Shown piece after piece: positions 1 through 38,004 of a stretch of DNA of 38,004 nt. The stretch's first letter is position 1. Each line of letters starts with the position of its first letter. Made by a program: the position numbers and the translations under genes. The notes under the pieces are model-generated. The model did not search any database. It was given only the letters and a program-made list of their open reading frames with translations, and was not told the DNA's origin. The stretch is from Paracoccaceae bacterium. Lineage in GTDB: Bacteria; Pseudomonadota; Alphaproteobacteria; Rhodobacterales; Rhodobacteraceae. Location of the stretch: NCBI GenBank assembly GCA_020629115.1, contig JAHDDY010000014.1, forward strand, positions 24,248 through 62,251, in the 5' to 3' direction.

Positions 1-71
1 CGCGCGGATGAAGGAGCGGCGCAGGCGCATCGCGAACGGATGATGCGCCGCGCCCCGGTGGAGTGGCCCGC

Positions 72-1523
72 TCAGTAGGTGCTCTCGCCCTCGTAGATCG
101 CCTGCTCGTCGACCGGGGCGACGCGCAGGATGTTGGTCGTGCCGGGGCGGCCGAAGGGGACGCCGGCGGTGACGGCGATGCGGTCGCCCTCCTCCGCTAT
201 CCCGAGCGCCTTGGCCGCGCGCGCCGCCGAGACGACGGCCAGCTTGAAGCGCGTCACCTCCTCTGAGATGACGCAGTGCAGGCCCCAGTACATCGTCAGC
301 GCCCGAGCCGTGCCCTGAATGGGTGTCAGCGCGATGATCGGCGCGTTGGGCCGCTCGCGCGCGGCGAGGCGGGCGGTCGTGCCCGAATGGGTGAAGCAGC
401 AGATCGCGCTCACCTCGACCGCCTCGGCCACCTCGCGGGCGGCCGCCGTGATGGCGGTGGCCACGCTCGCCTTGGCGGAGGTGCGGGTATCGTCCATGCG
501 CTCGCGGTAGGTGCGGTCCGCCTCGACCTTCATGGCGACGTTGGCCATGGTCGCCACCGCCTCGACCGGATAGTCGCCGGCCGCCGATTCGGCCGAGAGC
601 ATCACGGCGTCGGCCCCCTCGTAGATCGCGCCCGCCACGTCCGATATCTCGGCGCGGGTGGGCACGGGGCTGGAGATCATGCTCTCCAGCATCTGCGTGG
701 CGACGACGACGGGCTTGCCCACGTCGCGGCACTTGCGGATCAGGGATTTCTGGATGCTGGGCAGGTCGGCCAGATCCATCTCGACGCCCAGATCGCCGCG
801 GGCGACCATGATGCCGTCCGAGGCCGCGAGGATGGAGGCGAAATCCTTCACCGCCGCGGGCTTCTCGACCTTGGTCATCACCAGCGCGCGGCCCTTGATG
901 AGGTCCTTCGCCTCCTCGATATCCGCCGCCCGCTGCACGAAGGACAGCGCGATCCAGTCCGCGCCGAGACCGCAGGCGAATTCCAGGTCGGAGCGGTCCT
1001 TGTCGGACAGGGCGGCGACCGGCAGCACCACGTCGGGCAGGTTGACGCCCTTGCGGTCCGAGATGGGACCGCCGACCACCACCTCCGCATCGACCGCGTC
1101 GCCATGGGCCGCCGTGACCGTCATGCGGATCTTGCCGTCGTTGACGAGGATGGTCGAGCCTTCCGTCAGCGCGCCGAGGATCTCGGGGTGGGGCAGGCGC
1201 ACCCGGGTCGCATCCCCCGGCGTCTCGTCCAGATCGAAGCGGAAGCTCTGGCCGACCTCCAGCTCGTGCGCCGCGTCGGCGGCGAAGACACCGCAGCGGA
1301 TCTTCGGCCCCTGGAGGTCGGCCAGCACGCCGATGGGCTGGCCCAGCTCGTGCTCGATCTCGCGGATCAGCTCGTAGCGGTCGCGCTGGTCGTCCTGGGT
1401 GCCGTGGCTCATGTTCAGCCGGAACACGTCGACCCCCGTCTCGACCAGCGTGCGGATGGTCGCCCGGTCGGAAGAGGACGGCCCCAGGGTCGCGACGATC
1501 TTGACGTTCCTGGACTGATTCAT
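72..1523 (-). CDS. pyk: pyruvate kinase
   Basis: This 483-residue cytosolic enzyme converts phosphoenolpyruvate and ADP to pyruvate and ATP, the last step of glycolysis. Family motifs are clear: the N-terminal KIVATLGPSS, FRLNMSHG, the substrate-binding LQGPKIR, the active-site lysine stretch MTKVEKPAA, VARGDLGVE and ATQMLESM, followed by the C-terminal domain with CFTHSGTTARL. The length is normal for the family. I chose the ATG at 1523 because it starts MNQSRNVKIVATLGP and is preceded by a GTAAGGAAC ribosome-binding site. The reading frame stays open upstream into the divergent dehydrogenase gene, but that extension is only GC-driven. No terminator is visible before the window edge. It is divergent from the hydroxyacid dehydrogenase across 135 bp. 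Confidence 0.97.
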   Translation of the reverse strand: MNQSRNVKIVATLGPSSSDRATIRTLVETGVDVFRLNMSHGTQDDQRDRYELIREIEHELGQPIGVLADLQGPKIRCGVFAADAAHELEVGQSFRFDLDETPGDATRVRLPHPEILGALTEGSTILVNDGKIRMTVTAAHGDAVDAEVVVGGPISDRKGVNLPDVVLPVAALSDKDRSDLEFACGLGADWIALSFVQRAADIEEAKDLIKGRALVMTKVEKPAAVKDFASILAASDGIMVARGDLGVEMDLADLPSIQKSLIRKCRDVGKPVVVATQMLESMISSPVPTRAEISDVAGAIYEGADAVMLSAESAAGDYPVEAVATMANVAMKVEADRTYRERMDDTRTSAKASVATAITAAAREVAEAVEVSAICCFTHSGTTARLAARERPNAPIIALTPIQGTARALTMYWGLHCVISEEVTRFKLAVVSAARAAKALGIAEEGDRIAVTAGVPFGRPGTTNILRVAPVDEQAIYEGESTY

Positions 1524-1658
1524 CGGCCAGAGTTCCTTACAATGCTTTGGATGGTCGATGCTTTTGCGGAGTATTCGACGAGAGGCAAGACAAAGATGCC
1601 GCTCTGGGGTACGACATTTTCGCGACTTTCCATTAATTACGTCAGGGGGACACTTGCC
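1524..1658. promoter_or_regulatory. divergent promoter region between pyk and the hydroxyacid dehydrogenase gene
   Basis: This 135-bp gap separates two divergent starts, so both promoters should lie here. It is visibly richer in A and T than the flanking genes, especially at 1614-1640 (a CATTTTCGCG stretch followed by CATTAATTACG). An AGGGGGA ribosome-binding site at about 1644-1650 serves the plus-strand gene, and a GTAAGGAAC site serves pyk. No convincing sigma-70 hexamer pair or operator stands out. Confidence 0.5.
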
Positions 1659-2612
1659 ATGAAGATTGTTTTTCTCGACCGCGACACGATCGGCCCGACC
1701 GTGACCATCACCCGCCCCTCCTTCGACCACGACTGGATCGAGTACGGCAAGACCGCGCCGGACGCGGTCGCCGGGCGCATCGCAGACGCGGATATCGTGG
1801 TCACGAACAAGGCTCCCATCCGCGCCGAACAGCTCGCGGACGCGCCGAACCTGAAGATGATCGCCATCGCGGCGACGGGGTACGACGTGATCGACGTGCC
1901 CGCCTGCACCGAGCGCGGCATCGTCGTGTCGAACGTGCGCGGCTATGCGACCAACACGGTGCCCGAACACGCCTTCGCCCTCATCCTCGCCCTGCGCCGG
2001 TCGATCGTGGGCTACCGGCAGGACGTGATCGACGGGGCGTGGCAGGAATCCGGGCAGTTCTGCTTCTTCACCCATCCCATCAGGGATCTCGCCGGCTCGC
2101 GCCTCGGCATCATCGGCGAGGGCGCGCTGGGCCAGTCGGTCGCGCAGATCGCCCGCGCCTTCGGCATGGAGCCGGTCTTCGCCGCGCACAAGGGCGCGAC
2201 GGGGCTGGGACCGCTCTACACGCCGTGGGACGAGGTGATCGCGACCTCGGACGTCATCACGCTGCACGCGCCGCTGATGCCCGCGACCCGGCACATGATC
2301 TCGACCCCCGAATTCGAGGCGATGGAGAGGAAGCCCATCCTCGTGAACACCTCGCGCGGCGGGCTGGTGGACGAGGCGGCGCTGGTGGACGCGCTCGACC
2401 GGGGCCTGATCGCCGCCGCCGGGTTCGACGTGCTCACCAGCGAGCCGCCCGCCCCCGACAACCCGCTCCTGTCGGTGCTGGAGCGCCCGAACGTCATCGT
2501 CACGCCCCATGTCGCCTGGGCCAGCGAGGAGGCGATGCAGACGCTGTGGGATCAGGTCGTCTCGCATGTCGAGAATTTCGAGCGCGGCGCGCCGTCGAAC
2601 ACCATCGGATAG
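1659..2612 (+). CDS. D-2-hydroxyacid dehydrogenase (glycerate dehydrogenase-like)
   Basis: This 317-residue NAD-dependent oxidoreductase belongs to the D-isomer-specific 2-hydroxyacid dehydrogenase family, which interconverts 2-hydroxy and 2-keto acids such as glycerate and hydroxypyruvate. The Rossmann motif GEGALG is at residues 153-158. The catalytic trio is visible as Arg233 (NTSRGGLVDE), Glu262 (LTSEPP) and His284 (TPHVAW). The region around residues 97-105 (ATNTVPEHA) matches the usual segment before the cofactor domain. The ATG at 1659 has an AGGGGGA ribosome-binding site eight bases upstream. It stands alone, divergent from pyk and ending six bases from the convergent LysR gene. The glycerate dehydrogenase reading is the closest by motif, but substrate cannot be set from sequence, so no gene symbol is given. 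Confidence 0.88.
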   Translation: MKIVFLDRDTIGPTVTITRPSFDHDWIEYGKTAPDAVAGRIADADIVVTNKAPIRAEQLADAPNLKMIAIAATGYDVIDVPACTERGIVVSNVRGYATNTVPEHAFALILALRRSIVGYRQDVIDGAWQESGQFCFFTHPIRDLAGSRLGIIGEGALGQSVAQIARAFGMEPVFAAHKGATGLGPLYTPWDEVIATSDVITLHAPLMPATRHMISTPEFEAMERKPILVNTSRGGLVDEAALVDALDRGLIAAAGFDVLTSEPPAPDNPLLSVLERPNVIVTPHVAWASEEAMQTLWDQVVSHVENFERGAPSNTIG

Positions 2613-2618
2613 GACGCC

Positions 2619-3554
2619 CTACCCCTCGATGACCAGATCGTCGAAATCGGAGCGGGCGACGGCGCGGATGGTCTCGCTGATGCTCTCGTAGGCCGCGTTG
2701 CGCCCCGCCCCCGCGCGCCAGGCCATGCCGATGGCGCGAAAGAGCGGCGGGCCGCTGAGCGGGCGCACCACGACATCCGTCCGGCGGCCGATCTCGGAGC
2801 GCACGTAGAGCGCGGGCATGAAGGTCAGGCCCATGCCCATGCCGACCATGACCCGCAGGGCATCGAGGCTCGTCCCCTCGTATTGCTGGAGCAGATGCGC
2901 GCGATGCTCCTCGCACAGGTGCCGCACCTGATCGTGCAGCAGGTAGCCCCGGCGCAGCGTCAGCACGGGCTGGTCGCGCAGGTCCTCCGGATCGAGGCGC
3001 TCCTTGCGGGCGAGCGGGTGGTCCCCGGCCATGGCGACGTAGATCGGTTCGCGGAACAGGCGGCGCACCTCCAGCGCGTCGGGCCGGGTCAGGGGGAGCT
3101 GGGCGAGGATGGCGTCGTGCACCCCGCCGTGCAGCTCCTCCTCCAGATCGCGCGGCACCGCTTCGCGGACGTAGAGCCGCAGGTCGGGATGGGCGCCGTG
3201 CAGCCGGGCGACGACATGGGGCAGCAGGTACGGCGCGAGCGTCGGCTTGGCCCCGAGCGAGATCGTCCCCACGGGTTCCGCCCGCGCGCTCTCGCCATAG
3301 GCCACGATCCCCGCCACCTCGCCCAGCGTCCGCTGCGCCCGCTCCAGCACGTCGCGCCCCGCCGGGGTCAGGTGCACCCCGCGGCGGCCACGCTCCACGA
3401 GGCGCAGGGCGAGCGTCTTCTCCAGAAGGGCGACCTGCGCGCTCAGGGAGGGCTGGCTGATCCCGAGCCGCTGCGCCGCCTCGCCGAAATGACGCGTCTC
3501 CGCGAGGGCCGCGAAGTAGCGTAGCTGCTTGAGGGTGATCCGGGCGGGGTCCAT
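2619..3554 (-). CDS. OxyR-like LysR-family transcriptional regulator with altered redox cysteine
   Basis: This 311-residue LysR regulator has an N-terminal winged helix-turn-helix (about residues 6-65, LKQLRYFAALAETRHFGEAA) and a C-terminal effector domain. It follows E. coli OxyR closely throughout: PTLAPYLLPHVV matches PTVGPYLLPHII, and TSLDALRVMVGMGMGLTFMPAL matches TSLETLRNMVAAGSGITLLPAL. In the redox loop, OxyR GHCLRDQAMGFC corresponds to GYLLHDQVRHLC. The peroxidatic Cys199 position is therefore Leu205, while the Cys208 position is kept as Cys214. OxyR-type disulfide switching is not expected. I chose the ATG at 3554 (MDPARITLKQLRYF) by family alignment although its ribosome-binding site is weak; an ATG at 3599 is possible but would place the operator at 3564-3578 inside the gene. 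Its target is probably its own promoter and perhaps the divergent small genes. Confidence 0.9.
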   Translation of the reverse strand: MDPARITLKQLRYFAALAETRHFGEAAQRLGISQPSLSAQVALLEKTLALRLVERGRRGVHLTPAGRDVLERAQRTLGEVAGIVAYGESARAEPVGTISLGAKPTLAPYLLPHVVARLHGAHPDLRLYVREAVPRDLEEELHGGVHDAILAQLPLTRPDALEVRRLFREPIYVAMAGDHPLARKERLDPEDLRDQPVLTLRRGYLLHDQVRHLCEEHRAHLLQQYEGTSLDALRVMVGMGMGLTFMPALYVRSEIGRRTDVVVRPLSGPPLFRAIGMAWRAGAGRNAAYESISETIRAVARSDFDDLVIEG

Positions 3555-3563
3555 GTGAGGTAA

Positions 3564-3578
3564 ATAGGTTTTTCCTAT
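3564..3578. promoter_or_regulatory. candidate OxyR/LysR-type operator, ATAG-N7-CTAT
   Basis: A perfect inverted repeat, ATAGG-TTTTT-CCTAT, begins ten bases upstream of the LysR start, in the gap shared with the divergent DUF465 gene. It satisfies both the general LysR box T-N11-A and the OxyR half-operator ATAG-N7-CTAT. The second ATAG-N7-CTAT unit of the full OxyR site is not present at the expected spacing. Autoregulation by the adjacent regulator is the natural inference. Confidence 0.6.
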
Positions 3579-3658
3579 CGAAAATCGACGCCGGACCATC
3601 TTTTCCCAAACGCGGCCCTGCCCATATCGTCCTCTCCAAGATAACCGAGGAGGACTCG

Positions 3659-3883
3659 ATGACGAACACCGCTACCCCGAAACTGCGCGATCGCATGCGG
3701 TCGCTGGCGAACAGGCGCGCCACCCTCAAGAAGCGCATCGCCGACGAGCTGGCCCGCCCCGCGCCCGACGCCACCCGCCTGCGCACGCTCAAGCGGATGC
3801 GGGTGCGGCTCAAGGATCAGGTTGCCCTCATCGCGCGGGAGCTTCGCCTCGGACAGGGGCATCCGTCGGGGGACGCGGCATGA
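3659..3883 (+). CDS. DUF465 (YdcH-family) small protein
   Basis: This 74-residue, highly basic protein matches the DUF465/YdcH pattern: a helix with an LKKRIADELARP segment (residues 24-35), a short turn, then TLKRMRVRLKDQVALIARE. This is predicted to fold as a helical hairpin or coiled coil. The family is widespread in Proteobacteria and its function is unknown. The ATG at 3659 has a strong GAGGAGG ribosome-binding site. It is divergent from the OxyR-like regulator and its stop overlaps the next small gene by ATGA, so the two are translated together. Regulation by the neighbouring regulator is possible because they share the ATAG-N7-CTAT site. Confidence 0.75.
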   Translation: MTNTATPKLRDRMRSLANRRATLKKRIADELARPAPDATRLRTLKRMRVRLKDQVALIARELRLGQGHPSGDAA

Positions 3884-4089
3884 CGAGACCGATGTATCTC
3901 TTCCCCGTCAGCCCCTTCACCGGCCTGACCCGCGAGCCATCGCCGCCGAGGCAGGCCTCGTTCCGCGACCGGGATATCGACCGCCTCCACGACGATCTCG
4001 GGGATATGGGCGCGCTGCTGGAGGAGACCGAGCAACGGCGGCGCGACCGGCGCAGGCCCGCGCGCGGCCATCGCGCCGAGGTCGCCTGA
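3880..4089 (+). CDS. hypothetical small protein coupled to DUF465 gene
   Basis: I do not recognise this 69-residue protein. It opens with a short proline-rich segment (MTRPMYLFPVSPFTG) and continues with an acidic then very basic helical region (DRDIDRLHDDLGDMGALLEE, then an RRRDRRRPARG tail). No signal peptide or membrane segment is seen. Support for its being real comes from the ATGA overlap with the DUF465 gene and from the strong terminator only nine bases after its stop. It would be made with the DUF465 protein and may act with it. Confidence 0.55.
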   Translation: MTRPMYLFPVSPFTGLTREPSPPRQASFRDRDIDRLHDDLGDMGALLEETEQRRRDRRRPARGHRAEVA

Positions 4090-4097
4090 CGGTATGC

Positions 4098-4135
4098 GAA
4101 AGGGGCCGCGCGATCTCCGGCGCGCGGCCCCTTTC
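4098..4135. terminator. intrinsic terminator after the small-gene pair
   Basis: A perfect 15-bp stem, GAAAGGGGCCGCGCG (4098-4112) paired with CGCGCGGCCCCTTTC (4121-4135), has an 8-base loop and ends in CCCTTTCCCTCTCTC on the plus strand. It closes the plus-strand pair of small genes and can also act on minus-strand transcripts leaving the gene that ends at 4185. Confidence 0.8.
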
Positions 4136-4145
4136 CCTCTCTCTT

Positions 4146-4168
4146 GCCCCGGGCATCGCGCCCGGGGC
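4146..4168. terminator. second hairpin in the convergent gap
   Basis: GCCCCGGG (4146-4153) pairs with CCCGGGGC (4161-4168) around a 7-base loop. It lies 17 bases beyond the stop of the large minus-strand surface-protein gene. The run of T after it on the minus strand is weak, so it may only stabilise the 3' end or work together with the neighbouring hairpin. Confidence 0.5.
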
Positions 4169-4184
4169 TTTCGCGTCTCGCCGG

Positions 4185-7100
4185 TTACCGCCGGACGACG
4201 AAGCCGGGGTCCTGGGTGATGCCGAGGCGGTCCATCCGGTCCCACATCGAATCGTCCAGCTTCACCAGCATCCGCAGGTACCAGCCCGAGCGGTAGAGGC
4301 TGCGCAGGCGGTTCTCGTCGACGTCGATATGGGTGTAGCCCACCCCGACCTGGACGTTCTCGGCGATGTTGGCCTTCAGCTCCGCGCCGACGCCGACGGT
4401 CACGTCGTCCATGCCGCCATCGGTGAAGAACGCGACGTGTCCGCCGAGGGCGAAGCGGTCGCGGCCCTCCTCGTCATGGGCGAAGTCGATCTCCATGCCG
4501 CCGCGCAGCAGGTGGCGCGTCGAATCGTCCGAGAAGGTCGGGCTGCGGAAGTCGACGTGCTCGCCCGCCACCTTGAGGTCAGCGCGCAGATCCTTCGTGG
4601 GGCTGTAGATCACGCTCGCGCTCCAGCGGTGGGCCATCTCGCGCGTGTCGTCCTTGTCGTCGATCTCGAACTCGTAGAGGGCGAGACCCTGGAGGCGGCT
4701 GTCATGCTCGGGCCGCCAGGCGAGGCCGAGGCGCAGGCGGTCGCGCAGCCGGTCGTCGCCGCGCAGGTCGAGGGCGAGGCGGTTGCGGGCCAGCAGCGTG
4801 AAGTCCTCGTCCAGCTCGTAGCCGACCGCCGTGTTGAGGTAGACGCCGTAGCCCTCCGCGTCGCGGTCCCCCTCGATATCGCCCCGGGCGAGCACGCCCG
4901 TCGCGTCATTGTCGTAGGCGACGCCCAGATGGCCCGAGGAGACGCGCTCGTCGCCGCCGTTCACCGGCTCGATATGCTCGCCGCCCGCGCGCATCGCGAC
5001 ATGCTCGGTCAGCGCCCAGCGGCCCCGGAAGCCGTTGGCGACGCCGCCGTCGAAAGCGAGGCCCCCGCTGCGGCGGAACTCGGAGAAGGCGCTGATGTCG
5101 CGGGTCATCTGGTACTCGGCACCCACCTTCGTCACCACGTCGATATCGGCGGAATCCCCGAGGCCGAAGTCGCGGCCGGCGGCGTTCGAGAACTCGTTCA
5201 GCGCGTGGAAGCGCAGGGCCGGGCTCCACTGGTAGTCCGCGCCCAGGATCGCGCGCCAGTTGTCGCCGTCCTTGAAATCCTGCTCGTATTCGGCGCGCAG
5301 GCCGGCACCGGGCAGGAAGCGGGGGCGGTAGTCGAGGCCGACGATGCCGCTGTAGATGCGCTCGTCGTCCCCGCCGTCGCGCCGGGTATCGGTGGCGCGC
5401 GCGCCGCCGATCAGGTCCAGCTCCGGCCAGACGGCGTAGCGGCCCCTGACCTCCGCGCCCATGCGCCGCTCGTCCGTCTCGGTGCTGCGGGTGTAGAGCG
5501 TGTCGGTGGTCACGCCGATCGTCTCGGTCACGACATGATCCGTCGTCACGCGCACTTCCTCGCGGCCCGGGCCGACATGGGCGTTGGGGGCGTCGAAATC
5601 CTCGTCGGTGCGGGCGGCATCGGCGCGGATGGCGTGGTTCTCGCGGCGCAGCTCGTAGGACAGGCGCGCGCCGAGACCCTTGTCGCCCTCGCGGTTCTCG
5701 GTCTGGGCGACCTCGACCTGCACTTTGCCCCAGCCGCGCAACTCGGCCTCGGCGTAGCCCGCGCGGACGGTGCGGGCATCGTCGGAGGTATCGGGCGCGT
5801 CCGAGCGGACCTCGCGGTACCCGAAGGCGATGCCCTCGACCGGCTCGACCCGCACCTCGCCGCCGTAGACGAGGTAGTCCTCCCCCGCGCCATCCTCGCG
5901 CTCGTAGGTGAGGCGGATGGAGACCGGGTTCAGGTCGTCGTCGAGGATCGGCACGGGCCGGTCGAAGATCAGCGACCCGGCGAAGAAGTCGAGCGTGTAG
6001 TCGCTCAGCCGCGCCTGGCGGACGCTGGAGAGGATCACCGACGGCTGGTCGCGGTCACGGGTGATGATCTCCACGATCTCGCTGCCCTCGGCGATGCCCG
6101 TCAGGGGCACGTCGTAGGGACCGGAGACCCCGCGCCCGGGGATCTCGATCACGGCCTGGGAGGCGTCGGTCTCGGCGACGAACAGGTCGACCGTGACCGG
6201 CCCGTACTCGACATGCGCCCGGCCCCCGGTCAGCGAGCGGCGATAGGCCCCGAGCCGGAACGCGTCGGCCCGCGCCTCGACCGCCAGATCGCCGTAGAGG
6301 ATGTAGGACCGATCCCGCTCCACCTTCACGTAGAGGCGCGAGGAGGATTGCGCGTCGAAGCCGCGCTCGGAATCGTCGCCGTAGACGGGGTAGAACTCGT
6401 CCTTGCGGATATCGCGGAACAGGCGCTCCTCGTTGTCCCGGTCGCTGTCGTAGCGCAGGGTCAGGAGGTTCGAGCCGAGGATCTTGCCCTTCAGGTAGAG
6501 CTGGCCGCGCACGCCCTGCGTCGTCTCCTCGAAGGCGGAGATGTCGCGGGACGTCATCAGCCCCGCAAGTCCGCGGCGGTTCTCGGCGAAGCCCACCGCC
6601 CCCTCGATGACGCCCGCGAAGGTGCGTTCGGTCAGGTCGGGGGTGAAGCCGATGGTGGTCTCCACGGTGCCGAAATCGCTCCGGACGGTCAGGGTCTCGG
6701 CCCCGACCAGGTCGGGCGGGATGAAGTCGAACACCGCCTCGCCATCGTCGATATAGGCCTGCAGGCCCGGCGTGGAGTCGCGGATGTCGCGCACGTCCCA
6801 CCGGCCCTTCTCGGCGCGCAGCGTCACCTCGGCGGGGGCGCGGGTCAGGCGGCCCTCGGCGTCGACGACGCGTACCAGCACCGGGATGCGGGCGCGCGAA
6901 TCGGCGGGGGCCTCGTCGGGGGCGGCGATGGCGAGCGCCGCCGGTTCGCCCGGAGCATAGACCGTCACGGTCTCGCGGCCGCGGTCGTTGCCGAACGGGT
7001 CGGTCAGGATGGCGGCCAGGGTGTTGGCGCCAGGCTTCAGGCGCAGGGCGACGTATTCGAAGACCTGCACGCCGCGCTCGCTGTCGGTGACCTTCGCGCC

Positions 7101-10061
7101 GATCTGCGCGTCGGACACGGTCTCGTCGTTCAGCTCCAGGCGCAGGGCCCCTTTCGTCGGCCCCTTGATGCGCAAAGTGACGGAGAGGGTGTCGGCCTCC
7201 GCACCGTCATCGACGCCGACGAAGCCGAGTTCGGGGTCGAGGGAGCGGACCTGCCGCTCGATATCCTCGGGTGCGGGCGGGTCCGCCGGGTCGGCGGCGG
7301 GCGCGTCGCCGGGGGCGCCGTCGCTGCGGATCTCCGTCGTCGTGTCCAGACCGGCCTCGCCGCGCGAGGACAGCCGCGAGGGCGTGTCGAAGGCGAGCGG
7401 CAGGTCGTCGCGCAGGCGCGATTCGTCCGCGTCCAGCCCCTCGAAGCGCAGCGCGCGGGCGGCCACGTCGGCGGCGACGTCGGGCGTCCAGCGGATCGGG
7501 AAGTGCTCGGTCCGCACCTCGCCGCGCTTGAGGTCCACGAGGCGCGAGCCAGGGGCGAGGACGTCGTCGATGTTGGTGTCCATCGGCTCGGCCCCGCCGG
7601 GCAGGGTGACCGATTGCAGGGCGAAGGTGCTCACCACGGGGCGCAGGCCGAAGAGCGAGTAGCGACCTTGCGCATCGGTGACGACGGTCAGGCCGGTCGA
7701 GGTGACGATCTTCACGCCCGGCACGCCCGGCTCGTCATGGGGGTTGCCGTCGGCGTCGAGGGGCGTCTGCACCCCGTTGCCGTCGCGGTCGAGGAAGACG
7801 CGGCCCAGCACGACCGCCTCGTCCGTGAAGACCCCGCCCCGGTCGTCGACCGTCACGTCCGCGCGCGCCTCGGTCGAGCGCAGGGCGATGGCCGTGCCCG
7901 CCTGATCGCCCGACAGGACGGCGACGTTGGTCTTGGTGCCCCGGCGGGCGGCGGTGCCCACGCGCACGGCGTAGGTGATCTCGGACTGGCTGCGCGGGTC
8001 GATGAAATCCAGATCGAAGGTCAGGACGCCGCCCTCGGCCACATCCGGCTGTTCCGCCATGCGGACGCCGTCGCGCCGGGCCGAACCGTCGATGAAGTGG
8101 AGGCCGGGGGGCAGGCGGTCTTCGAGCGAGGCGTTGAGCAGGGCCTGATCCATGCGGTTATGGGCGGTCAGGGTATAGATCACGTGCCCGTTGCGGCGCA
8201 CCAGCGCGCGGTCGGCGACCTTCTCCAGCGCGATGGGAATGCCCGTCATCGGATCGACCGGCACGTCGATGCCCGCAATGGGACCGCCCTGGAACGAGAA
8301 GTTCAGGCCGTAGGAGACTTCCTGGTTCACCCGGCGGTTGAAGCCCGGGAAGTTGCGGCGCACGGAGGGATGCTGGTAGACCACCGGCGGGAAGACGGTC
8401 ATCTTGTAATCGCCCTGGGGCAGTTCGCCGAGCGAGAAGTAGCCCTCCGCGTCGGTGCTCGTCACGGCGAGCTGCACGTTGGCGGCACTCGGCGCGCCGG
8501 GGGTGGCCACGATGGGCGCGATGTCGCCGTCCGGCTCGAAGATGACGACGCGGGCGTTCTGGACGGGGGCGTTCGTCACGCTGTCGAAGACGAAGCCGCC
8601 CGGCTGCAGGCCCAGCGTGCCGGTCACGGTGCCGCCGATGCAGCGCACGGTGGCGGTGGCGTTCGCCCTGTCGCCCGGCAGGCCCTCCAGCACGTTGTTG
8701 AGCGGACGCGCCCGGGTCGCGCGCAGGATGCCGAGGGGCGCGGCGCGGAAGACGCCGGTATTGGGGCCGGTCTCGCGGGCGACGATGACCTCGCGGTCGC
8801 CGATGAAGAGCGTGCGGACCACCACCTCGACCCGGTCGATGCCGTCGGTCACGTTGCAGCCCGCGCCCTCGACGGCGATATGCACGTTCACGTCGAAGGG
8901 CGTGCTGGTGATCGGTTCGCCGTCCGGCGAGAGGGAGAAGATCACGCGCGGGCCTTCGCCCGTCACGGGGGTCACAGTCTGGTTGGACGGACGCTCGCGC
9001 GTCTCGGTCCCGTCGTTCGTGTAGCCGTAGGCGATGTTGTCGACGTTCAGTTCGTCGATCGAATCGGACAGGGAGACGGTGAAGGCCAGATCGCTCGACC
9101 GGCCCACCGCGTAGGCCCCCTCGTGCAGGAAGGCGATGGCGTCGATCCGCGACGGGTCGGCGGGGGCGGTCGCGGTGTAGCTGTGCGTCGCGTCGCCGTC
9201 GAGGTGATAGACCGCCGCAAAGCCGCCCGAGGGCACCGCCGAGACGAAGGTGGTGTTGAGCGGGATGCTGTCGCGCACCAGCAGGGCGGTACGCGGCGCG
9301 CCGTCGACCAGGATCGCCTCGCCCGCGACGTCGCCATAGGCGGGAATGTCGCTCTCGGCATTGTTGCGCACGGTGATCGTGTAGGCGATCTGCCGCTCCT
9401 CGACGTTCAGCTCCGCCGCCTTCAACAGGCTGAGGGTCGCGTCCTCGATGACGGTGCGCGAGCCGCGCGCGCCGGTGATCGGCGCGCCGCCGCCCGAGGC
9501 CGGGGTGGCCGTCACGGTCAGTTCGACCCTCGATTCGTCGTCGATGGCCACGCTGGCGGGCGTCGTGTAGCGGTAGATGAGCGACACGCGCTCGCCCGGC
9601 TGGAGCGTGACGCTCTGGCCCGGCACGACGGGCGTGTCGCCGCTGTCGACGATCCCGTTTGCGTTCGTATCGACCAGGAGGTCGCCTGCGGTGTCGAAAT
9701 CGTCCCCCGGCAGTTCGGCGAGGGCGGGGACGGCGAAGAGGGCGACGTTGCCCGTGTTCACGGCCTGGAAATTGTACTGCGCCGCGGTCGAGCGGGCGGT
9801 GCGGATCGTCTGGTCGCCCGTCACGTCGAGGCCGGGAACGGGCGAGACGGTCGCGCTGACGATGTTGGATTCGACCTCCTCGATGATGCCGAGGCGGGTG
9901 TTGAAGTAGGTGACGCTCGCCCGGTTGACGATCTGCGCCCCCGCGGGCGCGGGGGCGGCATCGCCCTGCCCAACCACCGCCATTCCGGCGAGCGCGGCCA
10001 AGGCACCGGCGCGCACCAGACGGCACCATCGGCCGCCTTCGGAAACGAGAGTCCGAACCAT
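4185..10061 (-). CDS. giant DUF11/SdrD_B-like multi-domain outer-membrane beta-barrel protein
   Basis: This 1958-residue exported protein has a signal peptide (residues 1 to about 35, ending GQGDAA). An N-terminal module (about 40-110) is shared with the upstream 914-aa protein and is followed by an Asp-rich loop (DTNANGIVDSGDTP). DUF11-like beta domains follow. A carboxypeptidase-regulatory-like domain sits at about 489-565 (DAEGYFSLGELPQGDYKM). A canonical DUF11 domain is at about 605-730 (YTLTAHNRMDQALLNASLED). An SdrD_B-like domain starts at about 752 (GRVFLDRDGNGVQTPLDADG). Ig-like modules run to about 1140. The last 770 residues show alternating amphipathic strands with YPVYGDDSERG and LYVKVERDRSYILYGD, a pattern of large outer-membrane barrels; the last strand is probably GWYLRMLVKLDDSMW, with a short tail after it. 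The ATG at 10061 has an AGGAG site. It is the last gene of a three-gene surface cluster. Role unknown: adhesion, matrix export and surface-layer anchoring are all possible. Confidence 0.85.
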   Translation of the reverse strand: MVRTLVSEGGRWCRLVRAGALAALAGMAVVGQGDAAPAPAGAQIVNRASVTYFNTRLGIIEEVESNIVSATVSPVPGLDVTGDQTIRTARSTAAQYNFQAVNTGNVALFAVPALAELPGDDFDTAGDLLVDTNANGIVDSGDTPVVPGQSVTLQPGERVSLIYRYTTPASVAIDDESRVELTVTATPASGGGAPITGARGSRTVIEDATLSLLKAAELNVEERQIAYTITVRNNAESDIPAYGDVAGEAILVDGAPRTALLVRDSIPLNTTFVSAVPSGGFAAVYHLDGDATHSYTATAPADPSRIDAIAFLHEGAYAVGRSSDLAFTVSLSDSIDELNVDNIAYGYTNDGTETRERPSNQTVTPVTGEGPRVIFSLSPDGEPITSTPFDVNVHIAVEGAGCNVTDGIDRVEVVVRTLFIGDREVIVARETGPNTGVFRAAPLGILRATRARPLNNVLEGLPGDRANATATVRCIGGTVTGTLGLQPGGFVFDSVTNAPVQNARVVIFEPDGDIAPIVATPGAPSAANVQLAVTSTDAEGYFSLGELPQGDYKMTVFPPVVYQHPSVRRNFPGFNRRVNQEVSYGLNFSFQGGPIAGIDVPVDPMTGIPIALEKVADRALVRRNGHVIYTLTAHNRMDQALLNASLEDRLPPGLHFIDGSARRDGVRMAEQPDVAEGGVLTFDLDFIDPRSQSEITYAVRVGTAARRGTKTNVAVLSGDQAGTAIALRSTEARADVTVDDRGGVFTDEAVVLGRVFLDRDGNGVQTPLDADGNPHDEPGVPGVKIVTSTGLTVVTDAQGRYSLFGLRPVVSTFALQSVTLPGGAEPMDTNIDDVLAPGSRLVDLKRGEVRTEHFPIRWTPDVAADVAARALRFEGLDADESRLRDDLPLAFDTPSRLSSRGEAGLDTTTEIRSDGAPGDAPAADPADPPAPEDIERQVRSLDPELGFVGVDDGAEADTLSVTLRIKGPTKGALRLELNDETVSDAQIGAKVTDSERGVQVFEYVALRLKPGANTLAAILTDPFGNDRGRETVTVYAPGEPAALAIAAPDEAPADSRARIPVLVRVVDAEGRLTRAPAEVTLRAEKGRWDVRDIRDSTPGLQAYIDDGEAVFDFIPPDLVGAETLTVRSDFGTVETTIGFTPDLTERTFAGVIEGAVGFAENRRGLAGLMTSRDISAFEETTQGVRGQLYLKGKILGSNLLTLRYDSDRDNEERLFRDIRKDEFYPVYGDDSERGFDAQSSSRLYVKVERDRSYILYGDLAVEARADAFRLGAYRRSLTGGRAHVEYGPVTVDLFVAETDASQAVIEIPGRGVSGPYDVPLTGIAEGSEIVEIITRDRDQPSVILSSVRQARLSDYTLDFFAGSLIFDRPVPILDDDLNPVSIRLTYEREDGAGEDYLVYGGEVRVEPVEGIAFGYREVRSDAPDTSDDARTVRAGYAEAELRGWGKVQVEVAQTENREGDKGLGARLSYELRRENHAIRADAARTDEDFDAPNAHVGPGREEVRVTTDHVVTETIGVTTDTLYTRSTETDERRMGAEVRGRYAVWPELDLIGGARATDTRRDGGDDERIYSGIVGLDYRPRFLPGAGLRAEYEQDFKDGDNWRAILGADYQWSPALRFHALNEFSNAAGRDFGLGDSADIDVVTKVGAEYQMTRDISAFSEFRRSGGLAFDGGVANGFRGRWALTEHVAMRAGGEHIEPVNGGDERVSSGHLGVAYDNDATGVLARGDIEGDRDAEGYGVYLNTAVGYELDEDFTLLARNRLALDLRGDDRLRDRLRLGLAWRPEHDSRLQGLALYEFEIDDKDDTREMAHRWSASVIYSPTKDLRADLKVAGEHVDFRSPTFSDDSTRHLLRGGMEIDFAHDEEGRDRFALGGHVAFFTDGGMDDVTVGVGAELKANIAENVQVGVGYTHIDVDENRLRSLYRSGWYLRMLVKLDDSMWDRMDRLGITQDPGFVVRR

Positions 10062-10112
10062 CGCGAATCTCCTGCGAGCGAGAGAAAAAAGGTAGAAACG
10101 AATAGAGGGGGT

Positions 10113-10138
10113 GGGGACGCCGCGCGGGCGGCGTCCCC
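10113..10138. other. intercistronic hairpin between the two large surface-protein genes
   Basis: GGGGACGCCGC (10113-10123) pairs perfectly with GCGGCGTCCCC (10128-10138) around a 4-base loop. It lies 12 bases past the stop of the 914-aa gene and 51 bases before the start of the barrel gene. Without a T tract on the minus strand it is more likely an attenuating or mRNA-stabilising hairpin than a full terminator. Confidence 0.5.
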
Positions 10139-10149
10139 GGAAGATCGGC

Positions 10150-12894
10150 CTATTCGTCGATCTTCACGGTGAAGGACAGGACCGCCGGCGCACCGGGCAG
10201 CAGCGTCCCGTGGGTGCTCTCCAGCGCGCCGCCCGCCCCTTCGGGGGGCTGGGACACGATGGTCGAGCCTGCCGGGGTGACCACGACGGCGCACTGGTTG
10301 CCGCCGCCGCCGGGGCATTCGGTCAGGGTCGTGAAGCCCGGCACGGTATCGCGGATGGTGACGGTGTTCGCGTCCGCGGTGCCGGTGTTCGACGCCGTGA
10401 TCTCGTAGCGGATGCACTCGCCCGGCTTCGCGTTGATGTCGGCGGCGGTGAAGGCCGATGCCGGCTCGCCCCCGTCACAGGCCGCGTCGAGCGCTTGGCG
10501 CTTCGTCAGGGTCATGTCGCCCGAGAAGATGACGACCGTGTCGCTGACCGCGTTGTTCGACGGGTCCACGTCCGTCAGGGTGCCGGCGCTGGACTCGTCG
10601 GGCGCGTTCAGGCCGCTCTCCAGGGTCAGCGTCTCGGTCTCGCCGTAGCCGATGGCCCCGTTGGAGGGTAGCTGCACGCGGTGGATCAGCTCGATCGCGC
10701 CGCCCACGGGCAGGCCGCCCGTCACGTCGGCGATGTTGTCGATCGGGATGTCGCCCGCGTCGAGCGTGCGGTCGCCGTTCACGTCCCAGAACAGCGTGCC
10801 GGAGAAGGTCGAGAAACCGCCCGCGGGCAGGATGCCCCCTTCGGTGATCGCCACGTTGCCTTCGTTGGTCAGGGTGTGCGGGATGTCGACCACGCCGCCG
10901 GGCGCGCCTTGGACCGTCTGGTCGGTGGACAGATCGACGTCGGCGATGGTGTTCACCGTCACCTGGTTGGTCAGGGTATCGCCCTGACCCGTCGTCGGCG
11001 ACTGGACGGAGACCTCGATCGGCGTGTCGCCGGGCAGGGCGTCCGCCGGGGGCGTCACGATGACCACGATGTCCTGCGAGCCGCCGCCGGGGATGACGCC
11101 GGTATTGGTGACGGGCGTGCCGTCCGGCAGCTCGAACCGCACCGTCCAGCCCGGGGGCAGAGGGGTCGGCAGCGACAGGTCGTAGGTGTCGGCGGTACCG
11201 CCGCCGTTCTCGATGGTCATCGGGAAGGTCACCGGGTCGCCGGGATCGGTGGCGGTGGTGATCTGCGCGGTGCCGTCATCCGGGCCGTCGCCGGTACCGT
11301 TCTGGTTCTGGAGATCGACGGTCGCGCCGAGGATCGCGCCGGTGAACAGGCCCGTCGCGGTGTTGCCCATGCCGCCGTTGGTGGACTGCGCCGTCAGGAT
11401 CAGTTCGTAGTTCGTGGTTCCCGAGGCCGCCGGTGCCGCCGTCGAGGGCAGGGTGGCGACGACGTTCACCGTGGTCGAGGCGCCCGCGGCCAGCGGACCG
11501 ACCGGCCCGACGACGGGCGTCGCGCCGTCGGAGGCGAGGATTCGGAAGGTGGTTCCCGCCGGAAAGCCGTTCGTCGCGTCGTTGGCGACCGACAGGTCGA
11601 TGGTGTCGGCGACGTTCGCGTGGTTGGTGATGACGAATTCCATCATCGCCGACCCGCCCTGGAAGAGGTCGGAATCCTCCTCGACGATATCGTTCTGCGC
11701 GCCGTCGTCGTCGGTCGCGGAGGCCCCCGCGGCCGTCAGGTTCGGCCCGTCCGGATCGCCCTGATAGGCCGTGGCGGGCGCGTCCGCCGCCGTGACGCGG
11801 TAGACCGGGTCGACGGTCACCGTGGAGGTGTTCGACGGCGGGAAGGGGGTGCCGTCGACTTCCTGGGTCGCGGTGTTCTCGATGGCGCCCGCCGGAGCGT
11901 CGGGCGCGATGGTCGCGCGGAAGGTCACGGACCCCGTGCGGCCCGTCGGCACGTTGTCGACGGTGAACGAGACCGTGCCGCTGACGGTCGCCGTCGCGGT
12001 GGGGTCGTAGGCATAGTCGATGCTGTCGCCGCTGCCGTTCGTCTGCTCCATCCCGTCGGTGCCGGTATCGGTCAGGCCGGTGGCCGAGTCGGACCAGATG
12101 GCGTCCGTCGTCGTGTCGTAGAGCAGGTACTCGCCCAGTTCGTCGGTCACGGCCATGTTGGTCGCGCCCGTCAGGCCGGTGCTGGAATAGGTCAGCGTGA
12201 CGGTGACGATATCGCCCGGGCCGACCAGGCCGTCCGAGGCCGCGCCCGGACCGTCGGTCACGGTCATCGACTTGACGATCTCGGTGATCGGACCGTTCGA
12301 GACGGTGACGGTGTCGACGTTGGTGCGCAGGCCCGCCGAACCGCCCGGCGTGGTCTGGACCGCGCCGTCGAACTGGCTGATCGCGTTGACCTCGATGGTC
12401 TCGGACTGGCCGGAGGTCGCCCCGCCCGGCACCGTCGCCTCGATCACGATGCCGAAGGCCTCGCCCGCCGCCAGGGTCGGGGTGGCGGTGATGGGCGTGG
12501 TGCTGTCGGCGATGCCGTCGAAGTTGGCATCCGCGTAGATCAGGATACCCGTGAAGTCGAACGGCCCGCCGACATCCTCGGTCGCGGTCAGGGAGAAGGC
12601 GTCCGTGCCGTTGCCCTCGTTGGTGAGGGTGTGGGGCAGGAAGACCTTGCCGCCCGGGGCCGCGCTCTCGGCATTGTCGGCTAGGAGCGTCAGCCCGGCG
12701 ACCTGCTGGACCACGGTCTCGACCTTGTTCGAGGTCACGCTGATCGTGTCGCCGGCGGCGTTGGTGTAGGTGGCCGAGGCCTGGTTGCCGATCTTCGACC
12801 CGGCGGGGGGCGCGGCGGCATGGGCGGCGACGGCGGCAAGGGAAGCCGCCGACAGCATCAGGCCGAACCGCGCGGAACGGTTGCGAATGGACAT
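10150..12894 (-). CDS. secreted multi-domain DUF11-like surface protein
   Basis: This 914-residue protein has a signal peptide (about residues 1-28, ending VAAHAAA). The mature part is acidic, rich in Thr, Gly, Asp and Asn, and consists of repeated beta-sandwich domains of the DUF11 (TIGR01451-like) type. The phrase PHTLTNEGN occurs twice, near residues 87 and 670, and marks internal repeats. Asp/Asn loops such as YADANFDGIADS and FWDVNGDRTLDAGD resemble Ca2+-binding type-3 repeats. There is no transmembrane helix, LPxTG signal or barrel. I chose the ATG at 12894 (MSIRNRSARF) because it has a GAGGAGAC ribosome-binding site and directly precedes the signal peptide. The next gene downstream carries a related N-terminal module plus a barrel, so this protein may be its partner or cargo. 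No biochemical function can be assigned. Confidence 0.82.
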   Translation of the reverse strand: MSIRNRSARFGLMLSAASLAAVAAHAAAPPAGSKIGNQASATYTNAAGDTISVTSNKVETVVQQVAGLTLLADNAESAAPGGKVFLPHTLTNEGNGTDAFSLTATEDVGGPFDFTGILIYADANFDGIADSTTPITATPTLAAGEAFGIVIEATVPGGATSGQSETIEVNAISQFDGAVQTTPGGSAGLRTNVDTVTVSNGPITEIVKSMTVTDGPGAASDGLVGPGDIVTVTLTYSSTGLTGATNMAVTDELGEYLLYDTTTDAIWSDSATGLTDTGTDGMEQTNGSGDSIDYAYDPTATATVSGTVSFTVDNVPTGRTGSVTFRATIAPDAPAGAIENTATQEVDGTPFPPSNTSTVTVDPVYRVTAADAPATAYQGDPDGPNLTAAGASATDDDGAQNDIVEEDSDLFQGGSAMMEFVITNHANVADTIDLSVANDATNGFPAGTTFRILASDGATPVVGPVGPLAAGASTTVNVVATLPSTAAPAASGTTNYELILTAQSTNGGMGNTATGLFTGAILGATVDLQNQNGTGDGPDDGTAQITTATDPGDPVTFPMTIENGGGTADTYDLSLPTPLPPGWTVRFELPDGTPVTNTGVIPGGGSQDIVVIVTPPADALPGDTPIEVSVQSPTTGQGDTLTNQVTVNTIADVDLSTDQTVQGAPGGVVDIPHTLTNEGNVAITEGGILPAGGFSTFSGTLFWDVNGDRTLDAGDIPIDNIADVTGGLPVGGAIELIHRVQLPSNGAIGYGETETLTLESGLNAPDESSAGTLTDVDPSNNAVSDTVVIFSGDMTLTKRQALDAACDGGEPASAFTAADINAKPGECIRYEITASNTGTADANTVTIRDTVPGFTTLTECPGGGGNQCAVVVTPAGSTIVSQPPEGAGGALESTHGTLLPGAPAVLSFTVKIDE

Positions 12895-13050
12895 ATGACT
12901 GTCTCCTCGTCGGAAATGGGACGTAGAAAGACCCTCCGGCCCGGCGCGCATGCGGGTCGGCGGGAAGGGGATCGTGCCCGGATTGTCGGGAGCGCTTTCA
13001 GCACCTGGGGGTCGAAGGGGCGACCCGGACCGGGCTTCCGCCGGTCATCA

Positions 13051-13074
13051 CGGCCGGGCGCGATCGCCCGGCCG
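13051..13074. other. intercistronic hairpin after the 167-aa gene
   Basis: CGGCCGGGCG (13051-13060) pairs perfectly with CGCCCGGCCG (13065-13074) around CGAT. It begins ten bases past the stop of the small DUF11-like gene, within the 190-bp gap before the 914-aa gene. No T tract follows on the minus strand, so it looks like an attenuator or a 3'-end stabiliser. The rest of the gap (12895-13050) could hold a secondary promoter, but I see no clear hexamers. Confidence 0.45.
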
Positions 13075-13084
13075 CGTGTTTGGA

Positions 13085-13588
13085 TCAGTCCACGCGGACG
13101 CGGTAGGCGTGGTTCACGATGCCGCCGCGGGGCATGGGCGCATCCAGCGTCCAGCGCACGGCGGTGTAATGCTCGGGGCGGGCGGTCTCGACCGTGCGCA
13201 CGCCGTCCTCGCCCACGACGATGCGCTGGGCGGGCAGGGTCGACCATTCCTCGCCGGGTCGGTCGGGATCGAACTCGCCGCGCACCTCGAAGAGGCCGCC
13301 CACGTCGCTCGCCGCGCGGCCCGCGATGAAGGCACTGCCCTCGGGCACGGGGCCGGTCACGATCACGCCGCCGATGGCCTCGTCGAAACCGTTGACGTGC
13401 TGCAGGCGGTATTCGATCACCTGCCCCGGCTCGACCGTGGCGGCGGCGGTGTAGCGTTCGGCCCCGTTCGCATCCGCCTCGACGACGTAGGCGACCATCT
13501 GGCTGTTCAGTTCGGCGGCGGCGAGGCTGGGCACGAAGGCCAGGAGAAACGATGCGGCCCGGAGCGGCGCGAGCGGGAAGGAAGGCAT
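13085..13588 (-). CDS. small exported DUF11-like protein
   Basis: This 167-residue protein has a cleavable signal peptide (MPSFPLAPLRAASFLLAF to about PSLAAA, residues 1-25) and then a single beta-rich domain. Residues following AATVEPGQVIEYRLQHVNG match the opening strand pattern of DUF11 domains (the x-pGdxixYtitvtNxg theme), and TGPVPEGSAFIAGRAAS matches the usual dpvP.g..fv.gsa segment. I chose the ATG at 13588 because GAGGTG precedes it; an in-frame ATG at 13630 lacks a site. It is the first gene of the surface cluster and lies just downstream of the inverted repeats at 13639-13660 and 13705-13724. It may be a periplasmic or surface accessory of the two large proteins. Function unknown. 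Confidence 0.75.
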   Translation of the reverse strand: MPSFPLAPLRAASFLLAFVPSLAAAELNSQMVAYVVEADANGAERYTAAATVEPGQVIEYRLQHVNGFDEAIGGVIVTGPVPEGSAFIAGRAASDVGGLFEVRGEFDPDRPGEEWSTLPAQRIVVGEDGVRTVETARPEHYTAVRWTLDAPMPRGGIVNHAYRVRVD

Positions 13589-13638
13589 GGGGGGCACCTC
13601 ATCAAGGAGTTTCGAGATAACGAGTGCCATTTCTGGTG

Positions 13639-13660
13639 TAAGAGATTTGACGGTCTCTTA
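13639..13660. promoter_or_regulatory. perfect inverted repeat TAAGAGA-N8-TCTCTTA
   Basis: A 7-bp perfect inverted repeat with an 8-bp spacer, centred about 62 bp upstream of the 167-aa gene start. It is downstream of the TATAGT candidate, a position suited to a repressor or to a leader-RNA hairpin. No T tract follows it on the minus strand, so it is not a typical terminator. Confidence 0.55.
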
Positions 13661-13704
13661 ATTTGCCAGTTGTTTACTATAAAAACATGCCTTTAACCAT
13701 ATCG

Positions 13705-13724
13705 CTAATCCAGTTCACGATTAG
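13705..13724. promoter_or_regulatory. perfect inverted repeat CTAATC-N8-GATTAG
   Basis: A 6-bp perfect inverted repeat with the same 8-bp spacer as the neighbouring repeat at 13639-13660, but a different sequence. It lies upstream of the candidate -10 element, where an activator would bind. Confidence 0.4.
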
Positions 13725-13846
13725 GCTTTACTTCCACACGCCGGGGTTTTCCCATCTCTTCTCCGTTTTCCGTCCTTCCGCGGTACGCGGGGCGTTAACC
13801 GCGAAAACTTCGCTACTTTACCAGACCATGCGCATGCGACCCACCG

Positions 13847-14881
13847 TCAGGTTTCATGCGACAGCGCATCGGCATAGGCGAAGAGCGCGGGCTGGCCGCC
13901 CGTATGCCAGAACAGGACGCGGCGTCCCGCCAGGGCACCGCGCTCGTGCAGCGCGATCATCCCGGCCAGGACCTTGCCGGTATAGACCGGATCGAGCAGT
14001 AGCCCCTCCTCCCGCGCCGCGCGCAGCACGGCATCGCGGGTGGCCGCGCTCATCTGCCCATAGCCGCGCTCGCGCGCGTCGTGGAAGCAGCGCACGTGCG
14101 AATCGGGGATGCTCACGTCGAGACCCGTCAGCGCGGCCATGTCCTTCAGGCGGCGGGCGACCCGCGCCTCCTGGATATCCGCCGCCCGGCGCACGCAGAT
14201 GCCGCGCACGGGCGTGTCGAGGCCCAGCGCCCGCAGGCCGAACAGGATGCCGCAATGGGTCTGCGCGCTGCCCGAGGCGACCACGATCTCGTCATAGGGC
14301 AGCGGCCCGCCGCCATGCTGCACCACCAGCTCCAGCGCGCCGACGACGTAGCCCAGCGCCCCGAGGGGCGGCGTGCTGGCGGCGAGGCCGATGATGTAGG
14401 GCGTCCGCCCGTCCCCGCGCAGCCCCTCGGCGATGCGCGCGACCGAGGCGTCGGCGGCATCCTCGTCCTCGCCTTCGGGAAACGTGTGGATCGTCGCGCC
14501 GAACAGGCGGTCCAGCAGGGCGTTGCCGTTGCGGCGGTGGGTGTCGTCGATATCGGGCACGCGCTCTTCGAGCTGGACGTGGCAGTCCATGCCCGCCCGT
14601 CGGGCCATGGCCGCGGCCGTGCGCACGAAGTTCGACTGCACCGCGCCGGTGATGAGGACGGTATCGGCCCCGCGCGCCAGGGCGTCGCCGATGTAGAATT
14701 CGAGCTGGCGCACCTTGTTGCCGCCCAGCGCCACGCCCGTGCAGTCGTCGCGCTTGACCGTCAGGTCCAGCCCGAGCGACGCGCCCATCCGCGCCATCGG
14801 CTCCAGCGCCGTGGGGGCATGGGTCGCGCGGATGCGGGGAAAGCGGGCGAGTGCCGCCTCGATGACGGGAAGCGAAACCAT
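13847..14881 (-). CDS. PLP-dependent D-cysteine desulfhydrase / L-cysteate sulfo-lyase family enzyme
   Basis: This 344-residue fold-type II PLP enzyme belongs to the D-cysteine desulfhydrase, ACC deaminase and CuyA group. The PLP lysine is Lys56 in ALGGNKVRQLEF. GAVQSNFVRTAAA is the conserved Ser/Asn loop that contacts substrate, VASGSAQTHCG binds the phosphate, and WHTGGQPALFAY is the family C-terminal motif. It would release ammonia and pyruvate with sulfide (from D-cysteine) or sulfite (from L-cysteate). The marine Rhodobacterales enzyme CuyA is a cysteate lyase, so that is a fair guess, but residues deciding between the substrates cannot be called by eye. The ATG at 14881 has an AGGA site. 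It lies 69 bp downstream of the FkbM gene on the same strand and may be co-transcribed with it. Confidence 0.82.
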   Translation of the reverse strand: MVSLPVIEAALARFPRIRATHAPTALEPMARMGASLGLDLTVKRDDCTGVALGGNKVRQLEFYIGDALARGADTVLITGAVQSNFVRTAAAMARRAGMDCHVQLEERVPDIDDTHRRNGNALLDRLFGATIHTFPEGEDEDAADASVARIAEGLRGDGRTPYIIGLAASTPPLGALGYVVGALELVVQHGGGPLPYDEIVVASGSAQTHCGILFGLRALGLDTPVRGICVRRAADIQEARVARRLKDMAALTGLDVSIPDSHVRCFHDARERGYGQMSAATRDAVLRAAREEGLLLDPVYTGKVLAGMIALHERGALAGRRVLFWHTGGQPALFAYADALSHET

Positions 14882-14950
14882 GGGGCGCGTCCTGGTGCAC
14901 GGGTTGCGGAAGACCGCCGCACCGTGACCTAAAACCGCCCGCCGCTCACC

Positions 14951-15745
14951 CTATTTCTTCGGGCGCAGCACCGCCCAGCGCATCTGCACCGCGCGCGCCT
15001 CGGAACACAGGAGCCAGCGCATGTCGTCCGACAGGTCGGCCAGCTCGTCGATGCCGCCCAGATCCCGGACGCAATCGTCGAAGAAGCGGATCTCGAAATG
15101 CTCCGAGGCTGCGTCCAGCATATGCGCCTCGCGCGCCTCGCCCTCCTCGACGAGGAAGGGATGCAGCTCGATCAGGAAGGTCGCCTGGCACAAACGCGCC
15201 AGGGTGCCCGATGTCAGGATATCGTATTCCGCCCCCTCGACGTCGATCAGCACTAGGTCGCCCGCGCCGGGGGGCGCCTCGCCGCATTCGATGTCGAAGC
15301 CCGACCCGGCGGCCCCGAAGACCGCGACCCGGCCCTCCACCCCGTTGATGCGCGCGGTCTCCTCGATCGTGGCCCGGCTGCGCGGCGCCATCTCCCAGTT
15401 GAGCGAGCGCCCGGCCAGCCCGGCCCGGACCATGCCCACGCCGTAGAAGCCGTCGGCGGCCCCGAGGCAGAAGAGCCGCGCGAACGGCCCGCAGGAGGCC
15501 ACCAGCGTCTGCACGCTCTGCTCGTAGAGGCCGAGGACCTTCAGCGAATGGTCGGACGCGCCCCAGGTCGCCCCGTTCGGAAGCTCGAACCCCGCGAAGG
15601 GACCGTGGCGCACCGTATTGCCCAGCGACCCCGCCAGCCGCGACGACGCGCGCCCCCGGATGATGCTCAGAAGGCGATGTTCGCGGCCCAGATCGACGCA
15701 GAGGTCGGCTGCGCGGCGGTGAAGGGTCTCTCGAAGGGGGGACAT
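14951..15745 (-). CDS. FkbM-family SAM-dependent methyltransferase
   Basis: This protein is about 264 residues long and has a class I methyltransferase core. LFCLGAADGFYGVGMVRAG is the glycine-rich SAM loop and LVLIDVEGAEYDIL is the hallmark FkbM motif (IDVEGAE). Relatives usually O-methylate sugars or polyketides, and many sit in surface-polysaccharide loci. Here the acceptor is unknown and no glycosyltransferase is nearby. I placed the start at the ATG at 15745 (MSPLRETLHRRAADL) because homology-like sequence begins there, although the ribosome-binding site is weak. The frame is open to 15844, and longer starts at 15811 or 15844 cannot be excluded. It is divergent from the SDR gene. Confidence 0.75.
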   Translation of the reverse strand: MSPLRETLHRRAADLCVDLGREHRLLSIIRGRASSRLAGSLGNTVRHGPFAGFELPNGATWGASDHSLKVLGLYEQSVQTLVASCGPFARLFCLGAADGFYGVGMVRAGLAGRSLNWEMAPRSRATIEETARINGVEGRVAVFGAAGSGFDIECGEAPPGAGDLVLIDVEGAEYDILTSGTLARLCQATFLIELHPFLVEEGEAREAHMLDAASEHFEIRFFDDCVRDLGGIDELADLSDDMRWLLCSEARAVQMRWAVLRPKK

Positions 15746-15789
15746 CGGCTCATCCGTCTTGATTGCCCGTACAGGATGACGCCAATCCG

Positions 15790-15819
15790 TTGACCGCGCG
15801 GTAACGGGCATGGTTATTT
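15790..15819 (+). promoter_or_regulatory. candidate sigma-70 promoter of the SDR gene
   Basis: TTGACC (15790-15795) and TTATTT (15814-15819) are separated by 18 bp, 87 bp before the SDR start, in the divergent gap. The -10 element is imperfect. Confidence 0.35.
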
Positions 15820-15906
15820 CGCGCGGATCGGTCATCGGGGGCATTCACCCGGGACCGGAAATCCGCTACCACCTGCCCGACTATCGCATCATCGGGAGAG
15901 ACGGGC

Positions 15907-16656
15907 ATGACACGGAAGATCGCATTGGTGACGGGCGCGGCGCAGGGCATCGGCCTCGCCTGCGCCAAGGCGCTGGCGGATGACGGCGCGCGGGTGGTGC
16001 TTGTGGACATCAAGGGTGACGCCGTCGCCGAGGCCGCCGGGGAGATGGGCGGCGACGCGGTGGGCATCGGTCTCGACGTGGCCGACCGGGCGGGTCTCGC
16101 CGCCCTGTTCGACCGGGTGGAGGCCGATCACGGCCCCGTCTCCATCCTCGTCAACAATGCCGGCATCGCCATGCCGGAGGATTTCATGGACGTGACGGCA
16201 GAGCGGTTCCAGCAGGTGCTGGACCTGAACCTCGTCGCCCCCTTCGTCGCGACCCAGCGGGCGGCGCGGACCATGATCGACCAGGGCATCCGGGGGGCCA
16301 TCGTCAACATGTCCTCGATCAACGCCCAGGTCGCCATCCCCTCGATCCCCGCCTATTGCGCCTCGAAGGGCGGGATCATGCAGCTGACCAAGGCCGCCGC
16401 CCTCGCGCTCGCGCCCCACGGCATCCGCGTCAACGCCGTCGGCCCCGGCTCCATCGACACGGAGATGATGGCGGGCGTGAACGCGAACCCCGAGGCGATG
16501 CAGCGCGTCCTGTCGCGCACGCCGCTGGGCCGGGTGGGCGAGGCGCGCGAGATCGGCGACGTGGTCGCCTTCCTCGCCTCCGAGAAGGCCAGCTACATCA
16601 CCGGCGAGACGATCTACGTCGACGGCGGACGGCTGGGGATGAACTACACCTGTTGA
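15907..16656 (+). CDS. short-chain dehydrogenase/reductase (SDR)
   Basis: This 249-residue classical SDR is a cytosolic NAD(P)-dependent oxidoreductase. The cofactor motif TGAAQGIG is at residues 9-16, NNAG at 83-86, and the catalytic Ser137, Tyr150 and Lys154 lie in SSINAQ and YCASKGG. An acidic residue ends the second strand (VVLVDIKG, Asp34), which favours NAD over NADP. The C-terminal ITGETIYVDGGRLGMNY is typical of 3-oxoacyl-ACP reductase-like and sugar or polyol dehydrogenase members. The substrate is unknown. The ATG at 15907 has a GGGAGAG site. irr starts 32 bp downstream on the same strand, so they may share a transcript. Confidence 0.88.
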   Translation: MTRKIALVTGAAQGIGLACAKALADDGARVVLVDIKGDAVAEAAGEMGGDAVGIGLDVADRAGLAALFDRVEADHGPVSILVNNAGIAMPEDFMDVTAERFQQVLDLNLVAPFVATQRAARTMIDQGIRGAIVNMSSINAQVAIPSIPAYCASKGGIMQLTKAAALALAPHGIRVNAVGPGSIDTEMMAGVNANPEAMQRVLSRTPLGRVGEAREIGDVVAFLASEKASYITGETIYVDGGRLGMNYTC

Positions 16657-16688
16657 AAAAGAGGACAAATCCCCGTATTCCTGTGGAT

Positions 16689-17126
16689 ATGTCACACGAT
16701 TCCACCACGGTCCCGGCCGACCGGCCCGAATGCAGCACGTCCTGGCTCGCCCGGGCGGGCCTGCGTCCCACGCGCCAGCGCCGCGCCCTGGCCGACCTGC
16801 TGCTCGCGGGCGGCAACCGGCACCTGACGGCGGAGACGCTGCACGGCGAGGCGCGGGAGGCGGATGCGGGGGTATCGCTCGCCACGGTCTACAACACGCT
16901 GAAGGCGTTCACCTCCGTGGGCCTGCTGCGCGAGATCGTGATCGAGCCGGGGCGCGTCTACTACGACACGCGCAACGACGATCACCCCCATTTCTACCAC
17001 GAGGACGACGGCATCATCGTCGACGCGCCCTCCGGGTCGGTCACCTTCGCCGACCTGCCCGAAGCGCCCGAGGGCATGGAGATCGCGTCGGTCGACGTGG
17101 TGGTGCGCCTGCGCCGCAAGGGATAG
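16689..17126 (+). CDS. irr: iron response regulator Irr (Fur family)
   Basis: This 145-residue Fur-family regulator has an N-terminal winged helix (LRPTRQRRALADLLL, residues 25-39, and VSLATVYNTLKAF, the recognition helix at 62-74). A metal/heme site with His99, His101 and His104 follows in DDHPHFYHEDDG. This HxH pattern and the lack of the C-terminal CxxC of Fur match alphaproteobacterial Irr, which represses or activates iron and heme genes under iron limitation and is controlled by heme. There is no Cys-Pro heme motif; Cys15 in PECSTSWL is the only N-terminal candidate. The ATG at 16689 lacks a good ribosome-binding site. An in-frame GTG at 16683 is an alternative. A strong terminator follows. 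Confidence 0.85.
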   Translation: MSHDSTTVPADRPECSTSWLARAGLRPTRQRRALADLLLAGGNRHLTAETLHGEAREADAGVSLATVYNTLKAFTSVGLLREIVIEPGRVYYDTRNDDHPHFYHEDDGIIVDAPSGSVTFADLPEAPEGMEIASVDVVVRLRRKG

Positions 17127-17145
17127 CACGCCGGAACGTTCCCCA

Positions 17146-17182
17146 CGAAAGAGGCCCCGCACGGGTGGCGGGGCCTCTTTCG
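17146..17182. terminator. bidirectional terminator between irr and livF
   Basis: A perfect 15-bp stem, CGAAAGAGGCCCCGC (17146-17160) with GCGGGGCCTCTTTCG (17168-17182), has a 7-base loop. It lies between two convergent genes, 19 bases past irr and 35 bases from the livF stop, and can serve both. Confidence 0.85.
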
Positions 17183-17217
17183 TATCGTGCCGCATGGCCG
17201 AAGCGGCGCGCGGGGCG

Positions 17218-17988
17218 TCAGATCGCCAGGTACTGCTCCCGCAGCGCCGCATCGTTCAGCACCGTCTCGGCCGCCCCGTCGAACACCACCTCGCCGCTGT
17301 CGAGGATCACCGCGCGGTCGGCGAGCTTGAGGGCGGCGACGGCGTTCTGCTCGACGATGATGGTCGTGATCCCGGCCTCCTTGATCTCGCGCACGATGCG
17401 CTCGATCTCCTGCACGATGACGGGGGCGAGGCCCTCGTACGGCTCGTCCAGCAGCAGCAGCTTCACGTTGCGGGCCAGCGCCCGGGCGACCGCGAGCATC
17501 TGCTGCTCGCCACCCGACATGGTCACGGCCTCCTGCTTGCGCCGCTCGGCGAGGCGGGGAAAGCGCTCGTAGAGCAGCTCGATGTCCCAGCCCTTCGGCT
17601 CGGCGATCTGGGCCAGCTCCAGGTTCTCGTGCACCGTCAGGCCGGGGATGATGCGCCGGTCCTCCGGCACCAGCCCGATGCCCGCGACGGCCGCCTCGTG
17701 GGCCTTCATCTCGTGGACGGCCTGCCCGTCGAGCCAGATCTCGCCGCTGCGCACCTCCGGTGAGCCGGCCCGGGCGATGGCGCGCAGGGTCGAGGTCTTG
17801 CCCGCCCCGTTGCGGCCCAGGAGCGCGAGCACCTCGCCCCGGTTCACCTCCAGGCTCACGCCCTGCACGATGTAGCTCTCGCCGTAATAGGCGTGGATGT
17901 CCTCGGCGGAGAAGTAGCGGGTCGTGCCGCCCAGGCGCGAATTGTCGGTCGGGCTTGCGGGGCGGCGGTCGATGGTCGTGTCGGTCAT
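17218..17988 (-). CDS. livF: branched-chain-amino-acid-type ABC transporter ATP-binding protein LivF
   Basis: This 256-residue ATPase subunit has Walker A GRNGAGKTS, signature MSGGEQQMLAVARAL and Walker B LLLLDEPYEGLAP. The last motif (EPYEGLAP) is typical of LivF. It has an N-terminal extension of about 25 residues before the nucleotide-binding domain (AEDIHAYYGESYIV). Its ATG at 17988 overlaps the livG stop by ATGA, so translation is coupled. It is the last gene of a five-gene importer operon and ends before a bidirectional terminator. The family imports amino acids, amides, urea or other small organic anions. The substrate is set by the binding protein. Confidence 0.93.
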   Translation of the reverse strand: MTDTTIDRRPASPTDNSRLGGTTRYFSAEDIHAYYGESYIVQGVSLEVNRGEVLALLGRNGAGKTSTLRAIARAGSPEVRSGEIWLDGQAVHEMKAHEAAVAGIGLVPEDRRIIPGLTVHENLELAQIAEPKGWDIELLYERFPRLAERRKQEAVTMSGGEQQMLAVARALARNVKLLLLDEPYEGLAPVIVQEIERIVREIKEAGITTIIVEQNAVAALKLADRAVILDSGEVVFDGAAETVLNDAALREQYLAI

Positions 17989-18743
17989 TCTGCCTCCGTT
18001 CCGAGATAGGCTTCCTTCACGCGCTGATCGCCCTTGATGGCTTCCGGCGTGTTCTCGGCGATCACCGTGCCCTGCGCGAGCACGGAGACGTAGTCGGCGA
18101 GCGAGAACACCACGTGCATGTCGTGCTCGATGACGACCTTCGTGATGCCCCGGGTCTCGCCCAGGCGCTTCAGCAGGTCGATGGTCGCATTGGTGTCGGC
18201 CCGCGACATCCCCGCGGTCGGCTCGTCGAGCAGCAGGAGCTTCGGGTCCTGGCTCAGGCACATGGCCATCTCCAGACGCCGCTTGTCGCCGCGCGACATC
18301 GAATCGGCCAGCTCGTGGCGCTTCTCGTAGAGGCCGATCTCCTGGAGCACGGCCTCGGCATGCTCCTTCACGTCGCGCTCGTTGTCGGTCCGGGGCCACC
18401 AGTTGACCTTGAAGTCCCCGTCGCGCCGCGCGAAGCTGGGGATCATCACGTTCTCCAGCAGCGACAGGTCGCCGAAGATCTCCGGCGTCTGGAACACGCG
18501 GCTGACACCCGCCTGGTTGATCTCGTGCGGCTTGATGCCGAGCAGGGACTTCCCGTCGAACATCACCGTCCCGGTATCGGGGTCGAGCCGCCCGACGAAG
18601 CAGTTGAGCAGCGTCGACTTGCCCGCCCCGTTCGGACCGATGATCGCGTGGACGGTGCCCTCCTTGACGGAGAGGTTCACGTCGTTCAGCGCCTGGAGGC
18701 CGCCGAAGCGTTTCGAGACGTTGCGGACTTGCAGGATTGCCAT
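17985..18743 (-). CDS. livG: branched-chain-amino-acid-type ABC transporter ATP-binding protein LivG
   Basis: This 252-residue ATPase subunit has Walker [13 protein letters not shown], signature MSRGDKRRLEMAMCL and Walker B LLLLDEPTAGMS. The MSRGDKR form of the signature differs from the standard LSGG(E/Q) but is common in this branch of the family. KFGG near the start (VSKRFGGLQAL) and the C-terminal AYLGTEAE fit LivG. The ATG at 18743 has a GGAGGGAC site, 12 bases past the livM stop. It pairs with LivF to drive LivHM. Confidence 0.92.
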   Translation of the reverse strand: MAILQVRNVSKRFGGLQALNDVNLSVKEGTVHAIIGPNGAGKSTLLNCFVGRLDPDTGTVMFDGKSLLGIKPHEINQAGVSRVFQTPEIFGDLSLLENVMIPSFARRDGDFKVNWWPRTDNERDVKEHAEAVLQEIGLYEKRHELADSMSRGDKRRLEMAMCLSQDPKLLLLDEPTAGMSRADTNATIDLLKRLGETRGITKVVIEHDMHVVFSLADYVSVLAQGTVIAENTPEAIKGDQRVKEAYLGTEAE

Positions 18744-18755
18744 TCTCGTCCCTCC

Positions 18756-19964
18756 CTATTCCGCCGGTTTCGAGGTGGGCGGGGTCTGGCCCGACTTGAC
18801 CTTGCGGGTGGCCGTCCTGTCCCGGCCGCGGAACATGCGCCGACCGCCCTCGACCAGCCCGCCGGGCAGGAAGATCACCACGATCATGAAGATCAGGCCC
18901 AGCGTCAGGTGCCAGCCCTTGCCGACGAAGAGGCCCAGCACCGCGACCACCGCATCCGCCGCCCCGTCGGGCAGGAAGGCGAACCAGCCTTCGAGGACGG
19001 TCGTGTTGATCTTGGAGAGGATGTTCTCCATGTACTTGATGAAGCCCGCGCCCAGCACCGGCCCGATCAGCGTGCCGACCCCGCCGAGGATGGTCATCAG
19101 CACCACCTCGCCCGAGGCGGTCCAGAACATGCGCTCCGGCCCGACCTGCGTGTCCATCGCCACCAGCAGCCCGCCGGCGAGACCGGCATACATGCCCGAG
19201 ATGACGAAGGCGGCCAGGGTGTAGGGCTTGGAGTTCAGGCCCGTGTAGTTCATCCGCTGCTGGTTGGATTTCACCGCGCGCAGCATCATGCCGAAGGGCG
19301 AGCGGAAGATGCGGATCGACAGGTAGAAGGCGACGAGCATCACCACGGCGGCCACGTAGTAGCCCGCGTTGAAGGTGAAGGCCCAGTCCCCGACGTTCCA
19401 GACCCGGGATTCGCCCATGTCCAGCCCGAACAGGTTCGCCTGCGGGATGCGCCCGCCCTCCGGCGCGGCGTCGAGGATGCGCGGGTCGTTGAGCTTGGGC
19501 TGGAGACCCGTCTCGCCGCCCGTGATGGGGGTCAGCACCGAGTAGGCGAGGGCGTAGGACATCTGCGCGAAGGCGAGCGTCAGGATCGAGAAGTAGATCC
19601 CCGACCGGCGCAGTGAGATCCAGCCGACCACCAGGCTGAACAGCCCCGCGATGATCACGGACATGATGATCGCCGGAATGACGTTCATCGTCAGCAGCTT
19701 CATCATCCAGATCGCGGCGTAGGAGCCGACGCCGAGGAAGGCGGCATGGCCGAAGGACAGGTAGCCCGTCAGCCCGAACAGGATGTTGAACCCGATGGCG
19801 AAGATCCCGAAGATCACGAACCGCTGCATCAGGTCCGGGTAGCCCCCGTTGAACTGCGCCAGCGAGGAGGTCTCCGGGAAGGGGTTGAGGATGAACGGGG
19901 CCGCCAGGGTGAGAACCGCGACGACGAGGAACAGGGCGAAATCGCTGCCTTTCAGGCCGAACAT
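18756..19964 (-). CDS. livM: branched-chain-amino-acid-type ABC transporter permease LivM
   Basis: This 402-residue inner-membrane permease is longer than many LivM proteins because of a loop at about residues 165-195 ([19 protein letters not shown] onward) and a basic C-terminal tail. It has multiple hydrophobic segments, the LivM landmarks [17 protein letters not shown] and [18 protein letters not shown], and the coupling region [16 protein letters not shown] that contacts the ATPases. [13 protein letters not shown] is the usual C-terminal motif. The ATG at 19964 has a GGAGG site that overlaps the end of livH, four bases away. It forms the membrane pore with LivH. Confidence 0.93.
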
Positions 19965-19968
19965 GGCG

Positions 19969-21000
19969 TCATTCCTCCATCACGCCCTTGCGACCCATCA
20001 GGCCGCGCGGACGGGTGAGCAGGATCAGGATCGCGACGAGGTAGATGATGATCTGGTTGATGCCGGGCACCACCTCGATCACCTGCGCCATCGAGGCGAA
20101 ACTTTCGAGAATGCCGAGCAGGAACCCGGCGAGCACGGCACCCGACAGGCTGCCCATGCCGCCCACCACCACCACGACGAACGACAGGACGAGAAAGTCC
20201 ATGCCCATGTGGTAGTTCGGCGAATTGATCGGTGCGTACATCACGCCCGCCAGCCCCGCGACCACCGCCGCGATGGCGAACATGATCGTGAACCGCTTGT
20301 CGATGTCGATGCCCAGCAGGCCCACCGTCTCCCGGTCGGCCATGCCCGCGCGCACCACCATCCCGAAGGTCGTGAAGCGCAGGAAGGCGAAGACCGCGCC
20401 GATGATGAGGATCGCGAAGGCGAAGTAGACCAGGCGCCAGTAGGGATACATGATCTGCAGGGGGTCGAAGCCGATCAGCGCGCCGAAGTCGAACGAGCCG
20501 CTGAAGGCGGGCGGCGCGGGGGTCGGGATCGGGTTCGCGCCGTAGACGGCCTTGACGATCTCCTGAAGCACGATGGCCAGGCCGAAGGTCACGAGGATCT
20601 GGTCGGCGTGGGGGCGCTTGTAGAAATGCTTGATGAGGCCGCGCTCCATGGCGAAGCCCACCGCGACCATGATCGGGATCGAGAAGAGGATCGCGAGCGG
20701 CACGGACCAGTTTATGATCGCCTGCCCGAATTCGGGGCCGAACCAGTCGTGCAGGTACGGCATCTCCACCTTGAGCGGATTGCCCAGGAAGTCGGTGCGG
20801 CTCTCGTCGATCACCGTGTAGGACGTGCTCAGCAGCCGCGACAGCGTGACCGCGCTGAACGCGCCGATCATGAACAGCGCCCCGTGGGCGAAGTTCACCA
20901 CGCCGAGCGTGCCGAAGATGAGCGTAAGCCCCAGCGCGATGAGCGCGTAGGCCGATCCCTTGTCGAGACCGTTCAGGATTTGAAGCAGAATCGCTTCCAT
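19969..21000 (-). CDS. livH: branched-chain-amino-acid-type ABC transporter permease LivH
   Basis: This 343-residue inner-membrane permease carries the LivH opening [20 protein letters not shown] and [18 protein letters not shown], then [20 protein letters not shown] (the ATPase-contact segment) and [21 protein letters not shown] near the end. An inserted loop between about residues 55 and 85 ([19 protein letters not shown] and after) lengthens the first periplasmic region compared with E. coli LivH. The ATG at 21000 has a GGAGG site seven bases upstream. It follows the binding-protein gene after a strong hairpin. Confidence 0.93.
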
Positions 21001-21052
21001 CGTCCCCCCTCCGATGGGTGGCCATCAACCGCCGGTGTTGTCAGGAAAAGAA

Positions 21053-21084
21053 GGCGGACGGCCCCCGCGGGGAGGCCGTCCGCC
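21053..21084 (-). terminator. attenuating hairpin between binding-protein gene and livH
   Basis: GGCGGACGGCC (21053-21063) pairs perfectly with GGCCGTCCGCC (21074-21084). On the minus strand it is followed by TTCTTTTCC. It lies ten bases past the binding-protein stop, so it probably ends most transcripts there and lets part continue into livHMGF, giving an excess of binding protein over permease. Confidence 0.7.
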
Positions 21085-21093
21085 GGGCGCGTA

Positions 21094-22476
21094 TCAGACG
21101 CCGGTGTTGCAGGAGCCGAGCGTGGCTTCGGCACCGCCCATCTGCGGGTGGTCGGGCGCGTACATGACCTGATCGACCGGGGTGACCTCGACGACTTCGA
21201 GAAGGTCGAACTCGGATTCGGGGTTCTCCTTCCCCTTCACGACCAGCACGTCCTTGAAGCACTGGTGGTCCTCGGCGCGGTAGAGGGTCGGGCCGTTGCC
21301 GAGACCGTCGAACTCCAGCCCTTCGAGCGCCTCGACGACGCCGCAGGGGTTGAAGGTACCCGCGCGCTCGCAGGCATCCGCGTAGAGCAGGGCCTGGACG
21401 TAGCAGGTATGCGCGGCCTGGGACGGCGGGAAGCCGTATTCCTTGCCGAAGGACTGCACGAACGCCTTGGAGGCGTCGTCCGAGAGGGACCAGTGCCAGT
21501 TGGTCGAGCCGAAGATGCCCTTCACGTTCGCGCCCGCGCCCTTCGCCATCAGGCGGGAGTAGAGCGGCACGACGATCTCGAAGTTCTTGCCGTTCACCTC
21601 GGCGTCGCGCAGGCCGAACTGGACCGCGTTGGTCAGCGAGTTGACCATGTTGCCGCCGTAGTGGTTCAGGACCAGCACGTCCGCGCCGGACTGGAGCACG
21701 GGGGCGATGTAGGACGAGAAGTCCGTCTGGGTCAGCGGGGTCTTGACCGCGTTCACGGTCTCCCAGCCCATCGCCTCGGTCGCCTGGGTGACGGCTTCCT
21801 CGGTCGTGTAGCCCCAGTTGTAGTCGGCGGTCAGGTGGTAGGCCTTGCGGTCCGTGCCGTAGTTGGCGGCCAGCACCGGCGCGAGCGCCGCGCCCGACAT
21901 GTAGGAGTTGAAGAAGTGGCGGAAGCCGTTGGCCTTGCGGTCCTTGCCCGTCGTGTCGTTCGAGTGGGTCAGGCCGGCCATGAAGATGATGCCGGTCTCC
22001 TGGCAGAGCGCCTGCACGGCCACGGCCACGCCCGACGACGAGCCGCCGGTGATCATGATCGCGCCGTCCTTCTCGATCATCGAGCGGGCCGAGGCGCGGG
22101 CGGCGTCGGATTTCGTCTGCGTGTCGCCCGTGACGTACTCGACCTTCTTGCCGAGGATGCCGTTGCCCTGGAGGGCGGTATCGCCGCCGTTGATGCGCAT
22201 GGTGTTCATCATGCCGCCGTCGCCTTCACCGTTCAGGTGCTTGACGGCCAGCTTGTAGGCGCGCAGTTCGTCCGCGCCTTCCTCGGCGTAGGGGCCGGAC
22301 TGGGGCACGTTGAAGCCCAGCGTGACCGTGCCGCCCTGGGGCGCGTTCAGGTAGCCGGTGTGCATGTCGGCGCGCGCCGGGCTATTGAAGAAGGTGGGCG
22401 CGGCGAGGCCGACACCGAGGGCGGCACCGCCCTGGATGACGCCGCGACGGCCGACGGTCTTGGTGGTGAACGTCAT
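21094..22476 (-). CDS. Tat-exported substrate-binding protein of the liv-type ABC transporter
   Basis: This 460-residue periplasmic binding protein is of the Leu/Ile/Val-binding (Peripla_BP_6) type. The signal peptide has twin arginines (GRRGVIQGGAALG, Arg10-Arg11) and a likely cleavage after residue 36 (SPARA), indicating Tat export of a folded protein. The first lobe starts TVTLGFNVPQSGPYAEEG; GGSSSGVAVAVQALC and FMAGLTHSNDTTG are ligand-side loops, and TADYNWGYTTEEA is the interlobe stretch. It has several cysteines, including a pair near the C-terminus. The ATG at 22476 has a GGAGG site; the open frame up to 22569 is only the promoter region. The ligand is not evident. The divergent ScfR-type regulator makes a carboxylate, amide or acyl compound as likely as an amino acid. 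Confidence 0.88.
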   Translation of the reverse strand: MTFTTKTVGRRGVIQGGAALGVGLAAPTFFNSPARADMHTGYLNAPQGGTVTLGFNVPQSGPYAEEGADELRAYKLAVKHLNGEGDGGMMNTMRINGGDTALQGNGILGKKVEYVTGDTQTKSDAARASARSMIEKDGAIMITGGSSSGVAVAVQALCQETGIIFMAGLTHSNDTTGKDRKANGFRHFFNSYMSGAALAPVLAANYGTDRKAYHLTADYNWGYTTEEAVTQATEAMGWETVNAVKTPLTQTDFSSYIAPVLQSGADVLVLNHYGGNMVNSLTNAVQFGLRDAEVNGKNFEIVVPLYSRLMAKGAGANVKGIFGSTNWHWSLSDDASKAFVQSFGKEYGFPPSQAAHTCYVQALLYADACERAGTFNPCGVVEALEGLEFDGLGNGPTLYRAEDHQCFKDVLVVKGKENPESEFDLLEVVEVTPVDQVMYAPDHPQMGGAEATLGSCNTGV

Positions 22477-22674
22477 GGTTTCCTCCCGAAGAGATTTCGT
22501 CTTCCTTAGAGTGCTGCGGGGACGTTCAGCGCCCCTCGCATCGGTGCCTCGATAGGGTAGGGTGGTCAAACTCTCAAGAAGGTATTGTAAAACATGCGGT
22601 ATTTTGTAAAAACCGTATGACGGTACCTGTCATTTCTGTAAAATGTTTACAGATGGTAAAGAGGGAGAGCCGCC
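22477..22674. promoter_or_regulatory. divergent promoter/operator region with TGTAAA-type repeats
   Basis: This 198-bp gap lies between the ABC importer operon and the ScfR-type gene. It contains TTGTAAAA twice in the same orientation (22585-22592 and 22604-22611, 19 bp apart), the inverted repeat ACCGT-ATG-ACGGT (22612-22624) and the perfect inverted repeat TCTGTAAA-ATG-TTTACAGA (22635-22653), which ends 22 bp before the ScfR start. The ScfR family is known to bind TTTGCAAA-like repeats, so these TTGTAAAA/TGTAAA elements are the natural operators for autoregulation and for control of the importer. Confidence 0.65.
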
Positions 22675-24213
22675 ATGGCCAGCCTGCCCATCGGCCACCG
22701 CATCCGCGCCCGGCGGCGGGATCTGGGCATCACGCAGACGGCGCTGGCCGGCACGCTCGGCATCTCCGTCTCCTACGTCAACCTCATCGAGCATGACAAG
22801 CGCAGCATCGGCGGGGCGCTGCTCAACCGGGTGGCCGAGGCGCTGGACCTCGAACCCGGCGCGCTCGACGGGGTGCAGGAGCGGCGCATCCTCGACGAAC
22901 TGGCGGAGATCGCCGCCGGCAGCGCGGGCGAGGCGGCCCGGCCCAGGCCCGAGAGCGCGCGCGACCTGCTCGCCCGGCACGAGCCGTGGGCGCGGGCGCT
23001 CCTGTCGCTGCACCGCGCCGGCATCCGCGACCAGGGCACCATCGCCGCCCTGTCGAACCGCCTGAACCAGGACCCCGTCCTCGACGCCTCGGTGAACGAC
23101 ATGCTCGCCTCGGCGACCGCCATCCGCTCCGTCGCCGACATCCTCGCCGACGCGCCCGACATGGACGGCGTGCAGCGCGCCCGCTTCGACGCCATCCTCC
23201 AGGAGGAGGCGACCCGCCTGTCCGACGTGGCCCAGACACTCGCCCGGGCCTTCGAGGGCGGACAGACGGACGTGTCGGGCCTGACCGCGCCGGAGGAGGT
23301 GGACGACTTCCTCTACCGGCGCTCGAACCACTTCCCCGCGCTGGAGGCGTTCGCCGAACGGCTCGCACTCGACACGGACATCGCCGCCCTCGCCGAACGG
23401 CTGGAGGCGCGTCACGGCATCGCCCTGCGGCGCACGGCGGATGCCGACGCCCCGCGCGCGCCCGATCCGAGGACCCGCACCCTCTTCCTGCCCGAGAGCG
23501 CGACCCCCGCGACCCTGCGCTTCGAGATGGCCCGGCGGATCGTCGCGCTGGAGGGGACCGACGCGGTCGCCGCCGAGATCGGGAACGCGCCCGAGCTGGC
23601 CTCCCCGGCGGGACGCGAGAGGGCCACGAGGGCGCTCACCGCCTACGGCGCGGCGGCCATCGCGCTGCCCTACGCGCCATTCCACGAGGCGGCGGAGGCG
23701 CTGCGCTACGACATCGACGCCCTCGCTGTGCGGTTCGGGGCGAGCGCCGAGCAGCTCTGCCACCGCTTCACCACCCTGCGCCGGACCGGGGCCGAGGGCG
23801 TGCCCTTCGCCATGCTGCGCGCCAACGCTGCCGGCTACCTGACCAAGCGGTTCCCGCTGCCGCGCCTGCCCATGCCGCGCCACGGGGGGGCCTGCCCGCT
23901 CTGGGTCGTCTACGCGGCGATGCAGACGCCGGACCTGCGCATGGCGCGCATCGCCGAATTCCCGAACGGCGAGCGGTTCTTCATGCTCGCCCGCGCGACT
24001 CGCCCCCCGGCCAGCGCCTACGGCCAGACCCGCCCCGCCCATGCGCTGATGCTCGCCTGCGAGATCGTCCATGCCGACCGGCTCGTCTATTCCGACGGGC
24101 TGGACCTCTCGGCCACGGGCCGCGCCGACCCGGTCGGCCCGACCTGCCTCCTGTGCCCGCGCGCGGCCTGCACCCACCGGCAGGAAGCCTCGATCCGCAT
24201 CGGTACGTCCTGA
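22675..24213 (+). CDS. ScfR-family (short-chain fatty acyl-CoA type) XRE transcriptional regulator
   Basis: This 512-residue regulator has an N-terminal XRE helix-turn-helix (residues 6-60, RIRARRRDLGITQTALAG...SVSYVNLIEHDKR). A long middle part includes an IrrE/DUF955-like segment that lacks an HExxH zinc site (YAPFHEAAEALRYDIDAL, about residue 336). The C-terminal DUF2083-like region ends in a Cys cluster (CLLCPRAAC). This layout matches the RamB, PrpR, MccR and PccR group, which sense short-chain acyl-CoA and control acetate, propionate or related pathways. The ATG at 22675 follows a GAGGGAGAG site. It is divergent from the ABC importer and is followed 73 bp later by a two-component system, so it may be the DNA-binding output of the locus. 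The effector is unknown. Confidence 0.85.
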   Translation: MASLPIGHRIRARRRDLGITQTALAGTLGISVSYVNLIEHDKRSIGGALLNRVAEALDLEPGALDGVQERRILDELAEIAAGSAGEAARPRPESARDLLARHEPWARALLSLHRAGIRDQGTIAALSNRLNQDPVLDASVNDMLASATAIRSVADILADAPDMDGVQRARFDAILQEEATRLSDVAQTLARAFEGGQTDVSGLTAPEEVDDFLYRRSNHFPALEAFAERLALDTDIAALAERLEARHGIALRRTADADAPRAPDPRTRTLFLPESATPATLRFEMARRIVALEGTDAVAAEIGNAPELASPAGRERATRALTAYGAAAIALPYAPFHEAAEALRYDIDALAVRFGASAEQLCHRFTTLRRTGAEGVPFAMLRANAAGYLTKRFPLPRLPMPRHGGACPLWVVYAAMQTPDLRMARIAEFPNGERFFMLARATRPPASAYGQTRPAHALMLACEIVHADRLVYSDGLDLSATGRADPVGPTCLLCPRAACTHRQEASIRIGTS

Positions 24214-24286
24214 CGGGAAACACTGGACATCCGGGGCGCTCCGGGCTGAAATGCAAAGAAAAAGGCCCTTGGGGAGGGACCATTCC

Positions 24287-24667
24287 GTGACCAAGCGAAT
24301 CCTGATCGCGGAGGATGAGCGCAACATCGCCGAATCGCTGCGGTTCCTGCTGACCCGCGCGGGGCACGAGGTCAGCCTCGCCGCCGACGGGGACGAGGCG
24401 CTCGCCATGCTGCGCCGCGCCCCGCCCGACGCGCTGGTGCTCGACCTGATGCTGCCGAAACGCTCGGGCTTCGACATCCTCAAGACCCTGCGCGCGGCGG
24501 ACGAGACCCGCGCCCTGCCCATCCTCATGCTCACCGCCAAGGGCCAGGCGAACGACCGGCGCACGGCCGAGGATCTGGGCGTCGACGCCTTCGTAACGAA
24601 ACCCTTTGCCAACGACGAGGTGGTCGAGACGGTCGCGCGGCTGCTGGACGGCGGCGGCCATGGCTGA
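24287..24667 (+). CDS. single-domain response regulator (CheY-like)
   Basis: This 126-residue protein is only a receiver domain. The acidic pocket is at Glu9-Asp10 (ILIAEDE), the phosphoacceptor is Asp53 (LVLDLMLP), and the switch residues are Thr83 (LTAKG) and Lys105 (VTKPF). There is no DNA-binding or enzymatic output domain. I chose the GTG at 24287 because a GGGGAGGG site precedes it by eight bases; an in-frame ATG at 24251 would add 12 unconserved residues. Its stop overlaps the next gene, so it is coupled to the small membrane protein and the SSS-type kinase, its likely phosphodonor. With no output domain it should act by protein contact. Confidence 0.88.
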   Translation: MTKRILIAEDERNIAESLRFLLTRAGHEVSLAADGDEALAMLRRAPPDALVLDLMLPKRSGFDILKTLRAADETRALPILMLTAKGQANDRRTAEDLGVDAFVTKPFANDEVVETVARLLDGGGHG

Positions 24668-24896
24668 GGAAGACGGTCCCTCGCGCCGGGCGCGGGATCT
24701 CGCCATCCTCCTGCCGGTGCTGGGCACGGTGCTGCTGGTGCCGCCGCTGGTGGGCCTGTTCGCGCGGGGGGATGCGCGCATCGTGGGTGTCCCGCTCGTC
24801 GTGCTCTACCTCTTCGGCCTATGGCTCGCGCTCATCGTCGGGGCGCTGCTGCTGACGCGACGTCTGGGCGGGACGGCCCCGGACGCGGCGGAATGA
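24660..24896 (+). CDS. small two-helix membrane protein, transporter-small-subunit-like
   Basis: This 78-residue protein has two predicted transmembrane helices (about residues 13-34 and 42-65) joined by a short charged turn (FARGDAR), with an acidic N-terminus and a TRRLGGT end after helix two. It overlaps the response regulator by 8 bp and the kinase by ATGA, so all three are translated together. Its topology and position just before an SSS-domain protein recall the small subunits (DUF485, DUF4212) that accompany acetate and solute symporters, but the sequence is not a clear member. It may assemble with the SSS domain of the kinase. Confidence 0.72.
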   Translation: MAEEDGPSRRARDLAILLPVLGTVLLVPPLVGLFARGDARIVGVPLVVLYLFGLWLALIVGALLLTRRLGGTAPDAAE

Positions 24897-27637
24897 GCCT
24901 GCGCGACCTAGCGCTGGCCACGGCCCTCGGCTTCGCCCTCCTCCTGTTCCTCGTCGCCTTCCTCGCCGACCGGATGCCGGGCGAGAGGCAGCGATGGTTC
25001 GCCTCGCCGCTGGTCTACACCCTCTCGATCTCGGTCTACTGCACGTCCTGGACCTTCTACGGCGCGGTGGGGTCGGCGACGCGGGACGGGCTGGAATACC
25101 TGACCATCTATCTCGGGCCGACGCTGGTCTTCATCGGCTTCTGGTCGATCCTGCGCAAGATCCTGCGCATCTCGCGGCGCGACAGCATCACCTCCATCGC
25201 CGACTTCATCTCCTCGCGCTACGGCAAGTCCGACACGGTCGCGGCCATCGTCACCGTCCTCGCCCTCGTCGCCGCCGCCCCCTACATCGCGCTCCAGATC
25301 AAGGCCATCGCCACCAGCTTCCAGGTGCTCGGTGCGGCGGGAGAGGACCCGGGCGGCAGCGCGTCCATGGTGCCCGACACGGCGGTCGCCCTCTGGATCA
25401 CCGTGGGCCTCGCCCTCTTCACCATCCTGTTCGGCACCCGCAGCGTCGACATCAACGAGCGCAACTTCGGCGTCGTCGCGGCCATCGCCATCGAGGCGCT
25501 GGTCAAGCTGGTCGCCCTCGTCGCCGTGGGCCTCCTGGCGGTCTACGGCGTGGCGGACGGGCCGGGCGACGTCTTCGCGCGCATGGCCGAGAGCGTGCAG
25601 CCACGGCCGGAGGATTTCGGCCTGCGTTGGGTGGGGCTGATCCTGCTGTCGGGCGCGGCGATCCTGTGCCTGCCGCGCCAGTTCCAGGTGACCTTCGTCG
25701 AGAACCAGTCGGAGCGCCATCTCCTGACCGCCGCCTGGCTCTTCCCGCTCTATCTCCTCGTGCTCAGCCTGTTCATTCTGCCCATCGCCGTGATGGGGCA
25801 GGCGACCCTGCCGCCGGGGTCGAACCCGGACATGACCGTCCTGACCATGCCCATCGCGGCGGGGCGCACCGATATCGCGCTTCTCGCCTTCCTCGGCGGG
25901 TTCTCCTCGGCGACCTCGATGGTCATCGTCTCCTGCATCGCGCTGTCGACCATGATCTCGAACCACATCGTCATGCCGCTCGCCCTGCGCTCCTCCGCCG
26001 TGCGGCTCGAAGGGGGCGGGGACGTGCAGCGGTTCCTCCTGCGCGCGCGGCGGGCGGCGATCTGCTTCATCCTGCTCTGCGGGTTCCTGTACATGCGTAC
26101 GGGGGCGGGCGGCGCGGGGCTGGCCTCCATCGGCCTCATCGCCTTCGCCGGGGCCGCGCAGGTGTTGCCCGCGCTGCTCGGCGCGCTCTACTGGGAGGGG
26201 GCGAACCGGCGCGGGGCCGTGGCGGGGCTGATCGCGGGGGGGGCGGTCTGGGCCTACACGCTCTTCCTGCCCACGATCCTCGGGGGTCTGGACGCCTGGG
26301 ACGCGCTCGCCGCCGCCGGACCGGAGGGGCTGGCCTGGCTGCGCCCCGACGCGCTGTTCGGGATGCAGGCCGGGGACCCGCTCATGCACGCCCTGTTCTG
26401 GAGCCTGCTTCTGAACACGCTGGCCTTCGTCCTCGGCTCCCTCACGCGCCTCCCGACCCCCATCGAACGCCTGCAGGCGGCGCTGTTCGTGCGCGTGTTC
26501 AGCGACCGGGGCGGGGCGGGGACCGTGCGCGGACGCGCCGCCTCTGCCGATCAGCTCTTCGACCTGGCCCAGCGCATCATGGGGCCGGACCGCGCCTACG
26601 CCATCTTCCGCCGCTACGCCGCCTCGCGCGGGGAAGCGACCGAGTTCCCCAGCGTCGACGACGCCTTCGTCGCCCATCTGGAGCGCCGTCTCGCCGCCAG
26701 CGTCGGCGCGGCCTCGGCCCGGGCGATGATTCTCAGCGTCACCGGCTCCGAGACCATCAGCCTCGACGAGCTGGTCCGCATCGCCGACGAGACCGCGCGG
26801 CTGATGGAATACAGCGCCGAGATCACCCGCAAGTCCGACGAGGTCGAACGCGCCGCCGTCCAGCTCCGCGCCGCCAACGAACGCCTGCGCAGCCTCGACC
26901 GGCAGAAGGACGAGTTCCTCAGCCAGGTCAGCCACGAACTGCGCACGCCGATGACCTCGATCCGCTCCTTCACCGAGATCCTCGTCGGCACCCCGGACCT
27001 CGACGCGCGCGAACGCGAGCGGTTCATCGACATCATCCACGCCGAGAGCATCCGCCTGACGGGCCTTCTGGACGAGATCCTCGACATGGCCGTGATCGAG
27101 CGCGGCGAGCCGGAGCGCCCACCCGAACCCGTCGACCCGGCGGCCGCGCTCGATCAGGCGATCGACGCCTGCCTCGGCCTGTCGCGAACCGCCGGGGTGC
27201 GCATCGAACGGTCGGGCGCGGCGCGGGCCGCGCGCATCATGGGCAACCGATCCCGCCTGACCCAGGTCTTCATCAATATCCTGTCCAACGCGATCAAATA
27301 CGGCGCGCGTGAGAATGCCGTCATCCGCGTGACCGAACGGGCGGGGGAGGGCAGCTACGTCGCCACCATCACCGATAACGGCCCCGGCATCCCGCCCGAA
27401 GAGGCGCGCACGATCTTCGACAAGTTCTCGCGCGGCCGGGCCGGGGAAACCGTGGCTCAGGGGGCGGGTCTCGGCCTCGCCATCAGCCACGCCATCGTCG
27501 AGCGTCTCGGTGGGACCCTGCGCCTGGAACCCAGTGATACGGGCGCGCGGTTCGAAATCAGGCTACCGCTGGTCGCCGATGGGTCTGTTTTGAACGATGT
27601 TCAAAGTCCAAAGCGCTCGCACAGTTCGTCCAGTTGA
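24893..27637 (+). CDS. sodium/solute-symporter-fused sensor histidine kinase (CbrA/CrbS-type)
   Basis: This 914-residue inner-membrane protein joins an SSS (SLC5) transporter domain (about residues 1-510, many transmembrane segments, with YTLSISVYCTSWTFYGAVG and FLGGFSSATSMVIV) to a STAC domain (about 545-625, HLERRLAASVGAASARAMI). A coiled coil follows, then HisKA with the phosphorylated histidine in SQVSHELRTPMTSIRSF (about residue 680), and a HATPase domain with the N box NILSNAIKYG, DNGPGIP and GAGLGLAI. There is no PAS domain or receiver. Relatives CbrA and CrbS control use of histidine, acetate and other carbon sources. It is the last gene of the ScfR locus, and its 3' end overlaps parB by 37 bp on the opposite strand. 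The cognate receiver is probably the adjacent single-domain regulator. Confidence 0.92.
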   Translation: MSLRDLALATALGFALLLFLVAFLADRMPGERQRWFASPLVYTLSISVYCTSWTFYGAVGSATRDGLEYLTIYLGPTLVFIGFWSILRKILRISRRDSITSIADFISSRYGKSDTVAAIVTVLALVAAAPYIALQIKAIATSFQVLGAAGEDPGGSASMVPDTAVALWITVGLALFTILFGTRSVDINERNFGVVAAIAIEALVKLVALVAVGLLAVYGVADGPGDVFARMAESVQPRPEDFGLRWVGLILLSGAAILCLPRQFQVTFVENQSERHLLTAAWLFPLYLLVLSLFILPIAVMGQATLPPGSNPDMTVLTMPIAAGRTDIALLAFLGGFSSATSMVIVSCIALSTMISNHIVMPLALRSSAVRLEGGGDVQRFLLRARRAAICFILLCGFLYMRTGAGGAGLASIGLIAFAGAAQVLPALLGALYWEGANRRGAVAGLIAGGAVWAYTLFLPTILGGLDAWDALAAAGPEGLAWLRPDALFGMQAGDPLMHALFWSLLLNTLAFVLGSLTRLPTPIERLQAALFVRVFSDRGGAGTVRGRAASADQLFDLAQRIMGPDRAYAIFRRYAASRGEATEFPSVDDAFVAHLERRLAASVGAASARAMILSVTGSETISLDELVRIADETARLMEYSAEITRKSDEVERAAVQLRAANERLRSLDRQKDEFLSQVSHELRTPMTSIRSFTEILVGTPDLDARERERFIDIIHAESIRLTGLLDEILDMAVIERGEPERPPEPVDPAAALDQAIDACLGLSRTAGVRIERSGAARAARIMGNRSRLTQVFINILSNAIKYGARENAVIRVTERAGEGSYVATITDNGPGIPPEEARTIFDKFSRGRAGETVAQGAGLGLAISHAIVERLGGTLRLEPSDTGARFEIRLPLVADGSVLNDVQSPKRSHSSSS

Positions 27638-28464
27638 TCCAGCGACTTGTAGGCGATTCTAATCGTTCCGTTGCCGGCGGCACCGTGCTTGATCGTCACC
27701 TTCGCGTTCAGCGCCGCCGCAAGATCGCCTTCCAGCGCCAGCGTATCGGTATCCTTCACCGGCACCCCCGGCTTGGGACGCACCTTCTTCTCCGCCGCCG
27801 CCCGCTGCTCCGTCTCCCGCACGGACAGGCCGAGCGCGACGACCTCCCGCGCGATGGCGTCGGCGTCCGGATGGCCGATCAGCGCCCGCGCATGGCCGGC
27901 GGTCAGCTCGCCCGCGCGCAACGCCTCGCTGATCCGGGCCGGCAGCTTCATCAGGCGCAGCGTATTGGCGATGTGGCTGCGCGACTTGCTCACCGCCTCG
28001 GCGAGCTGTTCCTGCGTGTAACCATGCGCCTCGATCAGACGCGCGTAGCTTTCCGATTCCTCCATCGGGTTCAGGTCGACCCGTTGGATGTTCTCGATCA
28101 GCGCGACTTCGAGGGCCTCGGTATCCGAGAACGTCTGCACCAGCACCGGCACGTCGTGCAACGCCGCCTGTTGCGCCGCCCGCCAGCGTCGCTCGCCGGC
28201 CACGATCTCGTAGCGCACCGCCCCACGCGGATTGGCCCGGACGAGGATGGGCTGGAGGATGCCTTTCTCCCGGATGGACGCCGCGAGCGTCCCGATCTCT
28301 TCGGGCGTGAACCGCTTGCGCGGCTGATCCGGGTTCGGCTCCAGATCCGTCAGCGCGACGATCTCGACATCGCGCGTCTTCTTCGGGTCCACCGCGACGG
28401 GTTCGTCGCCGAGTAAAGCGGACAGACCCTTGCCGAGACCCTTGCGAGGGGATTTCGAAGCCAT
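27601..28464 (-). CDS. parB: chromosome partitioning protein ParB
   Basis: This 287-residue CTP-dependent DNA clamp loads at parS and organises the origin region for segregation. The N-terminal KGLGKGLSALL is the segment that stimulates ParA. The CTP-binding and nuclease-like fold includes GERRWRA (residues 90-96) and ENIQRVDLNPMEE. The helix-turn-helix TQEQLAEAVSKSRSHIANTLRL reads parS. The C-terminal dimer domain ends KSLDQLDELCERFGL. I chose the ATG at 28464 (MASKSPRKGL) for its AAGGAGA site; an ATG further upstream would add only MQPPKETA. It lies 31 bp after parA. Three parS sites are present in this window at 29872, 30385 and 31774. Confidence 0.97.
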   Translation of the reverse strand: MASKSPRKGLGKGLSALLGDEPVAVDPKKTRDVEIVALTDLEPNPDQPRKRFTPEEIGTLAASIREKGILQPILVRANPRGAVRYEIVAGERRWRAAQQAALHDVPVLVQTFSDTEALEVALIENIQRVDLNPMEESESYARLIEAHGYTQEQLAEAVSKSRSHIANTLRLMKLPARISEALRAGELTAGHARALIGHPDADAIAREVVALGLSVRETEQRAAAEKKVRPKPGVPVKDTDTLALEGDLAAALNAKVTIKHGAAGNGTIRIAYKSLDQLDELCERFGL

Positions 28465-28495
28465 GGCGGTCTCCTTCGGGGGTTGCACGACGCGG

Positions 28496-29293
28496 CTACG
28501 CGGCGATCAGGTCCCGCTCGCGACGCAGCAGTTCGCTCGCAAGCTGGATATAGGCCTGGCTCCCGGCGCAGGCATGGTCGTAGAGCAGCGCGGGCTTGCC
28601 GTGGGACGGCGCCTCCGATATGCGCACGTTGCGGGGGATGACGGTTCGGTAGACCACGTCGCCCATATGCTCGCGCACATCCTGCGCCACCTGCCCGGAC
28701 AGGCGGTTGCGCGCATCGTACATGGTCAGCACGATGCCCTGTATCGTCAGGTCCGGATTGAGCGACGTCCGCACCCGCTCGATGGTCCGCAGCAACTGGC
28801 TCAGCCCCTCGAGCGCGTAGAACTCGCATTGCAGCGGCACGAGCACCGCGTCGGCGGCCGTCATGGCATTGATGGTTACGAGGCTCAGCGACGGCGGGCA
28901 GTCGATGATCACGTAATCATGCGCCTGCCCCTCGTCGGCGGCAAGCGCGTCATAGAGAAGGTGCGCCCGGCGCTCCTCCCCGACGATTTCAAGGTCCACC
29001 CCGGACAGATCCGCCGAGGCCGGGCAGATATGCAGCCCGGGCACGCTGGTCGTATGCACCGTCTCGGCCAGCGCCAGCCCCCCCGTCAGCACGTCATAGG
29101 AGGTATTGTGCCGCTGCTCCGGTGCAAGGCCCAACCCCGTGCTCGCATTTCCTTGCGCATCGAGGTCGATCAGCAGCACCCGGCGCCCCACGGCCGCCAG
29201 GGCCGTCCCGAGATTGACCGCAGTCGTCGTCTTGCCGACGCCGCCCTTCTGGTTCACCACCGCCAGCACCCGGCGCCGTCTGTGTTCGCTCAT
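28496..29293 (-). CDS. parA: chromosome partitioning ATPase ParA
   Basis: This 265-residue Walker-type ATPase binds DNA non-specifically when ATP-bound and moves ParB-parS complexes toward the cell poles. The deviant Walker A is VVNQKGGVGKTTTAVNLG near the N-terminus, followed by LLIDLDAQGNASTGLG and the Walker B stretch YVIIDCPPSLSLVT. It is a short chromosomal (Soj-type) ParA without the N-terminal helix-turn-helix of plasmid versions. Its ATG at 29293 overlaps the rsmG stop by ATGA, so it belongs to the rho-mnmE-mnmG-rsmG-parAB string. Confidence 0.97.
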   Translation of the reverse strand: MSEHRRRRVLAVVNQKGGVGKTTTAVNLGTALAAVGRRVLLIDLDAQGNASTGLGLAPEQRHNTSYDVLTGGLALAETVHTTSVPGLHICPASADLSGVDLEIVGEERRAHLLYDALAADEGQAHDYVIIDCPPSLSLVTINAMTAADAVLVPLQCEFYALEGLSQLLRTIERVRTSLNPDLTIQGIVLTMYDARNRLSGQVAQDVREHMGDVVYRTVIPRNVRISEAPSHGKPALLYDHACAGSQAYIQLASELLRRERDLIAA

Positions 29294-29919
29294 ATCGCGT
29301 CCTGTCGCCTTCTCAATCCGCCGATCTTCAGAATGGCGGCGGCCGGATCGGTCCGGCTCTTATGCTGCTCCACCTCCATGTGCCAGTTCCGGGCTGCATC
29401 CGTCAATTCGCTTTCGTACCGCGCGCCCTTGTGCACGATCGCGACGCCGGTCTCCCCGATGATCGGTGCCGCCATGCCGAGAAGCCGATCCAGCGCGGCA
29501 AACCCGCGCGCGGTGACGACATCCGCCGAAATAGCGAGGGTTTCCGCCCGCTGCGTCACCACTTCGGCGCGTGCATCGGTGGCGCGGATGACCTCGCGGA
29601 GGAACAATCCCTTGCGACGGTCGCTCTCGACCAGGGTCACGGAGAACGGTTCGTCCGACGTAGCCGTCAGGATCGCCAGCACCAACCCGGGAAACCCGGC
29701 TCCGGACCCTAGATCGACCACGTGCGCGGTACCGGCGGGCAGAATTGGGAGCATCTGCGCCGAATCCAGCACATGCCGTTCCCACGCGTCGTCGAGAGTA
29801 AACTTGGAAACAAGATTGATCCGGGGCGACCATTTGTGCAGGAGAGCAACATAGGCATTCAACCTGTCGATTGTTTCACGTGAAACAATAAGATCATCAT
29901 ATAGACGCTCTCCACTCAT
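29290..29919 (-). CDS. rsmG: 16S rRNA (guanine-N7) methyltransferase RsmG
   Basis: This 209-residue methyltransferase makes m7G527 in 16S rRNA. The SAM-binding motif is [17 protein letters not shown], with [19 protein letters not shown] after it; [10 protein letters not shown] near the N-terminus is the family signature. Its ATG overlaps the mnmG stop and its own stop overlaps parA, so it is coupled at both ends. A parS site (29872-29887) lies inside the coding sequence and encodes part of [11 protein letters not shown] near residue 12. Confidence 0.96.
29872..29887. other. parS centromere site 1 (inside rsmG)
   Basis: TGTTTCACGTGAAACA, a perfect 16-bp palindrome identical to the consensus ParB target. 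It lies in the 5' part of rsmG and is read there as V-S-R-E-T. It is about 0.6 kb upstream of parA and about 6.3 kb from the DnaA boxes. Confidence 0.95.
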
Positions 29920-31790
29920 CCTGTGGCGGCCTTTTCATCCGCCCGTCTTGCCACCGAAAGCAATGCTGTCAACGCGGCGGGCGTCATACCCGCGATCCGG
30001 GATGCCTGCCCCAACGTCGTGGGTCGGACAGCCGATAGCTTCTCCACGATCTCCCCGCTCAACCCGCCGATATCAGCGTAGTTGACATCCGTTGGCAAAT
30101 GCAGTCCTTCATCCCGTTTGAAAGCGTCGATATCGGCGGTCTGACGAGAAAGATACCCTGCATAAGACGCTTCGATACGAAGCTGCTCCAGTATGGGCGG
30201 CGATACCGATGCAACTTCCGGCATCGCATCAGTCAATTCAGCCATCGAAATCTTTGCATAGCCCAGCAGATCGAACGCGCTACGCCGGCGTCCATCCTGA
30301 TTGAGGCTCAGACCCCGATTCACGGCCTCCTTCGGCGTCAGAGTAAGCGTTCGAAGATGCGCTCGTCCCTCCTCCAGCGCCGATTGTTTCACGTGAAACA
30401 ATCGAGTACGTTCGGTCGAGACGCAGCCAAAAATCTCCCCCTTCGGTGTAAGACGCTGGTCCGCATTGTCCGCCCGTAGCGTTAGCCGGTATTCCGCGCG
30501 CGATGTGAACATGCGGTACGGCTCCGTCACTCCCTGGGTTACCAAATCGTCGATCATCACGCCAATGTAACCTTCCGAACGGTCGATGATGCAGGCTGGC
30601 GAACCGGCGGCGAAGGCTGCGGCGTTCAATCCAGCCATCAAACCTTGCGCGGCCGCTTCCTCGTACCCCGTGGTCCCGTTGATCTGACCGGCAAGGTACA
30701 GCCCCGGATATCCCTTCAAAGCCAGCGACGGATCGAGGGACTTCGGATCGACGTAGTCGTATTCGATGGCATAGCCCGGCTGCAGGATACGCGCGTTCTC
30801 CAGCCCCGGGATCGTGACGATGAAGGCTTCCTGTACATCGACGGGGAGTGACGTGGAGATACCGTTCGGATAGACGGTCGGATCATCGCGGCCTTCGGGT
30901 TCGAGAAAAATCTGATGGGCATCCTTCTCGGCGAAACGCACGACCTTGTCTTCGATCGAGGGGCAATAGCGCGGGCCGATGCCGTCGATACGCCCACCAT
31001 AGAGCGCGGATCGGGACAGGTTCGCCTCGATGATGGCGTGGGTCTCGGGGGTCGTGTGAGTGATATGGCAATCGAGCTGCGGTTCGGGCAGGCTTTTCGT
31101 CAGGAACGAGAACGGCATCGGGTCCGCATCGCCCGGCTGACGATCCAGACCGGAATAGTCGATGGTACGGCTGTCGAGGCGGGCGGGCGTGCCGGTCTTC
31201 AGGCGGCCCATCGGCAGATCGAGGGCGTAGAGACGGGCAGCGAGCGCTTTCGCGGGCGGATCGCCGATCCGGCCACCCTCGTTTCGACGGTCTCCCATAT
31301 GGAGGACACCGTTGAGGAACGTGCCGGTCGTGAGAACCACGGCAGCCGCTCGATAATCCCCGTTCGGCGTCACCACCCCCTCGATCCGGTTGCCATCGAC
31401 CAGAAGGTCGCTGACCTCCGCTTCGATGATCGTGACAGGAGAGGCGTCGAACTCTGCCTGCATCGCGGCGCGATAGATGGCGCGGTCGGCTTGGGCACGG
31501 GGGCCGCGGACGGCAGGACCCTTGGAGCGGTTCAGGAGGCGGAACTGGATGCCGGCCTTGTCGGCGACCCGGGCCATGGCCCCGTCGAGCGCGTCGATCT
31601 CCCGGACAAGATGGCCCTTGCCGAGCCCTCCGATGGCCGGATTACAGGACATCTCGCCAATCCGATCCCGGCGGTGTGTGACGAGGGCGGCCCTGGCCCC
31701 CATGCGCGCGGCGGCGAGGGCGGCTTCGCTACCCGCATGACCGCCGCCAATGACGATGACGTCGAAGTCGAATTGTTTCACGTGAAACAC
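29916..31790 (-). CDS. mnmG: tRNA uridine-5-carboxymethylaminomethyl(34) synthesis enzyme MnmG
   Basis: This 624-residue FAD enzyme works with MnmE to modify U34 in the wobble position of certain tRNAs. The FAD motif is [14 protein letters not shown]; other landmarks are [48 protein letters not shown] (split here by description only) and [17 protein letters not shown] chose the GTG at 31790, giving [17 protein letters not shown], because this places the FAD motif at the usual distance. That start lies five bases after the mnmE stop with no good ribosome-binding site, so it may rely on coupling; a GTG at 31781 is the alternative. Two parS sites lie in the gene, one at its very start and one at 30385, both read as FHVKQ. 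Confidence 0.96.
30385..30400. other. parS centromere site 2 (inside mnmG)
   Basis: A second exact copy of TGTTTCACGTGAAACA, inside the variable region of mnmG, where it encodes F-H-V-K-Q in [12 protein letters not shown]. It is 513 bp from site 1. Confidence 0.95.
31774..31789. other. parS centromere site 3 (at the mnmG start)
   Basis: A third exact copy of TGTTTCACGTGAAACA, overlapping the start of mnmG. The GTG start at 31788-31790 takes its last two bases from the edge of the palindrome, and the next codons read F-H-V-K-Q. It is 1389 bp from site 2 and about 4.5 kb from the nearest perfect DnaA box. Confidence 0.95.
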
Positions 31791-31795
31791 CCGCG

Positions 31796-33130
31796 TTATT
31801 TGCCGAGGCAGAATTCCGAGAAGATCACGTCCAGCAGACGGTCGATGCCGCGCACGCCGGTGATCCGTCCGAGCGCCTCCCATGCCTCGCGCACGATCTG
31901 GGCGGCCAGTTCGGGAGCCGCTTGTATCCTATCCGGGTCGGTAGAGGCAAGGTCGGCATAGGCGTCAAGCGCGCGCAGGGCGTCCTGCATCGCCTTCCGG
32001 TGACGGCTTTGCAGCAGCAGGACATCGGCGGGCGGATCGGCGACGGCGATGGTCTCGCGTATTCGGTCGATCAGCGGCGACAGGCCGGTACCATCGCGAG
32101 CGGTCACGGAGATCATGTCCGGTGTGGGCGGCGCGGCGATATCGGTCTTGTTCCACAGGCGCAGGTCGCCGTCACGCAACAGGGCCTCGATCTCATGCGT
32201 CAGCAGGGCATCCGGCGCGGCGACGGCGATGCGCAGGTCGGCCTCGGCGGCGATGCGCGCGGCGCGGTCGATGCCGATGCGTTCGACGGTATCGTCGGCA
32301 TCGCGGATGCCCGCCGTGTCGATCAGCGTTACCGGATAGCCGCCGAGATCGAGATGCACTTCGATGCTGTCGCGGGTCGTGCCGGGGACGTCGGAGATGA
32401 TCGCGGCGTCGCGGCGGGCGAGGGCGTTGAGCAGGGTGGACTTGCCCGCATTCGGCGCGCCGAGGATGGCGATGCGCCAGCCGTCGCGCATCCGTTCGGC
32501 CGGATGGGCGGCGGTGAGGTCGGCGCGCAGGGCATCGCGAACCCAAAGAATGGCGTCGGTTGCTATCTGCCACGTCTCGTCCGGGATTTCCTCGTCGGCG
32601 AAGTCTATCGTTGCTTCGAGCAATGCAAGGCCGCGCGTCAGCTTCGCAGACCAGGCGCGGCACCGCTCGCCAATGATACCGGAATACTGGTGCAGGGCCG
32701 CCCGCTGCTGGCTCGCCGTTTCGGCAGCGATGAGGTCGGCGAGGCCCTCGACCTGCGAGAGGTCGAGGCGTCCGTCGTCGAAGGCGCGGCGCGTGAACTC
32801 GCCGGGTTCCGCGAGCCGCAGCCCGTCGATCTTCGCAAGGGCGGCGAGGGTGGAGGCGACGACGGCGCGACCGCCGTGCAGATGCAGCTCGACCACCGGC
32901 TCGCCGGTGAAGCTGGCCCCGGCGGCGAAGCGCAGGACGAGGGGATGGTCGAGCGGTTCGCGGGTCTCGGGATCGTGCAGCCGCCGCAGGGTCGCGATGC
33001 GCGGCGGGGGCAGGGGCGCGTCGCTCAGGGCGGCGAGGGCGGCGTCGGCGCGGGGGCCGGAGATGCGCAGGACGGCGACACCCCCCACGCCCGGCGGCGT
33101 GGAGACGGCAAAGATGGTGTCCCGCGCCAT
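31796..33130 (-). CDS. mnmE: tRNA modification GTPase MnmE
   Basis: This 444-residue protein is the GTPase partner of MnmG in U34 tRNA modification. The N-terminal domain begins [22 protein letters not shown] and carries the tetrahydrofolate-binding fold. A helical domain follows, with an inserted G domain: G1 [14 protein letters not shown] (about residue 220), G2/G3 [11 protein letters not shown] and [10 protein letters not shown], and G4 NKTD. The C-terminal motif FCLGK (the catalytic cysteine of the C-x-G-K motif) is intact. It starts 16 bp after rho and ends five bases before mnmG. Confidence 0.97.
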
Positions 33131-33146
33131 GCCGGTCCCGGGCGCG

Positions 33147-34418
33147 TCAGGTATTCATCGAATTGAAGAAGTCGCCGTTCGTCTTGGTCTGCTTGAGCTT
33201 GCCGAGCAGGAATTCCATCGCGTCGATGGTGCCCATCGGGTTGAGGATGCGGCGCAGGACGAACATCTTCGACAGCGTCTCCTTGTCGACCAGCAGCTCT
33301 TCCTTCCTCGTGCCGGAGCGCAGGATGTCGATGGCGGGAAAGACGCGCTTGTCGGCGATCTTGCGGTCGAGGATCAGTTCCGAGTTGCCGGTCCCCTTGA
33401 ATTCCTCGAAGATGACCTCGTCCATGCGGCTGCCGGTGTCGATCAGGGCGGTCGCGATGATGGTCAGCGAGCCGCCTTCCTCGATGTTGCGTGCGGCACC
33501 GAAGAAGCGCTTCGGACGCTGGAGCGCATTGGCGTCCACACCGCCCGTCAGCACCTTGCCGGAGGAGGGGACGGTGGTGTTGTAGGCGCGGCCGAGGCGC
33601 GTGATGGAATCGAGCAGGATCACCACGTCGCGCCCATGCTCCACGAGGCGCTTGGCCTTCTCGATGACCATCTCGGATACCTGCACATGCCGCACCGCCG
33701 GCTCGTCGAAGGTCGAGGAGATGACCTCGCCCTGTACCGTGCGCTGCATGTCCGTCACCTCCTCGGGGCGCTCGTCGATGAGCAGCACAATGAGATAACA
33801 CTCGGGATGGTTGTGGGCGATGGATTTCGCGATGTTCTGTAGAAGGACGGTCTTACCCGTGCGGGGCGGGGCGACGATCAGGCCGCGCTGGCCCTTGCCC
33901 ATGGGGGCGACCAGCTCGATGATGCGGCCCGACTTGTCCTTGAGGGTGGGGTCCTCGATCTCCATCACCAGGCGCTCGTCGGGATAGAGCGGGGTGAGGT
34001 TGTCGAAGTTGACCTTGTGGCTCGCCCGGTCAGGGTCCTCGAAGTTGATCGTGCTGACCTTCATCAGCGCGAAGTACCGCTCCCCGTCCTTCGGGCTGCG
34101 GATCACACCCTCGACGGTGTCGCCGGTGCGCAGGGAGAAGCGGCGGATCTGCTGTGGGCTGACGTAGATGTCGTCGGGACCGGGCAGGTAGTTCGCCTCC
34201 GGCGAACGCAGGAAGCCGAACCCGTCCTGGAGCACTTCGAGCACGCCATGACCCGTGATCTCGGTCTCGCGCTCGGCCAGTTCCTTGAGGATGGCGAACA
34301 TCATGTCCTGGCGGCGCAGGGTGCTCGCATTCTCGACGTCGAGATCTTCGGCGAATTTCTGCAGATCGGTGGGGGATTTGTCTTTCAGAACCTGAAGTTT
34401 CAGGGTCGAGTCATCCAT
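33147..34418 (-). CDS. rho: transcription termination factor Rho
   Basis: This 423-residue hexameric RNA helicase ends transcription at rut sites. The N-terminal helix bundle and RNA-binding domain ([21 protein letters not shown]) are followed by the ATPase core with P-loop [17 protein letters not shown], the catalytic segment [14 protein letters not shown], the Q-loop region [15 protein letters not shown] and the R-loop [20 protein letters not shown]. The length is close to the 419 residues of E. coli Rho, with no large N-terminal insertion. I chose the ATG at 34418 ([16 protein letters not shown]). It heads the string that runs into mnmE. Confidence 0.97.
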
Positions 34419-34600
34419 GGGGAACTCTCTGGCAGTCGTGTCGGAGGGGGAGGGGGCCGAGACGGCGCGATCTCGCGAAAGGAAAAGGGATCGGGACAAC
34501 GGAAAATAGATATGCCGGGCGGCATCGTCGCTGTCCATTCCTCACATGGCGCGAGGAAACGGCGTTGTCAAGCGCGTTGTCCGCCCCGGACCGCCCCGGC
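34419..34600 (-). promoter_or_regulatory. rho leader and promoter region
   Basis: This 182-bp gap between hemJ and rho has a perfect TTGACA on the minus strand (34566-34571), but no good -10 hexamer at 16-18 bp from it. A purine- and pyrimidine-rich tract follows nearer the gene (34446-34460, AGGGGGAGGGGG on the plus strand), which gives a C-rich leader RNA of the kind Rho binds. Autoregulation by Rho within its own leader is known in other bacteria and is plausible here. Confidence 0.4.
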
Positions 34601-35032
34601 TCAGCCGAACGGCTTGAAGATCACCAGGCCGACGATGACGACGAGGAGGACGGTCGGCACCTCGTTCATCAGGCGGAAGAACCGGCCTTCCCTCGTCGAC
34701 GTGCCCGCTGCCAGCTCCTTGCGCCAGCGGCCGCAGATGCCGTGGAAGGCGGTCAGCGCCAGGACGCAGGCGATCTTGAGGACGATCCACAGGCCCCCCG
34801 CGCCGATGGCGGCGATGAGCGCGATGCCGGAAACCCAGGTCACGAGCATGGCCGGGGTCATGATGACCTTCATCAGCTTGTGCTGCATGACGGCCAGCGT
34901 CTCGCGCACCTCCGCCGAGGTCGTCTCGGCGTGGTAGACGAAGAGGCGGGGCAGGTAGAACAGGCCCACCATCCACGAGATCATCGCGACGATGTGCAGC
35001 CATTTCAGCCAGGGATAGAGCGCGGCAAGCAT
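34601..35032 (-). CDS. hemJ: protoporphyrinogen oxidase HemJ
   Basis: This 143-residue inner-membrane protein of the HemJ/UPF0093 family oxidises protoporphyrinogen IX to protoporphyrin IX, late in heme and chlorophyll synthesis. It has four predicted membrane segments and the conserved opening YPWLKWLHIVAMISWMVGLF (the His in WLHI is a heme ligand in the family), then YLPRLFVYH, LMKVIMTPAM and WIVLKIACVLAL. It starts four bases after hemE ends, so the two heme genes are co-transcribed. Confidence 0.92.
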   Translation of the reverse strand: MLAALYPWLKWLHIVAMISWMVGLFYLPRLFVYHAETTSAEVRETLAVMQHKLMKVIMTPAMLVTWVSGIALIAAIGAGGLWIVLKIACVLALTAFHGICGRWRKELAAGTSTREGRFFRLMNEVPTVLLVVIVGLVIFKPFG

Positions 35033-35036
35033 CGGA

Positions 35037-36068
35037 TCACCCCCGGATACGGCGCAGCAGCGCCTCGACGTTGGCGGGGTCGGCCTGGGGCGTGATGCCG
35101 TGGCCGAGGTTGAAGACGAAGGGGCCGCCCGAGAGCGCGGCGAGGATGCGGTCCACGTCGCGGAGCAGGGCGTCGCCGCCCGTGACCATATGCATCGGCT
35201 CCAGGTTTCCCTGCACGGTGCCGTGCGGCTGGAGCGCCTGCGCCGCCCATTCGGGGGAGACGCCCTGATCCAGGCTGACGCCGTTCACGCCCGTCGCCTT
35301 CAGGAAGTCGGCATAGGACGCGCCGACACCGCGCGGAAAGCCCAGGATCGGCGTATCGGGATGGGCGGCGCGGACGGTCTCGACGATCGCCGTGGTCGGC
35401 TGCACGCAGTAGCGGTCGAAGGCACTGGGAGCCAGCGCGCCGGCCCAGCTGTCGAAGATCTGCACGGCTTCCGCGCCCGCGTCGATCTGGCGGATGAGAT
35501 ACTGCCCCACCGCCTCGGCCAGCCGGTCGATGAGCGCGCCGAAGCTGTCGGGGTCGGTGTACATCCACGCCCGCGCGGCCGCCTGCTCGTCCTTGCCGCG
35601 CCCGGCGGCCATGTAGGTGGCCAGCGTCCAGGGCGCGCCGGAGAAACCGATCAGCGCCGTCTCGGCGGGCAGGGACTGGCGCAGACCCGTCACCGCCTCG
35701 TACACGGGCTTCAGATGCGCGTGGAACGGCTCCGGGTCGAAGGCGGGCGGGGCGTCGCCGATGGCCATGGGGTTCAGCCGCGGTCCCTCGCCCGTCTCGA
35801 ACCACACGTCGCGGCCCAGCGCATGGGGGACGACGAGGATGTCGGAGAACAGGATCGAGGCGTCGAAGCCGAAGCGCCGGATCGGCTGCATCGTCGCCTC
35901 GACCGCATGTTCGGGATTGTAGCACAGGTTCAGGAACCCGCCCGCCTTCTCCCGCAAGGCCCGGTACTCGGGCAGGTAGCGCCCGGCCTGGCGCATGAGC
36001 CAGACGGGGGGAACGGGCGTCGTCTCGCCGCGAAGGGCGCGGATGAGAAGCTTGTCGTCAGTTTTCAT
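35037..36068 (-). CDS. hemE: uroporphyrinogen decarboxylase HemE
   Basis: This 343-residue cytosolic enzyme decarboxylates uroporphyrinogen III to coproporphyrinogen III. Both family signatures are intact: PPVWLMRQAGRYLPEYR near the N-terminus and IGFSGAPWTLATYM at about residue 140. SILFSDILVVPHALG and FNLGHGITPQADP are also typical. The ATG at 36068 is immediately preceded by an inverted repeat (GGACA-N8-TGTCC, 36069-36086). It borders oriC, the position it has across Alphaproteobacteria, and is followed by hemJ. Confidence 0.97.
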   Translation of the reverse strand: MKTDDKLLIRALRGETTPVPPVWLMRQAGRYLPEYRALREKAGGFLNLCYNPEHAVEATMQPIRRFGFDASILFSDILVVPHALGRDVWFETGEGPRLNPMAIGDAPPAFDPEPFHAHLKPVYEAVTGLRQSLPAETALIGFSGAPWTLATYMAAGRGKDEQAAARAWMYTDPDSFGALIDRLAEAVGQYLIRQIDAGAEAVQIFDSWAGALAPSAFDRYCVQPTTAIVETVRAAHPDTPILGFPRGVGASYADFLKATGVNGVSLDQGVSPEWAAQALQPHGTVQGNLEPMHMVTGGDALLRDVDRILAALSGGPFVFNLGHGITPQADPANVEALLRRIRG

Positions 36069-36086
36069 GGACAGGACCCTGTGTCC
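36069..36086. promoter_or_regulatory. inverted repeat abutting the hemE start
   Basis: GGACA (36069-36073) and TGTCC (36082-36086) form an inverted repeat with an 8-bp spacer, directly next to the hemE ATG. It could hide or expose the weak AGGG ribosome-binding site in the mRNA, or be an operator. Short arms make chance occurrence possible. Confidence 0.3.
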
Positions 36087-36140
36087 AATCGTCTAGGATG
36101 GCAAGAGCGTTACGGCATCGCGCCGGCGAGGGCCACCCGC

Positions 36141-36190
36141 ATTCTTCATTCCGACGAATATTAAAGAATGATGATGAAGGTTGCTTATCC
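36141..36190. other. candidate DNA unwinding element of oriC
   Basis: About two thirds of these 50 bases are A or T, far above the surrounding sequence. They include GAATATTAAAGAATGATGATG and a 7-bp inverted repeat CATTCTT/AAGAATG (36140-36146 and 36164-36170). It lies about 50 bp from the first perfect DnaA box, a suitable place for strand opening. Confidence 0.55.
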
Positions 36191-36235
36191 CTGTGAATCA
36201 CGGGGATTGTCCGTTCGCCGAAATCTCTCACAGAG

Positions 36236-36244
36236 TTATCCACA
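36236..36244 (+). other. DnaA box (perfect)
   Basis: TTATCCACA, an exact match to the DnaA consensus, in CAGAGTTATCCACAGGG in the middle of the origin region. Confidence 0.85.
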
Positions 36245-36399
36245 GGGTTCGCCGGGTCTTGACAGGGTTTCGGGCGCGCAGGCGCGTCGGGATTCCGGTA
36301 GGGATCGTGAAGGAATACGCCGATTCGCGGCCATGCGGACTCGTCATCGGACGCCGTCCGGCGGATCGACCCTCGGGACCGGGGACGACCGCGCCGGAC

Positions 36400-36408
36400 T
36401 TGTCCACA
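36400..36408 (+). other. DnaA box (one mismatch)
   Basis: TTGTCCACA differs from the DnaA consensus at one base and has the same orientation as the two perfect boxes. Confidence 0.6.
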
Positions 36409-36485
36409 TCGGGACGGCGGCGGGAACAAAAGTGAATCACCGGGACGAATCTCGTCGTCGCCTTTGCGCGGGCGGGTTTTGCCCG

Positions 36486-36494
36486 TTATCCACA
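36486..36494 (+). other. DnaA box (perfect) touching the ppsR start
   Basis: TTATCCACA, with its last A being the first base of the ATG chosen for ppsR, so DnaA bound here would cover the ppsR translation start and probably its promoter. Confidence 0.8.
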
Positions 36495-37339
36495 TGCCCA
36501 TGGCCGAACACAGCTGCATCCACATCATCTCGGATTCGACGGGCGAGACCATCTCGGCGGCCCTGCGCGCGACGATGCCGATGTTCGGCGACGTGTCGAT
36601 CCGCTACCGCCGCCATGTGATGATTCGCTCCGGGCCGACCCTGACGGCGGCGCTCGACGCGGTGGAGCGGGAGCCGGGGCTGGTGTTCCATACGGTCGTG
36701 GAGAGCGACCTGCGCACGCAGCTGGAGCGGCGGTGCCACGAGATCGGGGTGACGGCGGTGCCGTTCCTCGACCCGATGATCTCGATCCTGACGGGGTTCC
36801 TGGACCGGAAGGCGGCACTCGCCCGGCCCGGCGCACAGCACGCGGTGGACGAGCGGTACTACCAGCGCGTCGCGGCGCTCGATTTCGCGCTGGCCTATGA
36901 CGACGGCAACCTCGCGGAGCGGCTGGCCGAGGCGGACGTGGTGCTGATCGGGGTCAGCCGCACGTCGAAGACGCCGACCTGCGTGTACCTCGCCGGGCGG
37001 GGGATCAAGGCGGCGAACGTGCCGCTGATCGGCGGCAAGCCCCCGCCGGACGCGCTGTGGGCCTTGCCGGAGCGGGGGACGCCCATCGTCGGGCTGACGG
37101 CCAAGCCGTCGCGGCTGGCGCAGATCCGGCTCAACCGGCTGAACCGCTTCGGCGAGCCGGACCTGACGACGGGCGACTACGCCGATATCGACAGCATCAA
37201 GCGCGAGGTGATCGAGGCGCGCAAGGTGATGGAGGCGCTCGACTGCCCCGTCATCGACGTGACGCGCCGGTCGGTCGAGGAGACGGCCGCGGAGATCTTG
37301 CGCGGGATCGAGGCGGGCGGACAGGAGCGGTTGAAATGA
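36494..37339 (+). CDS. ppsR: pyruvate, phosphate dikinase / PEP synthase regulatory protein (DUF299)
   Basis: This 281-residue bifunctional kinase/pyrophosphorylase switches PEP-forming dikinases on and off. The family opening CIHIISDSTGETI is clear, and the nucleotide-binding loop is GVSRTSKTPTCVYLA (about residue 155). ANVPLIGG and GLTAKPSRLAQIR follow. The start is either the ATG at 36494 (MPMAEHSC) or at 36500 (MAEHSC); neither has a good ribosome-binding site. It lies directly beside oriC, where the Caulobacter and Rickettsia homologues also sit, and overlaps maf by ATGA. Whether the target is pyruvate phosphate dikinase or PEP synthase cannot be told here. Confidence 0.92.
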   Translation: MPMAEHSCIHIISDSTGETISAALRATMPMFGDVSIRYRRHVMIRSGPTLTAALDAVEREPGLVFHTVVESDLRTQLERRCHEIGVTAVPFLDPMISILTGFLDRKAALARPGAQHAVDERYYQRVAALDFALAYDDGNLAERLAEADVVLIGVSRTSKTPTCVYLAGRGIKAANVPLIGGKPPPDALWALPERGTPIVGLTAKPSRLAQIRLNRLNRFGEPDLTTGDYADIDSIKREVIEARKVMEALDCPVIDVTRRSVEETAAEILRGIEAGGQERLK

Positions 37340-37932
37340 GCGGGGTGATTCGGGCATCGGCAAGCGAGGCGCGGGCGACGATGCTGCGGGACGCCGGGGT
37401 GCCGGTCGAGATCGTGCCCTCGCGCGTGGACGAGGAGGCGATCAAGGAGGCCTTCCGCGCCGAGGGCGTGGCCCCGCGCGACCTGGCCGACGCGCTGGCC
37501 GAGGCGAAGGCGAAGCGCGTGAGCGCCGCGCATCCCGGCGCCCTGGTCGTCGGGGCGGATCAGGTGCTGGTGACGGGGGGCGAGGTGTTCGACAAGCCGC
37601 GGGACCGGGCCGAGGCGCGCGCGCAACTGATGCACCTGCGCGGGGGGTCGCACGAGCTGCTGAGCGCGGCGGTGGTGCTGGAGGACGGCGCGCCGGTCTG
37701 GCGGCATATCGGGGCCGCGCGCCTGACGATGCGGCCCTTCACGGAGGAGTTCCTCGACGCCTATCTCGACGCCGAGGGCGACGCGGTGCTCTCGACGGTG
37801 GGCGGCTACCGGATCGAGGGGCGCGGGGCGCAGCTCTTCTCGCGGGTCTCGGGCGACTACTTCTCCATCCTCGGGATGCCCCTGCTGGAACTGCTGGGCT
37901 TCCTGCGCGCGCGAAAGGTGCTTGTGGAATGA
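37336..37932 (+). CDS. maf: Maf-family nucleotide pyrophosphatase
   Basis: This 198-residue Maf/HAM1-fold enzyme hydrolyses non-canonical or modified nucleotides to monophosphates. Landmarks are the opening IRASASEARATMLRDAG (a variant of the LASxSPRR motif), VVGADQVLV with the catalytic Asp, FDKPRDRAEAR, and GGYRIEGRGAQLFSRVSGDYFSI. The first motif lacks the usual Pro-Arg pair, as in many Rhodobacterales Maf proteins. It is translationally coupled by ATGA to ppsR before it and aroE after it. Confidence 0.93.
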   Translation: MSGVIRASASEARATMLRDAGVPVEIVPSRVDEEAIKEAFRAEGVAPRDLADALAEAKAKRVSAAHPGALVVGADQVLVTGGEVFDKPRDRAEARAQLMHLRGGSHELLSAAVVLEDGAPVWRHIGAARLTMRPFTEEFLDAYLDAEGDAVLSTVGGYRIEGRGAQLFSRVSGDYFSILGMPLLELLGFLRARKVLVE

Positions 37933-38004
37933 GCGATACGGTCCCCCTTGCCGGGGTCATCGGCTGGCCCGTCGGGCATTCGCTGTCGCCGAAGGTGCAC
38001 GCGC
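37929..38004 (+). CDS. aroE: shikimate dehydrogenase, 5' end only (cut by window edge)
   Basis: Only the first 25 codons are present. They read MSDTVPLAGVIGWPVGHS and continue with LSPKVHA, which matches the shikimate-binding start (xGxPxxHSxSPxxHN) of AroE, the NADPH enzyme that reduces 3-dehydroshikimate. The ATG overlaps the maf stop by ATGA, and the order ppsR-maf-aroE beside oriC is conserved in Alphaproteobacteria. Confidence 0.88.
   Translation, partial: MSDTVPLAGVIGWPVGHSLSPKVHA

Follow-up and report, generated by a model that had tools for sequence, protein, structure and literature searches.

A conserved three-gene set of Ig-like proteins and a predicted 38-strand outer-membrane barrel as a candidate secretion or anchoring system

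What might three consecutive genes for exported beta-sandwich proteins, the last of which ends in a giant predicted barrel, accomplish together? In the window, the whole 38,004-nt stretch of Paracoccaceae bacterium DNA analysed here, ORFs of 167, 914 and 1958 aa (S, M and G) follow one another on the minus strand where the first-pass annotation had placed them, and DUF11-type profile matches in M and G agree with its description of the set as exported beta-sandwich proteins (Table 1). Signal-peptide-like N termini were recognised by eye on S, M and G. The lipobox and LPxTG patterns are absent from all three, in line with the earlier statement that no recognised surface-sorting signal is present. 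The cluster is flanked on its 5′ side by a gene for a PLP-dependent enzyme and on its 3′ side by genes for a LysR regulator and a pyruvate kinase (Pfam). On the plus strand a 2116-aa ORF overlaps the same DNA, and its GC by codon position suggests a shadow ORF of the kind seen at high GC. The pyruvate kinase ORF (window 72-2567, minus strand) encodes 831 aa, with the kinase domain beginning at residue 353 and the first ~350 residues having no Pfam match of note.

Table 1. Positions of the three genes and their features within the window
Feature	Position	Strand	Length	Basis or detail
S, exported single-domain DUF11-like protein	13085..13588	-	167 aa	ORF
Hairpin directly after S	13051..13074	-		RNA folding; not conserved (z < -2.5 at 3/67 S junctions)
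M, exported string of Ig-like domains (NEW3, C-terminal DUF11)	10150..12894	-	914 aa	ORF, Pfam
M residues 201-363, pilin-like CnaA domain	11806..12294	-		predicted isopeptide triad K208-D251-N340
Intercistronic M/G RNA hairpin	10113..10138	-	11 bp	11 nt past M stop codon; z -3.0
G, N-terminal Ig-like array and giant C-terminal outer-membrane barrel	4185..10061	-	1958 aa	Pfam, AlphaFold
G residues 211-352, DUF7925	9006..9431	-		PF25546, E 2e-7; predicted isopeptide triad K214-D264-N342
G residues 610-720, DUF11	7902..8234	-		PF01345; predicted isopeptide triad K614-D648-N712
G residues 1147-1935, predicted 38-strand barrel	4257..6623	-		AlphaFold, fold searches
G residues 1309-1389, conserved insert between barrel strands 7 and 8, cap-like	5895..6137	-

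The grouping extends well beyond this genome. An alignment of ten G proteins was scanned against genome contigs, giving at least 585 stretches, of which 567 were confirmed and the best 80 kept, and order was counted at these 80 loci with S, M and G profiles on mechanical ORF calls. S, M and G occur in order and on one strand at 64 of the best 80 of G's relatives, as expected if the genes usually stay together; M and G only were found at seven loci, S only at two and neither at seven, at six of which the G ORF starts at or near a contig end. The median gaps at the best 80 loci are 51 nt between S and M and 90 nt between M and G. Some calls need to be read with care: the "G" of L091 is an M ORF, that of L125 is a DUF11-type ORF, and the M of L069 was not called. 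At L053, M is truncated and adjoins a transposase-like ORF. Among the best 80 loci, those from Alphaproteobacteria include Neomegalonema, Rhodobacterales and Hyphomicrobiales, and those from other taxa include Acinetobacter, Gallionella and Lysobacter together with MAGs of Geobacteraceae, Opitutus, Thermodesulfovibrionales and Balneolales. The S-M-G order is conserved across phyla, far beyond chance, and is not specific to Rhodobacterales. On plasmid pTT27 of Thermus thermophilus HB8, S (164 aa) and M (888 aa) are followed by a G called as two ORFs and then by a DUF11 protein, and T. brockianus has the same succession of S, M, split G and a further protein. Plasmid-borne copies were found in Pacificitalea, Thermus and Acinetobacter, and pSymB of S. 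meliloti Ak57 carries M and a 1014-aa ORF that matches the N-terminal part of G only. The Acinetobacter sets L093, L094, L096 and L114 hold extra M-like genes, of ~885 and 1290-1304 aa, 5′ of S.

Linkage was also counted in a sample of 398 Pseudomonadota genomes, in which E <= 0.001 gave S matches in 44 genomes and G-barrel matches in 67. When S rows were restricted to E <= 2e-12 and G rows to E <= 1e-100, with weaker rows dropped, S was present in 38 genomes, G in 39 and both in 31, and 25 of the 42 G places had S on the same strand no more than 12 kb upstream. The unlinked remainder (17/42 full-length G places and 22/47 S places, many of them in fragmented MAGs) counts against strict linkage; in the eight sampled Pseudomonadota genomes of 10 contigs or fewer that carry such a G, S is upstream at 9/9 full-length G places. 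Any match at all was seen in 26 of the 198 genomes that make up the family sample, and the presence of S-M-G is patchy, since only seven of the 198, our own genome included, carry G at or near full length. Neighbouring genes, named by eye at the window, L037, L056, L057, L058 and L067, mostly differ while the trio is constant; L056 and L057 have common flanks, and a hydrolase-like gene lies 5′ of S in three of the compared loci. Because most flanking genes vary while the trio stays, S-M-G looks like the minimal unit.

The junction between M and G carries a conserved RNA hairpin. Folding was scored over the 100 nt past each stop codon against 12 dinucleotide shuffles each, with a floor of 0.5 kcal, at loci that are related to one another. 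A z below -2.5 was obtained at 57 of 71 M-G junctions, the hairpin being absent or weak at the other 14, compared with 3/67 junctions after S, 27/76 after G and 13/85 after other same-strand genes (Fisher P 1e-16 for M-G versus other junctions, a value that overstates independence because the loci are related). The hairpin is present at 7/7 junctions from the window and Neomegalonema, 23/28 from other Alphaproteobacteria, 14/18 from Acinetobacter/Alkanindiges and 13/18 from other groups, and the whole M-G gap of the window folds with a z of -3.3. Sequences of the hairpin vary, with structure and position kept across phyla. In eight junctions chosen from the 18 of Acinetobacter/Alkanindiges, 5 of 12 hairpin pairs are altered on both sides with 99% of cells paired, compared with 0-1 such pairs when the register is slid. 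By eye, a T run directly 3′ of the stem is missing in most M-G hairpins and present in some. The closest precedent is the hairpin after pufBA, which sets the ratio of reaction centre to LHI and whose deletion changes that ratio (sections of PMC10253847). The hairpin after M suggests that S and M are more abundant than G. Alternatively, the hairpin may terminate transcription, G then having its own promoter; a sigma-70 promoter scan found none, such a scan being uninformative in this high-GC DNA.

M matches DUF11 (PF01345) with an E of 6e-10 and 40 bits against a cut-off of 24.6, and NEW3 (PF10633) with an E of 2e-7. Its AlphaFold model has a pLDDT of 88.4 and a pTM of 0.53, and in fold searches the domain at residues 201-363 resembles pilin isopeptide domains. 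Isopeptide residues of CnaA-like domains are ordered Lys-Asp-Asn (PMC12617251, in the part used here). The corresponding triad is invariant in 52/52 rows of the M alignment, which took in 52 of 67 sequences, and from these residues and their order we infer an isopeptide bond in M. A clear Asn partner is missing from M's own DUF11 domain. For the overall fold, integrins and ciliary Ig strings match M at least as well as pilins do, which counts against the export reading developed below. The top Foldseek matches, ciliary central-apparatus proteins (E 2e-21), were taken as generic Ig strings, and the archaeal bundling pilus AbpX, matched at E 0.0045 with a 10-row M profile and gone with 52 rows, was dropped.

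S matches TIGR01451 at E 5e-4 and 20.1 bits, under the cut-off of 24, and has no Pfam match; members of its family were recovered by its own profile, and the best match of that profile elsewhere (E 0.033) is to part of a GGA2 domain. The S of the window has 0% Lys, and the family alignment (66 rows, from 75 sequences) has no Lys or Asp column at 60%. Because S contains no lysine, it would lack an isopeptide bond of the usual kind.

G matches PF01345 (E 1e-8, 35.5 bits vs a cut-off of 24.6), and CarboxypepD_reg, SdrD_B and DUF7925 are also above cut-off. In the 81 rows of G, K, D and N are found in 62, 72 and 72 for the triad of the DUF7925 domain and in 77, 78 and 78 for that of the DUF11 domain. 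Such triads are of the kind reported in surface stalks and would fit a surface-exposed array. Beyond the array, the AlphaFold model, which covers the residues after the N-terminal 1039 (pLDDT 84.6, pTM 0.79), has short helices only and predicts a barrel of ~790 residues, close to the ~770 claimed earlier for G as the only one of the three with an outer-membrane barrel. The average over 76 sequences gives a hydrophobic face on 38/38 counted strands, and the predicted barrel ranks with the largest barrels known. Pfam barrel families match G below cut-off only, and fold searches with the barrel returned generic barrels only. The whole of G has no sequence match in the PDB at E <= 1, the barrel profile finds partial porin matches there (best E 6e-4), and a search of a viral fold library gave nothing useful. 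From strand parity alone, the insert between strands 7 and 8 would be cap-like and outside. An usher-like periplasmic plug was considered and is weakened by strand parity and by the lack of a hydrophobic face on strand 262-269.

Usher barrels have 24 strands and a plug in a periplasmic loop. Compared with the chaperone-usher proteins FimD and PapC, G has 38 predicted strands and an insert after strand 7 that by parity, in one prediction, is outside, and S, M and G have no usher or pilus-chaperone Pfam match. SprA, the Type 9 translocon of Bacteroidota, is a very large single-chain barrel capped on the outside; G has 38 predicted strands and an inserted domain that may be a cap, again from parity only. 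G lacks SprA_N (PF14349; Pfam, E <= 0.1), no T9SS partner was recognised in S-M-G, and the fold match to SprA is at best equal to those of other barrels. PF14349 had no match in our own genome, but the control search was also without a match. As in two-partner secretion (TpsA/TpsB), a dedicated barrel gene adjoins a large surface-protein gene, most clearly in the two-gene relatives described below; in contrast, no POTRA, ShlB or haemagglutinin-type Pfam match was found in S, M or G. The DUF11/CLIPPER fibrillar adhesins and grappling-hook filaments share with the set DUF11-type beads, isopeptide triads and giant surface proteins (PMC12617251 and PMC13319060, each in part). M and G both have a DUF11 match above cut-off and a Lys-Asp-Asn triad in a CnaA-like domain, the bond being predicted, and S has neither a DUF11 match above cut-off nor an isopeptide lysine. 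A cognate barrel with a small partner is, however, not included in the descriptions of these adhesins in the portions of PMC12617251 and PMC13319060 used here, and "outer membrane" is absent from the main text of PMC12617251. Three D. radiodurans proteins, unnamed in the main text of PMC9388160 (used in part), also have 38 predicted strands, the number predicted for G.

The best explanation we can offer, which we put forward tentatively, is that G exports and anchors an isopeptide-hardened M stalk with S as escort, in a self-contained system. In the scheme that we infer for stoichiometry, isopeptide bond, surface location, the role of S and the export of M by G, one transcript would yield more S and M than G, with the hairpin past M protecting or delimiting the part of the message 5′ of it, and S and M would both reach the periplasm by Sec. 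M, once exported, would form a stalk or coat, as a string of Ig-like beads in which an isopeptide bond arises autocatalytically. G would be a very wide, capped 38-strand outer-membrane barrel that passes folded or partly folded M beads and keeps them attached, its N-terminal Ig array lying in the periplasm and receiving M, and S, a single bead unable to form an isopeptide bond, would escort M or end the chain. At loci that have an OmpA-like or endolysin-like fourth gene, its product would tie the barrel to peptidoglycan or open the wall. That G exports or anchors M is argued from S and M that are probably abundant, a rarer wide barrel, the wall helpers, and barrels encoded on their own next to giant DUF11 or SdrD_B proteins. 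The suggestion of the first-pass annotation that the barrel protein anchors or exports the 914-aa protein thereby keeps its place as the best-supported reading, on computational grounds, given the hairpin, the isopeptide domains, the fourth genes and the two-gene variants. The periplasmic partner that it saw in S would be a candidate role. It is more doubtful that these genes represent an outer-membrane secretion pathway of many diderm phyla, in which a capped 38-strand barrel would pass pre-folded, isopeptide-locked Ig beads to the surface, with an S escort, wall helpers and a cargo-raising hairpin.

The main doubt about the export reading is that G's own array may lie outside. G would then be a self-displaying adhesin whose array passes through its own barrel, M and S would decorate or extend it, and G would export only itself. 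We regard this as unlikely. Autotransporter barrels usually have 12 strands, far fewer than the 38 predicted for G, which also lacks a Pfam match to the classical autotransporter beta-domain or any other autotransporter family. Moreover, related barrels occur as separate genes, without the N-terminal array of G, beside giant DUF11 or SdrD_B proteins: plasmid p_1 of Phyllobacterium (L164) encodes a 3550-aa DUF11 protein and then a 1278-aa barrel, pSG53 of Sulfitobacter guttiformis (L165) a ~6195-aa DUF11 protein and then a 1148-aa barrel, and Eleftheria a 2647-aa SdrD_B protein followed by a 1405-aa protein with OmpA at 114-209 and the barrel at 460-1404. Because the peptidoglycan-binding OmpA domain precedes the barrel in Eleftheria, the N-terminal side of that barrel is probably at the peptidoglycan, which again speaks against self-display. 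What keeps self-display in contention is that the array of G has two predicted triads, a feature of surface stalks (PMC12617251, in the sections used), that M may not need G as exporter, and that several Acinetobacter sets have extra M-like genes. The DUF11 protein gene of pSG53 fills 18.6 kb of this 53-kb plasmid.

A fourth gene, where one accompanies the trio, often appears from its sequence to be cell-wall related, either OmpA-like or endolysin-like. OmpA-family homologues are found in 24 loci, in 23 as a separate gene beside G and in one (L122) as the G ORF itself, and Pfam confirmed the OmpA domain in 2/2 tested homologues. The endolysin-like gene likewise has 24 loci, which represent 22 distinct places and all belong to Alphaproteobacteria, and in 18 of the 24 it follows G on the same strand at a distance of no more than 260 nt; two of its products matched PHROG endolysins (E 2e-16 and 9e-15) and had no Pfam or NCBIfam match. 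Neither gene was found beside G in the window or in the Neomegalonema loci compared, which counts against the export reading, and an endolysin-like homologue had no match in our own genome in a search run without a positive control. These wall-related genes would also suit an envelope tether or coat, in which an abundant layer of M and S, periplasmic or at the surface, is held by G, OmpA-like proteins bind the wall and no gated secretion takes place. The top two Foldseek matches of G point the same way, being to Deinococcus SDBC/SlpA, a large barrel connecting the membrane with the wall (part of PMC9388160). SlpA has 30 strands, an SLH domain and a coiled coil (same source and part), whereas G lacks the SLH Pfam match that would be expected of a tether of the SlpA/OmpM type and has only short helices in its modelled C-terminal part. 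Patchy presence (7/198 genomes have a G of full or nearly full length) would also be unusual for a general tether, and we consider this explanation improbable.

We give the lowest probability to a large barrel through which a macromolecule is taken up or diffuses, M and S acting as binders at the surface, much as in TonB-dependent or porin-cytochrome systems. Some of the barrel relatives carry the annotation TonB-dependent receptor, one of them (L164) lying near ExbB/ExbD/TonB genes, and there is a weak match to MtrB_PioB (PF11854, E 0.0044, 16.1 bits vs a cut-off of 23). Against it, S, M and G gave no Pfam match to a TonB receptor or plug and, by pattern search, no CxxCH haem motif, and the hairpin and isopeptide pattern suit a structural product better.

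Within the open-licence PMC papers searched, no description of the S-M-G set was found. The isopeptide triads, the hairpin after M and the cell-wall-related fourth genes are new relative to the first-pass annotation. If export or anchoring of M by G is right, S-M-G would be a widespread secretion or anchoring system that has so far gone without a name, hidden by gene annotations such as DUF11, NEW3, carboxypeptidase-like, OmpA or TonB receptor. G would then be a second natural giant single-chain pore, outside Type 9, that may pass folded domains, and Gram-negative display of isopeptide-hardened stalks would be directly testable in a three-gene set.

The proteins encoded at L043 4013-5479, 5′ of S, and at L058 1-2040 have a common C-terminal DUF11/S-like domain (VTHIRL ... 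YDV) and are possible further cargo; such a C-terminal sorting domain was not supported in our own genome, where it gave one partial weak match (E 0.08). In Rhodobacterales sets, for example L064 and L082, a response regulator and a divergent hybrid kinase often lie 5′ of S; neither was seen immediately 5′ of S in the window. Our own genome also holds a second, divergent set (L045, positions 72-7773 of the 7975-base contig C241), which consists of a 156-aa S′, a short M′ of 381 aa that has no Pfam match, and a G′ of 1973 aa.
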